Of a stretch of DNA of 64,000 bases, positions 1-64,000 are shown one piece after another (positions within the stretch are counted from its first letter, which is position 1; every line of letters starts with the position of its first letter). The position numbers were made by a program, and so were the translations under genes. The notes under the pieces were generated by a model that saw nothing but the letters and a program-made list of their open reading frames with translations, had not been told where the DNA came from and searched no databases. Origin of the DNA: DHVE2 group archaeon (GTDB lineage Archaea; Thermoplasmatota; Thermoplasmata; Thermoplasmatales; Aciduliprofundaceae); the NCBI GenBank assembly GCA_015523125.1, contig WAKX01000014.1, positions 1 to 64,000 on the forward strand, read 5' to 3'.

Positions 1-1
1 A

Positions 2-1132
2 ATCAAAATAATATACGATGAACTCGTCGCCATTCTCGGGGAAGAAAAGAGCGTGGAGCTGAAACCCCAAAAAATAATGCTGGTCGGTTTGTATGGGCAG
101 GGAAAAACCACAACCGCGGGCAAATTGGCGAAGTTTTTCGTCAAAAAGGGCTTGAGCGTTGCCTTGATTGCATGCGACGTTCACAGGCCCGCCGCTTATG
201 ACCAATTGAAACAGTTGGGTGAGCAAATCAACGTGCCCGTATTTGGTATCCCCAGTGAGAAAGATGCCAGAAAAATAGCGAAGGAAGCCATGAAGAAGGT
301 TCGCGATTATCAGGTTAAGATTTTCGACACTTCGGGACGGCATTCCTTAGAGGATGATTTAATCGAAGAAATCAAAGATTTGAAGAAAATAATCGAGCCC
401 GACGAAATATTTTTAGTTCTCGATGCAACCGTGGGCCAGCAGGCGGGTAAGCAGGCCAAGGCGTTCCACGACGCAGTCGGGATAACGGGAGTTATTATCA
501 CAAAGATGGACGGCTCCGCAAAAGGAGGAGGCGCGCTCAGCGCAGTGGCCGCAACGGGAGCACCCGTGGTTTTCATCGGTACTGGAGAGCATCTCAACGA
601 TTTGGAGCATTTCAACCCCACGCGCTTCATCTCTCGACTTCTGGGAATCGGAGACCTCGAAACTTTGCTCGAAACCGCCAAAGAATTAGAGATGAGCGAA
701 GAAGAGGCAGAGAAGGTAATGGACCGCATGATGAGCGGCAAGTTCAACCTCAAGGACATGTACGAGATCTGGGAGCAGATGGCCAAACCGGGAATAATGC
801 AACGCATTCTCTCTGCTCTTCCGTGGGCGAAGATGGGCGCCGAGATGGACAAAAACATGGTGGAAGAGAGCCAAGAAAAATTGAGGAAATACCGCGTGGT
901 GATGGACTCCATGACCTACGAAGAATTAGAGAATCCTGAAATAATCAAGGGCACGAGAATAAAGAGAATTGCACGGGGCAGCGGCAGGCCCGAGGAGGAC
1001 GTTCGCTCATTGCTCAAAGAATACAAGAAGATGAAGAAGATGATGAAGCAGATGCGCGGAAACCGCAAGCTCATGCGCGCTCTTCGCAAGGGGATGAAGA
1101 ACGGAAACCTCGACTTGTCGGGATTGACATGA
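2..1132 (+). CDS. srp54: Signal recognition particle 54 kDa GTPase (SRP54), 5' end cut by window edge
   Basis: SRP54 is the GTPase of the signal recognition particle. It binds 7S RNA and signal peptides and docks ribosomes at the membrane receptor. The reading frame is already open at base 2, so the N-terminal helical domain is mostly outside the window. Visible are the P-loop GLYGQGKTTT, the CDVHRPAAYDQL motif, DTSGRH (G3), TKMDGSAKGGG (G4) and FIGTGEH (G5), followed by a methionine-rich M domain with RIARGSGRPEEDV near the C-terminus. All motifs are intact. The stop codon overlaps the next gene by 4 bases (ATGA), so the three genes to about 2.6 kb are probably one operon. Identification is near certain. 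Confidence 0.97.
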   Translation: MKIIYDELVAILGEEKSVELKPQKIMLVGLYGQGKTTTAGKLAKFFVKKGLSVALIACDVHRPAAYDQLKQLGEQINVPVFGIPSEKDARKIAKEAMKKVRDYQVKIFDTSGRHSLEDDLIEEIKDLKKIIEPDEIFLVLDATVGQQAGKQAKAFHDAVGITGVIITKMDGSAKGGGALSAVAATGAPVVFIGTGEHLNDLEHFNPTRFISRLLGIGDLETLLETAKELEMSEEEAEKVMDRMMSGKFNLKDMYEIWEQMAKPGIMQRILSALPWAKMGAEMDKNMVEESQEKLRKYRVVMDSMTYEELENPEIIKGTRIKRIARGSGRPEEDVRSLLKEYKKMKKMMKQMRGNRKLMRALRKGMKNGNLDLSGLT

Positions 1133-1695
1133 GAGCTTTCGCAGTAATTGCACACAAATTCAATGGGGATATAAATTTAAATGACCTGCCCGGATCTGGG
1201 AGGGTGGATGTGATTGCAAGGTGCATAAACTCCTCAATATTTCTATCTCATGATATACGGAGAGACGTGATATTTTCGTTTTTTGCCCCGAAAATTCAAA
1301 TTCGAATGAGAATAGACTCCTCGCGGGTCAAATATCTAAATCCGGATGAGCGGAGCACGGCGGCGCTGATAAGAAACGCAATATTGAAAATGGGAGAGCG
1401 AGAAGAGACTTCCCCGGGATTTTTCTCGAAAAACATGAGCTTCGATGATTTCCTGAAAGAATTAAAAGAAATGGGGGAAATATACTATCTCCACGAGGAC
1501 GGGGAAGATATAAGGAACGCGGAGATATCCCCTAATTCTGTTTTCTTGCTAAGCGACAGCATAAATCTGAGCGAAGAGGAAGAGAACAAAATTGAAAAGA
1601 TTGCGGAGAGAAAAATATCCGTGTCGCCGAAAATCATTCTTGCATCGCATGCTATAACCATAGTGAACAACGAACTGGACAGGCGAGGGCTATGA
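1129..1695 (+). CDS. trmY: tRNA pseudouridine(54) N1-methyltransferase TrmY
   Basis: The 188-residue SPOUT-fold protein matches TrmY, which uses S-adenosylmethionine to methylate pseudouridine 54 in the T-loop of archaeal tRNAs. The N-terminal MRAFAVIAHKF, the central segment with LNPDERSTAALIRNA and the C-terminal SASH-like segment (LASHAITIVNNELDRRG) are the recognisable parts. Length fits the family, usually about 190-200 residues. The start overlaps the srp54 stop as ATGA, and its own stop overlaps the next start, so translation is probably coupled. Pairing with srp54 is context only and does not imply a shared function. Confidence 0.9.
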   Translation: MRAFAVIAHKFNGDINLNDLPGSGRVDVIARCINSSIFLSHDIRRDVIFSFFAPKIQIRMRIDSSRVKYLNPDERSTAALIRNAILKMGEREETSPGFFSKNMSFDDFLKELKEMGEIYYLHEDGEDIRNAEISPNSVFLLSDSINLSEEEENKIEKIAERKISVSPKIILASHAITIVNNELDRRGL

Positions 1696-2618
1696 AGATT
1701 CGGTTATCTTACGGCACCGCGGTTAAGATGGGCCTCCGCCGCGGGAGAATGCTCGCCGAGCCCACCACCGCTTACGTGATGCTCGGAGAAAAATGCGACT
1801 CCAACTGCGCATTCTGCGCACAGAGGAGAGACGCGAGAAAAGATAATTATCTCTCGCGGATAATCTGGCCAGAGTATCCGGTAGAAGTGCTCAAAGAAAT
1901 AAAGGGCTTCTCGCGCATTTGTTTTCAAACACTTGATTATGAAGAGGTAGTTAATGACCTCCTCGCCATTCTTCCAATAGTCCCGAATATTCCCGTTTCT
2001 GTCTCAATCGTCCCTATTCCGAGAGAAGATATGGCGAAATTGAAAAATGCGGGAGTTCAAATTATCAGCATCGCATTGGACGCTGCCAACGAGGAAATAT
2101 TCAATAGAGTGAAAGGCTTGGGAGTGGGCAACAGATTCACATGGCAGGGGCATTGGAAAGCATTGAGAGAAGCGGTTTCGATATTTGGCACTGCAAATAC
2201 ACATCTAATCGTTGGATTGGGGGAGAGCGACGAAGATATAGTGAAGGTTATGCTCTCATTAAAAAAAGAGAATATAACAACTGCACTGTTCTCATTCACT
2301 CCCGTGCAAGGCGGAGCGCAGCCGGATGTGGGAAGGTACAGAGCAATCCAATTAGCGAGATTTCTAATTTACCGCGGTTACAAGGATTTTCTCGAATTAG
2401 AGAATGGGAAAATCTCGAAAATAAGAGTGCCTGTGGGAGAAAAAAAGAGTGTGGAAAGAGGATTGCCCTTCCTAACCTCCGGATGTCCGGGGTGCAATCG
2501 GCCGTTCTACAACGAGAGGCCGGGGGGCGTGATTTACAATTACCCGCGCAAAATGAGGGAAAAGGAAATAGAAGACGCGTTGGAGCAGCTTCGAAATTAC
2601 TCTAAGCTCGTATTCTGA
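1692..2618 (+). CDS. Radical SAM protein, biotin/lipoyl synthase-like
   Basis: A 308-residue radical SAM enzyme. The cluster motif is CDSNCAFC (CxxxCxxC) near residue 37, followed by a BioB-like core, and the C-terminus carries a second cysteine pair in SGCPGCNRPFYNERPGG. The extra C-terminal cysteines could hold an auxiliary Fe-S cluster. The layout resembles the archaeal two-component lipoyl synthase proteins LipS1/LipS2 known from Thermococcus, which split the role of LipA. That assignment is inference. Support from context is indirect: a lipoyl-dependent GcvH is encoded at 59.2 kb. It overlaps trmY by 4 bases. The alternative is an uncharacterised BioB-family enzyme. Confidence 0.75.
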   Translation: MKIRLSYGTAVKMGLRRGRMLAEPTTAYVMLGEKCDSNCAFCAQRRDARKDNYLSRIIWPEYPVEVLKEIKGFSRICFQTLDYEEVVNDLLAILPIVPNIPVSVSIVPIPREDMAKLKNAGVQIISIALDAANEEIFNRVKGLGVGNRFTWQGHWKALREAVSIFGTANTHLIVGLGESDEDIVKVMLSLKKENITTALFSFTPVQGGAQPDVGRYRAIQLARFLIYRGYKDFLELENGKISKIRVPVGEKKSVERGLPFLTSGCPGCNRPFYNERPGGVIYNYPRKMREKEIEDALEQLRNYSKLVF

Positions 2619-2678
2619 AATTCAGAGAAACATCCCGCTTTATAATAGGGGAAGCATATAGGTAACATGGTGATGTGA

Positions 2679-3279
2679 ATGAACGATGTGAAAGACCTCA
2701 AAGATGTGCTGGAAAAGGTGGAGAAAAAGATAATGGCTGCTGGAAAAATATATGGTGCTATGAATTTTGCATTCTGGCTAGTCGCCATGCTCGGCTACTA
2801 CGTGCTGGCTCCATTCATGTCTTACAACATCCTATTTACAGGCATTTACTGGCCAATCGCGTTCGCACTCGCTATATTCTTCGTTGTGAAGATAACAAAA
2901 ATGATTGCAAAGGTGGAGAGAGAGTCATCATCTCGGGGATTCGGTGCCATGATTGGTATATCGTGGGTCGTAGGCGCGGCGGTGGGCTGGTTCTTGGTGC
3001 CGAGTATGAATATGGGAGCAAACGATATGGCTTCCATGGCCATGGGATTCCTCTCGTTCATATCCATTTCCATATTCGGAATGTGGCTCTCGTTCATTAA
3101 GTACAAAATCAGCGCGGAAGAAATGATTCCATCGTTCCTCATTCCAGCCATCGGGATTCCAATAGCCATGATAATGAAAACCAACGCCATGCTCTGGGCC
3201 GGCTTCTTGGTGGCAATTGCATTCTCCGCTACAATTCTCTGGTATCTTTATTCGGCGTTCAAGTACGTGGGTGTGCCAA

Positions 3280-3305
<26 letters not shown>
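2679..3305 (+). CDS. Six-helix membrane protein of unknown function
   Basis: A 208-residue protein with a short charged N-terminus and about six hydrophobic segments (roughly residues 25-47, 50-72, 88-108, 118-140, 150-166, 170-192). I do not recognise a family. The start ATG follows a GGTGATGTGA stretch. It overlaps the next gene, a winged-helix regulator, by about 26 bases, so the two are very likely co-translated. Membrane protein plus cytoplasmic HTH pairs like this recur in archaea and may form a regulator with a membrane-bound partner. That role is inference. Confidence 0.75.
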
Positions 3306-5758
<2,453 letters not shown>

Positions 5759-5770
5759 TCACCTCCTTTG

Positions 5771-5793
5771 GTTATCAACTAAGAGTTGATAAC
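5771..5793. promoter_or_regulatory. Perfect inverted repeat between cdc48 promoter and start
   Basis: Arms GTTATCAACT and AGTTGATAAC are exact reverse complements, separated by AAG. The repeat lies 12-35 bases upstream of the cdc48 start. A TATA-like TTTATATAG on the minus strand (5817-5824) would place transcription initiation near 5795, so the palindrome would occupy about +2 to +25. That is a typical place for an archaeal repressor operator; an mRNA hairpin is the alternative. In Archaeoglobus, the HSR1 heat-shock repressor controls an operon containing cdc48 through a palindrome, which makes a stress operator plausible here. Confidence 0.6.
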
Positions 5794-5913
5794 TAATTTT
5801 ACTAAATAAGAACTACTATATAAAGCTTTCGCAAAATCCAATTGGGGAAACATTTTATATTATCTCGTACTTAGTGCTCCAAACCCGTGTTTTGCGGGAG
5901 CGGAGGTGAAAAA

Positions 5914-7191
5914 ATGGACGAATTTGAGAGGGCCGTGGAATCAATATACGTTGCTCTCAATGGCAAAGTTGAGAAAGAGAGAATAAGAAAAGAGCTGAGG
6001 AAGTGGATAACCCAGTACGGGGTGAGCATATCCGAGGCTAAGAGGAGCATAGTTTCCAACTACGGGGGCGATGTTCGGGAACTGCAGAATTCTATAAAAG
6101 CGGTGAATGAGCTCAGCGCAGGAGAGGGCCGTGTGAATCTTAGAGTGAAGGTGCTGAGCATAAATCCGAAAGAGTACGAAGTGGATGGAACTAAAAAAAT
6201 AATGCATTATGGATTGATAGGAGACGAAAGCGGAGTGATTCCATTCACCGCCTGGAAGTTGGATGTGGAGCTTAGAAAGGGGGACTGCGTTGAAATAACT
6301 AATGCGTACACGAAAGAATGGCAGGATCGCGTTACCCTCGTGATCGGGCAAAACACCCGACTAAAATTATTGCCTCCGGACTCTGTGAAGGTGAAAATGG
6401 AAATCAAACCTTCAAAAATAGTGGAGCTGCATCCAAAGATGGGTCTGGTTGAGGTCGTGGGAAAAATAATGAGCGTTGACGAGAGAGAAATAGAAGTGGA
6501 CGGCGTGCCGAGGAAGATTTACTCGGGAATAATCGCAGACGACACAGGAGAAATAATATTTACCTCCTGGGATGTGCCCGTGCAGAAGGACAAAGTTCTG
6601 AAAATCTCGGGAGCTTATGTGTCGACGTTCAGGGGCATGCCCCAGTTGGTACTGGATAATCGCTCCCACGTGGAAGAAGTGGACAGAGAAATTGAGATAA
6701 AGGATATACCGGTGAACATCGAAAGCTTAGAGGGTAAGGGGGGTTTGAACGTTCTAATAGAAGGTGTGGTGATAGACATCAAGGACGGAAGCGGGCTGAT
6801 ATCGAGATGCCCCGAATGCGGGAGAGTTCTCACGGGAACCAATTGCCCAGTCCATGGGAAAGTGACGCCGAAGCCGGACCTGAGAATAAAGGCTATAATC
6901 GACGACGGCACGGGAGCTGTACTAGCTCTATTCAACCGCGAGATGAGCGAAGAAGCTCTAGGCATGTCTTTCCATGAAATTCTGGAGAAGGCCAAGGAGA
7001 ACATAGGGTATCCATCCATGCTCGTTGATGAAATAGAGGAAAAGCTCATAGCGAGACCAATCATGGTTCGGGGAAATGTTAGCAGCGACCCCAAGTACGG
7101 GTTGAGAATGTTCGTTAACGAGTTCAGGATGCTCAATCTGGAGGACATCGCGAAGAAAGCCGAGAAAATGTTAGAGGAGATGGGGTGGTAA
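5914..7191 (+). CDS. Replication protein A, large subunit-like (zinc-finger RPA)
   Basis: A 425-residue single-stranded DNA-binding protein. It has an N-terminal helical region followed by about three OB folds, visible as repeated segments such as VEVDGVPRKIYSGIIADDTGEIIFTSW and VDGTKKIMHYGLIGDESG. A zinc-finger segment, CPECGRVLTGTNCPVHG, lies near residue 298. It coats ssDNA in replication and repair. The start is ATG 5914, preceded by GGAGGTGA with 4-5 spacer bases; an upstream in-frame codon at 5887 is rejected. A TATA-like TTTTATATT lies near 5853. The next gene begins 2 bases after its stop, giving an RPA plus RPA-associated-protein operon. Confidence 0.92.
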   Translation: MDEFERAVESIYVALNGKVEKERIRKELRKWITQYGVSISEAKRSIVSNYGGDVRELQNSIKAVNELSAGEGRVNLRVKVLSINPKEYEVDGTKKIMHYGLIGDESGVIPFTAWKLDVELRKGDCVEITNAYTKEWQDRVTLVIGQNTRLKLLPPDSVKVKMEIKPSKIVELHPKMGLVEVVGKIMSVDEREIEVDGVPRKIYSGIIADDTGEIIFTSWDVPVQKDKVLKISGAYVSTFRGMPQLVLDNRSHVEEVDREIEIKDIPVNIESLEGKGGLNVLIEGVVIDIKDGSGLISRCPECGRVLTGTNCPVHGKVTPKPDLRIKAIIDDGTGAVLALFNREMSEEALGMSFHEILEKAKENIGYPSMLVDEIEEKLIARPIMVRGNVSSDPKYGLRMFVNEFRMLNLEDIAKKAEKMLEEMGW

Positions 7192-7193
7192 AA

Positions 7194-8051
7194 ATGCCGA
7201 GAGAACCCGCTTGGAGAGTTTTCGCATCCGAGTTCAACAGCGCGAAGCATTACATCAAAGCCACGGAACCGAAGATGCCGAGCTATGTGATAACTCCCTT
7301 GGGTGCTAAGATAAGCCGCCTGTTCATCGTGGGAGTTCTAACGGAAGTTCGTGTGGTTTCAGATGATGCAGTTAAAGCGAGGGTCGTGGATCATACGGGT
7401 GCCTTTTATCTTTTCGCTGGCAAGTTCAGGCCCAACGTGCGTCAAGTTCTGGAGAGTGTGAATGTACCGCAGTTTGTGGCCGTCGTTGGAAAGAGCAATG
7501 TATATCAGCCCAACGACGACACAATGTATCTCTCAGTGGTTCCTGAAAGATTGAAAGTAGTTAACGAAATACTACGCGATTACTGGGTATTCGACACAGC
7601 CAGAAAGTTAAAAATAAGAATTGAGGCCATGCAGGAAGCCCTTAAGATGGACGAGCCAACGGTTAGAAAACTCGTGGATTTAGGATTCTCCGAGAAAATT
7701 TCCGACGGGGTAATCACCGCCATCAAGTACTATGGAAGAATCGATGTGGAAAGATATTCCGAAATGCTGAAAGACGCTTTGAAGCATCTACTTCCAGAGT
7801 ATCAGGAGATGGGCTACGAGATGCCCAGCTTGGAGGAAGAAGAAGAGGAGGAAGAAATAGACGTTGAGCTGGAGCAGAAAGTTCTTGAAGCGATATCCGA
7901 ATTGGACGATGGAGACGGAGCATCTTACGAGGAACTTCTCCAGAAACTTGGAATGAGCAGCGGTGATATCGATCCAATACTCGACACCTTAAAAGATCGC
8001 GGAGAGATTTACGAGCCAAAAATAGGAAAATTGAAGAGATTAAGCGCTTAG
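7194..8051 (+). CDS. RPA-associated protein (COG3390-type)
   Basis: A 285-residue protein that follows RPA immediately, the arrangement seen for RPA-associated proteins in euryarchaea such as Haloferax. The N-terminal half is an OB-fold-like domain (VTEVRVVSDDAVKARVVDHTGAFYLFAGKF is split over that region). The middle is helical, then comes an acidic run of glutamates near residue 215 and a C-terminal winged-helix-like segment. It probably forms a complex with RPA. The ATG at 7194 is preferred over the GTG at 7185, which overlaps the RPA stop and lacks spacing to a ribosome site. It overlaps the convergent antiporter gene by 4 bases. Confidence 0.85.
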   Translation: MPREPAWRVFASEFNSAKHYIKATEPKMPSYVITPLGAKISRLFIVGVLTEVRVVSDDAVKARVVDHTGAFYLFAGKFRPNVRQVLESVNVPQFVAVVGKSNVYQPNDDTMYLSVVPERLKVVNEILRDYWVFDTARKLKIRIEAMQEALKMDEPTVRKLVDLGFSEKISDGVITAIKYYGRIDVERYSEMLKDALKHLLPEYQEMGYEMPSLEEEEEEEEIDVELEQKVLEAISELDDGDGASYEELLQKLGMSSGDIDPILDTLKDRGEIYEPKIGKLKRLSA

Positions 8052-9295
8052 CTTTTCTCTGAATTCATTTCTTTTATTTCTTTTCTGAATGACCACTTGA
8101 GCATTGGCGGAGTTATGAGTGTTGTGACCGTCACAAACACCATCGTGGCCGCGATGAATAGCGGTACATGCTGCTGCGATATTGGATGAGAAGGAGCCGT
8201 TATCGCCACGGTGAGCGACACGAGAGCCACTTCCATGCGCGGAATCGAGCCAACGCCCATCTGCCATGATTTGTGCCAGTCAAACCCGCCGATTCTTGCA
8301 CCTATCCCACGACCCAATATCTTACCGAAAATGGCAGCTATGAGAATAACAGCCGCAAGGATAAGAGCGTTTACATTGAGGAACACACCGATATCCATCT
8401 GCGCGCCGGTGTAAACGAAGAACATTGGAATCAATAGACCATATCCTATCGCCCTTGCGTCTTCGGTTATTATTTTCTTTGCTGGCAAGCGGCTAAGAAC
8501 GATGCCTGCGAAATAAGCACCTTCAATTGCTGCGCCGAAGCTGAATTCCGCGAGTGCGGAGAATAGGAGCATGACACCAAGGAGAACTCCCAACATTCCC
8601 CTCTCCGTGCGTATGTATTTTCTCGTGAATTTGGTTATGTACGGCATGTAGTACCACGCTGCGATTAAAGTTACGAGGAAGAATATCGTTAATTGAATTC
8701 CAAACATCACCAAACTTCCGGTTCCAACTGCGAAAATGATTAACGCAATTCCTAGGAAATCGTCCATGACGCTAGCACTTAGAGACGCTGCACCAACGTC
8801 GGTACGAAGAACATTGATATCCATCATCGTCCTAACGGTGACCCCTATACTCGTAGCAGTTAGAAGAACACCCATAACGAAGCTCTCATGATCTGAATAC
8901 CCAAGGGCAAGACCCGAAACCCAACCGATAATAAGGGGAACAAAAACCCCCATGACGGTGGATATGGTAGCAACTTTTCCGGTGGATTTCAATTGTTCCA
9001 CATTTGTGTCGAGGCCTGCGATGAAGAGAAGCATCACTATTCCAAATTTGGCAAGATAATGTATGGGGTCAAGCCCTTTGAACGCCACGGGGCCCCGGAG
9101 CTGAATCCAGTTGTGGAGCCAAGCGTTTATTCCAGGGCCAAAGAGGTAGCCGTAAAGAACAATGTTTCCGATGATAATCCCAAAAACGATTTCTCCCAGA
9201 ACCCCTGGAAGCTTCACTTTCTCGAAAAGCACATCGAACATCTTTGCGAATATGAGCACTATGCCAATTGTGAACAGGAACGATGCGAAATCCAT
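8048..9295 (-). CDS. Cation:proton antiporter, CPA2 family
   Basis: A 415-residue integral membrane protein with about 12-13 hydrophobic segments. The N-terminal KLPGVLGEIVFGIIIGN and the internal segments with DDFLGIALIIFAVGTGS (paired acidic residues in the presumed ion-binding helix) match KefB/NapA-type Na+(K+)/H+ antiporters. No C-terminal TrkA-N nucleotide-binding domain is present. It would exchange monovalent cations for protons across the cell membrane. The start is supported by GGTGAT five bases before ATG 9295. It shares the minus strand with the MgtE-like gene upstream, 46 bases away, and could be co-transcribed with it. Confidence 0.92.
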   Translation of the reverse strand: MDFASFLFTIGIVLIFAKMFDVLFEKVKLPGVLGEIVFGIIIGNIVLYGYLFGPGINAWLHNWIQLRGPVAFKGLDPIHYLAKFGIVMLLFIAGLDTNVEQLKSTGKVATISTVMGVFVPLIIGWVSGLALGYSDHESFVMGVLLTATSIGVTVRTMMDINVLRTDVGAASLSASVMDDFLGIALIIFAVGTGSLVMFGIQLTIFFLVTLIAAWYYMPYITKFTRKYIRTERGMLGVLLGVMLLFSALAEFSFGAAIEGAYFAGIVLSRLPAKKIITEDARAIGYGLLIPMFFVYTGAQMDIGVFLNVNALILAAVILIAAIFGKILGRGIGARIGGFDWHKSWQMGVGSIPRMEVALVSLTVAITAPSHPISQQHVPLFIAATMVFVTVTTLITPPMLKWSFRKEIKEMNSEKS

Positions 9296-9341
9296 TGAGC
9301 ATCACCAAAAGGGGATAAAGGGAGGTGAGATAAATACCTTT

Positions 9342-10493
9342 TCAAAAAATTAAGAAATACGAAAAAATGAGGGCTGCGGTTCCGATTATATCCGCCAAGG
9401 TTGTTATAACTGGAACCACCACGTTATCCGGGTCCAGTTTCGCCTTTAAGCTGCCGATGGTCAGGTAATAAGCGATTATGATTAGAATGAATATCGACAG
9501 GAATGCGGCGAGCCACACCATGGCCACGGCCCTGAAGTCCCAAGTTAGAAAAATCACCAAGAGCGAGATGATGGAATAAACTATCACGGAAAGAGTTATC
9601 AGAGAGAAAATCTCTTTCGTGAAATGCTTTCCCCGCGGCAGGATTTTGGGCTCAACGAATCCGAGGTATATAAATGAGGTTAGCCTCGAAGAAAATATGC
9701 TCCCCACGTTCCCCAAGGTTTCGTTCACCACAGGCACAACTAAGAGAATTATCGCAATTTTGTTGCTTTCCCACATGCTTCCAGTTATGAGTTCCAAAAG
9801 TGCGATTACTATGAGAATCGGCATGCTCTGCATGTATATCTTCTTCCCCACCTTTTCCCCCAAAGCTCTGCGAATAAGCAGGAAAACGTAAATCAAAGAG
9901 AGAATAACAATAAAAAACACGACCAATGGCATGTTGGAAATATAGAGAAAAAGAACGGCCACTAAAATGATGAAGAATACGCTCACCATGTCACCTACGC
10001 TAGAAATGAGCGGCACACCGATGTTGTCTGGATTCCACCCTTTCTGAAAGGTCTTTACACCGATATAAGCGGTTAGGGGCGTGAGAATGGACGCGGTGAA
10101 TAGATGCGTAATTAGAATAATCCCGGGGAGGAAAATCGCGTAAAAATAATTGCCAGTGACGAAGGATATATAAATCCCAACTATAGTGCCCACGATGAGC
10201 GCAGCCGAATACGCCAAAGATTTCGTGGCCCCTATCTCCACTTTGACCCTTTTATCCCCTAAATTTTCCACCTCTCCCAGATGCAGTGCGGAGCTCAATC
10301 GCGAGATGAACGCACCATAAACGTTTCCACGCATATCGATTAGCGCGGGAATCATCATGAGAAGCCCGGGAACCGCAATGAAAACGTTGATTGAGAGATT
10401 CATGATATATCCGGCAATGCTATCCGCTATCAACGCCATAATCAAAGCAGGAAGCGACTCCTTTATGAGCTTGACATCCAGGTGGCGGTTCAT
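9342..10493 (-). CDS. MgtE/SLC41-type divalent cation transporter
   Basis: A 383-residue membrane protein made of two related halves. Each half has about five hydrophobic segments with the MgtE transmembrane-domain pattern, including PALIDMRGNVYGAFISRLSSALHLG in the first and PVVNETLGNVGSIFSSRL in the second. This is the SLC41-like form without the bacterial N and CBS domains. It probably moves Mg2+ or another divalent ion. The start ATG 10493 has a GGGGGTGGTGG ribosome site just upstream; an in-frame extension to 10649 would run into the promoter of the divergent peptidase gene and is rejected. Confidence 0.88.
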   Translation of the reverse strand: MNRHLDVKLIKESLPALIMALIADSIAGYIMNLSINVFIAVPGLLMMIPALIDMRGNVYGAFISRLSSALHLGEVENLGDKRVKVEIGATKSLAYSAALIVGTIVGIYISFVTGNYFYAIFLPGIILITHLFTASILTPLTAYIGVKTFQKGWNPDNIGVPLISSVGDMVSVFFIILVAVLFLYISNMPLVVFFIVILSLIYVFLLIRRALGEKVGKKIYMQSMPILIVIALLELITGSMWESNKIAIILLVVPVVNETLGNVGSIFSSRLTSFIYLGFVEPKILPRGKHFTKEIFSLITLSVIVYSIISLLVIFLTWDFRAVAMVWLAAFLSIFILIIIAYYLTIGSLKAKLDPDNVVVPVITTLADIIGTAALIFSYFLIF

Positions 10494-10601
10494 CGGCCAC
10501 CACCCCCTTAGCCGGAGCCATGGATGCAGGTAAGTTGTGGAGATATAAAAAACTTGGTTTTGAATGCAAACATTTATTTCCATGGATGCATCTGCACCAT
10601 C

Positions 10602-12452
10602 ATGCAATTGGAAGACATGTACCGAATAAAAATGATGGGTGATGTGCAAATATCAAAGAAGGGCGTTATTTCCTTCGTAGCGGCTAAGATGAGCAGGAGC
10701 AAAGACACATACCAATCGCAAATTTACATTTATGACGGAAAATTGAAGAGATTCACATCGGGAACTAAAGACTCCTCGCCGAGATTCACCGAAGATGGAA
10801 AAAAATTAGTGTACGTGAGGGGGGGCAAAGACAAATCTGAGCTTAGGACCATAGCGATAGATGGGGGAGAATCCGAGAAAATTGCAGAGCGCAAGGAGGG
10901 ATTTTCATCTTTGATTGTTCGAGGAAATTACGCATATTTCTTATCCGACGAGGAAAAGAAGAAGGAGGATGATGTGAAGAGAATAACCAGAATTCCATTT
11001 TACTTCAATGGCGAGGGATTCATATACGATAAAACTCCGCAGATTTACAGGGTGAAGTTGAAAGGTGGAAAGGTGGAGAAACTCACCGAAGAGAAGAGAA
11101 TAATTCAGGGCTTCGATGTATTCGAGGACATAATAATTTATTCTGCGGCCGACGACGAGAAAGAGCCTTTCTTATCACACCTCTATATCCTGAAGGATGG
11201 AAAGACAAAAAAATTAACGAATAAAAAGGCGGACATAATGGACTTCCAAATTTCACCAGATGGAAAGAGAATCGCCGTGTTTCTGAAATTCAACGAAAAG
11301 GGCTTCGCCGAGGACTCTCGCCTGTATTTTCTTCCAATAGAGGGAGGAGAATACGAACTGGCATGCGAGAGAGCGTTCTCTTACGGGAAATCTCTTAACT
11401 CTGATGTGCGCTTCGGGGGCGGGAGGGTTATGCGATGGATCAGCGATAATGAAATAATGTTCATCGCCACAGAGAAAGGAAAACAATCCATATTCATCTT
11501 CTCAAATGGGAAGTGCAAAGAGCATTTGGGCGGGGAGAGAAGCATAGAGACCTTCGATTACAATGGAGATACATTGGTTTTCATCGCTCAGGAGATAAAT
11601 TACCCCAGCGAAGTGTTTGTGAAGAAAAATAAAGAGCGAAGAATAACAAACTTCAATAAGAGATTCAAAAATTTGAAAAAGCCGGAGCATTTCAAATTCA
11701 AGGCAAGCGATGGAGAGGAAATCGAAGGCTGGATCATTCTCCCGGAGGGAAAAAAGCCATATCCCGCAATTCTCGAAATTCACGGTGGGCCGAAAACATC
11801 TTACGGGCATGCGTTCATGTTCGAATTTTATTATCTGGTCTCTAAGGGATATGCGGTGTTCTTCGTGAATCCCCGCGGCTCGTCCGGCTACGGGGAGGAT
11901 TTCGCCCTTGCGGTGAGGGGTGCATTCGGAAAGCGTGATTACGAGGATATAATGGAAGCGGTGGAGTATGTGAAGAAAAAATACCCAATCGACCCAAAGA
12001 GAATTTTCGTCACCGGCGGCTCCTACGGGGGATTCATGACGAATTGGATCGTTGGGCATACCGATATTTTCAGAGCTGCGGTCACGCAGAGGAGCATAAG
12101 CAATCAACTCTCATTCTGGGGCACCAGTGACATAGGGCCGTGGTTCAACGGCGATTATATAGGAGCAGGCAGAGATCTATGGGAAGGATTCAACGCATAT
12201 TGGGACATGAGCCCGCTGAAGTATGCGAAGAATATCAAGACTCCCCTTCTGATAATCCACAGCGAAGAGGATTACCGCTGTCCGGTGAGCGAAGCTTATC
12301 AATTGTTTTACGCGTTGAAGATGAAGGGCGTGGACACAAAGTTAGTTCTGTTCCCCGAAGAAAACCACGATCTCTCCAGAAGCGGCAAGCCGAAGCACCG
12401 GGAAGCGAGATTGAAAGAGATGGAGCGGTGGTTCCGAGAGCATATGAAATGA
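10602..12452 (+). CDS. S9-family serine peptidase (acylaminoacyl peptidase-like)
   Basis: A 616-residue prolyl-oligopeptidase-family enzyme. Residues 1 to about 350 form a beta-propeller built from WD/PD40-like repeats (for example SSPRFTEDGKKLVYV and DFQISPDGKRIAVF). The rest is an alpha/beta-hydrolase with nucleophile GGSYGG, an aspartate in HSEEDYRCPV and a histidine in PEENHDLSRSGKP. It cleaves short or N-acylated peptides, fitting a peptide-fermenting cell. A TATA-like AT-rich box about 26 bases upstream of ATG 10602 suggests a leaderless mRNA. No signal peptide is seen, so it is cytoplasmic. Confidence 0.93.
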   Translation: MQLEDMYRIKMMGDVQISKKGVISFVAAKMSRSKDTYQSQIYIYDGKLKRFTSGTKDSSPRFTEDGKKLVYVRGGKDKSELRTIAIDGGESEKIAERKEGFSSLIVRGNYAYFLSDEEKKKEDDVKRITRIPFYFNGEGFIYDKTPQIYRVKLKGGKVEKLTEEKRIIQGFDVFEDIIIYSAADDEKEPFLSHLYILKDGKTKKLTNKKADIMDFQISPDGKRIAVFLKFNEKGFAEDSRLYFLPIEGGEYELACERAFSYGKSLNSDVRFGGGRVMRWISDNEIMFIATEKGKQSIFIFSNGKCKEHLGGERSIETFDYNGDTLVFIAQEINYPSEVFVKKNKERRITNFNKRFKNLKKPEHFKFKASDGEEIEGWIILPEGKKPYPAILEIHGGPKTSYGHAFMFEFYYLVSKGYAVFFVNPRGSSGYGEDFALAVRGAFGKRDYEDIMEAVEYVKKKYPIDPKRIFVTGGSYGGFMTNWIVGHTDIFRAAVTQRSISNQLSFWGTSDIGPWFNGDYIGAGRDLWEGFNAYWDMSPLKYAKNIKTPLLIIHSEEDYRCPVSEAYQLFYALKMKGVDTKLVLFPEENHDLSRSGKPKHREARLKEMERWFREHMK

Positions 12453-12575
12453 GAAAAAAAATACGTATTTATAAATGTAATCTGCTCCTTCCATCGAATT
12501 TATGCAACCTTTTCATACATAAAGCACATACCTGCACAAACCTCTCGGGCCCTTAAAAAATAGGATGGGTGAAAA

Positions 12576-13181
12576 TTAGAGTTCATCTATTTCTTTGACT
12601 CCCTGTTGCTTTTGTAAATCAGCTATTACCGCACTAATTTCATAGACCATCCTATCTGCATCTGGACCAGGTTTTGCGCCGGTTATTTGAATAGGTCCTT
12701 TTTTAACAACACCTATTTCTATGCCGGGCACTCTTGCGGCTTTTATATGTACATATATGGATTTTGTTTTCCAAAGTGCAAGGATAATTCCAATTATAAT
12801 CAAAATGAGGCCAAAAATTATGAAAAACTCCCCAATCCCTCTACTGTAATAATCTCCAACACTTTGAACACCAATAAAAGTCACTATCAAACCAAATATC
12901 AACAGAAATATTCCCAAGATTATGTTTGATAAACTTCTTTTAGTTCCAACATATGCCGTAACTCCCTTCACTTCATCGAGATGCACATCGCTTAACATAT
13001 ATTCTCTCGAAGTCCCGAGCATGCCTCTTGTAGATGCATAGAGTATGGCTCTCTTGTTAGTTATAATGATATGGCCCTCCATCTTTTGCGGTCTTTTCAT
13101 TATTGCTGCATTATAATCCTTCACTACAACTTCCTCGGTGCCCAACTTAAAAGGCATAGAACCTTCTTGGGTGTTCATCAT
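12576..13181 (-). CDS. PH-like domain membrane protein of unknown function
   Basis: A 201-residue protein. The N-terminal half resembles a bacterial-type PH-like domain (GHIIITNKRAILYAS, a beta-strand pattern seen in bPH families). Two transmembrane helices follow (about residues 85-110 and 120-142), then a C-terminal soluble region. Function unknown. An ATG doublet at 13181/13178 follows GGTGAT directly. The gene is visibly richer in A and T than its neighbours, as is the next gene, so this stretch may be accessory or recently acquired. It is probably co-transcribed with the gene at 13228-13866, which lies 46 bases upstream. Confidence 0.72.
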   Translation of the reverse strand: MMNTQEGSMPFKLGTEEVVVKDYNAAIMKRPQKMEGHIIITNKRAILYASTRGMLGTSREYMLSDVHLDEVKGVTAYVGTKRSLSNIILGIFLLIFGLIVTFIGVQSVGDYYSRGIGEFFIIFGLILIIIGIILALWKTKSIYVHIKAARVPGIEIGVVKKGPIQITGAKPGPDADRMVYEISAVIADLQKQQGVKEIDEL

Positions 13182-13227
13182 ATCACCAATAATAAATATA
13201 CATTGTATATTTAAAAATTACGTTTAA

Positions 13228-13866
13228 TTATTTGAGAACACTTTCCAAAAGCTTTTGAAGTTTAATAATTTCTATTTTGGTTCCGCAATATGGACAGTAA
13301 TACACAGTATTTTTACCATCTATTTCTAATGTGGCCCCACATGAGGGACATCTGTACTTTACAACCAATCCATGTGTTCTAATGTATTCAAAAAGCGAGT
13401 CCAGATTCACATTTATATTGATAGATTTTTGATACACATACGTTTCTTTTGCTCTTTTTCTTAATTCTTCGGCATTTTCAATATCCCCTATTTTTTCATA
13501 CAAATTTGCAGCCTTTTCATAGTTACCACTACTTTCATAGTATTCTGCAAGAGTTGATATTGCTTCATATTTATACCCCATCTTTATCAATAAATTATAA
13601 GCCTTCTTACGAAGACTCTCCTTACTATTGGATATGCCATATTTAAGAAGAATTTCTTTGCTCATGTCCCCTATTCTCATAAATAATTCTTCCGCATTCT
13701 TAGCAACGCTCCAGTCGGAATCACCCAACAGACCAATTAGCAAAATTAGGTTATGCTCAGTAGGGTTTTTAGATATCATTTCTATTGCCTTCACTCTATC
13801 TCTCCAGTTGTTTGAATTGGCCAAAGTTACTATCTCCTTTTCAGAGTCACCTTTTCTTTTGAACAT
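13228..13866 (-). CDS. HEAT/TPR-like repeat protein with C-terminal zinc ribbon
   Basis: A 212-residue protein. The N-terminal part has HEAT-like helices (NNWRDRVKAIEMISKNP, LLGDSDWSVAKNAEELF). The middle has a TPR-like unit (YYESSGNYEKAANLYEKIGD). The C-terminus is a zinc ribbon with CPSCGATLE and CPYCGTKI. It looks like a scaffold or adaptor protein. A TATATAT box about 27 bases before ATG 13866 suggests a leaderless transcript. The AT-rich composition is shared with the downstream PH-like gene. No specific family is recognised; the function is unknown. Confidence 0.75.
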   Translation of the reverse strand: MFKRKGDSEKEIVTLANSNNWRDRVKAIEMISKNPTEHNLILLIGLLGDSDWSVAKNAEELFMRIGDMSKEILLKYGISNSKESLRKKAYNLLIKMGYKYEAISTLAEYYESSGNYEKAANLYEKIGDIENAEELRKRAKETYVYQKSININVNLDSLFEYIRTHGLVVKYRCPSCGATLEIDGKNTVYYCPYCGTKIEIIKLQKLLESVLK

Positions 13867-14049
13867 AATAAGAATGTATTATTTAACCCATATATATGCT
13901 TTATCTTACTCAAAAGCCAAGTTGCAACCACATAGAAAAACGAAATTAAAGAGTATGACAACTTCTGATCCAAACAATCTAACCAATTATAATTAATAAG
14001 GTATCTCCTAAGGGACTTTTAAATAACAAAGATTCTACTATTCTAAAGC

Positions 14050-14165
14050 AAATACACATTACAAACCATTAGGGAGTTCACGACAAAGGGGCACCAAACA
14101 GCGCCCTGCTTTTTAGCAGAGCTGGTTCGCAAGTCTATTGAATTTGCTCATTCCCCTTTCTTAAA
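14050..14165 (+). ncRNA. Possible structured non-coding RNA (unproven)
   Basis: The 478-base gap 13867-14344 has no convincing ORF but contains a foldable segment. An outer stem pairs AAAGGGG (14085-14091) with CCCCTTT (14153-14159). Inside it, CAGC..CTGCT (99-110 of the 14.0-kb block) pairs with AGCAG.GCTG (14115-14124), and GCAA (14129-14132) pairs with TTGC (14144-14147). A TATA-like TTTTAAATAA lies at about 14017 and a T-rich run follows at about 14184. The outer stem spans tRNA length, but no T-arm is present, so it is not a normal tRNA. Strand and boundaries are uncertain. Confidence 0.25.
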
Positions 14166-14208
14166 TCTATCCATTTCAAAAATTTTCTTTTTAATAAAAT
14201 CATCTAGT

Positions 14209-14220
14209 GACCGGGCGGGA
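14209..14220 (-). repeat. 12-base copy of the tRNA-Ala 3' end
   Basis: GACCGGGCGGGA here is identical to 14347-14358, the 3' end of the adjacent tRNA-Ala gene, in the same orientation and 127 bases away. Exact copies of tRNA 3' ends are the usual trace of site-specific integration, but 12 bases is short and no integrase is present. It could also be chance. Confidence 0.5.
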
Positions 14221-14344
14221 GGAGAAAAATACATGGTTATTTTTAGACTAATCCTCTAAGAACTACCAACTCGCGCAAGCCTTATGCCACCGAAAAGTTT
14301 CTTTTGGGATGAAACACTTTTCTTTTCTAAAGAAAAGGGTTCAA

Positions 14345-14418
14345 TGGACCGGGCGGGATTTGAACCCGCGACCTCCACGTTGCAAGCGTGGCGATCTTCC
14401 GAGCTGATCTACCGGCCC
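14345..14418 (-). tRNA. tRNA-Ala (anticodon TGC)
   Basis: On the minus strand a 74-nt cloverleaf begins GGGCCGG and ends CCGGTCC-A, a 7-bp acceptor stem with one G-T pair. The anticodon loop reads TGC within CTTGCAA, flanked by a CACG/CGTG-type stem. The T-arm GCGGGTTCAAATCCCGC is canonical. No intron is seen and CCA is not encoded. A TATA-like ATTTATATC at about 14441-14451 on the minus strand is a plausible promoter. It lies just downstream of, and on the same strand as, an amidohydrolase gene. Confidence 0.97.
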
Positions 14419-14454
14419 TTAAGGGAGGGATAGAGGGATGAGATATAAATTTTT

Positions 14455-15828
14455 TTAATCTTCGTGCCCTTTGGATACGTACTGGATCTTCCCATCCACC
14501 ATCGTAAAGAGAACTTTTCCTTCTTTAATGGCAACCAAATCGGCAATTTTTCCTGCTTTGATTTCTCCGAGATTATCGTGCATATATTTAGAGCCCATGG
14601 TATAGGCTCTCACCGCTTCCTCAAAGGATATTCTTTGAGTCGCATATTCCGATTCTGTGGCCATTTTAATCCCGTAAAGGGGATCGAGGGGCATGCAGTC
14701 AGAGCCGAAGAGCATGGGAATCCCAGAATCGATTATCTTCCGATAAGGATTATTTTTTTCCAGCCATTCTTCCCCTAACATGTGGTGATAAAGCCCCCCT
14801 TTCTTAGCCCATTTGAGAAAATTAGGCTGCATCGCTACGGAAAAATTTCTTTCCTCCAAGAATTCGTCCCTTACGAGCTCGAAATGCTCTATTCTGTTTC
14901 CCTCTGTACCTCGGTAAGCTTTTATTACATTCTCTATAGCTCTATCCCCTATGGCATGCGTAAACACCCGAATTCCGGAAGAATTTGCATCTTCAACTAT
15001 CGCTCTCAATTTTTTCTCCGAGAGCAATGGCTCGACTTTCTTTCCATCTGCATATTTAGTGGCGGCGGTTTTCGCGCCTATGGAACCGTCCCCGAATAAT
15101 TTCAATGCGCCGATTCTCAAAAAAGAATCGCCGAATCCCGAATACAAACCGAGAGACTTGATTCTCTGAAAATCCTCCTGATAAAAATTTGCGTAGATTC
15201 TCAGTTTCAGATTCCCCTCTCGATGCAATCTGAAATATGCCCGAAGAGTATTAACATTCGCGAAATCGTGAACACATGTAACCCCTTTGGAAAGTGCATA
15301 TTTTTGTGCGTATTCGAAATCCAAATTTTTGAAAGCTCCGAGGCTTTTCGCCATCTTCCCCACTTCATCCTCGCGGAGAATGCCGTTCTCGTCGCCCATG
15401 CCGTATTTGTTCTTGGCAAGAGAATTCACCACGGCGAGATGCCCATCTTCCCTCACTAAAAAAACGATGCTTCGGGAGCAGGCGGAATCCAATTCCTCCA
15501 TCGTCAAGTACTCTTTTCTTTCCCAGAAACTCTCATCCCAGCCACGGCCCACAATAATTTTTCTCTTTCCGCACTCGTTTTTTACCAGTCTTATTATTTC
15601 TTCCCGGGTCTTGTTGGTCAGGTCAAGGGTTCCGTGCATTAAGGCGATATTCGATAGATGAGTGTGAGAGTCGCAGAATCCCGGCAAAATCAATGCCCCG
15701 TGCCCGTCGATTTTTTTCGACCCGATTGGCAAATTGCCCGAGCCTATTTTCTCTATTCTGTTGTTTTTTATCAATACGTATTCCCCTTCCCGCCCATGCA
15801 ATCGAACGTTGTATATCACAATGCACAT
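14455..15828 (-). CDS. Amidohydrolase, YtcJ-like (Amidohydro_3)
   Basis: A 457-residue metal-dependent hydrolase of the amidohydrolase superfamily. Metal ligands are visible in DSHTHLSN near residue 55 (HxH), HDFAN and a histidine in VFTHAIGDRAIENV, with the terminal aspartate in LFGSDCMPLDP. The pattern fits the YtcJ-like N-substituted-formamide/exoenzyme-regulatory group, usually of unknown substrate. No signal peptide. ATG 15828 is chosen over TTG 15837: a T-rich TATA-like box sits about 25 bases upstream, pointing to a leaderless transcript. The upstream tRNA-Pro is divergent. Confidence 0.85.
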   Translation of the reverse strand: MCIVIYNVRLHGREGEYVLIKNNRIEKIGSGNLPIGSKKIDGHGALILPGFCDSHTHLSNIALMHGTLDLTNKTREEIIRLVKNECGKRKIIVGRGWDESFWERKEYLTMEELDSACSRSIVFLVREDGHLAVVNSLAKNKYGMGDENGILREDEVGKMAKSLGAFKNLDFEYAQKYALSKGVTCVHDFANVNTLRAYFRLHREGNLKLRIYANFYQEDFQRIKSLGLYSGFGDSFLRIGALKLFGDGSIGAKTAATKYADGKKVEPLLSEKKLRAIVEDANSSGIRVFTHAIGDRAIENVIKAYRGTEGNRIEHFELVRDEFLEERNFSVAMQPNFLKWAKKGGLYHHMLGEEWLEKNNPYRKIIDSGIPMLFGSDCMPLDPLYGIKMATESEYATQRISFEEAVRAYTMGSKYMHDNLGEIKAGKIADLVAIKEGKVLFTMVDGKIQYVSKGHED

Positions 15829-15926
15829 GGGGAGCAATCGCCGAGAGCATTAAAAAACTTTGCTAAATGAAAAGATTTATTATTGTTATTTCCATCTCCC
15901 TTTGCCCCAAGGATGCCGAAAGCTAT

Positions 15927-15999
15927 GGGGCCGTAGGGTAGCTTGGCATCCTACCACCCTGGGGCGGTGGCGACCCGAGTTCAAATCTCGGCGGCCCCA
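15927..15999 (+). tRNA. tRNA-Pro (anticodon GGG)
   Basis: A 73-nt cloverleaf: acceptor GGGGCCG pairs perfectly with CGGCCCC, discriminator A. The anticodon stem CCACC/GGTGG encloses CTGGGGC, giving anticodon GGG. The T-arm CCGAGTTCAAATCTCGG is canonical. No intron and no encoded CCA. Its 3' flank is nearly the same as that of tRNA-Ile at 36069-36143 (see the repeat entries). Confidence 0.97.
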
Positions 16000-16007
16000 C
16001 TGGAAGG

Positions 16008-16022
16008 GACACCTACGGTTTC
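16008..16022 (+). repeat. 15-base motif in tRNA-Pro 3' flank, copy 1
   Basis: GACACCTACGGTTTC occurs 8 bases after the tRNA-Pro 3' end and again, identical, about 7 bases after tRNA-Ile (36047-36061, minus strand). The pyrimidine-rich 20 bases beyond are also alike. It may be a 3'-trailer processing or termination signal, or a trace of tRNA-gene duplication. Confidence 0.7.
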
Positions 16023-16274
16023 CCTTTCCAAACCCTTCCCTTAGTAACATTCTTTTTTTAGGTTGCGGGATGGTATAAGAACTCGCTGGTGATTCATACT
16101 TTCAAAACCCCTCCTTTTATGATTGCAGATTGTATCTCTGAAATTACTCATATCCTCTGATGCTCGTTTTTCTATTTCAAACCTCTCCCTTATTATGATA
16201 TAGGTGCTTTACCCCCGAAGAAATATCATAAATTGGGGCGGAAGGGTTAAATACGCAAATCCATTTTTTCAAGT

Positions 16275-16769
16275 ATGAAGGCGCTAATACTTGCGGAAAA
16301 CGATTTTGAGGATCTGGAGCTTTTTTATCCGTACTACCGGCTGAAAGAAGAGGGAATCGAAGTTAAAGTAGCTTCGTCGCAGGAGAGCCTGAAGGGCAAA
16401 AGAGGATATTTGCTAACTCCGGACGTGAAATACGAGGATGTGGCCCCGGAAGAATTTGACATTCTGGTGATTCCTGGGGGCAAATCGCCTGAGAGGGTGA
16501 GATTGAATGAGAAGGCGGTTGAGATAACGAAACATTTTTTCGAGAAGAACAAGCCGGTTGCCATAATATGCCACGGAGTACAAGTGCTAATTTCCGCTGG
16601 CGTGGTGAAAGGCCGTAAAATAGCATGCTGGTACGGCGTAAAGGATGATTTGATAGCTGCTGGCGGCGAATTCGTGGACGGCGTAGCGGTGGATGGAAAT
16701 TTAGTTTCCGCAAGACATCCCGGCGATTTAGCAGAGTGGATGAAGAAATTCTTAGAGCTCGTGAAATGA
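16275..16769 (+). CDS. DJ-1/PfpI family protein
   Basis: A 164-residue class I glutamine amidotransferase-like protein of the DJ-1/PfpI family. The nucleophile elbow IICHGVQVL places the cysteine at about residue 99, as in Pyrococcus PfpI. The conserved glutamate lies in LAENDFEDLEL and the following histidine is adjacent to the cysteine. Family members act as intracellular peptidases, or as deglycases/chaperones against aldehyde damage; the sequence does not separate these. A TTAAATAC box about 24 bases before ATG 16275 suggests a leaderless mRNA. Confidence 0.9.
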   Translation: MKALILAENDFEDLELFYPYYRLKEEGIEVKVASSQESLKGKRGYLLTPDVKYEDVAPEEFDILVIPGGKSPERVRLNEKAVEITKHFFEKNKPVAIICHGVQVLISAGVVKGRKIACWYGVKDDLIAAGGEFVDGVAVDGNLVSARHPGDLAEWMKKFLELVK

Positions 16770-16802
16770 AAAGCTTTATTTTCCCTTTTCCCATACCTCC
16801 CT

Positions 16803-17849
16803 ATGGAAATAAAAAGCGTAGAGTGGAAAAAAATTGAAATCCCTTTGAAAAAGCCATTTAAAATTGCCTTAGGAACCATAAATTCTTACGAGGGAGTGAT
16901 TTTGAAGATATGTACCAACGAGTTTTGCGGGTACGGAGAAGCTTCGCCATCTCGAAGAATTACGGGAGAGACTGTGGGTTCCGTCATTTCTTCTTTCGAG
17001 CTTTTCAAAAAAATTCTAATTGGTAAGGATGCTCTGGAAGCCGGAGCAATTATGAACTCTCTCAATCGCGCTCTGGTGGGCAACAGCTCTGCCAAAGCGG
17101 CGGTGGATTTTGCACTCTATGATCTCTTAGGAAAAAAGGCATCGTTGCCTCTGGTGAACATACTGGGAAAAGAGAAGAAAAAGATAGAAACTTCACTAAC
17201 TGTAACCATCGGAAGCGTTGAAGATAGCGTGAAAAATGCCCTCAAACTCGTGGAGCAGGGGGCGAAGGTTCTAAAGGTGAAAATCGGCCTTAATCCACAA
17301 GAAGATATCGAAAGAATCAAAAAAATCAGAGAGAATGTGGACGTGAGAATCAGAGTGGATGCAAATCAGGGATACTCGTTGAAGAGGGCGATAAGGGTTC
17401 TGCGGGAAATAGAGAGATACGAGATCGAATTCGCGGAGCAGCCCATTCCAGCGCACCAAATCGATGAGCTGGAAATACTAAGAAGGGAAGTGGAGATTCC
17501 AATCATGGCGGACGAAAGCGTTCACACCAAGGAAGATGTAGTAAGATTGATAGGAAAGGTGGACGCGATAAACATAAAATTGATGAAGAGCGGAGGAATC
17601 AGAGAAGCACTCAGAATGGCGGGCATCGCCAAGGCAGCGGGAATGAAAATAATGGTTGGATGCATGATTGAAACCAAACTGGGAATAGCTGCGGGAACAC
17701 ATTTCGCACTAAGCATCGGGGCGGATTACACTGACTTAGATGGATACTGGGACCTCAGAGAGCAGCCGTTCGATGGGATGGAATTCAAAGATGGTTACAA
17801 TGTTCTCTCTGAAAAGCCGGGACTGGGAATCGAAGGTGATATATTTTAA
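16803..17849 (+). CDS. Enolase-superfamily enzyme, probable dipeptide epimerase
   Basis: A 348-residue muconate-lactonizing-type enolase-superfamily protein. The catalytic lysine pair is in VLKVKIG, metal ligands in RVDANQGYS, FAEQPI and MADESVH, and the second lysine in INIKLMKSGGI, followed by CMIETKLG. This pattern is most like L-Ala-D/L-Glu dipeptide epimerases; o-succinylbenzoate synthase or N-acylamino-acid racemase are alternatives. A peptide-linked role fits the peptidases nearby. It starts 33 bases after the DJ-1 gene, so an operon is possible, though an AT-rich GAAAAGCTTTATTTTCCC region could also serve as its own promoter. Confidence 0.85.
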   Translation: MEIKSVEWKKIEIPLKKPFKIALGTINSYEGVILKICTNEFCGYGEASPSRRITGETVGSVISSFELFKKILIGKDALEAGAIMNSLNRALVGNSSAKAAVDFALYDLLGKKASLPLVNILGKEKKKIETSLTVTIGSVEDSVKNALKLVEQGAKVLKVKIGLNPQEDIERIKKIRENVDVRIRVDANQGYSLKRAIRVLREIERYEIEFAEQPIPAHQIDELEILRREVEIPIMADESVHTKEDVVRLIGKVDAINIKLMKSGGIREALRMAGIAKAAGMKIMVGCMIETKLGIAAGTHFALSIGADYTDLDGYWDLREQPFDGMEFKDGYNVLSEKPGLGIEGDIF

Positions 17850-17897
17850 AACGGGCTCCATCAAATTTATATAAGTGTTTTCTTATCCCGCTAATGC

Positions 17898-17970
17898 GCA
17901 GGCGTAGTGTAGTCTGGCAGCACAAGGGCCTTCCAAGCCCTTAGCCCGGGTTCAAATCCCGGCGCCTGCA
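17898..17970 (+). tRNA. tRNA-Gly (anticodon TCC)
   Basis: A 73-nt cloverleaf with acceptor GCAGGCG pairing CGCCTGC and discriminator A. The anticodon stem AGGGC/GCCCT encloses CTTCCAA, giving TCC. The T-arm CCGGGTTCAAATCCCGG is canonical. A TATA-like TTTATATAA at about 17867-17875 is a likely promoter. No intron. Confidence 0.97.
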
Positions 17971-18107
17971 TCCATTTTGATTTTATATTGGAGACCGCCT
18001 CAAAAGGCCATTTCTGAACCTAAATATCGCACATACCCCTATGATATTACCAACAACTAAAATCTCATACGCATTTCACCGCAGAAGAATTGATGATTTA
18101 CTTTTGA

Positions 18108-18218
18108 TTACTCTGAATTTTCCGCAAGAATAAAATCCTTATCTCCATGCCTCAGTAGTAGCCTACCTTCCTCGGATATCACCACAAACGGCGTGCTACC
18201 CACCCGGTAACTCTTCAT
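18108..18218 (-). CDS. Small ORF, 36 codons, thioredoxin-like fragment
   Basis: The 310-base gap 17971-18280 holds this small frame. It encodes 36 residues including VGSTPFVVISEEGRLLLRHG, which resembles the cis-proline strand and beta-hairpin at the C-terminal end of a thioredoxin fold. A TATATATA box (18244-18251) lies about 27-29 bases before the ATG on the same strand, as expected for a leaderless gene. It is either a genuine small protein or the promoter-linked remnant of a degraded gene. The rest of the gap (17971-18107) shows nothing I can support. Confidence 0.4.
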   Translation of the reverse strand: MKSYRVGSTPFVVISEEGRLLLRHGDKDFILAENSE

Positions 18219-18280
18219 ATTTTTGTATTCATGTTCCAAGGTGTATATATAGTTGCTTCAACTTTGCGGTTGAAATTGCA

Positions 18281-19456
18281 TCATTTTCCCCAAACTTGCC
18301 TTCCATGAGAGTAAGTGCCCACAATTCTGTTCTCGTTTCCGTAGAATGTCAAGTTCGCCAGAATATCCTCCGTTGTTTCTCCCTCATATTTCACGATTGT
18401 GAAATCCCCGTATTTTCCGGGTTCCAATGTTCCAGTCACATCGCTTATTCCCAGAACCTCGGCGCCCCCCAAGGTCAAAAGACGGAAAATTTCCATGGGG
18501 GAAAGGGGATTTGCATAATAAGCATCTCTCATCACTTCCATCATGTTTATGTAAGGACCACCCGCAATGTCCGAGCCGAGACCCACAGAAATACCATGCT
18601 TTCTCATATTTTTCATTTTCATAACCCCACTGTGCAGGAAGAAATTCGAGGAGGGACAATGCGCAATCTTTGAGCCTCGTGAAGAAATCAACCTCAGTTC
18701 CTCTTCGCTCAGATGTATTCCGTGGGCTAAAACAGTTTTTGGAGTTAAAACCCCCGCTGTATCGTAAACATTCGCATATCCTTTGTTGAATATTTCCTTT
18801 ACCACTTCTATCTCGCCCTTCTGCTCTGAGATATGCGTTTGAATTCTCAAATCATATAATTTAGCAATCTTTGCGGTCTCGCGCATTAACTCCATGCTAC
18901 ACGACGGCGCAAATCTGAGGGTGAGAACGTAATTTTCCCTTCTCTCCGCCATGTACCCCACGTCTTCCACCGCTTTCTTCGTGGATGTTTTTAGTTCATC
19001 AGGAACGTTCATGTCCATTAGAGTCTGGCCCATGAACACGTTAATGCCGTATTCATCCGCAATCTCATATGCGGCTTCAGTGCTCTCGCGGCTCGGCGGG
19101 CCGTAAACCATGGCGCTGGTTGTTCCATTCCTGACGAGTTCTCCAAAAAATCGCCGGGACATCTTTCTCGCGTAATCCTCATCCAAGAACCTTTTTTCCT
19201 CAGGGAAAACGTAATTTTCCAGCCATTTTAGAAGGTCGTCGCTCCACTTACCCCTTATGGCAACTTGTGGAAGATGCACGTGCGTGTCGATGAATCCCGG
19301 AAGGATGAGGTAATCTCGGTAATCTTCATACTCCCCTGTGATTTTTTCCTTGGATAATTTTTTTATTATCCCATGCTCAACCTGCATGTATCCTTCAAAG
19401 TCCTCTATTTTTCTGCTATCCGTGAAGGTTATTATTCTACCTCGATACGTGGTCAT
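18281..19456 (-). CDS. Guanine deaminase-like amidohydrolase
   Basis: A 391-residue amidohydrolase. DTHVHLPQVAIRG followed by LLKWLENYVFPEEKRF and TLMDMNVPD is the signature of guanine deaminases, which convert guanine to xanthine and ammonia. Other metal and catalytic residues are in QTHISEQKGE, LAHGIHLSEEE and GLGSDIAGG. Chlorohydrolase/adenosine-type deaminases are related alternatives. ATG 19456 is chosen because a TATA-like GAAATACAAT lies about 26 bases upstream. A divergent ArsR-like gene starts about 85 bases away, so the two share a promoter region. Confidence 0.85.
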   Translation of the reverse strand: MTTYRGRIITFTDSRKIEDFEGYMQVEHGIIKKLSKEKITGEYEDYRDYLILPGFIDTHVHLPQVAIRGKWSDDLLKWLENYVFPEEKRFLDEDYARKMSRRFFGELVRNGTTSAMVYGPPSRESTEAAYEIADEYGINVFMGQTLMDMNVPDELKTSTKKAVEDVGYMAERRENYVLTLRFAPSCSMELMRETAKIAKLYDLRIQTHISEQKGEIEVVKEIFNKGYANVYDTAGVLTPKTVLAHGIHLSEEELRLISSRGSKIAHCPSSNFFLHSGVMKMKNMRKHGISVGLGSDIAGGPYINMMEVMRDAYYANPLSPMEIFRLLTLGGAEVLGISDVTGTLEPGKYGDFTIVKYEGETTEDILANLTFYGNENRIVGTYSHGRQVWGK

Positions 19457-19540
19457 AGCCAGAGGATAAAGAAAGGATTGTATTTCAAACTTCCGCAAAA
19501 TAACACAAAATATATATCTCCGAAATCCATACCCCCTCTA

Positions 19541-20035
19541 ATGCCGGGCAATAGAATTAAGGTTGTCAACAACATTGGTGATTTGGTGTCGGTATTTTAT
19601 TCATGCAATACCGAAGTGAAAAAGAAAGTTTTTCAGGAGCTCACCAAGAAATGGTGCACAATGGAAGAAATCAAGGAGAAGTACGGGGAAGAGGGGGAGC
19701 AGGCTCTCAAATATTTGGAAAATATAAAGTTCGTGGAGACTCAGTGGGTCACAACAGAAAAGGGAGTTGTGAGAGCATATCACACTTACTACGACCTGTT
19801 CCAGATAACAATGACTATTCCCATAATGGAAGCCTCCGAGGTTCTGAGGGTTATCACCATGAGCGATGAGGAATTCAAAGAATGGGAAAACAAAATACTC
19901 GAACTCGTGAAGGGAGGAAGCACTTTCCTGGGGTACCTCGTGGAGAATTTAGGAATAAGCCAGATAATGCTGAGGGCCCTGATAAAGAGGAGCGATAAAT
20001 TGGAGATCAAGGGGATGAGAGTGGAGGTGCTGTGA
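19541..20035 (+). CDS. ArsR-like winged-helix regulator
   Basis: A 164-residue protein with an N-terminal winged helix. LVSVFYSCNTEVKKKVFQEL leads into a KYGEEGEQALKYLENIKFV recognition region and WVTTEKGVVRAYHTYYDLFQI as the wing and following strand. The C-terminal 70 residues are helical and probably mediate dimerisation. A TATATAT box 27 bases before ATG 19541 implies a leaderless transcript. The stop overlaps the next start, making a three-gene operon with a membrane protein and trm56. It may regulate itself or the divergent deaminase; that is inference. Confidence 0.8.
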   Translation: MPGNRIKVVNNIGDLVSVFYSCNTEVKKKVFQELTKKWCTMEEIKEKYGEEGEQALKYLENIKFVETQWVTTEKGVVRAYHTYYDLFQITMTIPIMEASEVLRVITMSDEEFKEWENKILELVKGGSTFLGYLVENLGISQIMLRALIKRSDKLEIKGMRVEVL

Positions 20036-20511
20036 TGTTTTTCGAGCAGTTTTTATGGGAAGAAGAAAAATTAGGTTTGATATCGGGTATGAGCTTCGTG
20101 CTCATTGGTGTGTTCGGATACTTCGTGTATCTTCAGAATCTATCGCTTTATTCCATTCTTTTCCTCGTTTTAGCCATGGTCTTCGCGGGACTCACCGCCG
20201 CTCTTTTCCAGCTTCCGAGAATAAAGGGGACGCGTGCGGCAATAAGCACGTTTTTGGGCGGCATAGCTATAGGCGTCGCGGTTATCTTCTGGGTGATCGC
20301 CGATGTGAACACTTCAAAAGACATACTCGGAGAAATAGTAATATTCTCGCTAACCGCAATAGAATTGGTCTTGGCATTCTTCGCAATAGGGTTCATGCTA
20401 CTGGCTCTTTATCCCGTGGGCTCAGAAACACCAACCACAGCGAGCCAAAAAGAGAAGAAGAAAGAGGAAAAAAAGCACAGCGTTGAAGAGGATATATTTG
20501 AGCGCCTATGA
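20035..20511 (+). CDS. Four-helix membrane protein, unknown function
   Basis: About 158 residues with four hydrophobic segments (near residues 15-35, 40-62, 70-95, 105-132) and a lysine/glutamate-rich C-terminal tail (residues about 138-158) that probably faces the cytoplasm. No family recognised. The ATG at 20035 overlaps the TGA of the regulator gene; a GTG one codon earlier is also possible. The stop overlaps the trm56 start as ATGA, so all three genes appear translationally coupled. Confidence 0.75.
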
Positions 20512-21017
20512 TAACAGTTCTACGATTGGGACACAGGCCGCAGAGGGATAAGAGGATAACCACCCACGTTGCTTTAGTTGCCCGGGCCTTCGGAGCGCAT
20601 CGCATAATAATTTCCACGAAGGACGAGAAAGTTGAGAAAACGGTTAAAGATGTTGTTTCTCGCTTCGGCGGAGATTTTGAAATAACCTCCGGAGTGAAAT
20701 GGAGGAAAATAATCAAAGAATTTTCAGGGGTCAAGGTGCATCTCACAATGTACGGACTTCCGATAGATGAAGTCATGGACAAAATTCCGAGAGATAAAGA
20801 CATGCTGGTAATCGTGGGCGCGGAGAAGGTGCCCCGGGACGTTTATAACATGGCGGATTACAATATAGCGGTGGGAAATCAGCCCCACAGCGAGGTGGCC
20901 GCTCTGGCAATCTTCCTGGATAGATATTTCAAAGGTGAAGAGCTCAAAATGGATTTTGACGGCAAATACAAAGTGATTCCTCAAGCTAGAGGAAAAAAGG
21001 TTGTAAAGAAAGATTGA
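20508..21017 (+). CDS. tRNA (cytidine(56)-2'-O)-methyltransferase Trm56
   Basis: A 169-residue SPOUT methyltransferase matching aTrm56, which methylates the ribose of C56 in the T-loop of archaeal tRNAs using S-adenosylmethionine. Recognisable segments are [26 protein letters not shown] at the N-terminus (continuous in the protein), HLTMYGLPI, and the SAM-binding knot in VIVGAEKVP and [18 protein letters not shown]. Length agrees with the short archaeal form. It is the last gene of the ArsR-membrane protein operon. With TrmY, two T-loop-modifying enzymes lie within 20 kb. Confidence 0.94.
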
Positions 21018-21148
21018 GCTTATCTTTTGGGATAATCACATCGAAGATTTAAATAACGATTCCCCGGATTTATCTTTGTTCACGATTATCCCACCCACCC
21101 CTTTCTTTCATCACAATTTTGATATGTATGATTGAGCATGTCCCTTCC

Positions 21149-22357
21149 ATGAGACCGTTCAGAGATTTGATTCCTTTCGAGAAAGCCCGTAGAATAATGA
21201 TGGAGAATATACCGAAGATAGAAGATTTTGAAATCGTAAGTATAGAAAATGCGGTGGGTAGGGTTCTGTGGGAAGATGTTTCCTCCCCCATTGATGTGCC
21301 TCCATTCGACCGGGCCGCCGAGGACGGCTACGCAGTTAAAGCGGAAGATACCTTCGGAGCGGGGCAATATTCACCGAAAGAACTTAAAATCGTGGGGAGA
21401 ATCAACACGGGAGAATTCAAAAAAATAAAAATTAAGAGCGGCGAGGCGGTGGAGGTCTCCACAGGCGCAGTTATTCCCGAAGGCGCAGATGCCGTTGTGA
21501 GAGTTGAGGATACGGAAAAAGAGGGAACTCGGCTGAAAGTTTACAGACCCGTGCACCCGGGATTCGACATAGCCCCCAAGGGGGAAGACATAAAAAAAGG
21601 CGATGTCATATTGAACAAGGGTGAGATTTTAACTCCTTCGAAAATAGGCGCCCTTGCAGCCATAGGTGTTCCTGAGGTTAAGGTGTTTAGAAAGCCCAGA
21701 GTTGCCGTTCTTCCAACGGGAGATGAACTAATAAAGCCGGGAGAGGAGTTGGAGATGGGAAAGATATACGACGTGAACTCATACACAATTTCATCGCTAA
21801 TAAAAGAAAATGGGGGAATACCCGAGGTTCTGCCGTACGTGAAGGACGACCCCAAAGATATAGAAAAGAAGCTTAAAGAATCGCTCAAATACGACATGGT
21901 AGTTTTCTCCGGCGGCTCCTCCGTTGGCGAGCGGGACATGCTCATAGATGTCGTGGAAAAAATGGGCAAAGTGTTATTTCACGGGGTACAAATCAAGCCG
22001 GGAAAGCCCACATGGTGCGCAATTGTGGATGGAAAACTTGTGTTCGGCATGCCGGGATTTCCAACCTCGTGTCTCAATGATGCTTACCAGTTTTTAGTAC
22101 CTGCGCTCAGAGAGATGGCGCATCTCAAGCCGAGGAGAGAGAAAATAGTTAAGGCTAAGATAGCCCGGAGAATCACCTCAACTCTCGGACGACAGCAGTT
22201 CTTCACCGTACGATTAGATGGGGAGATTGCGTATCCGGCTTACAAAACTTCCGGGGCGATAACCAGCCTTGCAAATTCCGACGGGTACATAGTGATTCCC
22301 GCAACAGTTGATCTAGTGGAGAAGGGAGAAGAGGTAGAGGTTCATCTCTGGGGGTGA
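21149..22357 (+). CDS. moeA: Molybdopterin molybdenumtransferase MoeA
   Basis: A 402-residue MoeA, which inserts molybdate or tungstate into adenylylated molybdopterin. It has the MoeA N-terminal and linker domains (SPIDVPPFDRAAEDGYAV), the central MoCF-binding domain with PTGDEL and FSGGSSVGERD, and a C-terminal barrel with GMPGFPTSC and ANSDGYIVIP. I start at ATG 21149 (MRPFRDLI), the usual start in related archaea; TTG 21119 and ATG 21128 are in-frame alternatives. A GATATG/TATA-like stretch sits 25 bases upstream. The stop is 5 bases from the mobB start, giving a cofactor operon. Confidence 0.94.
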   Translation: MRPFRDLIPFEKARRIMMENIPKIEDFEIVSIENAVGRVLWEDVSSPIDVPPFDRAAEDGYAVKAEDTFGAGQYSPKELKIVGRINTGEFKKIKIKSGEAVEVSTGAVIPEGADAVVRVEDTEKEGTRLKVYRPVHPGFDIAPKGEDIKKGDVILNKGEILTPSKIGALAAIGVPEVKVFRKPRVAVLPTGDELIKPGEELEMGKIYDVNSYTISSLIKENGGIPEVLPYVKDDPKDIEKKLKESLKYDMVVFSGGSSVGERDMLIDVVEKMGKVLFHGVQIKPGKPTWCAIVDGKLVFGMPGFPTSCLNDAYQFLVPALREMAHLKPRREKIVKAKIARRITSTLGRQQFFTVRLDGEIAYPAYKTSGAITSLANSDGYIVIPATVDLVEKGEEVEVHLWG

Positions 22358-22362
22358 TTCCC

Positions 22363-23028
22363 ATGATTTTAGGTTTTTGCGGCCGTTCAAACTCTGGAAA
22401 AACGACCCTTATAGAAGATTTGCTCAGGGAATTAGCTGGAGAATATAAGATAGCGGTGGTGAAGCACACCCCCCACGAAGTCGATATTGAGGGCAAAGAC
22501 AGCCGGAGATTTAGAGAAGCAGGAGCGCGAGAAGTGGTTTTGCTTGGTGTGGAAGAAATCAGATTCAAGGACCCGGAGAATCTGTTCAGGGTATTGAAAT
22601 CGTTAGATTACGATGTAATCTTTGTGGAAGGCTTTAAGAGCGAGAAATTCGTGCCAAAGGTATGCCTTCAAGATGAGTGTGAGAATTGCGTGCTCCGAGG
22701 TAATGATAAGGGAGAGATATTGAAATACATCAGGGAAGAGATGGAAGTGGAAAAAATATTAAAAAAATTGCCAAACTTCAACTGCGGCGAGTGCGGCCAC
22801 AGAAACTGCGAGGAGATGGCACGGGCCATTTATCGAGGAGAAGACGAGTTTAAGAACTGCAGGTACTGGAACCCAAACGCTATGATCTCGGTGAAAGTGA
22901 ACGGAAAAGACATCTACATGGGAAAATTCGCACAGGATGTTGTGGTCAATACGATAAAAGGCCTTCTTTCATCCTTCAAGGGTGTAAAAGAAATAGAAGA
23001 CGTAGAGATAAAAATCAAAAAAAGTTAG
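22363..23028 (+). CDS. mobB: MobB-type GTPase fused to a 4Fe-4S domain
   Basis: A 221-residue protein. Residues 1 to about 115 form MobB, with P-loop GRSNSGKTTL, KHTPHEVDIEGKDS and EGFKSEKFV; MobB binds GTP and assists molybdopterin cofactor assembly. The C-terminal part contains FNCGECGHRNCEEMARAI and a later cysteine in FKNCRYWNP, the Fes/ACS-type 4Fe-4S motif. The fusion is known in some archaea and suggests redox or electron-transfer coupling to cofactor insertion. ATG 22363 follows GGGGTGATT; the GTG 9 bases earlier is the overlapping alternative. It pairs with moeA. Confidence 0.88.
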   Translation: MILGFCGRSNSGKTTLIEDLLRELAGEYKIAVVKHTPHEVDIEGKDSRRFREAGAREVVLLGVEEIRFKDPENLFRVLKSLDYDVIFVEGFKSEKFVPKVCLQDECENCVLRGNDKGEILKYIREEMEVEKILKKLPNFNCGECGHRNCEEMARAIYRGEDEFKNCRYWNPNAMISVKVNGKDIYMGKFAQDVVVNTIKGLLSSFKGVKEIEDVEIKIKKS

Positions 23029-23031
23029 GGT

Positions 23032-23496
23032 TTATGCCCTTATAACGGTTAGGGTATCAGTCTTCGTCTGCTGACCAATCAAACCGGGGTACTGCATCTT
23101 CACTTGAATTTCATCTTCCTGTACACCGCTGGGCAAAGTTACTCCTGTAAGATGTATTGTAACATTACCATTTTGGTCGGTTTGGCCTGCTTCTACCACG
23201 CCACAACCGTCTAAGACCACTTTAACGTTTGGCAAAGGATGCCCATTCTGGTCATAAACAGTTATAACTACGTAGCCATCCCACTTTGCAGTACCATCCT
23301 GCTGTGTCTGCGCTTTTATAACCTTTGTCTGGTTCACGTGAGACGGGTCTGAGCCTATCTTTATAACCCAGCTGTTTATGGATGGCCCCGAGGTCACCAT
23401 AAAGCTCAGTATCGCTGCCAAAGCCACTGCCGCCACTACCACTGTAATCAATATATACAGTGGAAGACCAACAACTGCGCCTTCCTCTCTCATCAT
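23032..23496 (-). CDS. Archaeal type IV pilin-like protein with Ig-like domain
   Basis: A 154-residue secreted protein. The N-terminus is MMREEGAVVGLP followed by an uninterrupted hydrophobic helix, typical of a class III (pilin-type) signal cleaved before that helix. The rest is a beta-sandwich resembling a Big_1-type Ig-like domain (YDQNGHPLPNVKVVLDG, TDQNGNVTIHL). It is probably a minor pilin or surface adhesin subunit. It is divergent from ftsZ. A GGTGAT sits directly against the ATG doublet 23496/23493, so the second ATG is also possible. Confidence 0.82.
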   Translation of the reverse strand: MMREEGAVVGLPLYILITVVVAAVALAAILSFMVTSGPSINSWVIKIGSDPSHVNQTKVIKAQTQQDGTAKWDGYVVITVYDQNGHPLPNVKVVLDGCGVVEAGQTDQNGNVTIHLTGVTLPSGVQEDEIQVKMQYPGLIGQQTKTDTLTVIRA

Positions 23497-23623
23497 ATCA
23501 CCAAAATGTAATGGCGATTATGTTATTTAAAGTTTTCTAAAAAAACATAGAAGAGAAGCGAGAAATCCTTTTATATATGGAACTCTTTTCCTTTCACAGA
23601 TAAATATAAGAGGATGGGATATT

Positions 23624-24745
23624 ATGAAGTCCTTGATTGGTGCAATAAAAGGTGAAGGTGAAGAACAGAGACCCGCGCAGCAGATCGGCTCGCCGGATGA
23701 TGCAGAGCTTATGGAACTCGTTGAGAAGTTGAGAGTGAAGATAAAGATAGTGGGCTGCGGCGGTGGAGGAAGCAACACGATCAACAGAATTATGGAAGAA
23801 GGGATACATGGGGATGTAGAGCTTATAGCCGCGAATACGGATGCACAGCACCTCCTGCAGATAAGGGCCAATAGAAAGGTTCTATTAGGAAAAAGGAGAA
23901 CGAGAGGTCTGGGCGCCGGCTCCGACCCTCTGGTGGGCGAGGATGCTGCCAGGGAAAGCGAAGATAAGCTTCGCGAGATTCTTCAGGGTGCAGACATGGT
24001 ATTCGTCACCGCCGGCATGGGTGGAGGAACAGGTACGGGAAGCGCACAGTACGTGGCAAGATTGGCGAAAGAGATGGGCGCTTTGGTTCTGTCCGTGGTA
24101 ACACTCCCCTTCAAAGCTGAAGGAAAAATAAGGATGGAAAACGCAATCTGGGGTTTGGAGAGATTGAGAAGATATTCGGATACAACAATAGTTATCCCAA
24201 ATGACAAACTTCTGGAACTCGTTCCCCGGTTACCGCTCAACGAAGCGTTTAAAGTTGCGGATACCGTTCTCATGATAACGATTAAGGGAATAACTGAGAT
24301 TCTCACCAAGCCCGGTCTGGTGAACGTGGATTACGCCGATCTCAGAACCGTTTTAGGCGCCGGTGGAGTGGCCATGGTGGGAATTGGTGAGAGCGATAGC
24401 ACACATGACAGAGTGAAGGAAGCAGTTGAAGAAGCAATCAACTCCCCGCTTATCGATGCGGACATAAGCGACGCTTCCGGTGCGTTGGTCAGAATAGTGG
24501 GCGATTCACACATGAGCGTGCAGGAAGCGCAGATGGCCGTGGACCTCGTGCAGAAGAAGATTAACAAAACCGCAAAAATCATATGGGGTGCCAGCGTGGA
24601 TCCCGAAATGGACAACATGGTACAAGTGCTTGTGGTTCTCTCTGGCGTGAAATCTCCGTACTTCATAGAGAAGGGAGGTTCAATAAAGGCAACGAAGCAG
24701 ATGGCTGGAGAAACCTTAGATGCAGAGATAGACATAATCGACTGA
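23624..24745 (+). CDS. ftsZ: Cell division GTPase FtsZ
   Basis: A 373-residue FtsZ, the tubulin-like GTPase that forms the division ring. Motifs: KIVGCGGGGSNTINRI, ANTDAQHL, and the tubulin signature GMGGGTGTGSA, with a T7-like loop including DADISDASGALVRI. The N-terminus is extended by about 35 polar residues before the GTPase domain, and the C-terminus ends with a short acidic tail ETLDAEIDIID. The start ATG 23624 has an AT-rich TTTTATATATGG box about 50 bases upstream, so this mRNA likely has a leader. A coiled-coil gene follows after 10 bases. Confidence 0.96.
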   Translation: MKSLIGAIKGEGEEQRPAQQIGSPDDAELMELVEKLRVKIKIVGCGGGGSNTINRIMEEGIHGDVELIAANTDAQHLLQIRANRKVLLGKRRTRGLGAGSDPLVGEDAARESEDKLREILQGADMVFVTAGMGGGTGTGSAQYVARLAKEMGALVLSVVTLPFKAEGKIRMENAIWGLERLRRYSDTTIVIPNDKLLELVPRLPLNEAFKVADTVLMITIKGITEILTKPGLVNVDYADLRTVLGAGGVAMVGIGESDSTHDRVKEAVEEAINSPLIDADISDASGALVRIVGDSHMSVQEAQMAVDLVQKKINKTAKIIWGASVDPEMDNMVQVLVVLSGVKSPYFIEKGGSIKATKQMAGETLDAEIDIID

Positions 24746-24755
24746 AAGTGGTACG

Positions 24756-25604
24756 ATGAAAAAATCCGAACTGAGAAGCGCTGAGGAGAAGTTTAATTTC
24801 TATAAGGAAAAGCGCAACGAGCTTCGAGCTCAAGCGAGAGAACTGATGGAAGAAAAGGACATGCTCAGAGAGAAGAGAGAAAAAATTTTCGAAGAAATGA
24901 GAACAGAGAAAGAAAAAAGAAATGCTCTGGTCTCAGAGATGAAAAAGCACAAGGAAGAGAGAGAAAAAATAAGGGAGAAAATCAGAGCTTTGATTTCTTA
25001 TTCTCGCGACATGCGCAAAGGAGCGAATAGGGGAGTGGAGAAGCAGTTAGAAGATGTGGAAAACGAGATAAAGAGAATCGAAAAGGAAATTCAGGTAAAA
25101 CCTCATAGTGTGGAAGATGAGAACAAGTTGATTGACAAGCTCAGAAAGCTGCGCGTTCAGAGGGAGGAACTGAAAAAAGAAGTCGCGAACAAGAGAAAAC
25201 TTCTGGGCGAGGTGGATAATATCGAGGGCGAAATCGAAAAATTGAAGAAAGAGGAAAAGGAAGAGGGAAAAAAGGTAAAAGAGCTCTACGAGCAATCCCA
25301 GAAGCATCATGAGATGGTCGTGGAATTAAGCAAAGAGATAATGTTTTTAAAGGAAAAAATCGATGAGAAAAACAAAGAAATAAAAAAACTGCTGGAGAAA
25401 GCGGATTCATACAACGAGAAAGCTAATGAGATGCTGCAAAAGATAATTGAAATAAAAGGGGAGAGAAAAAAGAGCAAAGAGGAAGAGAGAAAAATCCTAG
25501 AGGAGTTGGAAGAAAAGAGCAAAGAGATTACGGAGATGAAAGATGAAGACGTGGATAAATTCATAGAAGCTCTGAAGAAAAAGAAGAAAATCAGCTATCC
25601 GTAA
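24756..25604 (+). CDS. Archaeal coiled-coil protein (COG1340-like)
   Basis: A 282-residue protein that is almost entirely charged heptad repeats rich in Lys and Glu, with no Cys or Trp-rich domain. This matches the uncharacterised archaeal coiled-coil group COG1340. It starts 10 bases after ftsZ and is probably co-transcribed, so a structural role in division or cell shape is possible but unproven. Coiled-coil composition makes distant homology calls unreliable. The 3' end overlaps the convergent membrane-protein gene by 10 bases. Confidence 0.8.
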
Positions 25605-26011
25605 ATTAAGAAAAACACGAACGCGAGGGCTATAAGCATGAGTATTGCACCCAAAATGGACAACAAAGCGTAATTTTTATCCGAGCCGAAAACAATGGGG
25701 ATTGGCCCTATCAAAATCACCCCGCCATAGTGCTTCTCCACCTTCTTTTCACTGGGTTCTTTATCCACCGCGTATTCTTCACTTCTCTCTGGAATTGCAT
25801 AATTGGAAGGGGCGAAAAAAGGAGCGATGAACAGAAGGATGAATCCGAAAAAAATAAGAATGAATCCGAGGGCTCCAAGCCAGCCGGTTGAATAAAAAAC
25901 GGGGAATATTATAAAGAGCGCCATTCCACCATTTCCACTAATCGCAGATAGAAAAAACATTGCAAATCCCGAAATTATCAAAATAAGGGATAGAAGGGTT
26001 ATCTTGTTCAT
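25595..26011 (-). CDS. Small membrane protein of unknown function
   Basis: A 138-residue protein with about four hydrophobic helices: one near residues 5-24, a long central hydrophobic stretch (28-70) that probably forms two, and one near 112-137, separated by a hydrophilic loop at about 75-105 containing charged residues. No family recognised. Its start lies 4 bases after the stop of the zinc-ribbon membrane protein gene at 26016, so the two form an operon. It is convergent with the coiled-coil gene. Confidence 0.7.
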
Positions 26012-26015
26012 ACTC

Positions 26016-26912
26016 TCACTTCAGCTTGTACCCGCAGTTTCTGCAGAATTTGTCCTCGCTGCTAACTTCCGCACCGCAGTTGGGGCATTTGTAATGGAAC
26101 ACAAGCTTGGCACCGCAGTTCCAGCAGAATTTATCCTCGGGTCTCACAACCGCGCCGCAGTTGGGGCAGTGCAATTCTTCTTTCTCTTCCTTTTCCTCCT
26201 CTACGATGGGCACAACCTCTTTCTTTGGGGATATTTGAGGATTCTCTTCAATTTCTTTTCTCTCTTCGGGAATTTCTCCCGTCTCTAAAATCCTGTTTCC
26301 CTTCACAGCAAGGCGAAGAGCTTCCGTGTAATCTTTGTTGTTGAACGCATCTTTGGCCCGAGAAAGATAAAGCACCGCGGCTTCCTTAACCTCCCCTTCC
26401 TCATGATCTTCTATTTTTTTCTCAACCACTCGAATCTCGAATTTTGACTGTAGAAAATTCTCTGGGAGCTCCTTCTCCAACTCTCTAAGAGGAGTTGGCA
26501 CCTCGCCGCTCTCAGGTGCGGATTCTTCTATCTTCTTTATTATCTCCATCTCCTTAGCAACCTGAGGACTCACCTGATCTTCCATCATTTTTTCCTCCTT
26601 CAATCTCGCTAAAATTCTCTTTGCATTGTTCACTATTTCTATGCACTCCCCATAGCTCTCGCGGTTATACGCGCCCTCCGCTTTCAGAATGAGATTTTCC
26701 ACTGCTACGGTATTGTAATTCTTCTCCCTCATCACACGGGTCATGGATTTCAGTATCTGTATTTGGTTGTAAGCATCTTCTCTTGGATCGACGTCCTCTC
26801 GAAGCTTCTTCAACTTTGATTTTTTCATTAAGGCTAACATAAGATACACCACCACCATAGCTGCTGTTGCCAGAGCAAGAATGATCACGGTCATCGTGGC
26901 TTCATCCATCAA
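26016..26912 (-). CDS. Membrane-anchored protein with two C-terminal zinc ribbons
   Basis: A 298-residue protein. Residues 7-29 form one transmembrane helix. Then comes a helical region with two TPR-like segments ([21 protein letters not shown] and [19 protein letters not shown]) and an acidic linker. At the C-terminus are two tandem zinc ribbons of near-repeat sequence, [19 protein letters not shown] and [19 protein letters not shown]. Such ribbons are common in archaeal membrane-linked adaptors. Function unknown. It leads an operon with the small membrane protein downstream and is divergent from tfb. Confidence 0.8.
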
Positions 26913-27061
26913 GCAAACATCTCATTTAAGGTATAAAAACATTTTGCGGTAATCTTCAAATTTTCAGATTTTTTCATACGGAATCGAGAGGGAACCATGA
27001 ATAAGCTTTAAATATGATGAGCGCTAAGGATTGTTTGCACTGGGAATTTATGGGTGATATT

Positions 27062-27991
27062 ATGGCTAAGAAACCAAAGGAAGATTTACCAAGGGTCTGC
27101 CCGGAGTGTGGATCCACTCACTTGATATGGGATTATGAAAAGGGCGAGCTTTATTGTGCGGACTGCGGCACCGTTATCGAGGATTCCTTCATCGACCAAG
27201 GGCCAGAGTGGAGGGCCTTCGACAAGGAACAGGAAGCTTCTAGGGCGAGGACAGGAGCTCCCATGACCTTTTTATCGCATGATAAGGGTTTGGCAACCGA
27301 AATATCGTGGAGCAACAAAGACTCATACGGAAAGAGAATCCCCCATAAAAATAGGGCGCAGATATATCGCGTTAGAAAATGGCATCAGAGAATCAGGGTA
27401 AGCAATGCGGCAGAGAGAAATCTGTCAGTGGCGTTGCAGGAGTTGAACAACGTATCCAGTAGGATGGGACTCCCCAAGGATGTTCGCGAAACAGCAGCCA
27501 TAATCTATCGCAAAGCTGTGGAGAAGAACCTCATAAGAGGGAGAAGCATCGAGAGCATAGTGGCTGCGAGTATTTACGCAGCATGCAGGAAAATCGGAAT
27601 GCCTCGAACCCTTGATGAAGTTGCTAAGGCAAGTGAGCTCAACAAGAAGAAAATAGGAAGGGCTTACAGGCATCTAACCAAAGAACTCAACTTAAATCTC
27701 AAGCCAACAACCGCAAATTCCTACATAACGCAATTCTGCAGCAAATTAAAGCTGGACAAGAACGTGGCCATGAAAGCGGAGGAAGTGGTTAGGCAGGCCA
27801 CAGAGAGGGGAATAACCTCGGGTAAGGGTCCTACGGGCGTGGCGGCTGCGGCCATTTACATCGCGGCGAACATGCTTGATCAACCGAGGACACAGAAGGA
27901 AATAGCGGACGTGGCAGGTGTTACAGAGGTCACAATAAGGAATCGCTACAAGGAAATTTCATCAGCCCTCAATGTTGAGATAGTAAAGTGA
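27062..27991 (+). CDS. tfb: Transcription initiation factor B (TFB)
   Basis: A 309-residue TFB, which bridges TBP-bound promoter DNA and RNA polymerase. The N-terminal zinc ribbon is CPECGSTH...CADCG, followed by the B-finger/linker [13 protein letters not shown], then two cyclin repeats ([21 protein letters not shown] is in the first, [13 protein letters not shown] in the second) and a helix-turn-helix that contacts BRE. I choose ATG 27062, six bases after GGGTGATA; in-frame GTG/ATG codons upstream at 27014-27050 are rejected. A TTTAAATATG box near 27005 is a likely promoter. guaAa follows after 4 bases. Confidence 0.97.
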
Positions 27992-27995
27992 TACC

Positions 27996-28559
27996 ATGAA
28001 GGTTTACGTCATAGACAATGGAGGGCAGTGGACACATAGGGAATGGCGTGTTCTCAGGGATTTGGGAATAGAAACAAAGATCGTATCAAACGACACACCC
28101 CTTTCTTCTTTTAAGGATGTTGACGCCATAGTTCTCTCGGGAGGCGCGCCGAGCATATTCTACGAGAAGGAAAAGCTGGGATTGCAGGAAAATTATCTCG
28201 ATGAATTGGACATTCCAATATTGGGAATATGCGTGGGGGCCCAGCTCATAGCGGAGCACTTCAACGGGAAATGCGGTCCTGCAAAATATCCAGAGTACGG
28301 GAAAACGGAGGTAATTATAGATAACCACGACGAGCTCTTCGACGGAGTACCCGATAAAATAATAGTGTGGGAGAGCCACAACGATGAAATTAAGGACACG
28401 GGCATTCTGATTTCATTGGCGCATTCGAAGAACTGCCGGCATCAAGCGGTGAAGCATCCCTCCAAGCCAATATACGGGGTACAGTTCCATCCCGAGGTGG
28501 AGCACACGGAATACGGAGAAAAGATGTTCCAGAATTTTTTATCCATCGTTAAGAAATAG
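27996..28559 (+). CDS. guaAA: GMP synthase, glutamine amidotransferase subunit
   Basis: A 187-residue class I glutamine amidotransferase. Archaea often encode GMP synthase as two proteins, and this is the small subunit that makes ammonia from glutamine for the amination of XMP. The nucleophile elbow is GICVGAQ, and the His-Glu pair is in FHPEVEH. Oxyanion residues lie in LSGGAPS. The synthetase (ATP-pyrophosphatase) subunit is not in this window. The start is 4 bases after the tfb stop, so the two are co-transcribed. Confidence 0.94.
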   Translation: MKVYVIDNGGQWTHREWRVLRDLGIETKIVSNDTPLSSFKDVDAIVLSGGAPSIFYEKEKLGLQENYLDELDIPILGICVGAQLIAEHFNGKCGPAKYPEYGKTEVIIDNHDELFDGVPDKIIVWESHNDEIKDTGILISLAHSKNCRHQAVKHPSKPIYGVQFHPEVEHTEYGEKMFQNFLSIVKK

Positions 28560-28596
28560 CGGTGAGTTTAAATACTTAAAAATCTTTTTTATTTTA

Positions 28597-29343
28597 ATGT
28601 CGTCCATCGAAATGCTCGAGGGTAACGTGGGGGAAACCATAAAATTCTCAAATAAGAACGGAACTCTTATTCTAATCGCGAAACTCCATTTTTACGACGG
28701 GGCATTTAAAACTATGGGAATAGAGGTGAGAAAAGAAGAAGAGAAGATAATAATTAAGGGGAGCAAGGAAGTACTGGAGAATATAAAAACACTGCTTCTC
28801 AGAAGGGACAGCTTCGGGGACGTGGTGTGGAGCATTTTCCAGAACGAGTACAGAACCTTGGATAAATTGGAAGAAAAAGTGAGCAAGTTACAGAACGAAG
28901 CCATACATACCTCTTCCAAAAATCTTTTATCGGATATCCTCAGCGTGAAAAAGAGCCTCACGAGGATGCACAGAGATTACCTGCGAATAAGGAACATAGT
29001 GGAGACAATAATCGACGAGGAGAAGGAGAGCATGATGGCCCACAGAATTCTCAGGGACATAAACGAGATGATAAGCGTAGTCGAATACTTGGTTGATGGA
29101 ACCACAACGGCAATTCAACTCATGCAAAACGCGCTGTCGGTGAAGATGAACGAAGTTATGAAGATTCTTACGGTTATTGCCACCATAATGATGCCCCTGA
29201 CCCTCATAACAGGTATATACGGAATGAATTTTAGGAACATGCCGGAACTTTACTGGGAATACGGATATTACTACTCCCTTCTCCTAATGTTAGCGGTGGC
29301 CTTGGTGATGATATACTACTTCAAAAAAAGAGAGTTGCTTTAA
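28597..29343 (+). CDS. CorA-like Mg2+/divalent cation channel
   Basis: A 248-residue protein with the CorA arrangement: a soluble alpha/beta N-terminal part, a long helix (about residues 95-185), then two C-terminal transmembrane helices with the pore signature YGMNF between them. It is shorter than typical CorA (about 310-320 residues), mainly in the N-terminal funnel domain. A TTTAAATAC box 26 bases upstream of ATG 28597 suggests a leaderless mRNA, which supports this start rather than a missing 5' end. It is convergent with pgk with no gap. Confidence 0.9.
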   Translation: MSSIEMLEGNVGETIKFSNKNGTLILIAKLHFYDGAFKTMGIEVRKEEEKIIIKGSKEVLENIKTLLLRRDSFGDVVWSIFQNEYRTLDKLEEKVSKLQNEAIHTSSKNLLSDILSVKKSLTRMHRDYLRIRNIVETIIDEEKESMMAHRILRDINEMISVVEYLVDGTTTAIQLMQNALSVKMNEVMKILTVIATIMMPLTLITGIYGMNFRNMPELYWEYGYYYSLLLMLAVALVMIYYFKKRELL

Positions 29344-30567
29344 TCATTTTGTAAATTCGTAGTAAGAATTTTCCAGAGCTTCTAACACGGGCATCTTTCC
29401 GCCGGATAAGAAAGTGATTAGCGATCCTCCGCCGGTGCTTATGTGGTCAAAATAGCTTTTCAGCTTATATTTCTCCAACGCAGCTATGGTATGCCCCCCA
29501 CCGGCAACTTTGAACCCCTTGCTCTCGGCTATTCCACGGTAAACCTCATGGGTACCCACCTCGAATTCCGGAAGCTCGTATACCCCCATGGGCCCGTTGA
29601 GTACTATGCCCTTTGCTTCTTTTATAATATGGATGTACTTGATTGCTGTGTCCAAACCTATGTCGTAAATTGGATACTCATTAGGGAGTTCTTCCACCCG
29701 CAGCGCTTTCCGTTTCCCAGAGTAATTAACCACAACATCCATGGGCATCTCTATTTTATCCCCGTACTCGTCCAAAAGTTTCTTCGCTCTCTCCACAAGT
29801 TCCTGAGGATTCTCGAACTCCTTCTCCAAGAACTCCATGCTCTTTTCTCCAAGTTCAATTCCCGATGCCAGCAAAAAGAAATAGGAAACCACACCGCCTG
29901 TTAAAATTTTATCCACTATATCCTTCTCCAAAAAGTTCTCCATGACATCAATGGAATCTTCAGCTTTTGCCCCGCCAAAAATTGCAACCTTCGGGCGAGA
30001 TTTCATCACCATGAACTTGGTGAGCATCTTTATCTCTTTCTCCATGAGACGACCAGCCAGCATGGGCATGTGCTTGGCGAATCCCACTAAGGTCGCCTGT
30101 TTTCGATGCGCGGCTGCGAAGGCGTCGTTTATGAAAAAATCTCCCAAAGGTGCTAGCTTTTTCACGAGATTGGTTTCTCCGGGGTCTCCTTTTTTCAGGC
30201 AGTACTCTTCCGCATAATACCTTGTGTTCTCTAAGATTATGTAATCCCCGTTTTTCATATTTTCAATCCTTTCTCTTGCGTATTTTCCGAAAAGATCCTC
30301 AATGAACTCCACTTCTTTTCCGATTATCTTTGTGAAAACCTCCGCATGGGGCTCCAGGCTCACGTAGTCCCTCTTCCCCGGCCTGCTCTGATGCGCGAGA
30401 ATAACAACCTTCGAGCGCCTCAATTCATTCAGGGTTCTCCTATGGGCCTCGAATCGGGAATAATCCAAAATTTCGTTGGTTATTGGGTCGAGGGGAGAAT
30501 TGACATCTACGCGTACAAAAACGGTCTTGCCCCTTAGGTCGAAGTCGTCCATGGTGAAGTACTTCAT
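29344..30567 (-). CDS. pgk: Phosphoglycerate kinase
   Basis: A 407-residue archaeal phosphoglycerate kinase, interconverting 1,3-bisphosphoglycerate and 3-phosphoglycerate with ADP/ATP. The N-domain shows RVDVNSPLDP, LAHQSRPGK, the LENTRYY strand and an INDAFAAAHRKQA segment. The C-domain shows GGAKAEDSIDV, LNGPMGVYE and the glycine-rich GGGHTIAALEKY and STGGGSLI. All substrate-binding residues appear intact. The next gene on the plus strand starts about 105 bases upstream of its ATG, so a divergent promoter lies between them. Confidence 0.97.
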   Translation of the reverse strand: MKYFTMDDFDLRGKTVFVRVDVNSPLDPITNEILDYSRFEAHRRTLNELRRSKVVILAHQSRPGKRDYVSLEPHAEVFTKIIGKEVEFIEDLFGKYARERIENMKNGDYIILENTRYYAEEYCLKKGDPGETNLVKKLAPLGDFFINDAFAAAHRKQATLVGFAKHMPMLAGRLMEKEIKMLTKFMVMKSRPKVAIFGGAKAEDSIDVMENFLEKDIVDKILTGGVVSYFFLLASGIELGEKSMEFLEKEFENPQELVERAKKLLDEYGDKIEMPMDVVVNYSGKRKALRVEELPNEYPIYDIGLDTAIKYIHIIKEAKGIVLNGPMGVYELPEFEVGTHEVYRGIAESKGFKVAGGGHTIAALEKYKLKSYFDHISTGGGSLITFLSGGKMPVLEALENSYYEFTK

Positions 30568-30675
30568 AGGTGGTAATCTTATTTACGTATAAAATTTTTC
30601 CTCGGGTATATTCGGCTTTTCTTTGAGATTGTAGAGAAAAAAGATAAATATCAGTGAGGCATTTCCCTATCGATG

Positions 30676-30903
30676 ATGAGAACATATCTGAAGGTTACAT
30701 TCAACAGCGAAGGAGCACCGCCAAGCGAGATAGTGTCGAGATTGCAATCCTTGGGCTTTAAGCCAATCACTGGAGCATACGACATGGTCTACGAGTGGGA
30801 CGATGGGGCAACGGTGGAAGAAGCAATTTGGTTCGCAGATAAGATTCACGCCACCCTGAAAGGCTACAACGTGCTGTTCCAGATTGAGACCATCACAGAG
30901 TAA
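30676..30903 (+). CDS. Small conserved protein, paralogue of the gene at 45.2 kb
   Basis: A 75-residue protein (76 if the tandem ATG at 30673 is used) with an alternating strand/helix pattern suggesting a ferredoxin-like fold. It is clearly paralogous to the 72-residue product at 45187-45405. Shared positions include the SEG turn, SLGF.P..G.YD and a C-terminal LKG..V. I do not recognise the family. A GATAAATATC box about 30 bases upstream fits a leaderless start. It converges with rnp4, whose stop is adjacent. Any role is unknown; the fold would suit a small-molecule or RNA contact. Confidence 0.72.
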   Translation: MRTYLKVTFNSEGAPPSEIVSRLQSLGFKPITGAYDMVYEWDDGATVEEAIWFADKIHATLKGYNVLFQIETITE

Positions 30904-31212
30904 TTACTTGTATGGATATCTTTTATAATGATCGCAGTCCAAGCATTTTATTATCACTTTTCCCTTCTTCAATCTCACGGTTGCATTCTTGCCAGGAATG
31001 ATAAAACAATTGCATTTTTTGCATATCCTGTATTTCATCTCTTTAGGTAGGCGGATATTGTATTTCCTGGCAATTCTCAGAATTAGTTCCACGTATCGTG
31101 AAGAGAGTTCAAAATCACCCATATTAGCGTAACTCTCCGCTAGAGAGAAGAGAGTTTTTATTCTCTCCTTCGCAATCCTTCTCACTAATTTTTTTTTATC
31201 CGACCTCTTCAC
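30904..31212 (-). CDS. rnp4: RNase P protein component 4 (Rpp21/Rpr2)
   Basis: A 102-residue protein with a basic helical N-terminus (KRSDKKKLVRRIAKERIKTLF) and a zinc ribbon of four cysteines, CKKC and CLDC, set in a basic strand region. This is the archaeal Rpp21 subunit, which pairs with Rpp29 to help the RNase P RNA trim tRNA 5' leaders. Length and motif spacing fit the family. Its own promoter would lie in the AT-rich 195-base gap shared with the divergent HU gene. Confidence 0.93.
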   Translation of the reverse strand: MKRSDKKKLVRRIAKERIKTLFSLAESYANMGDFELSSRYVELILRIARKYNIRLPKEMKYRICKKCNCFIIPGKNATVRLKKGKVIIKCLDCDHYKRYPYK

Positions 31213-31407
31213 ATTCGAGTATCAATTTTTACCCTAAAAAACTTTGTATTTTTAAATTTTCTCGTCAAATTGGGTATTTTAGCTACTTAGCGTTAAATCT
31301 TTTATTTTTGCGTTTTTTTATAAATTCATATTTCACGAGTTTTCTGGGCAATCGGCACAAAAAAATATATATACTATAATAGCAATACCCCAAACGGGGT
31401 GAAAAAA

Positions 31408-31677
31408 ATGGTAGGAATAAGCGAAATAGCAAAAAATGTGGCGAAAAAGACCGGCGTGAGTCAGAAGCAGGCGAAGGCAGTGATAAAGGCATTCGTGGAC
31501 GAGATAGTGGATCAGGTTAACAAGGGCAACAAAGTGAATCTGGTGGGATTCGGAATATTCGAGCGCCGCGTCCAGAAGGCAAGGAAGGCCATGAACCCCA
31601 GAACAAAGGAAATGATCCATGTGCCTTCTAAGAAGAAGTTCGCGTTCAGACCTTCTGGAAAGATAAAGTATCAGTAA
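31408..31677 (+). CDS. HU-family DNA-binding protein (HTa-like)
   Basis: An 89-residue HU/IHF-family protein: helices with TGVSQKQAKAVIKAFVDEIV, the strand motif VNLVGFGIFERR, the beta-arm KARKAMNPRTKEM and the C-terminal FRPSGKIKYQ. Such HU-like proteins act as histone substitutes (HTa) in Thermoplasma relatives and are rare in other archaea, which supports the taxonomic guess. The ATG at 31408 is chosen over GTG 31399 because GGGGTGA precedes it at correct spacing. A TATATATACTATA stretch lies 30-45 bases upstream. It should be highly expressed. Confidence 0.95.
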   Translation: MVGISEIAKNVAKKTGVSQKQAKAVIKAFVDEIVDQVNKGNKVNLVGFGIFERRVQKARKAMNPRTKEMIHVPSKKKFAFRPSGKIKYQ

Positions 31678-31709
31678 ATCCTCTAAACTTCTCTATTTTT
31701 TAAAAAAAT

Positions 31710-33203
31710 TTAAAGGTATTTATTTTTGAGGTATTCGATGAAGTACTCCGGCTTTATTTCTTCGCCGAAGCTCTTCTTCACCAGCACCTTCGGAGGATAA
31801 ATCTTTCCGTAGCGATGCACTTTTTCCCTTAGATATTCCCTTATTGGCTGGAATTCCCCTCTCTCGATTAGCCCGTAGAAATCGGAGACATCTCTTTTTA
31901 TGTAAGATCCAATTTGCGCCGCAAAGATTGTTCCTATAGAATACGTTGGGAAATAGCCTATAGTACCGTGGCTCCAATGGATATCTTGGAGAATTCCGTC
32001 TGCGTAGCTCTTAGGCTTCACACCCAAAAGTTTTTCGATTTCCTCGTTCCACATCTCCGGCAGATCCTTCGCTTTGATTTCTCCGTTAACCATCAATTTC
32101 TCCAGTTTGAATCTGAGAATTATGTGGAGATTGTACGTCACTTCATTGGCTTCAGTTCTAATCAAATCCGCCCGCACGGTGTTCACATACTTGTAAATAT
32201 CATCCGCGCCGTATTTCTCCATGAAGGGAAGGTTCTCCTTCAATATGGGTTCGATGAATCTCGAGAAGGCCATGCTCCTTCCAACTATGTTCTCCCAAAA
32301 CCTAGATTGTGATTCATGTATCCCCAGTGAGACCCCGCCAATTATGGGGGACATCATAAACTCAGGGTTCTGCTGCAACTCGTATAGTGCATGGCCGAAT
32401 TCATGCACGGTGCTGAGAAGGCTCATTTTAAAATCGTAACCTTCATAGCGGGTTGTAATTCTCACATCATTGACCCCGAACTCCGTGGTGAAAGGATGCG
32501 CCGAAACATCAATCCTAGATCTCTCGCCCAGTGGATAACCGAATGCCTTCAACACCGCGATATTCACCTTCTGCATGCTTTCTTTTTCGTATTTTTCTTT
32601 CTCTAAAGGATGCTCCCGTGGGAATTTTCCATCTTCCATTATTTTTTCGAAAATATCTGCGAGAGGTTTTTCCAACTTCGAGAACATCTCTTCGACGTCT
32701 TTGGTTGTCAATCCCTCTTCGAAAAGGTCTAAAAGGGCATCGTATGGCTGGTCCTCGTAGCCCAAATAATCCGCAGCTTTTCTTGCCAGAACCATGATTT
32801 TCTCCAGATGTCCTTCGAATATGGAAAAATCGTCCTTTTTCTTTGCTTCCTGCCATGCCATGGTCGCTTTACTGGTTGTTTCGCTCATCTCCCGCACAAA
32901 ATCTGGTGGGAAGGCTTTGCTTATCTTTATGTCCCTCTGGAGAACTCTAACCACACCTTTTTCGTATTCATTCAATTCCTCGGAACTTGCAGATTCAACC
33001 AAATTCACAAATTCGGGGGCGAGGGTGAATTCTTGGCTTAACACTGAGAGCTCACCCTGAGCTACGCTTCTCTCCTGAATTCCCATCTTGGGCATGTTCA
33101 CTTCCATATCCCATCCCAAAACGCTTTCCGCATGTCCTATAGCCCATATTCTCCTATACCTGCGTAGAATTTCAATTATTTTTGGATTTTCAAATGCAGC
33201 CAT
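31710..33203 (-). CDS. Carboxypeptidase Taq, M32 family
   Basis: A 497-residue zinc metallocarboxypeptidase. The M32 zinc motif is HEFGH within STVHEFGHALYELQ, with the downstream glutamate ligand in GIHESQSRFWENIVG. The remaining sequence is the long all-helical M32 scaffold. It removes C-terminal residues from peptides. I start at ATG 33203, with a TTATTATACT box about 27 bases upstream; an in-frame extension to 33245 would cross that box. It faces the divergent alcohol dehydrogenase gene. The enzyme is intact. Confidence 0.94.
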   Translation of the reverse strand: MAAFENPKIIEILRRYRRIWAIGHAESVLGWDMEVNMPKMGIQERSVAQGELSVLSQEFTLAPEFVNLVESASSEELNEYEKGVVRVLQRDIKISKAFPPDFVREMSETTSKATMAWQEAKKKDDFSIFEGHLEKIMVLARKAADYLGYEDQPYDALLDLFEEGLTTKDVEEMFSKLEKPLADIFEKIMEDGKFPREHPLEKEKYEKESMQKVNIAVLKAFGYPLGERSRIDVSAHPFTTEFGVNDVRITTRYEGYDFKMSLLSTVHEFGHALYELQQNPEFMMSPIIGGVSLGIHESQSRFWENIVGRSMAFSRFIEPILKENLPFMEKYGADDIYKYVNTVRADLIRTEANEVTYNLHIILRFKLEKLMVNGEIKAKDLPEMWNEEIEKLLGVKPKSYADGILQDIHWSHGTIGYFPTYSIGTIFAAQIGSYIKRDVSDFYGLIERGEFQPIREYLREKVHRYGKIYPPKVLVKKSFGEEIKPEYFIEYLKNKYL

Positions 33204-33291
33204 AGTGTGGAGATAAAAGGAAAGTATAATAAGGTTTGCCATCACCTACGTGCCCATCTAAAAATATTTAATCTTATTCCCATTCCCCCTC

Positions 33292-34362
33292 ATGAACTTC
33301 TTCACTCCCCGCGAGGTTTACTTCGGTTGGAACAGCGCTGAAAATATTAAAGGATTGAAAGGGAAAATTGCAATTGTAAGCGGAAAAAATGTGTGGAAAA
33401 ATGCAGAAGATTTTCTCCCAATTGATGGTAATGTGTATCAAATAGAACGCTCGGGTAAAACGGGAGAACCACATGAGGAAGATGTGAATAAGGTTGCAGA
33501 ATTTTTAAATGAAATACAACCGGATTGGATAGTGGCCGTTGGCGGCGGAAGCGTGATTGACTCTACAAAGCTGGCTTGGATATTCTACGAAAACGAAATT
33601 TCATGGGAACAAATTTATGAGAGAAAAATTCCACCATTGAGGAAAAAGGCAAAATTCATAGCGATAGAAACCACCAGCGGCACGGGCACGGGAATCTCCG
33701 CGGCGGCGGTGGTCACTGACAGAAGAGCGATCAAGCACGGAATTGTGAATTCCCAATTAATCCCCGATATTTCAATTTACGACCCTAACTTCGTACTCAG
33801 CATGCCCAAAAAAACGGCCATATACTCTGGAATGGACGCTCTCACGCATGCGATAGAGTCTTACGTTTCCAAAATTGATAACGTTGCATCCGACACCCTT
33901 GCACTCAAAGCTATCGAGCTCATATTCGAAAACCTGAAAAATTCGGTGGATGGATTGGAAGAATCTCGAGCCCAAGTGCATTACGGAAACATGCTGGCGG
34001 CCATGGGCTTCACCAATTCCCGGTTGGGATTATGCCACGCAGCTTCGCACAAAATTGGGGGGATATACGAAATAGAGCACGGAAAGGTAAATGCCATTCT
34101 TCTTCCTTATTTCATACGTGCTACTGAAAAATACACGAGAAGATACGAAGACATAGAAAGAGTGTTAGGAATTGAAGATTTGGCCTCAGCCATAGAGGAG
34201 TTCAACGAGGATTTTAATATCCCAAGAAATATTCCAGAAATAAAGGCACAAATGGAAACAATTGCGGACGAGATTATGCGCGACCCCCTGATGAAAACAA
34301 ACCCGGGAAATATGAAAAAGGAAGATGTACTTGAATTTCTGAGGCAAGTTGCTGGGGATTAA
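33292..34362 (+). CDS. Iron-containing alcohol dehydrogenase
   Basis: A 356-residue group III dehydrogenase. The nucleotide-binding glycine-rich turn is GGGSVIDSTK and TTSGTGTGIS follows. Metal ligands are visible as the aspartate in SGMDALTHAIESY and histidines in LCHAASHKIGGIYEIEHGK. It reduces aldehydes or oxidises alcohols with NAD(P)H; 1,3-propanediol or butanol-type activities cannot be separated from sequence alone. A TATTTAAT box about 26 bases upstream suggests a leaderless mRNA. The stop overlaps the convergent CBS gene by 4 bases. Confidence 0.92.
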   Translation: MNFFTPREVYFGWNSAENIKGLKGKIAIVSGKNVWKNAEDFLPIDGNVYQIERSGKTGEPHEEDVNKVAEFLNEIQPDWIVAVGGGSVIDSTKLAWIFYENEISWEQIYERKIPPLRKKAKFIAIETTSGTGTGISAAAVVTDRRAIKHGIVNSQLIPDISIYDPNFVLSMPKKTAIYSGMDALTHAIESYVSKIDNVASDTLALKAIELIFENLKNSVDGLEESRAQVHYGNMLAAMGFTNSRLGLCHAASHKIGGIYEIEHGKVNAILLPYFIRATEKYTRRYEDIERVLGIEDLASAIEEFNEDFNIPRNIPEIKAQMETIADEIMRDPLMKTNPGNMKKEDVLEFLRQVAGD

Positions 34363-34796
34363 TTTTTCTCTCTCCACGCTTTTATAAGTTCAAGTTGGTG
34401 CAAATCCCCGATTATCCTCATATTTTCGTCCACAACTGGAATCTCCAGAAGCTTGTTCTCAAATAGTTTCACGAACGCATCTCCTATATCGTCATCTTCC
34501 CGAACGTACACGGGAGGAAGCATGATTTCGCGGGCAGTGGCCTTTTCTCCCTCTAAAATATCGGTGTGAAACATTAGGTACTCCGGCGGTATGTGTTCAT
34601 AATACGCGTACTGGGTTATTATTTCAATGGGTATGATTCCAACCAGCTTTCTATCAGAATCAACAACGTACACCGCTTGGGTCTTTGGATCTTCTAAGAG
34701 GGAATCAACAACTTCAAGAAGCGAGGCATTTTCATCCACAACCGCTGCATCTTTGGTTATCAAATCTTTTATATCCCTTACCTTTAGCTCGGACAT
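34359..34796 (-). CDS. Tandem CBS-domain protein
   Basis: A 145-residue protein made of two CBS domains, roughly residues 1-65 and 75-145. The first is VRDIKDLITKDAAVVDENASLLEVVDSLL; the second is REIMLPPVYVREDDDIGDAFVKLFENK followed by the LLEIPVVDENMRIIGDL strand. CBS pairs bind AMP, ATP or SAM and regulate partner proteins. There is no fused effector domain. The partner is unknown. It overlaps the convergent alcohol dehydrogenase by 4 bases. Confidence 0.9.
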   Translation of the reverse strand: MSELKVRDIKDLITKDAAVVDENASLLEVVDSLLEDPKTQAVYVVDSDRKLVGIIPIEIITQYAYYEHIPPEYLMFHTDILEGEKATAREIMLPPVYVREDDDIGDAFVKLFENKLLEIPVVDENMRIIGDLHQLELIKAWREKN

Positions 34797-34831
34797 AGAT
34801 GGGGCATGCCACCGAAGGAATTAAATTTTTT

Positions 34832-35749
34832 CTAACTCCACCTATTCCACCATATTCTCTTGAGCGCTTGGCAGGTATTCTTTTCTAAGGTTACTCTGTA
34901 ACTTTTCCCGGATTTCAACATGAGCAAGGTAGTTCCCATGTTTCCTAAGCATTGAACGCCGCTTAACTCGAACCATTGAAACTTCTTCTCTTTTTTTCTG
35001 AACCTCATTCTCAATCCATTTTTGTCAAAATAGATTTCCGTAGGCGAGATGAAATATAGTACCAAAACAATAGCTAAGAAAATTAGAGAAATTATGAATA
35101 TAGTGACTCCGGAAGTTAGCAAAAAATCGGAATGCAAAAAGATGCCAATCATTATTATAATTGCGCCAATTAGAGTGAGAACAACCATTAGATAAATCCC
35201 ACTCAGATAATTTTTCAAATTCACCCTGTGCCATTTTCCCTGATAATCTTCCGGTTCGATTTTCTTTATATTCCCTATCCCGGGGGCCCAGCCCAGGGGG
35301 TCGTCCACATCTATTCCTCTCTCAGCGGCCATGCTGGCGATCTCAATAAACGCTTCCTTCAAAATGTCCACGGGACCAAACACATCGCGATCATTGATAT
35401 CCAATTTTTTATTTCCGATTACAAAGAACCCAGTTCTGGGATACTTCCCCGGAAAATACGAAGAAGCTACCATTTTGATGTCATTCCAATACTCCTTTTT
35501 TCGCAATTTTTTCCCTACGTAGAGAAACACGCCCGCATCGTTGACCACCAACCTTTTCTCACGAATGGCCCCGTAAAGATGGATGAACAGAAATATTGGA
35601 AAAAACCCGAAAAATCCGAGTGAAATGTAATATATCACTCCGCTCCCGTGAGGCAAGAATAAGAGAAGAAATAATATGGGAAGTAAAACGGAGAGCCACA
35701 GGATGTCGAGGAACATACCCTTCTTTGCCCTGCCCCGATATTCGCCCAT
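34832..35749 (-). CDS. Membrane protein with duplicated two-helix plus PH-like unit
   Basis: A 305-residue protein. Two hydrophobic helices (about residues 15-32 and 38-58) are followed by a strand-rich segment (RLVVNDAGVFLYVGKKLRKKEYWNDI). The same order recurs in the second half: two helices (about 183-205 and 212-235), then IYFDKNGLRMRFRKKEKKFQWFEL. That suggests an internal duplication of a 2TM-plus-PH-like domain. Function unknown. It may be distantly related in design to the PH-like membrane protein at 12576. No operon partner is obvious. Confidence 0.7.
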   Translation of the reverse strand: MGEYRGRAKKGMFLDILWLSVLLPILFLLLFLPHGSGVIYYISLGFFGFFPIFLFIHLYGAIREKRLVVNDAGVFLYVGKKLRKKEYWNDIKMVASSYFPGKYPRTGFFVIGNKKLDINDRDVFGPVDILKEAFIEIASMAAERGIDVDDPLGWAPGIGNIKKIEPEDYQGKWHRVNLKNYLSGIYLMVVLTLIGAIIIMIGIFLHSDFLLTSGVTIFIISLIFLAIVLVLYFISPTEIYFDKNGLRMRFRKKEKKFQWFELSGVQCLGNMGTTLLMLKSGKSYRVTLEKNTCQALKRIWWNRWS

Positions 35750-35822
35750 GGGGGGAGCATGTGATGAGAAATATAAAAAATTGAACTTTGATTTTCTTTT
35801 TGAAGCAGAATCATTTTTCTGG

Positions 35823-35977
35823 GAACCACCAGCGGGTTCCTATAACCTCCTGCAACCGTAGACATCTCCAGTGGGTTTCTACAACTTCCAGCAACCCAAA
35901 AAGATTATGAGTTATCCAAGGGGAGGGTTTGGAAAATAGGAACCACCAGTTTGCGAGAGCCTCCAGCATCCAAAAAT
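35823..35977. repeat. Three degenerate copies of a ~38-base unit
   Basis: The 319-base gap 35750-36068 has no gene but holds this repeat. Copies lie at 35823-35860, 35861-35900 and 35940-35977. They share a CCAC/TCCAG start, a GGGTT core (lost in copy 3) and a CTCC(A/T)GCA(A/T)CC end. The first two are adjacent, the third follows after 39 bases. Read on the plus strand the copies would give similar peptides interrupted by stops; they may be the remains of a repeat protein gene or a small repeated element. Confidence 0.5.
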
Positions 35978-36046
35978 TTCTTTGGGGGTAAACGAGCATC
36001 GGAAGATGCGAGCACACCCTGCATATCAGGGAAGAGGGTAGAGGGA

Positions 36047-36061
36047 GAAACCGTAGGTGTC
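36047..36061 (-). repeat. 15-base motif in tRNA-Ile 3' flank, copy 2
   Basis: Read on the minus strand this is GACACCTACGGTTTC, identical to copy 1 at 16008-16022 and at nearly the same distance from the tRNA 3' end. The bases beyond (TCCCTCTACCCTCTTCCC) are also similar to those beyond copy 1. Confidence 0.7.
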
Positions 36062-36068
36062 TCCTCAG

Positions 36069-36143
36069 TGGGGCCGACCGGATTTGAACCGGCGACCTCC
36101 CGGTTATCAGCCGGGTGCTCCAACCATGCTAAGCTACGGCCCC
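36069..36143 (-). tRNA. tRNA-Ile (anticodon GAT)
   Basis: A 75-nt cloverleaf on the minus strand: acceptor GGGGCCG pairs with CGGCCCC, discriminator A. The anticodon stem CCCGG/CCGGG encloses CTGATAA, giving GAT. The T-arm GCCGGTTCAAATCCGGT is canonical. No intron. It is divergent from tRNA-Lys; an AATATTTAAAT box at about 36163-36175 probably drives it. Confidence 0.97.
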
Positions 36144-36262
36144 GTGGTTGGGCATATAATTTTGCAATATTTAAATTTTATTGGGAGGCGCGAGGCAAAT
36201 AAAAATCCCGAGCTAGGATAAACTTTATATATAACCCTCTAATGTCCGAACATAGCGCCGAT

Positions 36263-36336
36263 GGGCCTGTAGCTCAGCTTGGTAGAGCACCTGGCTTTTA
36301 ACCAGGTGGTCCGGGGTTCGATTCCCCGCAGGCCCG
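36263..36336 (+). tRNA. tRNA-Lys (anticodon TTT)
   Basis: A 74-nt cloverleaf: acceptor GGGCCTG pairs with CAGGCCC, discriminator G. The anticodon stem CTGG/CCAG region encloses CTTTTAA, giving TTT. The T-arm CGGGGTTCGATTCCCCG is canonical. A TTTATATATAA box at about 36224-36234 lies upstream. The rpoH start is only 22 bases after the tRNA, so the tRNA may be the first transcript of the polymerase operon and be cut out by RNase P and RNase Z. Confidence 0.97.
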
Positions 36337-36358
36337 TGCCTCATGAGGTGATGAAAAG

Positions 36359-36610
36359 ATGAAATTCAACGTGCTCGAGCACGAGCTTGTTCCGGAGCAT
36401 TATTTGGTTCCAGCGGAGGAAGAGGAACAAATTTTAAAGGAGATAAAGGTGAAAAAGGAGAACCTTCCTAAGATAAGGAAGAGCGACCCCGTACTCAGAG
36501 TTTTGGAGAGAAAATACGGACATATACCCGTTGGGAGCTTGATAAAAATTGTGAGAAACAGTCCCACCGCGGGAAGGATTGTGGTGTATAGAGTGGTGAT
36601 AAGGGATTAA
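36359..36610 (+). CDS. rpoH: RNA polymerase subunit H (Rpb5 C-terminal-like)
   Basis: An 83-residue subunit H. It contains the conserved HELVPEH motif near the start and RKSDPVLRVLERKYG and VGSLIKIVRNSPTAGRIVVYRVV. It sits at the jaw of archaeal RNA polymerase and matches the C-terminal domain of eukaryotic Rpb5. GAGGTGA precedes ATG 36359 at normal spacing. It is the first protein gene of the rpo operon; rpoB starts 12 bases later. Confidence 0.96.
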   Translation: MKFNVLEHELVPEHYLVPAEEEEQILKEIKVKKENLPKIRKSDPVLRVLERKYGHIPVGSLIKIVRNSPTAGRIVVYRVVIRD

Positions 36611-36622
36611 AGGTGAAGAAAT

Positions 36623-39600
36623 ATGCGCGCAATTGTTGATACCCTGTTTAAAAAGAGTGTTGTAAATCACCATATCGCCTCGTACAACGACCTCATACCT
36701 ACGCCTGACAATGTAAACAGCATAATGCAGCAGATTGTTGACACAACCAAAGTAACCGACGAGGATCCGCCGGGAATGATGACCCTTGACCATACGAAAA
36801 CAGGAGGCAAGAGGATTAGGCTTATATTCGGAAGAGTGGGTGAGAACGGAGAAACTGATAAAAACTTGCAACCAACCATCACCATCGGGAAGCCGGAAAT
36901 AAAAGAAGCTACAGGAGCTACGGTTCAAATCACACCCATGGAAGCTCGGCTAAGGGATATGAGTTATCTCGCCCCTCTTTATCTCTACGTAACTGTGGAA
37001 GAATGCGATTCCGATGGCAGATGCACAGAGAAGGAGCCGGAAAAGATAAAAATTGGGGATTTTCCCGTGATGGTGAAATCGAAGATATGCACCATTCACG
37101 AGGACAACATCGATAGTTACTTAGATGAAATTTCCAAGGACAAATCCATACTCAACTGGCCGTATCGGAAGAAATTGCAGTACGTTGGAGAGGACCCAGA
37201 TGATTCCGGCGGCTATTTCATAGTGGGGGGAAGCGAGAGGGCTCTGATTTCATTGGAAGATCTGGCGCCAAATAGGGTTTTAGTGGAGAAAGAGGAGAAG
37301 TACAACACAGTTATCGAAGTGGCAAAGGTGTTCTCCCAGAGAGGAGGATACAGAGCTCTAACGACCATTGAAAAGAAAGCCGACGGAATTCTAATGGTTT
37401 CCGTTCCGGCAGTAGCGGGATCAATACCCCTAGTCATAATAATGAAAGCCCTCGGACTGGAGAGGGATGATGAAATTTACAAAGCGATAGTGAGCCACGA
37501 GAAGATGAGCGTCATAGTGATGGCAAACATCGAAGAGGTGGAAAATAAAGATGTATATCCGCCCAACGGAATAAGAACGCAAAAAGATGCGATAGATTAT
37601 CTGGAAAAAAGGTTCGCCGCTGGTCAGGCCAAGGAATACAGGGAGAAGAAAATAGCCCAGATTTTAGATACATCCCTTCTCCCTCACCTAGGAGTGAGCA
37701 AGGAAGATAGGTTGAAAAAGGCCTATTATCTTGGAAGGATGGCCCGCCGGGTTCTTGAGCTGCACTTAGGATTAAGAAAGGAGGATGATAAGGATCACCT
37801 TTCCAACAAGAGATTGAAACTCTCCGGAGATCTGTTGGAAGAATTGTTCAGGACCGCATTCGACGCTTTGATGAAAGACCTGAAATATCAGTTGGAGAGG
37901 ACATACAATCGCAAGAAAGGAATTCGCGTTAGAGCTGCAGTTCGCCAAGATGTGCTTACGCAGAAGATAATGCACGCGATGAGCACAGGCAACTGGGTTG
38001 GCGGGAGAACTGGTGTTTCCCAGCTTTTAGATAGAACTTCCCATATGAGCACACTCAGCCATCTTAGGCGCGTTATTTCGCCTTTAACACGCTCACAACC
38101 CCACTTCGAAGCGAGAGATCTCCATCCGACTCAGTGGGGAAGATTGTGCCCCAACGAGACTCCAGAAGGTCAAAATTGCGGTCTGGTGAAGAACGCAGCT
38201 TTGATAATAGATGTGGCAGAAGGCTATCCTGAGGAAAACGTGGAGAAAATATTGAAATCCTTGGGATTGAAGCACATGGACGCAGAGAGAGAAGGATTCT
38301 CAAGGGTGTATTTGAATGGAAACTTAGTTGGATATGTTAAAGACGGAGAAGAGCTAACCAATGAGCTAAGAGCGAGGAGAAGGAAGGGCTTAATATCCGA
38401 CCAGATAAATGTAAGATTCGACGACACAACAAACGAGGTCATAATAAACAGCGACAGAGGGAGGATAAGGAGACCTCTGCTTGTTGTGGAGAACGGGAGA
38501 ATTAAGTACGACGCAAAGATACGCGAGCGCCTCCGGCAGGGAAAGATGACCGTTGAAGATTTAGTTAGAGAAGGAATCGTGGAATGGATTGACGCGGAAG
38601 AGGAAGAAAACGCATACATCGCCGTTTACGCTTATGATGTGCCCGAAAGATGCCCCCATTGTGGAAGAGTTTTGGGAAGAAACGATGTTGAGTGGGTGAA
38701 TCCCGGAGAAGAGGATGTGGTGCTCAAATGCAAGCACTGCGGTCACACCTTCGAAGTTCCATCGCTGCTAACCAAGGAGCACACTCACTTGGAGATCGAT
38801 CCCATGCTGATTTTAGGTGCAATTGCGGGGTGCATACCTTATCCGCATCACAACGCATCTCCCCGTATAACCATGGGTGCAGCCATGATGAAGCAATCGC
38901 TGGGACTTCCGGCGGCGAATTATCGACGCAGGCCGGACACTCGCGGTCACCTGCTGCACTATCCCCAAGCACCTCTGGTTAAGACAAAGACCATGGACTT
39001 CGTTAATTTCACAAAGAGACCTGCCGGTCAGAACGCGGTTGTTGCGGTCATTTCATATCACGGGTACAACATGCAGGATGCAATAGTGATGAATAAGGCT
39101 TCGGTGGAAAGAGGATTTGGAAGGAGCACATTCTTCAGGACGTACAAGAGCGAAGAAAGGAGATATCCGGGAGGACAAGAGGATCGCTTTGAAATTCCGA
39201 GCCCTGATGTTAGGGGCGCAATGACCGAAGATGCGTATCGCCTTCTCAACGAAGATGGAATAATTGCACCGGAAGTTTATGTGAAGGGCGGGGATGTGCT
39301 AATTGGAAAGACCTCACCACCAAGATTCTTAGACGAGGAGATGGAACTTCTGGGTCCGCAGAAGAGAAGGGAGAGCAGCGTTACAATGCGCCCTGAGGAA
39401 GAAGGATGGGTGGACTCAGTTCTTCTCACAGTTAGCGAGAACAACTCCCGCTTGGTGAAGGTCAAAGTTCGAGATGAGCGCATCCCCGAGTTAGGAGATA
39501 AATTCGCTTCTAGGCATGGACAGAAAGGCGTGGTAGGTGCAATAGTCCCCCAGGAAGATATGCCATTCACCGAGAGCGGCGTTATTCCAGATTTGATCGT

Positions 39601-40233
39601 CAATCCCCACGGAATTCCGTCGAGAATGACCGTGGGCCACGTTTTGGAGATGATCGGCGGTAAAGTGGGCTCGCTGGAAGGGAGATTCATAGACGCCACG
39701 GCCTTCAGCGGAGAGCCCGAAAAGGCACTTAGGGAAGCTTTGGTTAGGCATGGATTCAAATACACCGGAAGGGAAACAATGTACGACGGCATAACTGGAA
39801 GGAAAATAGAAGCGGACATATTCGTAGGCGTGATTTACTACCAGAAATTGCATCACATGGTTGCCGGCAAGTTCCATGCGAGATCTCGCGGCCCCGTGCA
39901 GATTCTCACAAGACAACCGACGGAGGGGCGTAGCAGGCTCGGAGGATTGAGGTTCGGAGAAATGGAAAGAGATACTTTGATTGGCCACGGTGCGGCCATG
40001 GTTATCAAAGATCGCTTGCTTGACAATTCAGACGGCACCATTCTATACGTTTGCGGCAATCCCGACTGCGGACACGTGGCCATTTACGACCGCAAGAAAG
40101 GAATACTGAGATGCCCCGTTTGCGGCAACACCACCAATATATATCCTATTGAAACCAGTTACGCGTTCAAACTCATGCGAGATGAGCTGGCGTCTCTTGG
40201 GGTCATAATGCGATTAAGGGTAGGTGATATGAA

Positions 40234-40237
<4 letters not shown>
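36623..40237 (+). CDS. rpoB: RNA polymerase subunit B (unsplit RpoB)
   Basis: A 1,204-residue beta-like subunit in one piece; methanogens and haloarchaea usually split it into B' and B''. Signature segments include [56 protein letters not shown] and the C-terminal [21 protein letters not shown] region (split in the protein). Zinc is probably held by [10 protein letters not shown]...CKHCGH and by CGNPDCGH...CPVCGN. AGGTGAAG lies six bases before ATG 36623. It is followed by rpoA1 with a 4-base overlap. Confidence 0.97.
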
Positions 40238-44465
<4,228 letters not shown>

Positions 44466-44470
44466 GATGA

Positions 44471-44749
44471 ATGAATAAGGAAGAGCTTGCAAAAGAACTT
44501 AAAAAGGTTATACAGACCGGAAAGATATACATCGGTATAAAGCAGGCAAAGAAAGCGATAAAGAGCGGAGAGGCAAAACTCATAGTGGTGGCAAATAATG
44601 CTCCCGAAGAAATAGAGGCAAATGTTCCAGTGGTAAAGTTTGATGGAGATGGCTTCGAATTAGGTGCGCTCTGCGGGAAGCCATTCAGTGTGTCAGTGGT
44701 CACAATCACCTCAGAGGGAGAAGGGAAATTAGTAAGCATGGTGAAGTAG
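44471..44749 (+). CDS. rpl30e: Ribosomal protein L30e
   Basis: A 92-residue L7Ae/L30e-family protein with the fold's signatures: TGKIYIGIKQAKKAIKSG, KLIVVANNAPEEI and the ALCGKPFSVSVVTI strand. In archaea it lies in the rpo operon between rpoA2 and nusA, as here. The GAGGTGA ribosome site stands five bases before ATG 44471. It binds kink-turn RNA in the large ribosomal subunit. Confidence 0.95.
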   Translation: MNKEELAKELKKVIQTGKIYIGIKQAKKAIKSGEAKLIVVANNAPEEIEANVPVVKFDGDGFELGALCGKPFSVSVVTITSEGEGKLVSMVK

Positions 44750-44751
44750 AC

Positions 44752-45174
44752 ATGAACATAAAGTTGAACGCACAGACACTTAGGTACATTTCCATATTCG
44801 AAGCTGCTACCAACGCAGAGGTCAAGGATTGCATAGAATGGGACAACTCAATAGTGTTCGTTGTGCAACCGCATAACATAAAGAGGGTACTTCAAAACAA
44901 AGGGGAAAAGATACAAACCCTTAGAAAGATGCTGCAGAAAAACGTAATAGTGGTTGAGTTCTCTCCAGATATATCTAAATTTGCGTACAATATATTCAGG
45001 AGGTACAACGTGAAAAACGTGAAGGTGAACAACGAAGACGGGCAATTCAGCATAGTGGTTTACGTGGATCCCAGAGAAAAGGCGAGAGCCATCGGAAGAG
45101 GTGGGAACAATCTAAAATTGGCAAAGGAAATCATAGGGAGGCAATTTCCCCTGAAAAACCTGATAATAATGTGA
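44752..45174 (+). CDS. nusA: NusA-like KH-domain transcription factor
   Basis: A 140-residue archaeal NusA-like protein made of two KH domains. The first is around VVQPHNIKRVLQNKGEKI; the second is the canonical KH with RAIGRGGNNLKLAKEIIG. It lacks the S1 and N-terminal polymerase-binding domains of bacterial NusA. It sits in the expected place after rpl30e, 2 bases after its stop. It probably binds nascent RNA at the polymerase. Confidence 0.94.
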   Translation: MNIKLNAQTLRYISIFEAATNAEVKDCIEWDNSIVFVVQPHNIKRVLQNKGEKIQTLRKMLQKNVIVVEFSPDISKFAYNIFRRYNVKNVKVNNEDGQFSIVVYVDPREKARAIGRGGNNLKLAKEIIGRQFPLKNLIIM

Positions 45175-45186
45175 AGAGGTGAGAAA

Positions 45187-45405
45187 ATGAAGGTTTTCAT
45201 AAAGTTATTTTTCAGTTCCGAGGGTCCCAATCCCATCGATATCCTAAACACCATGAAATCCCTTGGCTTCTCCCCAGTGTTTGGGCAGTACGATCTCATG
45301 AAGGAAGTGAAGGACTTAGATGAATATTTAAAGTTAGTGAAGGAACTGCACAACAGCCTGAAGGGAACGAAGGTCATGTACAATTTGCATTCAATGAAAG
45401 ACTAA
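45187..45405 (+). CDS. Small conserved protein at the end of the rpo operon
   Basis: A 72-residue protein, paralogous to the 75-residue product at 30676-30903 (shared SSEG, SLGF.P..G.YD, LKG..V). A GAGGTGAGAAA ribosome site precedes ATG 45187. It stands 12 bases after nusA, the place where rps12 or other str-operon genes normally follow in archaea. The family is not recognised. Its location suggests co-expression with RNA polymerase, but a functional link is unproven. The 3' end overlaps the convergent Nudix gene by 15 bases. Confidence 0.78.
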   Translation: MKVFIKLFFSSEGPNPIDILNTMKSLGFSPVFGQYDLMKEVKDLDEYLKLVKELHNSLKGTKVMYNLHSMKD

Positions 45406-46092
45406 GTAATCCTTCACTATTTTTTCGTGATCGAAAGCCAGCGGTGGCAAATTATCCAAAGGGAAGAATCGAGCTTCCGAGGCGTCATCCCCTCCTTTTA
45501 TCTCCCCACCAATTCTTTCCACCTCGTAAACCACGGTTACAGTATGATCCCTGGGATCCCGAGAAGGGTCAGAATACACTCCAACTAATCTTTTCACTTT
45601 CACATCCAAAGAAGTTTCCTCTTTCATCTCCCGCACGATTGCATCTTCCGTTCTTTCCCCGTGCTCAACGAACCCCCCGGGCAGGGCGTACATACCCTTA
45701 AACGGCTCCCTCTTCCTGCGAATTAAAAGTATCTTTTTCTCTTCAACAAGAATTGCGTCCACGGTGAGCGAGGGTTTTATGAAGGGATGCTTGCTCACAT
45801 ACTTGAAAACCTTATCGTATTTTTCGTACTCTTCCAGCAATTTCTTTCCCTCTTCCGTGAGCTTCGTCTTTCCACCCTCCCTGCCCCCGCGCTCGGACGA
45901 AACAACCTTTATTTCTAAGTTTTCCTCAATTTCCTTTATCAACCCCCACGCATGCCGATAAGAAATGTGCATATCCATGCTCGCCTTCCTTATGCTCCCC
46001 AGCTCATCTATCTTTTTTAGAAGTTCGTAAGCGCCCTTGCCGAACACGTAGCCCCGCGAGTTCTCGAACCAGAACTTGTATTTCAGTTCCAT
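45391..46092 (-). CDS. ModE-like winged helix fused to Nudix hydrolase
   Basis: About 233 residues. Residues 1-100 resemble the ModE N-terminal winged helix (LGSIRKASMDMHISYRHAWGLIKEIEENL and ERGGREGGKTKLTEEGKKLL, each part of one DNA-binding domain). The rest is a Nudix domain with box GGFVEHGERTEDAIVREMKEET, the GX5EX7REUXEEXGU pattern, intact. The family includes ADP-ribose pyrophosphatases and Nudix-related transcription factors such as NrtR. The fusion points to a regulator that senses a nucleoside diphosphate derivative. ATG 46116 is an alternative start. It is convergent with the end of the rpo operon. Confidence 0.88.
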   Translation of the reverse strand: MELKYKFWFENSRGYVFGKGAYELLKKIDELGSIRKASMDMHISYRHAWGLIKEIEENLEIKVVSSERGGREGGKTKLTEEGKKLLEEYEKYDKVFKYVSKHPFIKPSLTVDAILVEEKKILLIRRKREPFKGMYALPGGFVEHGERTEDAIVREMKEETSLDVKVKRLVGVYSDPSRDPRDHTVTVVYEVERIGGEIKGGDDASEARFFPLDNLPPLAFDHEKIVKDYLVFH

Positions 46093-46145
46093 AATCGATA
46101 ATAGTTTTCCGAACATTAAGTTTTCTGGAAAAAAAAGAGAAAAGA

Positions 46146-46481
46146 TTATTTTTGAAATTTCTCAATCGACTTCATCAGGGGAATCAGGTGCATAAGCGCC
46201 GGGCCGCCGGCCATGAGCACGGCAACGAAGCCCGCCTCTATCAATTCGTCGGGATTTGCACCAGCATCTAAAGCATTTTTGGTGTGGAGCGCAATGCACC
46301 ACTCACAGCCCGTGGCAATTCCAAGGGCGAGGGAAATCAATTCTTTAGTTTTTGTGTCCAGAGCCTTTTCGGCGATAACCCTTCTCAGAAAACTCATGAA
46401 CGTGCCAGTCTGCTGTGGATACTTCTTGCTCAGCTCGTTGAGCAATTTTTCAATCTCCTTCAATTTCTCTTCCGGATCCAT
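46146..46481 (-). CDS. Carboxymuconolactone decarboxylase/AhpD-like protein
   Basis: A 111-residue CMD-family protein with the redox motif CEWCIALH (CxxC, then H three residues later) on the family's central helix. AhpD relatives with this motif act in peroxide defence or thiol oxidation; the exact substrate is unknown. The ATG at 46481 is strongly supported by GAGGTGAGAAAA upstream, so the ATG at 46490 is rejected. The next gene, an MFS transporter, is divergent. Confidence 0.88.
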   Translation of the reverse strand: MDPEEKLKEIEKLLNELSKKYPQQTGTFMSFLRRVIAEKALDTKTKELISLALGIATGCEWCIALHTKNALDAGANPDELIEAGFVAVLMAGGPALMHLIPLMKSIEKFQK

Positions 46482-46590
46482 TTTTCTCACCTCAATTAAT
46501 GATATTGCAACAAAATATTTAAGTTTTTCGTCATAATTATATCGAATTTCGCAGCAAGAGGATTAAATACGAGAAGGAGATATTCCTGCA

Positions 46591-47817
46591 GTGATTCCGA
46601 AAGACAGGATGTTCTACAAGTTCTCCCTGTACGGCTTTCTGAAAAATTTACGACTCTTTGAGCCATTTTTAATTCTCTTCTTTCTCAACTCTGGTCTTTC
46701 ATACACGGAGATAGGCGCCCTATACGCAACGGCCGAGATTTCCACCAATCTATCGGAGATTCCCACAGGCGTGTACGCAGATATGTTCGGCCGGAGAAAA
46801 TCCATGCTCATGGGTTTTGGCGCTTACCTAATATCCTTCTCTATTTTTTATCTTTCCTCCAATTTTTTAATTCTCCTCTTTGCAATGATTCTCTACGGGC
46901 TCGGCGACGCTTTTCGCTCGGGAACTCACAAGGCTATGATCCTCGAATACCTAAAAATAAAGAAAATAGAGAATAAAAAAGTTGAGTATTACGGAGCAAC
47001 CCGCTCCGCCTCGCAATTCGGTTCCGCGATCAACTCGATTCTCGCTGGAGTGGTGGTATTCTACACCGGGGATTATCACCTCATATTTTTGATAACCATA
47101 ATTCCGTATGTTCTGGACTTCATAAATCTGGCCACTTATCCAAAGGAATTGGACGGGGAAATCACCGAGAAAAAAAGCATCAAAAAGCAGGCGGTGGATA
47201 CGTTTCGGGATTTCATCCACATGTTCAAAAACAGGAAAGCTCTAAAGGCTCTTCTCAACTCCTCGCTCTTCGACTCGGGATTCAAAGCCTCGAAGGATTA
47301 TCTCCAGCCCATTCTCCAGTCCTTCGCATTGGCAATTCCCTTTATGGTGTTTCTCTCCGATGATAAAAGAACGGCAATAATGGTCGGATTGATTTATTTC
47401 TTCCTCTATCTCCTCTCATCATATGCCTCGAGAAAATCACACGTGGTGGTTAAAAAATTCAAGAACATCACCATGGCCATAAACCTCACCTTTATTCTGG
47501 GGGCAATGTTCATTTTATTCGCTGGTCTCAGCTATGCGTATCTTTTGTTCTGGGTATCCATTCTTCTCTTTATCTCTCTGCATGTGGTGTTCAACCTCCG
47601 CAGACCCATGAACGTAAGCTATATCAGCGATAAGATATCATCGAGAATCATGGCCTCCGGACTGAGCGTGGAATCGCAACTGAAGATGATTTTCTCCGCA
47701 TCCTTTGCAGTTCTAATAGGAGTACTGGCAGATTCGTTTGGGGTCGGATATTCTCTATTTACAGTGGGCATGATCATTTTGTTCCTCTTTCCACTGGTCG
47801 CCCTAAGGGAAGATTAA
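46591..47817 (+). CDS. Major facilitator superfamily transporter
   Basis: A 408-residue protein with about 12 hydrophobic helices. The first loop carries GVYADMFGRRKSM, the MFS motif A between helices 2 and 3. The central cytoplasmic loop (about residues 185-215) is charged. The substrate cannot be deduced. A TTAAATAC box about 25 bases before GTG 46591 supports a leaderless start there; ATG 46609 is the in-frame alternative. The gamma-carbonic anhydrase gene follows after 24 bases but seems to have its own TATA. Confidence 0.85.
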   Translation: MIPKDRMFYKFSLYGFLKNLRLFEPFLILFFLNSGLSYTEIGALYATAEISTNLSEIPTGVYADMFGRRKSMLMGFGAYLISFSIFYLSSNFLILLFAMILYGLGDAFRSGTHKAMILEYLKIKKIENKKVEYYGATRSASQFGSAINSILAGVVVFYTGDYHLIFLITIIPYVLDFINLATYPKELDGEITEKKSIKKQAVDTFRDFIHMFKNRKALKALLNSSLFDSGFKASKDYLQPILQSFALAIPFMVFLSDDKRTAIMVGLIYFFLYLLSSYASRKSHVVVKKFKNITMAINLTFILGAMFILFAGLSYAYLLFWVSILLFISLHVVFNLRRPMNVSYISDKISSRIMASGLSVESQLKMIFSASFAVLIGVLADSFGVGYSLFTVGMIILFLFPLVALRED

Positions 47818-47841
47818 TTTATCTCTTTGCAATCTCCCCTC

Positions 47842-48348
47842 ATGGCTCAGAAAATAGGGAAGAACGTGTTCATCGCTCCTACAGCTTCCATAATCGGCGA
47901 TGTGACCATCGAAGACGGAGTAAGCATTTGGGACGGCGCCGTGCTCAGAGGAGATGTTTCGTATATAAAAATTGGAAAGAACAGCAACATACAGGATAAC
48001 GTGGTAATTCACGTGTCCCACGGGGTACCGACGATAATCGGAGAAAATGTCACCGTGGGGCATCTTGCCATGGTGCACGGCGCAAAAATTGAGGACAATG
48101 TAATTATCGGAATCCATGCGGTTGTATTGGATAACGCGGAAATAGGCGAAGGAAGCGTGATAGGCGCGGGCGCAGTTGTGACATCTGGAACTAAGATTCC
48201 CCCCAATTCCTTAGTTTTAGGAATTCCAGCCAAGGTGGTGAAGCAGGGAGAAAACATAAGGGAGATGGCCGTAGAGAACGGTTTAATATACCAAGAGCTG
48301 AGGGACGAACATTTAGCGGGGAAATATGAGAGGTACAAAGGGACATAA
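47842..48348 (+). CDS. Gamma-carbonic anhydrase-like hexapeptide protein
   Basis: A 168-residue left-handed beta-helix protein built of hexapeptide repeats ([LIV]GxxxxI-type). Possible metal-binding histidines appear in VVIHVSHG, VGHLAMVHG and GIHAVVLDN, matching the gamma-carbonic anhydrase family (PaaY/YrdA-like). Whether it is an active carbonic anhydrase is not decided by sequence. The ATG at 47842 fits a TTAATTTATC box about 27 bases upstream; the in-frame codon at 47827 lies too near that box. Confidence 0.9.
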   Translation: MAQKIGKNVFIAPTASIIGDVTIEDGVSIWDGAVLRGDVSYIKIGKNSNIQDNVVIHVSHGVPTIIGENVTVGHLAMVHGAKIEDNVIIGIHAVVLDNAEIGEGSVIGAGAVVTSGTKIPPNSLVLGIPAKVVKQGENIREMAVENGLIYQELRDEHLAGKYERYKGT

Positions 48349-48407
48349 CCGAGGCACAAAGTTTATATTCCAATTTGCAATTTTATTCATGTAGGGAGGT
48401 AATGTGA

Positions 48408-48515
48408 ATGGTTCCACACAAGAAAAGACAGGAATATAGCATAGAAAGGGAAATTGAAAAGGAAGTTGAGGAGGTTCTAAGGGGCAAAGAGGAGGACCAG
48501 TTCCTCGAAGAATGA
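48408..48515 (+). CDS. Very small charged protein (35 residues)
   Basis: A 35-codon frame beginning MVPHKKRQEY and ending EEDQFLEE, with a highly charged, probably helical middle. A strong AGGGAGGTAATGTGA ribosome site precedes the ATG and a TTTATATTCC box lies upstream near 48361, so it appears to have both transcription and translation signals. Family unknown. It sits between the carbonic anhydrase-like gene and tRNA-Gln. Its short length would hide it from standard gene calls. Confidence 0.6.
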   Translation: MVPHKKRQEYSIEREIEKEVEEVLRGKEEDQFLEE

Positions 48516-48570
48516 TTCTTTTATCTCCCATCTCATTTTCTTTTATATTTTTTAAAAATAAAGAAAGTAG

Positions 48571-48691
48571 CAGCCCCGGGCAGATTCGAACTGCCGTCGC
48601 GGGATATCTTCGAAGCCCTTTGGGGGTAAAGCACCTTTTCTAAAGGGGCTTCACCAAAGTCCCGCATGCTTGACCACTACACCACGGGGCT
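48571..48691 (-). tRNA. tRNA-Gln (anticodon TTG) with intron
   Basis: On the minus strand, acceptor AGCCCCG pairs with CGGGGCT, discriminator G, and the T-arm GGCAGTTCGAATCTGCC is canonical. The anticodon stem CGGGA/TCCCG encloses CTTTGG(intron)A, so the mature loop reads CTTTGGA with anticodon TTG. The interruption is at the usual archaeal position 37/38. The only TATA box (TTAAATACTT, about 48767-48775) lies about 75 bases upstream, next to a partial copy of the tRNA start, so the pre-tRNA likely has a long leader. Confidence 0.95.
48606..48653 (-). other. 48-base intron in tRNA-Gln (bulge-helix-bulge)
   Basis: Flanking bases form a canonical bulge-helix-bulge: CTTT pairs with GAAG as the 4-bp core, with 3-base bulges GGT and ATA. 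The outer exon helix is CGGGA/TCCCG and the inner intron helix is GAAGCCC/GGGCTTC. Cutting after the second base of each bulge by archaeal splicing endonuclease removes exactly 48 bases and restores a seven-base anticodon loop. Confidence 0.93.
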
Positions 48692-48726
48692 ATTCTGCCC
48701 GAGATGAGCTCGCACCTACCGGCGCT

Positions 48727-48745
48727 CACTACACCACGGGGCTAT
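48727..48745 (-). repeat. 19-base partial copy of the tRNA-Gln 5' end
   Basis: The 19 bases here are identical to 48675-48693, which cover the first 17 bases of tRNA-Gln and two upstream bases. The copy lies 33 bases upstream of the real tRNA and about 25 bases from the TATA box, just where the tRNA itself would be expected to start. Confidence 0.85.
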
Positions 48746-48768
48746 AGGGGTAATAAAAAAAGAAGTAT

Positions 48769-49476
48769 TTAAGGTTCTTTCTCGTTATCAAGGGCGTAGA
48801 TTATTCTTTTTAAAACTCCCATCATGCTGTGGTACTCCCACTTCGTAAGGATTGCTCGGCCAATTATACGTCGAAACATAACCTCCGTATTCTTCCTTTT
48901 GTGCTGTGGAAAATTTATTTTATCCAATATTTCCGAGAATCTTTTGTTCAGTAAATCTATTTCAATCGGCTCTGCAACGGGCCTCTCTTCAACATCCATA
49001 TTTTTCTTATATATCTCGTAAAGTATCACCGCCGCCGCGTGGGTGATATTCATTATGGGATACTCCCTAGATGTTGGAATAGTTACAAGAACATCACATT
49101 TTTCGACCTCCTCATTGTATAATCCGTAATTTTCCCTTCCAAATATTATGCCTACCTTGCCATCATAATTTCCAATTCTCTCTGCAAGCTCCCACGGTCT
49201 CAAGGCGATTCTGTTGAATTTTTTGTCCGATTTGGTGCTCACCCCGCTGGTTGCAACGGCAAAATCCAGAAAATCTCGAAGCTCCTGAAAATTTTTCATT
49301 ATTTTTGCATTTTCCACTATGTAGCGCGCATGCTTGGAAAATCTGAAAGTGTCGTCATCAAATTCCGGAGGATTCACGAGGAGCATGTTTTTGAATCCAA
49401 AGTTAGCCATGGTTCTCGCCAAGAACCCTATATTGCCCGTGAATTGTGGCTCCACGAACGCAACATAAATCTCCAT
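48769..49476 (-). CDS. TrmJ-like tRNA 2'-O-methyltransferase (SPOUT)
   Basis: A 235-residue SpoU-family methyltransferase. N-terminal EPQFTGNIGFLARTMANFG and the SAM-binding knot segments IIFGRENYGLYNEE and YPIMNITHAAAVILYEIY match TrmJ, which methylates the ribose at position 32 of tRNAs. Archaeal TrmJ prefers cytidine 32. The N-terminal 160 residues form the catalytic domain; the rest is a helical extension. Its stop lies only about 23 bases from the TATA region that serves tRNA-Gln. Substrate assignment rests on family resemblance. Confidence 0.87.
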   Translation of the reverse strand: MEIYVAFVEPQFTGNIGFLARTMANFGFKNMLLVNPPEFDDDTFRFSKHARYIVENAKIMKNFQELRDFLDFAVATSGVSTKSDKKFNRIALRPWELAERIGNYDGKVGIIFGRENYGLYNEEVEKCDVLVTIPTSREYPIMNITHAAAVILYEIYKKNMDVEERPVAEPIEIDLLNKRFSEILDKINFPQHKRKNTEVMFRRIIGRAILTKWEYHSMMGVLKRIIYALDNEKEP

Positions 49477-49547
49477 GAAGGATTATAACTGATTAGTGAT
49501 TTAACCTTTCCCCAAAGCTTTAAATTTTCCTACCCTTATCCTCGTTT

Positions 49548-49979
49548 ATGAACGCAATAACTATAATCCAATCAACTCTTGCCCCTCTTCTTCTCGTCTC
49601 TGCTACCGGGCTTTTGATTTTGGGATTGGGAAACAGAATGGGAAGGGTTATAGATCGCCTTCGGGAATTCTCAAAGGAGGTGCGAGAAGGAGTGCCAGAG
49701 GAAAGAAAAGAGGTGATTATGAATCAGAAGGGTGTTCTAATAAGAAGGGTTAAGTTGTGCAGGGATGCCATGGTTCAATTCCACCTCACCATCCTTTTCG
49801 CCTCTCTTTCCTCCGTTTTCATTTTCGGAGCAATAATTTGGGAATTTGTGCAATACATAGCTTTGATTTTTTTCTCTCTATCTCTCATAACTCTGCTCAT
49901 AGGTTCAGTCATTGCAGTTTATGAAATCGCACTTTCCTACATGGCTATTCTAAGAGAATCTGATGTTTATTTGAAGTAG
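49548..49979 (+). CDS. DUF2721-like membrane protein
   Basis: A 143-residue protein. One hydrophobic helix at residues 8-28 leads into a conserved basic segment (RMGRVIDRLREFSKEV), then two helices near residues 78-98 and 103-125. This layout and the R-rich loop match DUF2721, of unknown function. The ATG at 49548 follows a CCCTTATCC region with a TAAATTTT-type box about 28 bases upstream. No linked partner is apparent. Confidence 0.8.
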   Translation: MNAITIIQSTLAPLLLVSATGLLILGLGNRMGRVIDRLREFSKEVREGVPEERKEVIMNQKGVLIRRVKLCRDAMVQFHLTILFASLSSVFIFGAIIWEFVQYIALIFFSLSLITLLIGSVIAVYEIALSYMAILRESDVYLK

Positions 49980-50016
49980 AGAAATCTTTATATTCTCCCT
50001 TTATCTTTTCCCAACT

Positions 50017-50253
50017 ATGTGGTTTGTTCTCTTCGCCACCGCAAATCCCGAGCAGTACGGGGACCTTTTACACATTGTAAAGAATTGCAAGACCCCGGTA
50101 GGAGTGCAAGTTCACCAGAAATTGAAAGTCTTTGGAAAACCGGATATCGTGATAGTTTTTGAAGCGAAAAATGAAAACATGGCGGAGGAATTCGTGAAGC
50201 AGTTTGGAAGGGTGAGCGATGTGAGAACCCATCTTGCAATAAAGGAGGAATAA
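50017..50253 (+). CDS. Small alpha/beta protein, AsnC/GYD-like
   Basis: A 78-residue protein with strand-helix-strand pattern: MWFVLFATANPEQYGDLL, then a KPDIVIVFEAKNENMAEEFVKQF helix-strand unit and a final RTHLAIKEE strand. The pattern resembles the ferredoxin-like ligand domain of Lrp/AsnC or GYD proteins, without a DNA-binding part. A CTTTATATTC box lies about 28 bases upstream. The YjbQ gene starts 2 bases later, so they form a two-gene operon. Function unknown. Confidence 0.72.
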   Translation: MWFVLFATANPEQYGDLLHIVKNCKTPVGVQVHQKLKVFGKPDIVIVFEAKNENMAEEFVKQFGRVSDVRTHLAIKEE

Positions 50254-50255
50254 AG

Positions 50256-50675
50256 ATGGTTGTTTATACCGACGAAATAAACCTGAGCACAAAGGGCGAG
50301 GTAGATATAATCGATGTGACCTCCGAAGTTGAAAAAATAGTTAATAAATCCGGAGTTTCAAATGGCGTTGCAGTTGTTTTCTGCGTAGGATCCACCTGCG
50401 CTGTTACCACCGTCGAGTACGAACCGGGGTTGAAAAAAGATATCCCCGAAGCGTTAGAAAGACTTTTTCCAAAAAATATAAATTATCATCACGAGGAGAC
50501 GTGGCACGATGGCAACGGCCACTCGCACGTGAGAGCCAGTTTCATGAAGCCTGATTTAACAATACCAATCGTGAACGGAAAACTAACCCTTGGAACATGG
50601 CAACAGATTGTGTTTTTAGAGTTGGATGTACGAAAAAGAAATAGAAAAGTAATTGTTCAGGTCTTGGGGGAATGA
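50256..50675 (+). CDS. YjbQ-family protein (UPF0047)
   Basis: A 139-residue YjbQ protein. Conserved residues include FCVGSTCAVTTVEYEPGL, HEETWHDGNGHSHVRAS and GTWQQIVFLELD, with metal-binding histidines in the middle segment. Family members have been linked to thiamine phosphate synthase activity, and a general metabolic-repair role is discussed; the in vivo role here is unknown. It follows the AsnC/GYD-like gene with a 2-base gap. Its 3' end overlaps the convergent HTH gene by 19 bases. Confidence 0.9.
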   Translation: MVVYTDEINLSTKGEVDIIDVTSEVEKIVNKSGVSNGVAVVFCVGSTCAVTTVEYEPGLKKDIPEALERLFPKNINYHHEETWHDGNGHSHVRASFMKPDLTIPIVNGKLTLGTWQQIVFLELDVRKRNRKVIVQVLGE

Positions 50676-51205
50676 ACCTTTTTTCTCAACTCTTCGATCT
50701 TTTTGAGGTCGATGTTCAATAATATCAGGACTTCTTTCAATTTCCGTATGTTATTCCAGTCCATATCCCTCGTGAGCTTGTTTATATCTTCCAAAGTGAT
50801 TTCATCCAGGTACATCAAGAAATTTTTGAAAAATTCCTCGTCTTTAACTTCATAGCCTATTTCGCTCAATGCTTCCTTAACCGCTTCCGCATGCTTTTCC
50901 TTGAATCTCCTTATAAACGCGCTCCTCTCGTAAGCTTCAGGAGCCAAGAATATTGTTTTTATTGTTCTTCCGTAGACTTTCTCAGGGATATTATGCACTT
51001 TTCTCTCACCCGTAACTTTAACTAATCCAGCCTTTTCAAGTTTCTTAATATGTCGGAAGATGGTGGATATATCTTTGTTCAAAATCGATGATAATTCAGA
51101 AATTGTCATGTCCCTAAACCGCAACAACCTGAGAATTTTTGACCTTGTTTCCTCAGTAATCAGCTTTATTACCTCTGGATCGCTCACAATTTCGATTTCT
51201 TTCAT
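50657..51205 (-). CDS. ArsR-like winged-helix regulator
   Basis: A 182-residue protein with an N-terminal ArsR-like winged helix: ITEETRSKILRLLRFRDMTISELSSIL then DISTIFRHIKKLEKAGLV as the recognition helix. The C-terminal 110 residues are helical and probably form a sensing or dimerisation domain. ATG 51205 is chosen over GTG 51214 because a CTATAAATC box lies about 25 bases upstream, fitting a leaderless mRNA. It is divergent from a large surface-protein gene and may regulate it. Confidence 0.82.
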   Translation of the reverse strand: MKEIEIVSDPEVIKLITEETRSKILRLLRFRDMTISELSSILNKDISTIFRHIKKLEKAGLVKVTGERKVHNIPEKVYGRTIKTIFLAPEAYERSAFIRRFKEKHAEAVKEALSEIGYEVKDEEFFKNFLMYLDEITLEDINKLTRDMDWNNIRKLKEVLILLNIDLKKIEELRKKVHSPKT

Positions 51206-51302
51206 TGAATACACAATAATCTTCTATGATTTATAGTTTTCCATAAAACCTTTGAAAAAACACCGAAAACAATATATATGGAAACACGATTTATTTACAC
51301 TT

Positions 51303-53735
51303 ATGAAGGCACTTCGCTCTGGGTTTAAAAAATTGATTCCAGTGACCATTCTTATGATTGTACTGCTGTCGGGATTGTTACCCATGGCTGGGGCAAGCAG
51401 CCCAACTCCTAAAATCAGGGCTTCACCTCCGGTCAAAAACCTCGTAATCAACGAATTCTCATCGTACGGATCCGCTAGCAACGAATGGGTAGAACTCTAC
51501 AATCCATCTACAGAATATGCAAATTACACAGATCTGAAGCTTACTGATCAGGATGGAAACATAGTTAATATCTCTCAAGCAGGAATAACATCAATTCCGC
51601 CAAACTCATATCTCGTGGTACACATGGGAGCTGGGACAAATACTTCATTCAGCAATGGAAGGGCGGACGTATATGGATGGCTTAAAGGGAATATCCTCAA
51701 CGATGACGGGGACGATATTTTGATTTACAACGGTACTTATATGACGCAAAATTGTCAATACATTGACTACATCGCATATTATAACGGAGGTCCAGATTTT
51801 GACGTGGATGCCCCTCCCATCGGAAGCCACTTAAAATTTTACCTATATGGCCGAGGAACCTTTGGATATATACCTGCTCCTGGAAAAGATGAAAGTGCCT
51901 CTTTGGTCCCCAACGGAGAAGACAAAGATAACGCTACGGATTGGTATATAACCAGAGACAGAGAATCCGCCTCAGGCACCGCATATGTGCGCTCCATGAC
52001 CCCAGGTAGCGAAAATGTGAACATTTTAAAAGTTACCGCGGAAGACATAGCACCAAATAGTATAATGCAAGGTAATTTCACATATGTAATAAAACTTAAT
52101 TTTGAGGGAATTGGAGTAACAGGGGAGTACATGAAGCCAATGGATATCGTGTTAAACATGACTGGAACTGCAACATCCTCAGATGTGGTTAGTTTGAGTC
52201 TTAACACAACTACAGGTATTGGGCTGGATGAGAGACCCATGTCTTTGGATAAGAATGTGATTTTAGGTAATTTCAATTATAACATTCACTCTGGAGAAAC
52301 CCAAACTTACTACTTGGGCGTAAAGTTAGCGAAAGACGCGGATATATTCCACAACTTCTCCATATCCCTTTATGATATAGACATGGAATCAAGACCTACG
52401 GATAGTGCCCATAACGACGAGGTTTATATCCCCCAGCCAATAGTTACCAAGCAAATCAACATAACCCCCATAGATCAGACACCCCCGTATGTAACCAATG
52501 TATCATTCGATTACGGTTCACAGCTTCCACTGGGGCCCGGCATGCACCATGTTACTATACAATTTGACGAACCAATGGATACGAGAATCTTACCAGATGT
52601 AACCTACGGGAAATTTGGATATGAATACAATATTACTGGTAATTGGACTTCAAACACGGAGTGGGATGGAAATTTCATCGTAAACAACGAGGGGCCCCAC
52701 GGAGAATTGACGCTCATGGTGGATGGAGCAAAGGATGTGTTTTGGAATGTTCAAATACCGTATCAAACCAACTTCATTGTGGACACCGAGAAGCCCTATA
52801 TTAAGGACATTCAGTACAGCGCTGTGCCCCCGTATCCTGCTTGGCTACCTGTAAACATAACAATTACATTCTCAGAAAATGTCACAGGAGTCAACGCGGC
52901 CATAAAGCAAGGAAAACACATTCAGGAGGTAATAACGGACATCTACAAAGTAAATGACACCGTATACTGCCTCGAATTCAACACACAGAGCCTTAAAACT
53001 GGAAACTACACCCTCTGGGTGTACAACGCCACCGACATAGCCGGAAATGTAATGATTGATTTTCAAACCAACTTCTCCGTTGACACTTCGCCACCCATCA
53101 TTTCCTACGTGGATTACAAAACAAATGTAGTCGAAGGAGAAAACGTATCCTTCTTGGTATACGCAACGGACAACATCGGAGTTAAGAAAGTATGGGCAGA
53201 GTACGAGTACAAGGGAGAAAAGGTAACGGTTCAAGCCACTAAAATGGGTGATTACTGGACTTTCCAAGTTGTGGGTGGTGCTGTAACTCCAGATACAGTT
53301 ACGGTGACAATCTACGTCATGGACACAGCTGGTAATGTCTTCAAGGATAAAGAATCAATAACAGTTATTCCGTGGTGGCAATCGGTATGGTGGCTCTGGG
53401 TCATAATCGCAATAGTTGTGGGATTCATAGCACTGCTCATATATGATACTCTACGCCGTAGAAAGCTTCGCGAACAGTTAGGTGAGGAATTAGTGTCGGA
53501 GAGCTTGCTAACGAGGATTTCCAAGTTCCCGAAGAACCTCAAAAATAAAAAGAAGAAAGGCGAAGAGGAGGAAGAAGAAGGAGAGGAGGAATATCTCCCG
53601 CCACCCCCACCCAGAAGAGATATTCCTCCAGCTGAACCTCCGCCAATGCAGGAGCCGGTAGAGAAGAAAGAGGTACCGGAGGTCCCTTACGAGGACGAAT
53701 ACTTCGAAGAAGAAACCATCGAAAGGGAGGAATGA
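51303..53735 (+). CDS. Large surface protein with lamin-tail-like and Ig-like domains
   Basis: An 810-residue protein. A signal peptide (basic MKALRSGFKK, hydrophobic core, cleavage near AGAS) is followed by a lamin-tail domain-like segment (NEFSSYGSASNEWVELYNPS, with DVDAPPIGSH further on). Several Ig-like/Big domains follow (VSFDYGSQLPLGPGMHHVTI, DTEKPYIKDIQY, DTSPPIISYVDYK). Near residue 705 a transmembrane helix (WWQSVWWLWVIIAIVVGFIA) precedes an acidic, proline-rich tail (PPPPPRRDIPPAEPPP). It is probably an S-layer-associated or adhesion protein. A TATATATGG box 25 bases upstream suggests leaderless transcription; the in-frame codon at 51252 is rejected. Confidence 0.85.
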   Translation: MKALRSGFKKLIPVTILMIVLLSGLLPMAGASSPTPKIRASPPVKNLVINEFSSYGSASNEWVELYNPSTEYANYTDLKLTDQDGNIVNISQAGITSIPPNSYLVVHMGAGTNTSFSNGRADVYGWLKGNILNDDGDDILIYNGTYMTQNCQYIDYIAYYNGGPDFDVDAPPIGSHLKFYLYGRGTFGYIPAPGKDESASLVPNGEDKDNATDWYITRDRESASGTAYVRSMTPGSENVNILKVTAEDIAPNSIMQGNFTYVIKLNFEGIGVTGEYMKPMDIVLNMTGTATSSDVVSLSLNTTTGIGLDERPMSLDKNVILGNFNYNIHSGETQTYYLGVKLAKDADIFHNFSISLYDIDMESRPTDSAHNDEVYIPQPIVTKQINITPIDQTPPYVTNVSFDYGSQLPLGPGMHHVTIQFDEPMDTRILPDVTYGKFGYEYNITGNWTSNTEWDGNFIVNNEGPHGELTLMVDGAKDVFWNVQIPYQTNFIVDTEKPYIKDIQYSAVPPYPAWLPVNITITFSENVTGVNAAIKQGKHIQEVITDIYKVNDTVYCLEFNTQSLKTGNYTLWVYNATDIAGNVMIDFQTNFSVDTSPPIISYVDYKTNVVEGENVSFLVYATDNIGVKKVWAEYEYKGEKVTVQATKMGDYWTFQVVGGAVTPDTVTVTIYVMDTAGNVFKDKESITVIPWWQSVWWLWVIIAIVVGFIALLIYDTLRRRKLREQLGEELVSESLLTRISKFPKNLKNKKKKGEEEEEEGEEEYLPPPPPRRDIPPAEPPPMQEPVEKKEVPEVPYEDEYFEEETIEREE

Positions 53736-53736
53736 A

Positions 53737-53949
53737 TTAGAAGGAAAAAATGACCTCCCCATTTTCGTATATTTTTCCGTGATCTTTTTTCAAAATTTTT
53801 CTTATCTTTTCCCTTCTCTCCTCCATGTACTCGATGAAATCATCCTTTCGCTCCTCCTTCATCACCTTCTCGGCTAGGTTGTATAGCTCAATTTGGAGTT
53901 TCAGATTGAATCTCGTCTCCTTATCCAAATCCTCGAGGTGTATGTCCAT
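53737..53949 (-). CDS. Small helical protein of unknown function
   Basis: A 70-residue, highly charged, mostly helical protein with no Cys and no hydrophobic helix. No family recognised. The convergent surface-protein gene ends one base away, so 3' regulation is compact. A TTAAATAAATT box on the minus strand about 25 bases upstream of ATG 53949 is plausible as a promoter. It may be a conserved small lineage protein or a spurious frame; codon use looks normal. Confidence 0.55.
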   Translation of the reverse strand: MDIHLEDLDKETRFNLKLQIELYNLAEKVMKEERKDDFIEYMEERREKIRKILKKDHGKIYENGEVIFSF

Positions 53950-54053
53950 AACTGCGAAAGCAATTTAATTTATTTAAACAAATCGCTTTGAAAACCCGAA
54001 TTGAAGTAGATTCACAGAAAGATATATATATAATCATCTCATATCACTAATAG

Positions 54054-54386
54054 ATGGTGGAAACAATCAAGGAGCTCTTGGATGATTTCAAAGCCAAAAC
54101 CAATGCAGATAAGGTTATTTTGGTTAGTAGAACTGGAATGTTTATAGAAGGAGATGAGTTGGACAACCAAGACACTTTTTCCGCCATGAGCGCCATAGTT
54201 TTGGGGGCTTCTGAAACCGCCACCTCCATGATAGGGACCGTGGAAAAAATCGTTGTGGACATAAAAAAAGGCTACAAGCTAATTATAACTTCCGCTGGAA
54301 AGAGAGGGGTACTTGCGGTGGTTTCCAATAAGGACCACTGGAATGAAATCTCAGAGCTTCGGGAAAAATTAAAGGACATGATTTAA
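54054..54386 (+). CDS. Roadblock/LC7-family protein
   Basis: A 110-residue single-domain roadblock/LC7 protein: helix-strand-strand-helix pattern with NADKVILVSRTGMFIEGDE, a LSAMSAIVLGASETA helix region, and a final LREKLKDM helix. In archaea such proteins bind small Ras/MglA-like GTPases or serve in regulation of motility. A GATATATATATAATC box about 26 bases upstream indicates a leaderless start at ATG 54054. No GTPase lies adjacent. It overlaps the convergent PHP gene by 4 bases. Confidence 0.88.
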   Translation: MVETIKELLDDFKAKTNADKVILVSRTGMFIEGDELDNQDTFSAMSAIVLGASETATSMIGTVEKIVVDIKKGYKLIITSAGKRGVLAVVSNKDHWNEISELREKLKDMI

Positions 54387-55024
54387 ATCTTTTTGAACCC
54401 ACGGAAAGCCCATTGAATTACTGCTTTCTTCACATATCTGAGCGTTTCTTTGGTATTTCTCGAAGCTCCGAATGTATTACCTCCTTTAAAGCATGAAATG
54501 GTGTCGAAGCAATCCACCAAAGCCCCTGCTTTTCCTATCTCATCGGGATAGTGAGCATCGCTGCCCGCGGTAAATATTCCTCCGTATGTCTCCCACAACT
54601 TCCTTGCCTTTTCATTTGATTTCTTTTTACATCTTCCGTTGAATATTTCTATACCATCCACCTTTTTTATGTTTTTCAGTGTCTCTTTCTCCCCGACTCC
54701 AGACCAGAACCGGTAGGGATGCGCAATAACCGCAATACCCCCATTCTCATGGATTCTCTCGATTGTTTCTTCCACACTTAACCCACGGGGAATCAATTCA
54801 TCCACGTTGTAAGCCAGAACATGTCCCGAAGAAGTGGATATTTCAATTCCGACAATAACTGGAATAATCTTTAATTCCTTAGCTTTCAACGCACCTTTGA
54901 TTTCGTTGTGATCCGTTATGGCGATTGCATCTAAACCCCTTTTCTTCGCGATTTTCAGCACATCCTTCGGAGGAACCATCCCATCCGGCGAATAGGTGGT
55001 GTGGATGTGCATGTCTATTTTCAT
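54383..55024 (-). CDS. PHP-domain phosphoesterase
   Basis: A 213-residue PHP-domain protein. Metal-binding histidines appear in DMHIHTTYSPDG at the start, AITDHNEIKG, VIAHPYRFWSG and the final SDAHYPDEIG. Such proteins hydrolyse phosphoesters such as 3',5'-bisphosphate or tRNA-derived substrates; the specific substrate is unknown. The start overlaps the metG stop as ATGA, indicating co-translation. A conserved metG-PHP pairing could hint at nucleotide quality control, but this is inference. Confidence 0.9.
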   Translation of the reverse strand: MKIDMHIHTTYSPDGMVPPKDVLKIAKKRGLDAIAITDHNEIKGALKAKELKIIPVIVGIEISTSSGHVLAYNVDELIPRGLSVEETIERIHENGGIAVIAHPYRFWSGVGEKETLKNIKKVDGIEIFNGRCKKKSNEKARKLWETYGGIFTAGSDAHYPDEIGKAGALVDCFDTISCFKGGNTFGASRNTKETLRYVKKAVIQWAFRGFKKI

Positions 55025-57210
55025 CTCACCTGCCCTCCGGGGGTGATTCTCTTATCGGGAACTATGAGAACTTCGCCAACATGAAGTATCAATGGCTTTT
55101 TATCGTGGAACACCACTCCCTGCTTGCCGAGCCACTCATCACGGAGCGGAAAATCTAAGGTATACTCTTCCGCACCAATTGCCTTGTTCTCTTTGATATC
55201 CACTACCTCGATTTTCATCTTTTTGAATTTCTTGAATTTGAGTGTTTTCTCCCCCGCCGGCTCGGCCCCGTTGGCCATGACCTTGGTTCCGGGTTTCAAA
55301 TCTTCCATGGGCTTCAAAAGGGCAACCCTCTCGCCGTCGTCGCCTGCCAGAAGCATACCGTGGGATTTCACACCTCTAAGAGTGGCGGGTTCCAAATTGT
55401 AAAGAATGAGAACTTCCCTGCCTTCAAGTTCTTCACGAGAATAATATTTCTTAAGCCCGGCAACCACCGTTCTCTCATCATCTCCGAGATCAAGCTTCAC
55501 AATGTATAATTTCTCCGCATCAGGATGATCTTCCACGCTTTTGACTCTCGCCACGCGGATATCCATCTGGTTCCACTTCTCGTACCTTTCCTCTTCCAAT
55601 TCAATTTTGTGGAAAAGGTGCTCAGGCTCCTTCAATTTTCTTCCGGCGGGAAGATTCTTTATTCCCTCGTTCCACTGATGCTCGAATATGGAATCCTCGT
55701 TCCCTAAATATTTCCACACTTTTTCCGAGGAGAAAGGAAGGAATGGAGCTCCGAATACGGCCAACGCCTGAACCATCTGGAGGCATATATTAATCGTTGT
55801 ACCGCATTTCTCTTTGTTTTCTTTGCACTGAGTCCATGGTGCTTTCTTCGTGAAATATATGTTTCCGAAATTCACAAGCTCCAGCCATTCTTTAATTGCC
55901 TTTTTGAACTCCACATTCTCTATGTATTCACTCATCTTCTTGCGAGTTCTCATTATCATCTTCAACGCTTCTCTATCCAGCTCGTCCACGTCCCCGCGTG
56001 GCGGAATCTCGCCGAAGTTGCGGTACGCGAAACTAAGGATTCTGTAAACCAGATTTGCGTATTTTCCAACAAGAGTTTCATTAATCGTCGAGATGAAATT
56101 CTCCCATGTGAAGTTGAAATCGCGGTGCTCCGGCATGTTTACAGCGCCGTAGAATCGAATCATGTCCGGCTCGAAGTTATCCAGAAGCTCCGGCATCCAA
56201 ACACCTATCTTCTTGCTCTTTGAGAATTTCCTTCCGGAGAATTGAAGATACTCGTTGGCCACCACGTTGTACGGCAAGTTTAGATCTCCGTGGGCCATAA
56301 GCATGGCGGGCCAGATTATTGTGTGGAAAGGAATGTTATCTTTGCCCAAAAAATAAAAATGTTTTGCCTCTTTTTTCCAGTAATTCTCCCACGATTTCCC
56401 ATTCCTGCGGGCCCATTCCATGCTCGCGGAGAGATAGCCAATTACTGCGTCGAACCAAACGTATATCCTCTTATCCTCGTAACCTTCCATTGGTATTTCA
56501 ACGCCCCAGTTTATATCGCGAGTTATGGCCCTGTCCTTCAATCCTGATTTGAGAAATTGATATGTGAATCTCTTAACGTTGTCCCTCCAGAAGTCTTTCT
56601 CTTCGATCCAAGAAATTAGGCGATCCTCCAATTTGCTCAACGCAAAGAATATGTGCTTGCTCTTCCTGAATTCCGTAGGTGTGTTGCATATGGCGCACCG
56701 CGGCTCTATGAGGTCCTTCGGATCTAAAGTTCTCCCGCAGTTGTCACACTGGTCTCCGTGGGCGTTCTCGTAGCCGCAGTAGGGACAGGTACCAACCACG
56801 TAGCGATCCGGAAGGAAGCGATGACATTTGGGGCAATATGGAAGGAGCATCTCCTCCTCGTACAGATACCCGTTCTCTAAGAGTTTCAGGAAGAATTCTT
56901 TAACGACTTTTTCGTGATTTTCATGCGAGGTGCGGTAAAACAGATCAAAAGAGATTCCCAGTTTATTCATAACTTCGCTGTTTATCTTATGGTACCTATC
57001 CACTATCTCTTGCGGACTCTTTCCCTCCTTCTCGGCGGTTATGGTCACAGGCGTACCATGCTCGTCACTGCCGGATACCATGAGAACATCATTTCCAATC
57101 ATTCGATTGTACCTTGCGAATATGTCCGCAGGCAAGTAAGCGCCCATGACATGTCCTAAATGAACCACACCGTTTGCGTAGGGCCAAGCAACACCTATAA
57201 ATATTCTCAT
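55021..57210 (-). CDS. metG: Methionyl-tRNA synthetase with C-terminal tRNA-binding domain
   Basis: A 729-residue MetRS. Class I motifs: YANGVVHLGH (HIGH type) and FSKSKKIG (KMSKS type). Between them lies a zinc-knuckle region with multiple CxxC pairs (CPKCHRF, CPYCGYE, CDNCGRT, CAICNT). A helical anticodon-binding domain and a C-terminal EMAP/OB tRNA-binding domain (MDIRVARVKSVEDHPDAEKL, LEPATLRGVKSHGM) follow. It charges both initiator and elongator tRNA-Met. A T/A-rich box about 28 bases upstream supports a leaderless start at ATG 57210; the divergent small ORF starts 11 bases away. Confidence 0.97.
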   Translation of the reverse strand: MRIFIGVAWPYANGVVHLGHVMGAYLPADIFARYNRMIGNDVLMVSGSDEHGTPVTITAEKEGKSPQEIVDRYHKINSEVMNKLGISFDLFYRTSHENHEKVVKEFFLKLLENGYLYEEEMLLPYCPKCHRFLPDRYVVGTCPYCGYENAHGDQCDNCGRTLDPKDLIEPRCAICNTPTEFRKSKHIFFALSKLEDRLISWIEEKDFWRDNVKRFTYQFLKSGLKDRAITRDINWGVEIPMEGYEDKRIYVWFDAVIGYLSASMEWARRNGKSWENYWKKEAKHFYFLGKDNIPFHTIIWPAMLMAHGDLNLPYNVVANEYLQFSGRKFSKSKKIGVWMPELLDNFEPDMIRFYGAVNMPEHRDFNFTWENFISTINETLVGKYANLVYRILSFAYRNFGEIPPRGDVDELDREALKMIMRTRKKMSEYIENVEFKKAIKEWLELVNFGNIYFTKKAPWTQCKENKEKCGTTINICLQMVQALAVFGAPFLPFSSEKVWKYLGNEDSIFEHQWNEGIKNLPAGRKLKEPEHLFHKIELEEERYEKWNQMDIRVARVKSVEDHPDAEKLYIVKLDLGDDERTVVAGLKKYYSREELEGREVLILYNLEPATLRGVKSHGMLLAGDDGERVALLKPMEDLKPGTKVMANGAEPAGEKTLKFKKFKKMKIEVVDIKENKAIGAEEYTLDFPLRDEWLGKQGVVFHDKKPLILHVGEVLIVPDKRITPGGQVR

Positions 57211-57220
57211 AAAGGCAGGT

Positions 57221-57385
57221 ATGCGTTACAATTTTTTTAAATTTTGGGTACTTCCAGAAACGAAAAGCCATTCTCCCAGAGTTACGGAGCTCGTTAGGGG
57301 CGTAAAAAGTGCACACGTTGAGGAAAATAAATGCACGTTCCGTTGTGATGAGCATCATGAGTATGTTGTAACTTGGAAGGAGTGA
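57221..57385 (+). CDS. Small protein, 54 residues, upstream of the 76-residue gene
   Basis: A 54-codon frame starting MRYNFFKFWV and ending HHEYVVTWKE, with a CTFRCDEHH segment that could bind metal. A TATAAATA box (57196-57203) lies 18-25 bases upstream, slightly short of the usual spacing, and overlaps the 5' end of the divergent metG. A GGCAGGT stretch precedes the ATG. The composition is protein-like. No family is recognised. The next gene (57433) follows after 47 bases on the same strand. Confidence 0.5.
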   Translation: MRYNFFKFWVLPETKSHSPRVTELVRGVKSAHVEENKCTFRCDEHHEYVVTWKE

Positions 57386-57432
57386 AACTAACAGCAAAAA
57401 AGTTTTATTCTATCTCCCAATAACGCTAACGA

Positions 57433-57663
57433 ATGACTTCAGAGTACAGCGAAAAAGTGGAAGAAATTATGACGAATGAGTTAGGACAATTAGGTAAATT
57501 CGTGATAAAAAAGCAGTGCATGGACTTGGGAATAGATCCAGATAACATAAAAAAGGAAGATTTGCCAAAGCTGGCCAAAGCTTTGGGAAAGGTCATGATA
57601 ACATTTGGAGGGGACGAAAAAGCTAAAGAGATAGAGATGAAAATCAGGCGTCTTGCTCACTAA
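57433..57663 (+). CDS. Small helical protein of unknown function
   Basis: A 76-residue protein, almost all helical, with a conserved-looking centre: LGKFVIKKQCMDLGID then EDLPKLAKALGKVMITFGGDEKA. No signal or membrane segment. I do not recognise the family. A TTTTATTCTATC region about 25 bases before ATG 57433 is a possible promoter. Its 3' end overlaps the convergent taw1 gene by 20 bases. An unlikely alternative is that it is an adaptor domain of a larger regulator class. Confidence 0.65.
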   Translation: MTSEYSEKVEEIMTNELGQLGKFVIKKQCMDLGIDPDNIKKEDLPKLAKALGKVMITFGGDEKAKEIEMKIRRLAH

Positions 57664-58582
57664 TCTTTTTGGGATTCTTATGCTTTGAAAGCAAGACCAC
57701 ACGACTATCTTCCTTCTCATCAATGTAATTATATCCCATCTCTGACGCCAGAGAATTTGCAAAATTCCGTATTTCTTCGTGAGAGGGCATGTTACTTAAA
57801 TTCAACCTCTCCCTCGAATAACCCACGAACACATACGCCTTTGGCTCTACGAAATCAGGAGAGGCAAGGGAATCGAGCTTCGCGTACTCCTTCACATACT
57901 CCATATTCCACCCCTTAACCAAGGTATGCCTTATCACAGTTCTCGTGTCAAGGGAAGGAAGAAGCTCTAAGGTTCTCATCAGCCTTTCCCAGCCGTTCTT
58001 TATTAAAGGAACCAGGAGCTTTTTGTAAATTTCTTCATTGGGAGCAGCGAGGGTCACGTACAATTGCGTTGGTAATGGATCAAGATTTTCCAACACCTCC
58101 GGCATGGTTCCATTGGTCACTAAGAATGTTGTGAATCCCCTCTTGTGATATTCCTCTATCAATTCCCCCAATCTAGGATAAAGCGTGGGCTCCCCGATCA
58201 GCGAGATTGCCACATGCTTTGGATCCATAGCCTCTTCCCATTTCTTTCTGTCCACCCTAGGATCTCCTTTGTACCCCACGATTAATCTCTTCTGCTGCTT
58301 TATGCTCTCCTCCACTATGAACTCGGGATCATCTACTTCCTTCAGATAAACTTCGCTGAATCCCTGAAAACGCCAGCAGAACAGGCAGTTCTGAGTGCAA
58401 TTATTCACGGCGGGGCTCATCTGCAGACATCTATGGGTTTTTATTCCGTAAAATTGCTGCTTGTAGCAAAATCTGTTACGAAGCAAACTCTCGCGAAGCC
58501 AGTGACAGAGTTTAACAGCGCTGTGGTTACCGACGATAGCATATCCCTGCTTTTCGAGAATTCGCTTAGTATCCTTATCCAT
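57644..58582 (-). CDS. taw1: 4-demethylwyosine synthase (Taw1/TYW1)
   Basis: A 312-residue radical SAM enzyme that makes the tricyclic wyosine base at position 37 of tRNA-Phe from N1-methylguanosine and pyruvate. Counting from ATG 58582, cysteines fall at 26, 39 and 52 (second cluster) and 62, 66 and 69 (radical SAM CxxxCxxC, in NCTQNCLFCWR), the same numbers described for the Pyrococcus enzyme. That numbering and a TTTAAATA box about 25 bases upstream both support 58582 over ATG 58594. rrmJ lies directly upstream on the same strand. Confidence 0.95.
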   Translation of the reverse strand: MDKDTKRILEKQGYAIVGNHSAVKLCHWLRESLLRNRFCYKQQFYGIKTHRCLQMSPAVNNCTQNCLFCWRFQGFSEVYLKEVDDPEFIVEESIKQQKRLIVGYKGDPRVDRKKWEEAMDPKHVAISLIGEPTLYPRLGELIEEYHKRGFTTFLVTNGTMPEVLENLDPLPTQLYVTLAAPNEEIYKKLLVPLIKNGWERLMRTLELLPSLDTRTVIRHTLVKGWNMEYVKEYAKLDSLASPDFVEPKAYVFVGYSRERLNLSNMPSHEEIRNFANSLASEMGYNYIDEKEDSRVVLLSKHKNPKKISEQDA

Positions 58583-58606
58583 AAATAGAGGCATGTGTGC
58601 ACTTAT

Positions 58607-59188
58607 TTAAACCTGCCTCTTATACCTTTTGCAAATAACATAGGTTTCTGAGCTGCTGGGCGTGGACGCCTTTGGCTTATGAACCTTGACCAGATCAAAC
58701 TCCTTCTCCAGCTTTTTCTTGAACCCATGGAGCATATCTCCCTGGAACACCTTGACCACCATGTGCCCTCCGTCCTTGAGAAAAATGCGTGAAATCTCAA
58801 AGGCTCTCTCGGCAAGCTCCATAGACCTTGCATGATCCCAAGATTGCACCCCTGATATCTTCGGGGCCATATCCGATATTACAACATCTACCTCATCAAC
58901 TTTTTCCTTTATTTTACCCACTATGTCCTCGGAGAATATATCCCCGCGAATGAACTCCACGCCCTTCACGTGCATTGGATTCAAATCCACCCCGATTACT
59001 CGGCCTTCATCGCCAACTTCTTCTTTGGCGACTTGGCTCCAGCCGCCCGGCGAGGATCCTAAATCGAGAACAACGAAGCCTTTTTTAAAAATATAAAAAC
59101 GTTGGTTAATTTGGATTAACTTGAAAGCCGCTCTGCTCTTGTATCCCTTTTTCTTTGCAAGGTGATAGTAGTAATCCTTCCTCTTCAA
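58607..59188 (-). CDS. rrmJ: RrmJ/FtsJ-type 2'-O-ribose RNA methyltransferase
   Basis: A 193-residue methyltransferase of the FtsJ fold. The SAM motif is VVLDLGSSPGGWSQVA, preceded by the KSRAAFKL lysine, with DVVISDMAPKISG (catalytic Asp) and GGHMVVKVFQG (catalytic Lys) following. It methylates rRNA or tRNA ribose; archaeal members target 23S rRNA. It overlaps gcvH by 4 bases at its start, so rrmJ-gcvH form one operon; the taw1 start is about 25 bases beyond its stop. Confidence 0.93.
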   Translation of the reverse strand: MKRKDYYYHLAKKKGYKSRAAFKLIQINQRFYIFKKGFVVLDLGSSPGGWSQVAKEEVGDEGRVIGVDLNPMHVKGVEFIRGDIFSEDIVGKIKEKVDEVDVVISDMAPKISGVQSWDHARSMELAERAFEISRIFLKDGGHMVVKVFQGDMLHGFKKKLEKEFDLVKVHKPKASTPSSSETYVICKRYKRQV

Positions 59189-59574
59189 TGTGCATTCTCC
59201 TCTTCTTCAACGTGCTTCTTGTAGGCTTCCGCGTCCATTAACTCGTTGAGCTCGTCGGGATTTTCGATTTCGATCTCCACGAGCCAATTCTCATAAGGAT
59301 CTTCGTTGAGAAGTTCGGGCTGGTCAACCACATCGTTGTTCACGGCCACTATTTTGCCGGAGAGGGGCATGTATATGTCGCTGGCGCTCTTCACGGATTC
59401 GACCACCGCGAAAGAATCGCCCTTGTTGAAATGCTCTCCCTCTTCGGGAAGCTCCACATAAACTATATCGTTTAGCTGCTCCTGCGCGTAATATGTGATG
59501 CCAACCTTCGCCTTATTTCCATCGACCCTGACCCACTCGTGGGTTTTCGTGTATTTCAAATCCTTCGGATACAT
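59185..59574 (-). CDS. gcvH: Glycine cleavage system H protein
   Basis: A 129-residue H protein, the lipoyl-carrying shuttle of glycine cleavage. The lipoyl-lysine motif is VVESVKSASDIY near residue 65. The N-terminal THEWVRVDGNKAKVGITYYAQ and C-terminal LLNEDPYENWLVEIEIEN are typical. ATG 59574 is preceded by GGTGATT; the in-frame GTG at 59583 is rejected. No other gcv genes are near. A BioB/LipS-like radical SAM enzyme at 1.7 kb may belong to the lipoylation route. Confidence 0.96.
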   Translation of the reverse strand: MYPKDLKYTKTHEWVRVDGNKAKVGITYYAQEQLNDIVYVELPEEGEHFNKGDSFAVVESVKSASDIYMPLSGKIVAVNNDVVDQPELLNEDPYENWLVEIEIENPDELNELMDAEAYKKHVEEEENAH

Positions 59575-59680
59575 ATGAATCACCTACGGGGTGAAAAGAA
59601 TTGAACGATAAAAATCTTTGCTCTTCTGAGAGGGAACATTGATATTCCTGCAATCCATTCCCCATAAGAAGGTGATAAAA

Positions 59681-62095
59681 ATGCCTTCCAAAAATTACAA
59701 AGCTATGAGCGTGGAAGACACGCTTAAGGATTTAAAAACATCACTAAGCACGGGGCTCAGCGAGGATGAAGCGAAAAAGAGGCTGGAAAAATACGGATAT
59801 AACGAGATACCTGAGAAGAAAAAGAGCCCAATTTTAAAATTCCTGTCTTATTTCTGGGGTCCAATCCCGTGGATGATCGAAATTGCCGCAATTCTGTCAA
59901 TAGCAGTGCGACACTGGGAAGATTTTTGGATTATTTTCTCACTTCTCATCCTCAATGCCGTTGTGGGATTCTGGGAGGAGAAAAAAGCGGAGGATGTAAT
60001 AGCATTCCTCCAGAATAAAATGGCGGTCCGAGCTCGGGTGCTTCGCGACGGAAAGTGGAAAGTCATTCCGGGCAAAGAGGTTGTGCCAGGAGACATAGTG
60101 AGGATAAGAATGGGAGACATAGTTCCTGCAGACATCAAGCTCATAGATGGTGATTTTCTAAGCGTGGACCAATCCGCCTTGACGGGCGAATCTCTCCTTG
60201 TGAGCAAAAAAGTGGGTGAGATAATTTTCTCGGGTTCGATAGTTAAGAAGGGAGAGATGACCGGCGTGGTCGTTGCCACCGGACTACACACATATTTTGG
60301 AAAGACCGTAAAATTGGTTGAGGAAGCGCATACAGTGAGTTCATTCCAGAAGATGATTCTGAAGGTGGGCAACTATTTAATCATTTTAGCGCTCATTCTC
60401 GTATCTGCGGTGTTCTTTGTGGCCATATACCGCCATGAGAGTCTTTTAGAGACTTTGAGATTCAGCCTGGTGCTCACCGTCGCCGCCATACCTGCGGCTC
60501 TACCTGCGGTGCTCTCGGTGACCATGGCAGTGGGCGCTTACAATTTAGCGAAGAAGAAGGCAATAGTCAGAAAATTGACTGCCATTGACGAACTTGCTGG
60601 CGTGGACATACTCTGCTCGGATAAGACCGGTACACTTACTCAGAACAAGCTCACTCCCGGAACCCCTGTAAGCTTCGGAGAATTTGAAAGGGAAGATGTG
60701 ATTTTATACGGAGCACTCGCGTCCAGAGAAGAAGACAACGACCCGATAGATATAGCAATCCTCAACTCATTAGAGAAATACGGAGTGAAGGACGAATTTA
60801 AGAAGTACAAACAGGTTAGCTTCGTGCCATTCGATCCGATAAGAAAGAGAACGGAAGCGGAGATAGAAAATGGAAAGAGATTTCGCGTATCTAAGGGAGC
60901 TCCGCAGGTAATTTTGAGCATGTGCAGGATAAGCGAAGAAGATAGAAAAAAAGCGGAGAACATGGTTGAAGGGTACGCAAAGCACGGCTATAGAACATTG
61001 GGCGTCGCAATAAAAGAGGAAGATTGGAAATTCGTCGGATTGATTCCTCTCTTCGATCCTCCTCGCAACGATGCACCTCGAGCAATAAAGGCAATAAAGC
61101 TCATGGGTGTTAAAGTAAAGATGATCACGGGAGACCATGGATCCATTGCGAAACACATCGGAGAGATGCTGGGCATAGGAAACAGGGTAGTGTCAATGAG
61201 CGAGTTAGAAGATATGAGAAAAAGAGGAAGAGAAATCGCGACGATAGTGGAAGAATCAGATATATTTGCAGAAGTGTTCCCGGAGCACAAGTACGAAATT
61301 GTGGAATCGCTCCAGAAGAAAGGACATTTGGTAGCAATGACCGGCGACGGTGTGAACGACGCCCCCGCATTGAAGAAGGCGGATTGCGGAATTGCAGTTA
61401 GCGGAGCCACTGATGCAGCGAGAGCCGCGGCAGCCGTTGCACTTCTTGAGCCGGGGCTTACTGTTATTGCGGACGCAATCAAAGAAGCAAGAAAGATATT
61501 TGCCAGAATGGAGAGCTATGTGGTTTACCGCATAACCGAGACTATAAGAGTGCTCTTCTTTATAACCCTCTCAATTATGATCTTCAATTTCTACCCTATC
61601 ACCGCGTTGATGATCGTTCTCATAGCCCTTCTAAACGATGTTCCTATTTTAGCAATTGCTTACGATAACGTCAACGTTCACGACAAACCTGTGAAATGGA
61701 ACATGCACAAAGTATTGGTGCTTTCAAGCATTTTAGGCATAGGTGGAGTAATAAGCTCGTTCTTCCTTTTCTACATAGCCAAGGACATTTTAATGCTTAG
61801 CTACGCTGCCATTCAGACATTCGTGTTCCTGAAGCTTGCGGTGGCGGGGCACCTCACCATATTCGTAACCAGAAGCGAAAAATTCCTTTGGAGCAAGCCT
61901 CGGCCCAGTGGATTGCTTTTCTGGTCCGCGGTGGTAACGAAGATAATCGCAACCCTGATAGCGGGATTCGGATTCTTGGTGGCTCCAATAAGCTGGTGGC
62001 TCATCGCTCTGGTGTGGGGTTACGCTATGGTGTGGATGTTCGTACTTGATCAAATCAAGGCATGGACCATCAAAGAAATGAAATCCATATACTAA
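59681..62095 (+). CDS. P-type H+-ATPase (plasma-membrane type)
   Basis: An 804-residue P-type ATPase of the P3A (proton pump) type. Motifs: LTGESLLV (actuator), SDKTGTLTQ (phosphorylated Asp), KGAPQVI (nucleotide site), MITGDH and AMTGDGVNDAPALKKAD. About ten transmembrane helices surround these domains. Length is near plasma-membrane H+-ATPases (about 800-900). It would build a proton gradient by ATP hydrolysis. ATG 59681 follows AAGGTGATA; the in-frame codon at 59639 is rejected. It is divergent from gcvH. Confidence 0.94.
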   Translation: MPSKNYKAMSVEDTLKDLKTSLSTGLSEDEAKKRLEKYGYNEIPEKKKSPILKFLSYFWGPIPWMIEIAAILSIAVRHWEDFWIIFSLLILNAVVGFWEEKKAEDVIAFLQNKMAVRARVLRDGKWKVIPGKEVVPGDIVRIRMGDIVPADIKLIDGDFLSVDQSALTGESLLVSKKVGEIIFSGSIVKKGEMTGVVVATGLHTYFGKTVKLVEEAHTVSSFQKMILKVGNYLIILALILVSAVFFVAIYRHESLLETLRFSLVLTVAAIPAALPAVLSVTMAVGAYNLAKKKAIVRKLTAIDELAGVDILCSDKTGTLTQNKLTPGTPVSFGEFEREDVILYGALASREEDNDPIDIAILNSLEKYGVKDEFKKYKQVSFVPFDPIRKRTEAEIENGKRFRVSKGAPQVILSMCRISEEDRKKAENMVEGYAKHGYRTLGVAIKEEDWKFVGLIPLFDPPRNDAPRAIKAIKLMGVKVKMITGDHGSIAKHIGEMLGIGNRVVSMSELEDMRKRGREIATIVEESDIFAEVFPEHKYEIVESLQKKGHLVAMTGDGVNDAPALKKADCGIAVSGATDAARAAAAVALLEPGLTVIADAIKEARKIFARMESYVVYRITETIRVLFFITLSIMIFNFYPITALMIVLIALLNDVPILAIAYDNVNVHDKPVKWNMHKVLVLSSILGIGGVISSFFLFYIAKDILMLSYAAIQTFVFLKLAVAGHLTIFVTRSEKFLWSKPRPSGLLFWSAVVTKIIATLIAGFGFLVAPISWWLIALVWGYAMVWMFVLDQIKAWTIKEMKSIY

Positions 62096-62152
62096 TTTTT
62101 TTAATTTTTGGATGTGTAAAAACACATATACAACTTCCGCATATCTTATAAT

Positions 62153-64000
62153 GTGAAAAAAAGCTTCGTGGACAGGGAAAGGGAACTGAATCGCATTTAT
62201 TCCAATTTCGAAAGGACAAAAAGGGGCGAGGGCCGAGTGGTTCTCTTGGAAGGCCCTGCGGGGATTGGAAAAAGTGCAATAACGGAAAAATTCAAATCAG
62301 AAGTAAGCGGCGTGGAAATCCTTGATTCTCGGGCCACAGTGGACATGAAATTCTCCCCGTATTACCTGTTCAAAGAGGCCCTGAAGGATTACGGAGATTT
62401 GAAAAGCATAAAGACCGAGCAGGAAAGGAGAAAAATCAAAGATATCAGTGAAGACTTAGTTGTGAGACCGAGAATGGTGTTCGTGGACGAGATAGAGAAC
62501 GGCGCAGGGTACATGATTTTTCAGGAGATGAGAAAGGAAATCGAAGGGCTTTGCCTAACGGTTAGAATGCCCGAAAGCAAGGATGGGCTATGGCTCACTG
62601 AGACAAAGACTGAGAAGAAGAAGGTGAACCCCAGCAATCTGGAGTTCGAAGTTATTCCCCAAATATACGATTTTTTGGAAGGCGACGAGGAGAAGGTTGT
62701 GTACATAGACAATATCAACTATCTAATTTACCTCAACGGCATAGATCGCGTGGTGGAATTTTTACACACCCTATACTCAATGAGCGGGGGGAAGCACGGG
62801 GTGGTGATTTCGGGAAGGTCAGAGCATCTTACCGAGGAGGAGAAGAGCAAGCTATTTTCATGTTTCGACGAAATTCTATCATTCGAAATAACCAAAGAGA
62901 GAAAGAAACCCTCTCTTATTTTAGTGAGTTCCATCGAAGACGTTAGCGCCAGAAAGAAAGTTGTGTTCTCATCGAAGATAGGTGAGGGAGATTACACCAT
63001 AGGAGAAGCACCTTTGAATCCGCACCGCTTAGATTTTGAAATCTTCGAAACCATATCCAGAGAGATGGAGAATGGAAACAACGTGGTTTTAGATTGCATC
63101 CCCTACTTAGTGCATTACAACGGAATCCGCAAGATATACACCTGGATGAAGGCAGTAGCGGATTTCGCAGACAAGAATAACGTGAAAGTTTACGTGGTTA
63201 CCAAATCCCTAAATGATGTATACGTGGATATGCTGAAAGAACTCGCGGATGAGTCAAAAATAATGAAACACATGAAATATGAAGAAGTCAAAGAAGTGAA
63301 CGCAATAAAGTTCTACGATTCAATTTTGGGGTTCCTGGATTATAACTCCAAGAAAAAGCCCATCGTGATGATCCTCGAGGATCTGCAGTGGGCAGATAAA
63401 AGCTCTCTGGAGCTGTTCAGATATCTGGCGAGAAACATATCAAAAAGCAGAATATTCATACTTGCTACATACCGAGGGGAAGATATAGTATGCGATGAGG
63501 AAACCGCGGAGATAATGGAGGACATTCAATCACTGGAGAACGTGGATCTCATCAGGATTCGAGGGCTCAGCAGGGAGAACCTTGCAAAGCTTTTGATGGA
63601 AAAAGACCCGTATCTCAAGGAGGAAAAAATCGAAAAGATATACGAGAAAAGCGAGGGAAATCCCCTTCTGGCTCTTTCTATCTTAGAGCATTTCAGCAAG
63701 GGGGGTATGCAGGTTCCAGAGACTATAAGGGAGAGCGTAGAGATGCAATTGGAGTCTTTAGACGATAGAACTCTAAATTTTCTATGGGTGCTCTCGGCCA
63801 TAGGTGAGTACGCACCTCTGGACGTGGTAAAATCCATATACCCCAAGTGGAAAGAGAGATTGAAAAAGGTCGATGGGAAATTCGTTGAATACAAAGAAGA
63901 AGGGATAAGGTTCAAATACAGCATATACCGAGAAATCATATACAAGAGCGCATCGAAAGATGTGCGCGTGGATATCCACCGTAAATTGGGGGAGATTTAC
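62153..64000 (+). CDS. P-loop ATPase with DUF835-like insertions, 3' end cut by window edge
   Basis: At least 616 residues without a stop up to the right edge. Walker A GPAGIGKS is at residues 34-41, yet Walker B (VMILEDLQWAD) is at about 405-410; in MalT/AAA_16-type ATPases they are usually about 90-100 residues apart. The space between holds a DUF835-like domain (about 115-243, with YIDNINYLIYLNGIDRVVEF) and a second, more divergent one (about 255-370, with VVLDCIPYLVHYNGIRKIY). The AAA_16 C-terminal features (EGNPLLALSILEHF) resume after. An ACATATACA box about 26 bases before GTG 62153 fits a leaderless start. It may be a signalling ATPase. Confidence 0.8.
   Translation, partial: MKKSFVDRERELNRIYSNFERTKRGEGRVVLLEGPAGIGKSAITEKFKSEVSGVEILDSRATVDMKFSPYYLFKEALKDYGDLKSIKTEQERRKIKDISEDLVVRPRMVFVDEIENGAGYMIFQEMRKEIEGLCLTVRMPESKDGLWLTETKTEKKKVNPSNLEFEVIPQIYDFLEGDEEKVVYIDNINYLIYLNGIDRVVEFLHTLYSMSGGKHGVVISGRSEHLTEEEKSKLFSCFDEILSFEITKERKKPSLILVSSIEDVSARKKVVFSSKIGEGDYTIGEAPLNPHRLDFEIFETISREMENGNNVVLDCIPYLVHYNGIRKIYTWMKAVADFADKNNVKVYVVTKSLNDVYVDMLKELADESKIMKHMKYEEVKEVNAIKFYDSILGFLDYNSKKKPIVMILEDLQWADKSSLELFRYLARNISKSRIFILATYRGEDIVCDEETAEIMEDIQSLENVDLIRIRGLSRENLAKLLMEKDPYLKEEKIEKIYEKSEGNPLLALSILEHFSKGGMQVPETIRESVEMQLESLDDRTLNFLWVLSAIGEYAPLDVVKSIYPKWKERLKKVDGKFVEYKEEGIRFKYSIYREIIYKSASKDVRVDIHRKLGEIY

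Follow-up and report, generated by a model that had tools for sequence, protein, structure and literature searches.

A predicted heat-shock operator at the cdc48 and hsp20-regulator promoters of a DHVE2 group archaeon and its relatives

The cdc48 gene in the window (the whole stretch of 64,000 nucleotides analysed here) is preceded by a palindrome, the predicted operator for a Phr/HSR1-type heat-shock repressor. Judged from sequence, this is very probably the function of the palindrome, with the repressor encoded elsewhere in the genome by the gene directly after hsp20 (C46:1933-2394). At normal temperature, a dimer of the regulator would bind the two half-sites at the transcription start and would deny RNA polymerase access to both promoters, including that of its own gene, which would thus be repressed by way of the hsp20 promoter. 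Upon heat stress binding would be lost and the cdc48 and hsp20-regulator promoters would fire; the regulator made together with hsp20 would then shut the response off again.

The palindrome at the cdc48 promoter

The features of the locus are collected in Table 1. Two 10-base arms, GTTATCAACT and AGTTGATAAC, flank the central AAG, and this sequence occurs once within the window. An exact palindrome with arms of this length close to the predicted start of cdc48, as proposed in the earlier note, is confirmed, with a TATA box 31 nt before its first base. On the cdc48 strand the TATA box (5824-5817) is followed by the palindrome (5793-5771), the Shine-Dalgarno stretch (5769-5760) and the start codon. 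Given the distance of TTTATATA to the palindrome, transcription is expected to start at the palindrome or a few bases before it. A promoter and terminator scan was set aside since it used a bacterial promoter consensus.

Table 1 Features of the cdc48 locus in the window
Feature	Position	Strand	Basis or remark
Predicted palindromic operator GTTATCAACT-CTT-AGTTGATAAC (cdc48 strand), half-site core AAC-N5-GTT	5771..5793	-	sequence, recurrence
TATA box of cdc48, TTTATATA	5817..5824	-	first base 31 nt before operator
Shine-Dalgarno stretch of cdc48, AAAGGAGGTG	5760..5769	-	directly after operator
cdc48, CDC48-family AAA ATPase, putative regulated gene	3575..5758	-	family model match
Small winged-helix gene, convergent with cdc48	3280..3588	+	rejected as regulator
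Divergent gene, OB-fold ssDNA-binding domain	5914..7191	+	own TATA-like stretch 5853-5860, away from operator

The product of cdc48 is a full CDC48-family ATPase (1137 bits, cut-off 803). Translation probably begins at the inner ATG at 5752 (window 5750-5758), since the relatives G007 and G002 have no outer ATG and the spacing to GGAGG is better. We assume that the divergent gene stands outside the control of the operator. The genome encodes a second, diverged cdc48 (G000:C17:4972; 45% over the N-terminal 200 residues), before which no operator was seen by eye. A plasmid search gave no match.

Perfect palindromes with 10-bp arms and a loop of at most 8 are found twice in the window, at 5771-5793 and at 13193-13213, the latter reading TAAATATACA-T-TGTATATTTA. 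In 40 dinucleotide shuffles of the window their mean number was 0.9; at least one was present in 21 of the 40 shuffles and at least two in 10. The bare palindrome is within chance expectation, and it is its position and its recurrence that set it apart.

The genome of the host (1.54 Mb in 62 contigs, 95% complete) holds one further place with at most 3 mismatches to the palindrome. It is located on contig C46 before hsp20, in the same layout as at cdc48, and bears out the suggestion that the palindrome should be sought before hsp20. With a looser pattern the cdc48 site had no mismatch and the hsp20 site one, no place had two, and 8 places had three; the control likewise gave 8 places at up to 3 mismatches. 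The cdc48 and hsp20-regulator promoters therefore stand out in this genome and no other promoter is comparable. As the control yielded just as many, the 8 places with 3 mismatches were rejected as a wider regulon. An extension to proteasome and thermosome genes, also raised earlier, found no backing, with two good sites only in the genome-wide scan and no site by eye at the two thermosome promoters. Four loose places, one in this genome and three in G002 and G005, were inspected in their context and, by eye, had no resemblance to promoter sites, except that the one on G005:C65 precedes a possible radical-SAM-like frame.

Recurrence in the Thermoplasmata

We searched 61 related genomes for GTTRWYAAC-N5-GTTRWYAAC with at most one mismatch, using the backward pattern as control. 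The pattern matched at 47 places in 35 of the 61 genomes (two of them overlapping in a single promoter of G042), the control at one place. Of these places, 45 precede cdc48 or an hsp20 gene, the latter including the second hsp20 in hsp20b-cdc48 units. One of the remaining two lies at a contig end and has the sequence of an hsp20b promoter. The other (G016:C184:7485; L142:586-608) is a site-like sequence that resembles a direct repeat of GTTAACAAC more than a palindrome; it sits between a TATA-like stretch and the Shine-Dalgarno sequence of a small membrane-protein frame, for which no Pfam family scored over the cut-off. This site could be due to chance or to a mobile element.

Scoring of promoters selected by gene gave a similar picture: 45 of 50 promoters scored at least 0.86, compared with a 99th percentile of 0.79 and a maximum of 0.86 in 2500 shuffles. 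The five promoters below 0.86 include the cdc48 promoter of G020 (0.64). Locus L041, which lacks upstream sequence, was left out of this scoring, L018 likewise has no upstream sequence, and G005 was recovered from L147. Within the family of the window the hsp20 site is present in 18 of 18 genomes (17 by gene-based scoring, G005 from its locus). A cdc48 of the window type (63% or more) was found in 17 of the 61 genomes, and in 16 of the 18 of the family; all 16 family members of this type have the site, five directly and 11, including that of G016, through an hsp20b-cdc48 unit. Absence of the palindrome before cdc48 of relatives and elsewhere, which the earlier note had named as evidence against its own reading, is thus not what we found.

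The site also keeps its place in the promoter. For 31 of the 32 promoters scored in the family of the window, the first base of the TATA box is at -26 to -32 from the operator, and in the Thermoplasma/Ferroplasma-type family the operator follows 25-26 bases after it in 15 of 19 places. From this distance the operator is predicted to cover or directly follow the transcription start. When cdc48 promoters were compared in pairs, the operator was 83-87% identical in five of six pairs versus 27-55% for the 22-base spacer upstream; the sixth pair is a close one, with 86% identity in the spacer and 100% in the operator.

Conservation at cdc48 is not complete. No site was seen by eye at eight cdc48 loci (L025-L032, from G005, G008, four f3 and two f6 genomes), which were not scored. 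Together with the low value for G020, these loci indicate that cdc48 is not a universal target. In family f4 it is the more diverged type of cdc48 (about 48%) that bears the operator. The hsp20 promoter of G018 (L054, upstream of 90) has ATCAAC and GTTGAT six rather than five bases apart, apparently a spacer variant. G010 carries an identical 23-base operator with near-identical flanks before hsp20b at two places (C36:737 and C71:14156), one of the contigs being cut at its end; either the region is duplicated or the assembly is at fault.

When 145 genomes of the phylum were scanned strictly, nine had exact matches (control: none), two of which are outside the order of the host. In one of these, G145, none of the four genes was found in the 3-kb locus. 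In the other, G076, the operator directly precedes a Phr-like gene, with cdc48 immediately behind it. A search with the Phr-like protein of G076 matched 49 of 80 genomes of the class and returned 30 loci; leaving aside G076, we read the 26 that lie outside the order. In eleven of them the 140 bases before the regulator gene contain a site scoring at least 0.86 (rounded), and in five of the eleven (G129, G114, G085, G208, G228) cdc48 lies downstream; in shuffles of 17 of the loci a fraction of 0.0006 of 1700 regions reached 0.86. Nine further loci are hsp20-regulator-hsp20 units. Their best sites score 0.74-0.88 and are flanked by a TATA-like stretch on one side and the Shine-Dalgarno sequence of the first hsp20 on the other; eight of the nine are above the 95th percentile of the shuffles (0.79) and five above the 99th (0.82). 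The last six loci score 0.57-0.81. In several other families of the Thermoplasmata the operator stands upstream of the regulator gene, with cdc48 or hsp20 next in line.

The candidate regulator and alternative readings

The gene directly after hsp20 in the genome of the host (C46:1933-2394) encodes an ArsR-type winged-helix protein of 154 residues with a long C-terminal helix. A match to it is present in 38 of 41 genomes and adjoins hsp20 in 37 of these 38, as compared by eye. Among proteins of solved structure it matches 2p4w best, the Pyrococcus furiosus heat-shock regulator (E 5.5e-11 by sequence, 1.9e-19 by profile). Foldseek, run with the predicted model of a 94% identical orthologue (pLDDT 90.7), likewise ranked 2p4w at the top (E 8.8e-10). 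The VIA list placed it third (Z 13.6, rmsd 5.2, 150 residues), tied with entries that cover the winged helix only. The curated Phr model NF053602 is the best NCBIfam match, at 53.1 bits against a cut-off of 320; such a score, far below the cut-off, indicates a Phr/HSR1-like regulator and not Phr proper.

Operator and regulator gene also go together in named records. A set of 49 loci from DHVE2 archaea, Aciduliprofundum, Thermoplasma, Ferroplasma and other Thermoplasmata, whose genomes partly overlap the other sets, left 47 scored hsp20-regulator loci, those with hsp20 and sufficient upstream sequence, after L159 and L202 were dropped, and 44 of these have a site of at least 0.86. The regulator was not found in G030 (91% complete) and G021 (80%), where the sites at the cdc48 promoter score 0.95 and 0.81; G033 (82% complete) has a marginal match inside a long frame and a cdc48-promoter site of 0.88. 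Sites precede the transcription unit that contains the regulator gene, both in hsp20-regulator units and in the regulator-first units of other families, and the two putative targets, hsp20 and cdc48, have sites at their promoters in the host genome and in its family. We consider it an even question whether one repressor and two promoters (hsp20-regulator and cdc48) make up the whole dedicated heat-shock regulon, with the switch already present in the ancestor of the Thermoplasmata, the gene orders shuffled since (regulator-cdc48, hsp20-regulator, hsp20b-cdc48, cdc48 alone), the AAC-N5-GTT operator kept or regained at the transcription start, and the thermosome outside.

Four other readings were considered. 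The best surviving of them, still an improbable one, accepts operator and regulator and places the error in the signal or its sign: the protein might sense redox or another stress in the manner of SurR, or might be an activator. The second-best solved relative is indeed PF0095 (2quf, 2qlz), which we take to be SurR, and the SurR model is the second NCBIfam match. This related winged-helix protein is outscored by 2p4w both by sequence and in Foldseek, however, and an alignment inspected by eye revealed no cysteine pair common to it and the regulator. The targets of SurR differ from hsp20 and cdc48. These two genes are the very targets reported for Phr and HSR1 in the available excerpts of PMC5852551 and PMC10746257.

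A little less probable is an action of the palindrome in the mRNA, where a 10-bp hairpin in the 5' leader of cdc48 could serve as thermometer, translation control or stabiliser. The leader of the window does fold into such a hairpin (leader energy -11.8 kcal/mol, a value matched in 3 of 200 shuffles), and four of five leaders have a stem at the operator in their minimum-energy fold; the leader of G006 hsp20 does not form it. The Shine-Dalgarno stretch, however, is unpaired in the minimum-energy folds of the cdc48 leaders of the window and G007, so that the hairpin would not mask the ribosome site. Covariation points both ways. Over 30 distinct sites from the family of the window there are 10 cells with changes on both sides, versus 5.8 in shuffles (10 of 500 shuffles reach this), but pairing amounts to 82.0% versus 81.0% for shuffled partners (77 of 500 reach it), and symmetric changes would also arise in the DNA site of a dimer. 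Moreover, 14 of 29 hsp20 sites (5 of 17 in the window's family) retain at most 7 of 10 possible pairs, and the distance from TATA box to operator is kept, for which an RNA element has no need. An RNA hairpin is therefore disfavoured relative to a DNA operator.

Hardly probable, by comparison, is a different regulator acting at the operator, for instance the convergent winged-helix protein 3280-3588, the candidate proposed in the earlier note. Its gene adjoins cdc48 here and in G002, and beside cdc48 an intact homologue is present in these two genomes (G000, G002). However, the protein was matched in just 22 of 41 genomes; G007 offers nothing closer than 28% identity and neither G012 nor G015 gave a match, while all three (99, 94 and 99% complete) keep operators. 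The copy beside cdc48 in the near relative G003 (G003:C139:2393-2699) is interrupted by stops, no homologue was found in the 1-2.5 kb after cdc48 of G007, G004 and G006, and copies in other genomes are on contigs other than that of hsp20 or far from it. The host genome has a second match to this protein, 69% identical (G000:C12:6196-6450). Distant, absent or broken in genomes that keep the operators, the 3280-3588 protein is not borne out as the regulator, and the product of C46:1933-2394 is most likely the better candidate. The proposal of a Phr/HSR1-like stress operator at cdc48 thus holds as regards the operator, with sites before hsp20 and in relatives, and fails as regards the regulator it named. 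That the palindrome is functionless and due to chance is next to negligible: about one such palindrome arises per shuffled window, but the same sequence is found again at hsp20, in the same place within the promoter, and in relatives, with near-empty controls, which is far beyond chance.

Comparison with known heat-shock regulators

VAT1 is a CDC48 protein, and the gene order in Archaeoglobus fulgidus is hsr1-hsp20-cdc48. A literature search, mainly of non-subscription literature, gave no report of a heat-shock regulator or operator of the Thermoplasmata among the matches listed. Phr and HSR1 are the only two archaeal heat-shock regulators named in the available part of a 2022 review (PMC9133787); PMC5852551 places both in arCOG01684 and gives HSP20 and CDC48 as their targets. 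The predicted switch described here is, on the sequence evidence, a new lineage of this known kind. If this is true, the Thermoplasmata gain a regulator, an operator and a short list of targets that are testable in cultured species, and the Phr and HSR1 systems become tied through regulator family, target genes and, for HSR1, the operator core.

Phr, as described in the same part of the review, binds over the transcription start and bars RNA polymerase from the TBP/TFB complex (PMC9133787). Its sites are palindromic, HSP20 and VAT1 are each preceded by a site of their own, the consensus comprises TTTA, TGGTAA and AAAA, and the regulon has more than 10 genes, as far as the excerpt of PMC10746257 extends. 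Phr (2p4w) is the nearest solved relative of the candidate regulator, and the layout predicted here, with the site over or just after the expected transcription start, would fit steric repression of the Phr type. The two are 26% identical over 146 columns. They differ in that Phr has 202 residues and the candidate 154, that the latter scores below the cut-off for Phr, and that the operator consensus is not the same.

HSR1 of A. fulgidus is an autoregulated heat-shock regulator encoded in an operon with hsp20, and it binds the palindrome CTAAC-N5-GTTAG (excerpt of PMC9133787). The core AAC-N5-GTT is common to both systems and the outer bases differ, TCAAC-N5-GTTGA here versus CTAAC-N5-GTTAG in the published motif, with which, and not with an Archaeoglobus sequence, the comparison was made. 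CDC48 is a target of HSR1 (PMC5852551) and a predicted one here. In the present archaeon, however, cdc48 has a promoter and an operator of its own, and the regulator gene follows hsp20.

Follow-up and report, generated by a model that had tools for sequence, protein, structure and literature searches.

A MalT-type STAND NTPase of DHVE2-group archaea with a pair of DUF835 domains between Walker A and Walker B

The gene that starts at position 62153 of the 64,000-nucleotide stretch analysed here (the window), from the genome of a deep-sea DHVE2 group archaeon, encodes a MalT-type STAND NTPase with a winged helix and a TPR array. Its NTPase is interrupted between Walker A and Walker B by two DUF835 domains, as an initial annotation of the DNA had proposed; the two flanking AAA_16 halves and the TPR C-terminus bore this out. 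STAND ATPases, such as those of the apoptosome, the inflammasome, MalT and Avs, are described as a linear series of effector, NTPase and sensor. In the present protein, two domains lie inside the NTPase, apparently at the surface that sets autoinhibition, and in many other archaea the same point is occupied by an unrelated domain. What is new is the insertion site, together with the alternative, probably roadblock-like, filling of the same slot in other Thermoplasmata STANDs.

The reading frame begins with GTG on the plus strand and is open through position 64000. It continues past the window, with no earlier stop, to contig position 65623 in its own assembly (contig C14), giving a protein of 1,156 amino acids. 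Walker A and Walker B therefore lie in one stop-free frame, as had been claimed, and K40 and D415 are invariant. The missing 3' part had been predicted to consist of helical repeats; in the full gene, Pfam identified six TPR_12 stretches and a TPR_MalT match after residue 612, outside the window. There is no effector domain at either terminus: the NTPase starts at residue 5, and the TPR repeats run to the C-terminal end. A separate terminal effector is a usual feature of the STAND layout, not a defining one. The features within the window are listed in the table.

Table. Features of the STAND-DUF835-TPR gene within the window
Feature	Position	Strand	Basis
STAND-DUF835-TPR gene, 5' part	62153..64000	+	open frame; homologues
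NTPase N-terminal half, residues 5-100: beta1, P-loop, helix 1, beta2, ISM helix	62165..62452	+	AAA_16 positions 2-93; invariant residues
Walker A GPAGIGKS, residues 34-41	62252..62275	+	K40 invariant, 19 sequences
Putative ISM-equivalent helix PYYLFKEALK, residues 69-78; slot after it	62357..62386	+	helix in model; inferred from secondary-structure order relative to PMC6468293
DUF835 copy 1 of the nested pair, residues 106-245; P-loop degenerate (EIENGAGY), lysine absent	62468..62887	+	Pfam 50.2 bits; FlaH match; residue columns
Nested DUF835 copy 2, residues 252-366, shortened, without helix 1 and P-loop region	62906..63250	+	Pfam 30.7 bits, E 3.2e-7; hhalign
NTPase C-terminal half, residues 380-445: pre-Walker-B helix, Walker B strand, TYRGED strand	63290..63487	+	AAA_16 positions 113-165
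Walker B and following motif EDLQWAD, residues 409-415	63377..63397	+	alignment
NTPase-associated helical domain with GNP motif and winged-helix-like domain, residues 446-612	63488..63988	+	alignment; model

When the protein was scanned against Pfam in pieces, residues 5-97 matched AAA_16 positions 2-93 (6.5e-12) and residues 384-435 matched AAA_16 positions 113-165 (1.9e-8). Since the two matches are complementary, they represent halves of one domain and not two NTPases, and the possibility of two separate complete NTPases was thereby rejected. The sequence evidence that the split halves form a single NTPase domain is strong. In an alignment of 19 sequences, G34, G37, G39 and K40 of Walker A were invariant. 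The Walker B region reads VMILEDLQWAD, with ED at residues 409-410; position 409 was E or D, position 410 was D or N, and D415 was invariant. Y440 and R441, in the sensor-1-like TYR strand that follows Walker B, were also invariant across the 19 sequences, as were G502 and P504 in the GxP motif of the helical domain. A Pfam match that placed a single ATPase_2 domain across residues 5-232 was rejected, because the halves that flank the insert together make up an ordinary STAND NTPase and the insert itself is better described by the DUF835 profile.

A structure predicted from an alignment four sequences deep was too weak to show the packing of the domains (pLDDT 65.7, pTM 0.36), and single-sequence prediction of the insert alone was worse (pLDDT 47.8). 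A phmmer search of the PDB with the protein encoded in the window found no meaningful relative, and comparison of the model with a viral fold library gave generic P-loop matches only.

The first insert was confirmed as a DUF835 domain (PF05763), since copy 1 scored alone gave 50.2 bits against a curated cut-off of 33.1. Copy 2, at 30.7 bits (E 3.2e-7), was slightly below that cut-off. By hhalign it was homologous to copy 1 (97.7% probability) and to free-standing DUF835 (96.7%); it is without the first helix and the P-loop region, so that its earlier designation as a half-domain is fair. No relative among the 19 sequences had a lysine at the catalytic position of the copy 1 P-loop site, which here reads EIENGAGY. 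The Walker A GxxxxGK[ST] of an active KaiC/RecA-type ATPase is thus absent from copy 1, and copy 2 lacks the region in which it would stand.

Galperin and colleagues annotated PF05763 as iKaiC, an inactivated KaiC-like ATPase, and the only architectures given in their passage on DUF835 are REC-DUF835 and REC-PAS-PAS-DUF835, both end-to-end (PMC5847659). The homology of DUF835 to KaiC-like proteins was supported by a match between the profile of the family alignment (A1) and the KaiC-family ATPase FlaH (4yds), with an E-value of 1.2e-6 over profile positions 157-244, exactly copy 1. A Foldseek search of the PDB with the weak model placed FlaH at rank 2 and also returned many KaiC proteins, MalT and Avs3, all at low TM-scores. 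The hhalign comparison of DUF835 with the genome's own KaiC proteins was weak (16%, p 1.6e-3). A KaiC hub in archaea was reportedly proposed by Makarova in 2017. The genome contains 19 DUF835 matches, two of which are genes that adjoin KaiC-like ATPase genes.

Relatives of the protein were sought in other genomes. Matches were obtained from 14 of 18 Aciduliprofundaceae/DHVE2 genomes, and full-span relatives came from four of the five genera of the family, with 29-96% identity and frames mostly of about 1,120-1,190 amino acids; the GenBank host names are those of DHVE2-group archaeal MAGs. The layout was common to all 17 distinct nested relatives surveyed, and the insert was present in every row of the 19-sequence alignment. 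No whole-query match was found outside the family among 300 sampled Thermoplasmata genomes, with the top four candidates scored per genome. Within the genomes searched, the nested-DUF835 layout occurred only in Aciduliprofundaceae/DHVE2. A scan of viral contigs found no relatives. A scan of genome contigs with narrow peptide patterns, which gives no limit on distribution, recovered two close relatives. One MAG carries a nested-STAND paralogue with a single in-frame TGA (L045, G009:C144:28861-30606), either a pseudogene or a sequencing error.

Mean pairwise identity was similar for the NTPase halves (0.44 and 0.49) and the inserts (0.41 and 0.38). When compared to the nearest relative, every domain had a dN of 0.006-0.026 and a dS of 0.35-0.75, and the resulting dN/dS of about 0.01-0.07 in every domain indicated strong purifying selection. 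In a tree of the NTPases of 90 STANDs, the proteins with DUF835 in the slot were monophyletic (SH-aLRT 95.9, bootstrap 99), which is consistent with a single origin; the deeper branches of this tree were poorly supported.

The same 90 distinct STANDs, nearly all from Thermoplasmata, were used to survey the slot; they were picked from search hits and hence are not a random sample. The length of the gap was trimodal, at 13-64 residues (no insert, n = 21), 155-176 residues (a different insert, n = 52) and 287-308 residues (the DUF835 pair, n = 17), and no protein had a gap between 64 and 155 or between 176 and 287 residues. The gap of 307 residues in the present protein, when compared to that of uninterrupted STANDs, corresponds to about 240-295 additional residues, in agreement with the earlier estimate of roughly 290. 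The helix PYYLFKEALK was contiguous with the N-terminal half of the NTPase in all three classes. The genome itself also encodes a STAND with the different insert at the same point (contig C17) and one without an insert that has a DUF835 pair at its N-terminus (contig C28).

The insert of the 155-176 class is a conserved domain of about 140 residues (alignment A6). It was not named by any library searched, with no Pfam hit to PF03259, and its profile gave only chance matches in the PDB. An hhalign comparison with archaeal Roadblock/LC7 gave a p-value of 1e-4 (58%), with the beta-beta-helix in register, whereas controls gave p-values of 0.01 or worse. This insert is therefore, with moderate confidence and not with certainty, a roadblock-like domain. 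The fact that alternative domains occupy one slot in related archaea suggests a common scheme by which such switches are connected to partner proteins.

The position of the slot was considered in relation to the crystal structure of PH0952, in which beta2 and H2 are separated by the helices ISM and ISMb. These two helices and H2 make up the tip of the nucleotide-binding domain (NBD), which the TPR sensor caps in the resting form (PMC6468293). The gain-of-function substitutions M96T and H102Y in ISMb of MalT alter this tip-TPR contact, and in APAF1 and NLRC4 a loop stands in place of ISMb (PMC6468293). As judged from secondary-structure order and aligned motifs, the insertion probably follows an ISM-equivalent helix (residues 69-78) and precedes an H2-equivalent helix (residues 379-396), and we infer that the nested domains would therefore be located at or beside the autoinhibitory contact.

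Slot occupancy was associated with the N-terminal architecture of these proteins. Of the uninterrupted STANDs, 12 of 21 were extended at the N-terminus by 100 residues or more, compared to 2 of 69 slot-filled STANDs (Fisher p 8e-8, relatedness ignored). By inspection, the extensions of the uninterrupted proteins were mostly winged helices, with three DUF835 pairs, one of them behind a winged helix, and one cyclase-like domain; all extensions of readable identity were of these three kinds. The DUF835 pair was thus found in one of two places, the effector position or the slot, and an additional N-terminal domain was rare among the slot-filled proteins of this sample. Since 9 of the 21 uninterrupted STANDs also have no N-terminal extension, the effector swap is a tendency and not a rule. 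Two STAND-TPR proteins with an N-terminal DUF835 pair and an uninterrupted NTPase were L016:4201-7422 (contig C28) and L197:1943-5683; the latter has a winged helix before the pair and adjoins a nested-DUF835 STAND gene.

The two slot-filled classes differed in their gene neighbours. A Ras-like GTPase gene adjoined 10 of 21 roadblock-slot STANDs, in four families, compared to about 1% per locus expected from the number of GTPases per genome, and none of 21 DUF835-slot loci. On contig C17, the roadblock-slot STAND gene L018:3543-6578 (minus strand) is tail to tail with a Ras-like GTPase gene at 2736-3560 (plus strand), an arrangement that recurs in several families of the class. In genus g2, each of the four genomes has a KaiC gene that directly adjoins the DUF835-slot gene, tail to tail. 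This neighbour was convergent and limited to g2, and elsewhere the gene for an AK6-like kinase was found, so that the link of DUF835-slot STANDs to KaiC is thin. In the present genome, genes for an AK6/Fap7-like kinase and a CDP-alcohol phosphatidyltransferase are located directly downstream on the same strand (L014:9634-10727), and genera g1 and g4 conserve this association with the STAND gene.

Both the pattern of N-terminal extensions and the gene neighbourhoods favour a role of the nested pair as an adaptor, for output or for docking a partner, over a role in sensing a ligand. On these comparisons of sequence and gene order, we hold the adaptor reading with about even confidence. The adaptor would most likely dock a KaiC-type ATPase or another DUF835 protein. 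In the resting, ADP-bound form, the TPR sensor would be held on the NBD tip, that is, at the insertion site. A signal on the TPRs would release the sensor, allowing the NTPase to open and multimerise; the nested domains might then be exposed or clustered and engage their partner, and the bound partner could in turn bias the NTPase towards the open or the closed state. More tentatively, the ISM-H2 loop may be a general plug-in slot of archaeal STANDs for docking domains, roadblock for Ras-like GTPases and DUF835 for KaiC-like ATPases, which replaces the end-of-chain effector, so that a STAND and a second nucleotide switch would control each other directly at the autoinhibitory interface.

The initial annotation proposed instead that the insertion puts a sensor inside the nucleotide-binding fold. 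As such a second sensor, the nested pair would bind a small ligand or a nucleotide and thereby directly open or close the NTPase. DUF835 is frequent in archaeal signalling proteins and, in this genome, is also fused to a 7TM histidine-kinase-type receptor region; in other genomes it is fused to REC and PAS domains (PMC5847659), and the insert would be located at the site that controls autoinhibition (PMC6468293). However, a KaiC-like fold without the P-loop lysine makes ordinary nucleotide binding unlikely, the same pair occupies the N-terminal effector position of uninterrupted paralogues, and a sensor is already supplied by the TPRs, as is usual in this class of STANDs. A sensory role was therefore considered rather unlikely. 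It is improbable that the insert is a passive decoration, a structural brake or an oligomerisation aid that binds nothing specific in a length-tolerant loop. This loop does vary among STANDs, at 13-64 residues in proteins without an insert, and ISMb is itself a loop in APAF1 and NLRC4 (PMC6468293), but gap lengths among the 90 proteins were discrete, both kinds of insert are recognisable or conserved domains, and the nested pair has invariant residues and a low dN/dS. The chance that a chimeric assembly, a frameshift or two complete NTPases taken as one produced the layout is negligible, since the AAA_16 halves are complementary, every domain is under purifying selection and the 19 aligned relatives come from independent assemblies, including two single-contig genomes.

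These proteins differ from the closest known systems in several respects. PH0952 of Pyrococcus horikoshii (PDB 6MFV) is likewise archaeal, with a MalT-like NOD followed by a TPR sensor, but it carries a DNA-binding effector at its N-terminus, and its stretch from beta2 to H2 holds nothing beyond the short helices ISM and ISMb (PMC6468293); the present protein has about 290 residues in that stretch and no effector at either end. DUF835 (iKaiC) is reported as an end-to-end domain (PMC5847659), whereas here it is nested inside an NTPase. MalT and other AAA_16 regulators share the AAA_16 halves and the TPR_MalT-type repeats; the present protein has no HTH output domain and carries the nested DUF835 pair. 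The roadblock-slot STANDs of Thermoplasmata (e.g. L018:3543-6578) share the NTPase, the slot, the C-terminal TPRs and the lack of an N-terminal effector, but differ in their roadblock-like insert of about 140 residues and in the Ras-like GTPase gene that is often adjacent. Walker A and Walker B are also separated by an insert in other P-loop NTPases, such as SMC/Rad50, HslU with its I-domain and G-alpha with its helical domain. These unrelated families also have a functional module nested in the P-loop fold; their inserts are coiled coils or helical domains, in contrast to the inactive ATPase-like folds in a STAND described here.

Should the nested domains serve as docking sites, there would be a physical connection between archaeal STANDs and KaiC-like ATPases or Ras-like GTPases, and both the role of DUF835 and the targets of many effector-less Thermoplasmata STAND-TPR proteins would become testable. 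If the slot is a plug-in site, it would represent a third STAND layout beside those with N-terminal and C-terminal effectors.

Other loci in the genome also encode DUF835 or roadblock proteins. On contig C58 (L069:2961-6086), four consecutive genes encode a KaiC-like ATPase, a DUF835 protein, another KaiC-like protein and a response regulator. Genes for DUF835 proteins are clustered on contig C32 (L017:3726-15399). One encodes a DnaA-like AAA ATPase with DUF835 at its C-terminus, another a membrane protein that contains DUF835, and two more encode large proteins in which a DUF835 pair is combined with coiled coils and, at the C-terminus, a RING-like zinc finger. Within the window, a stand-alone roadblock/LC7 protein is encoded at 54054-54386 on the plus strand.
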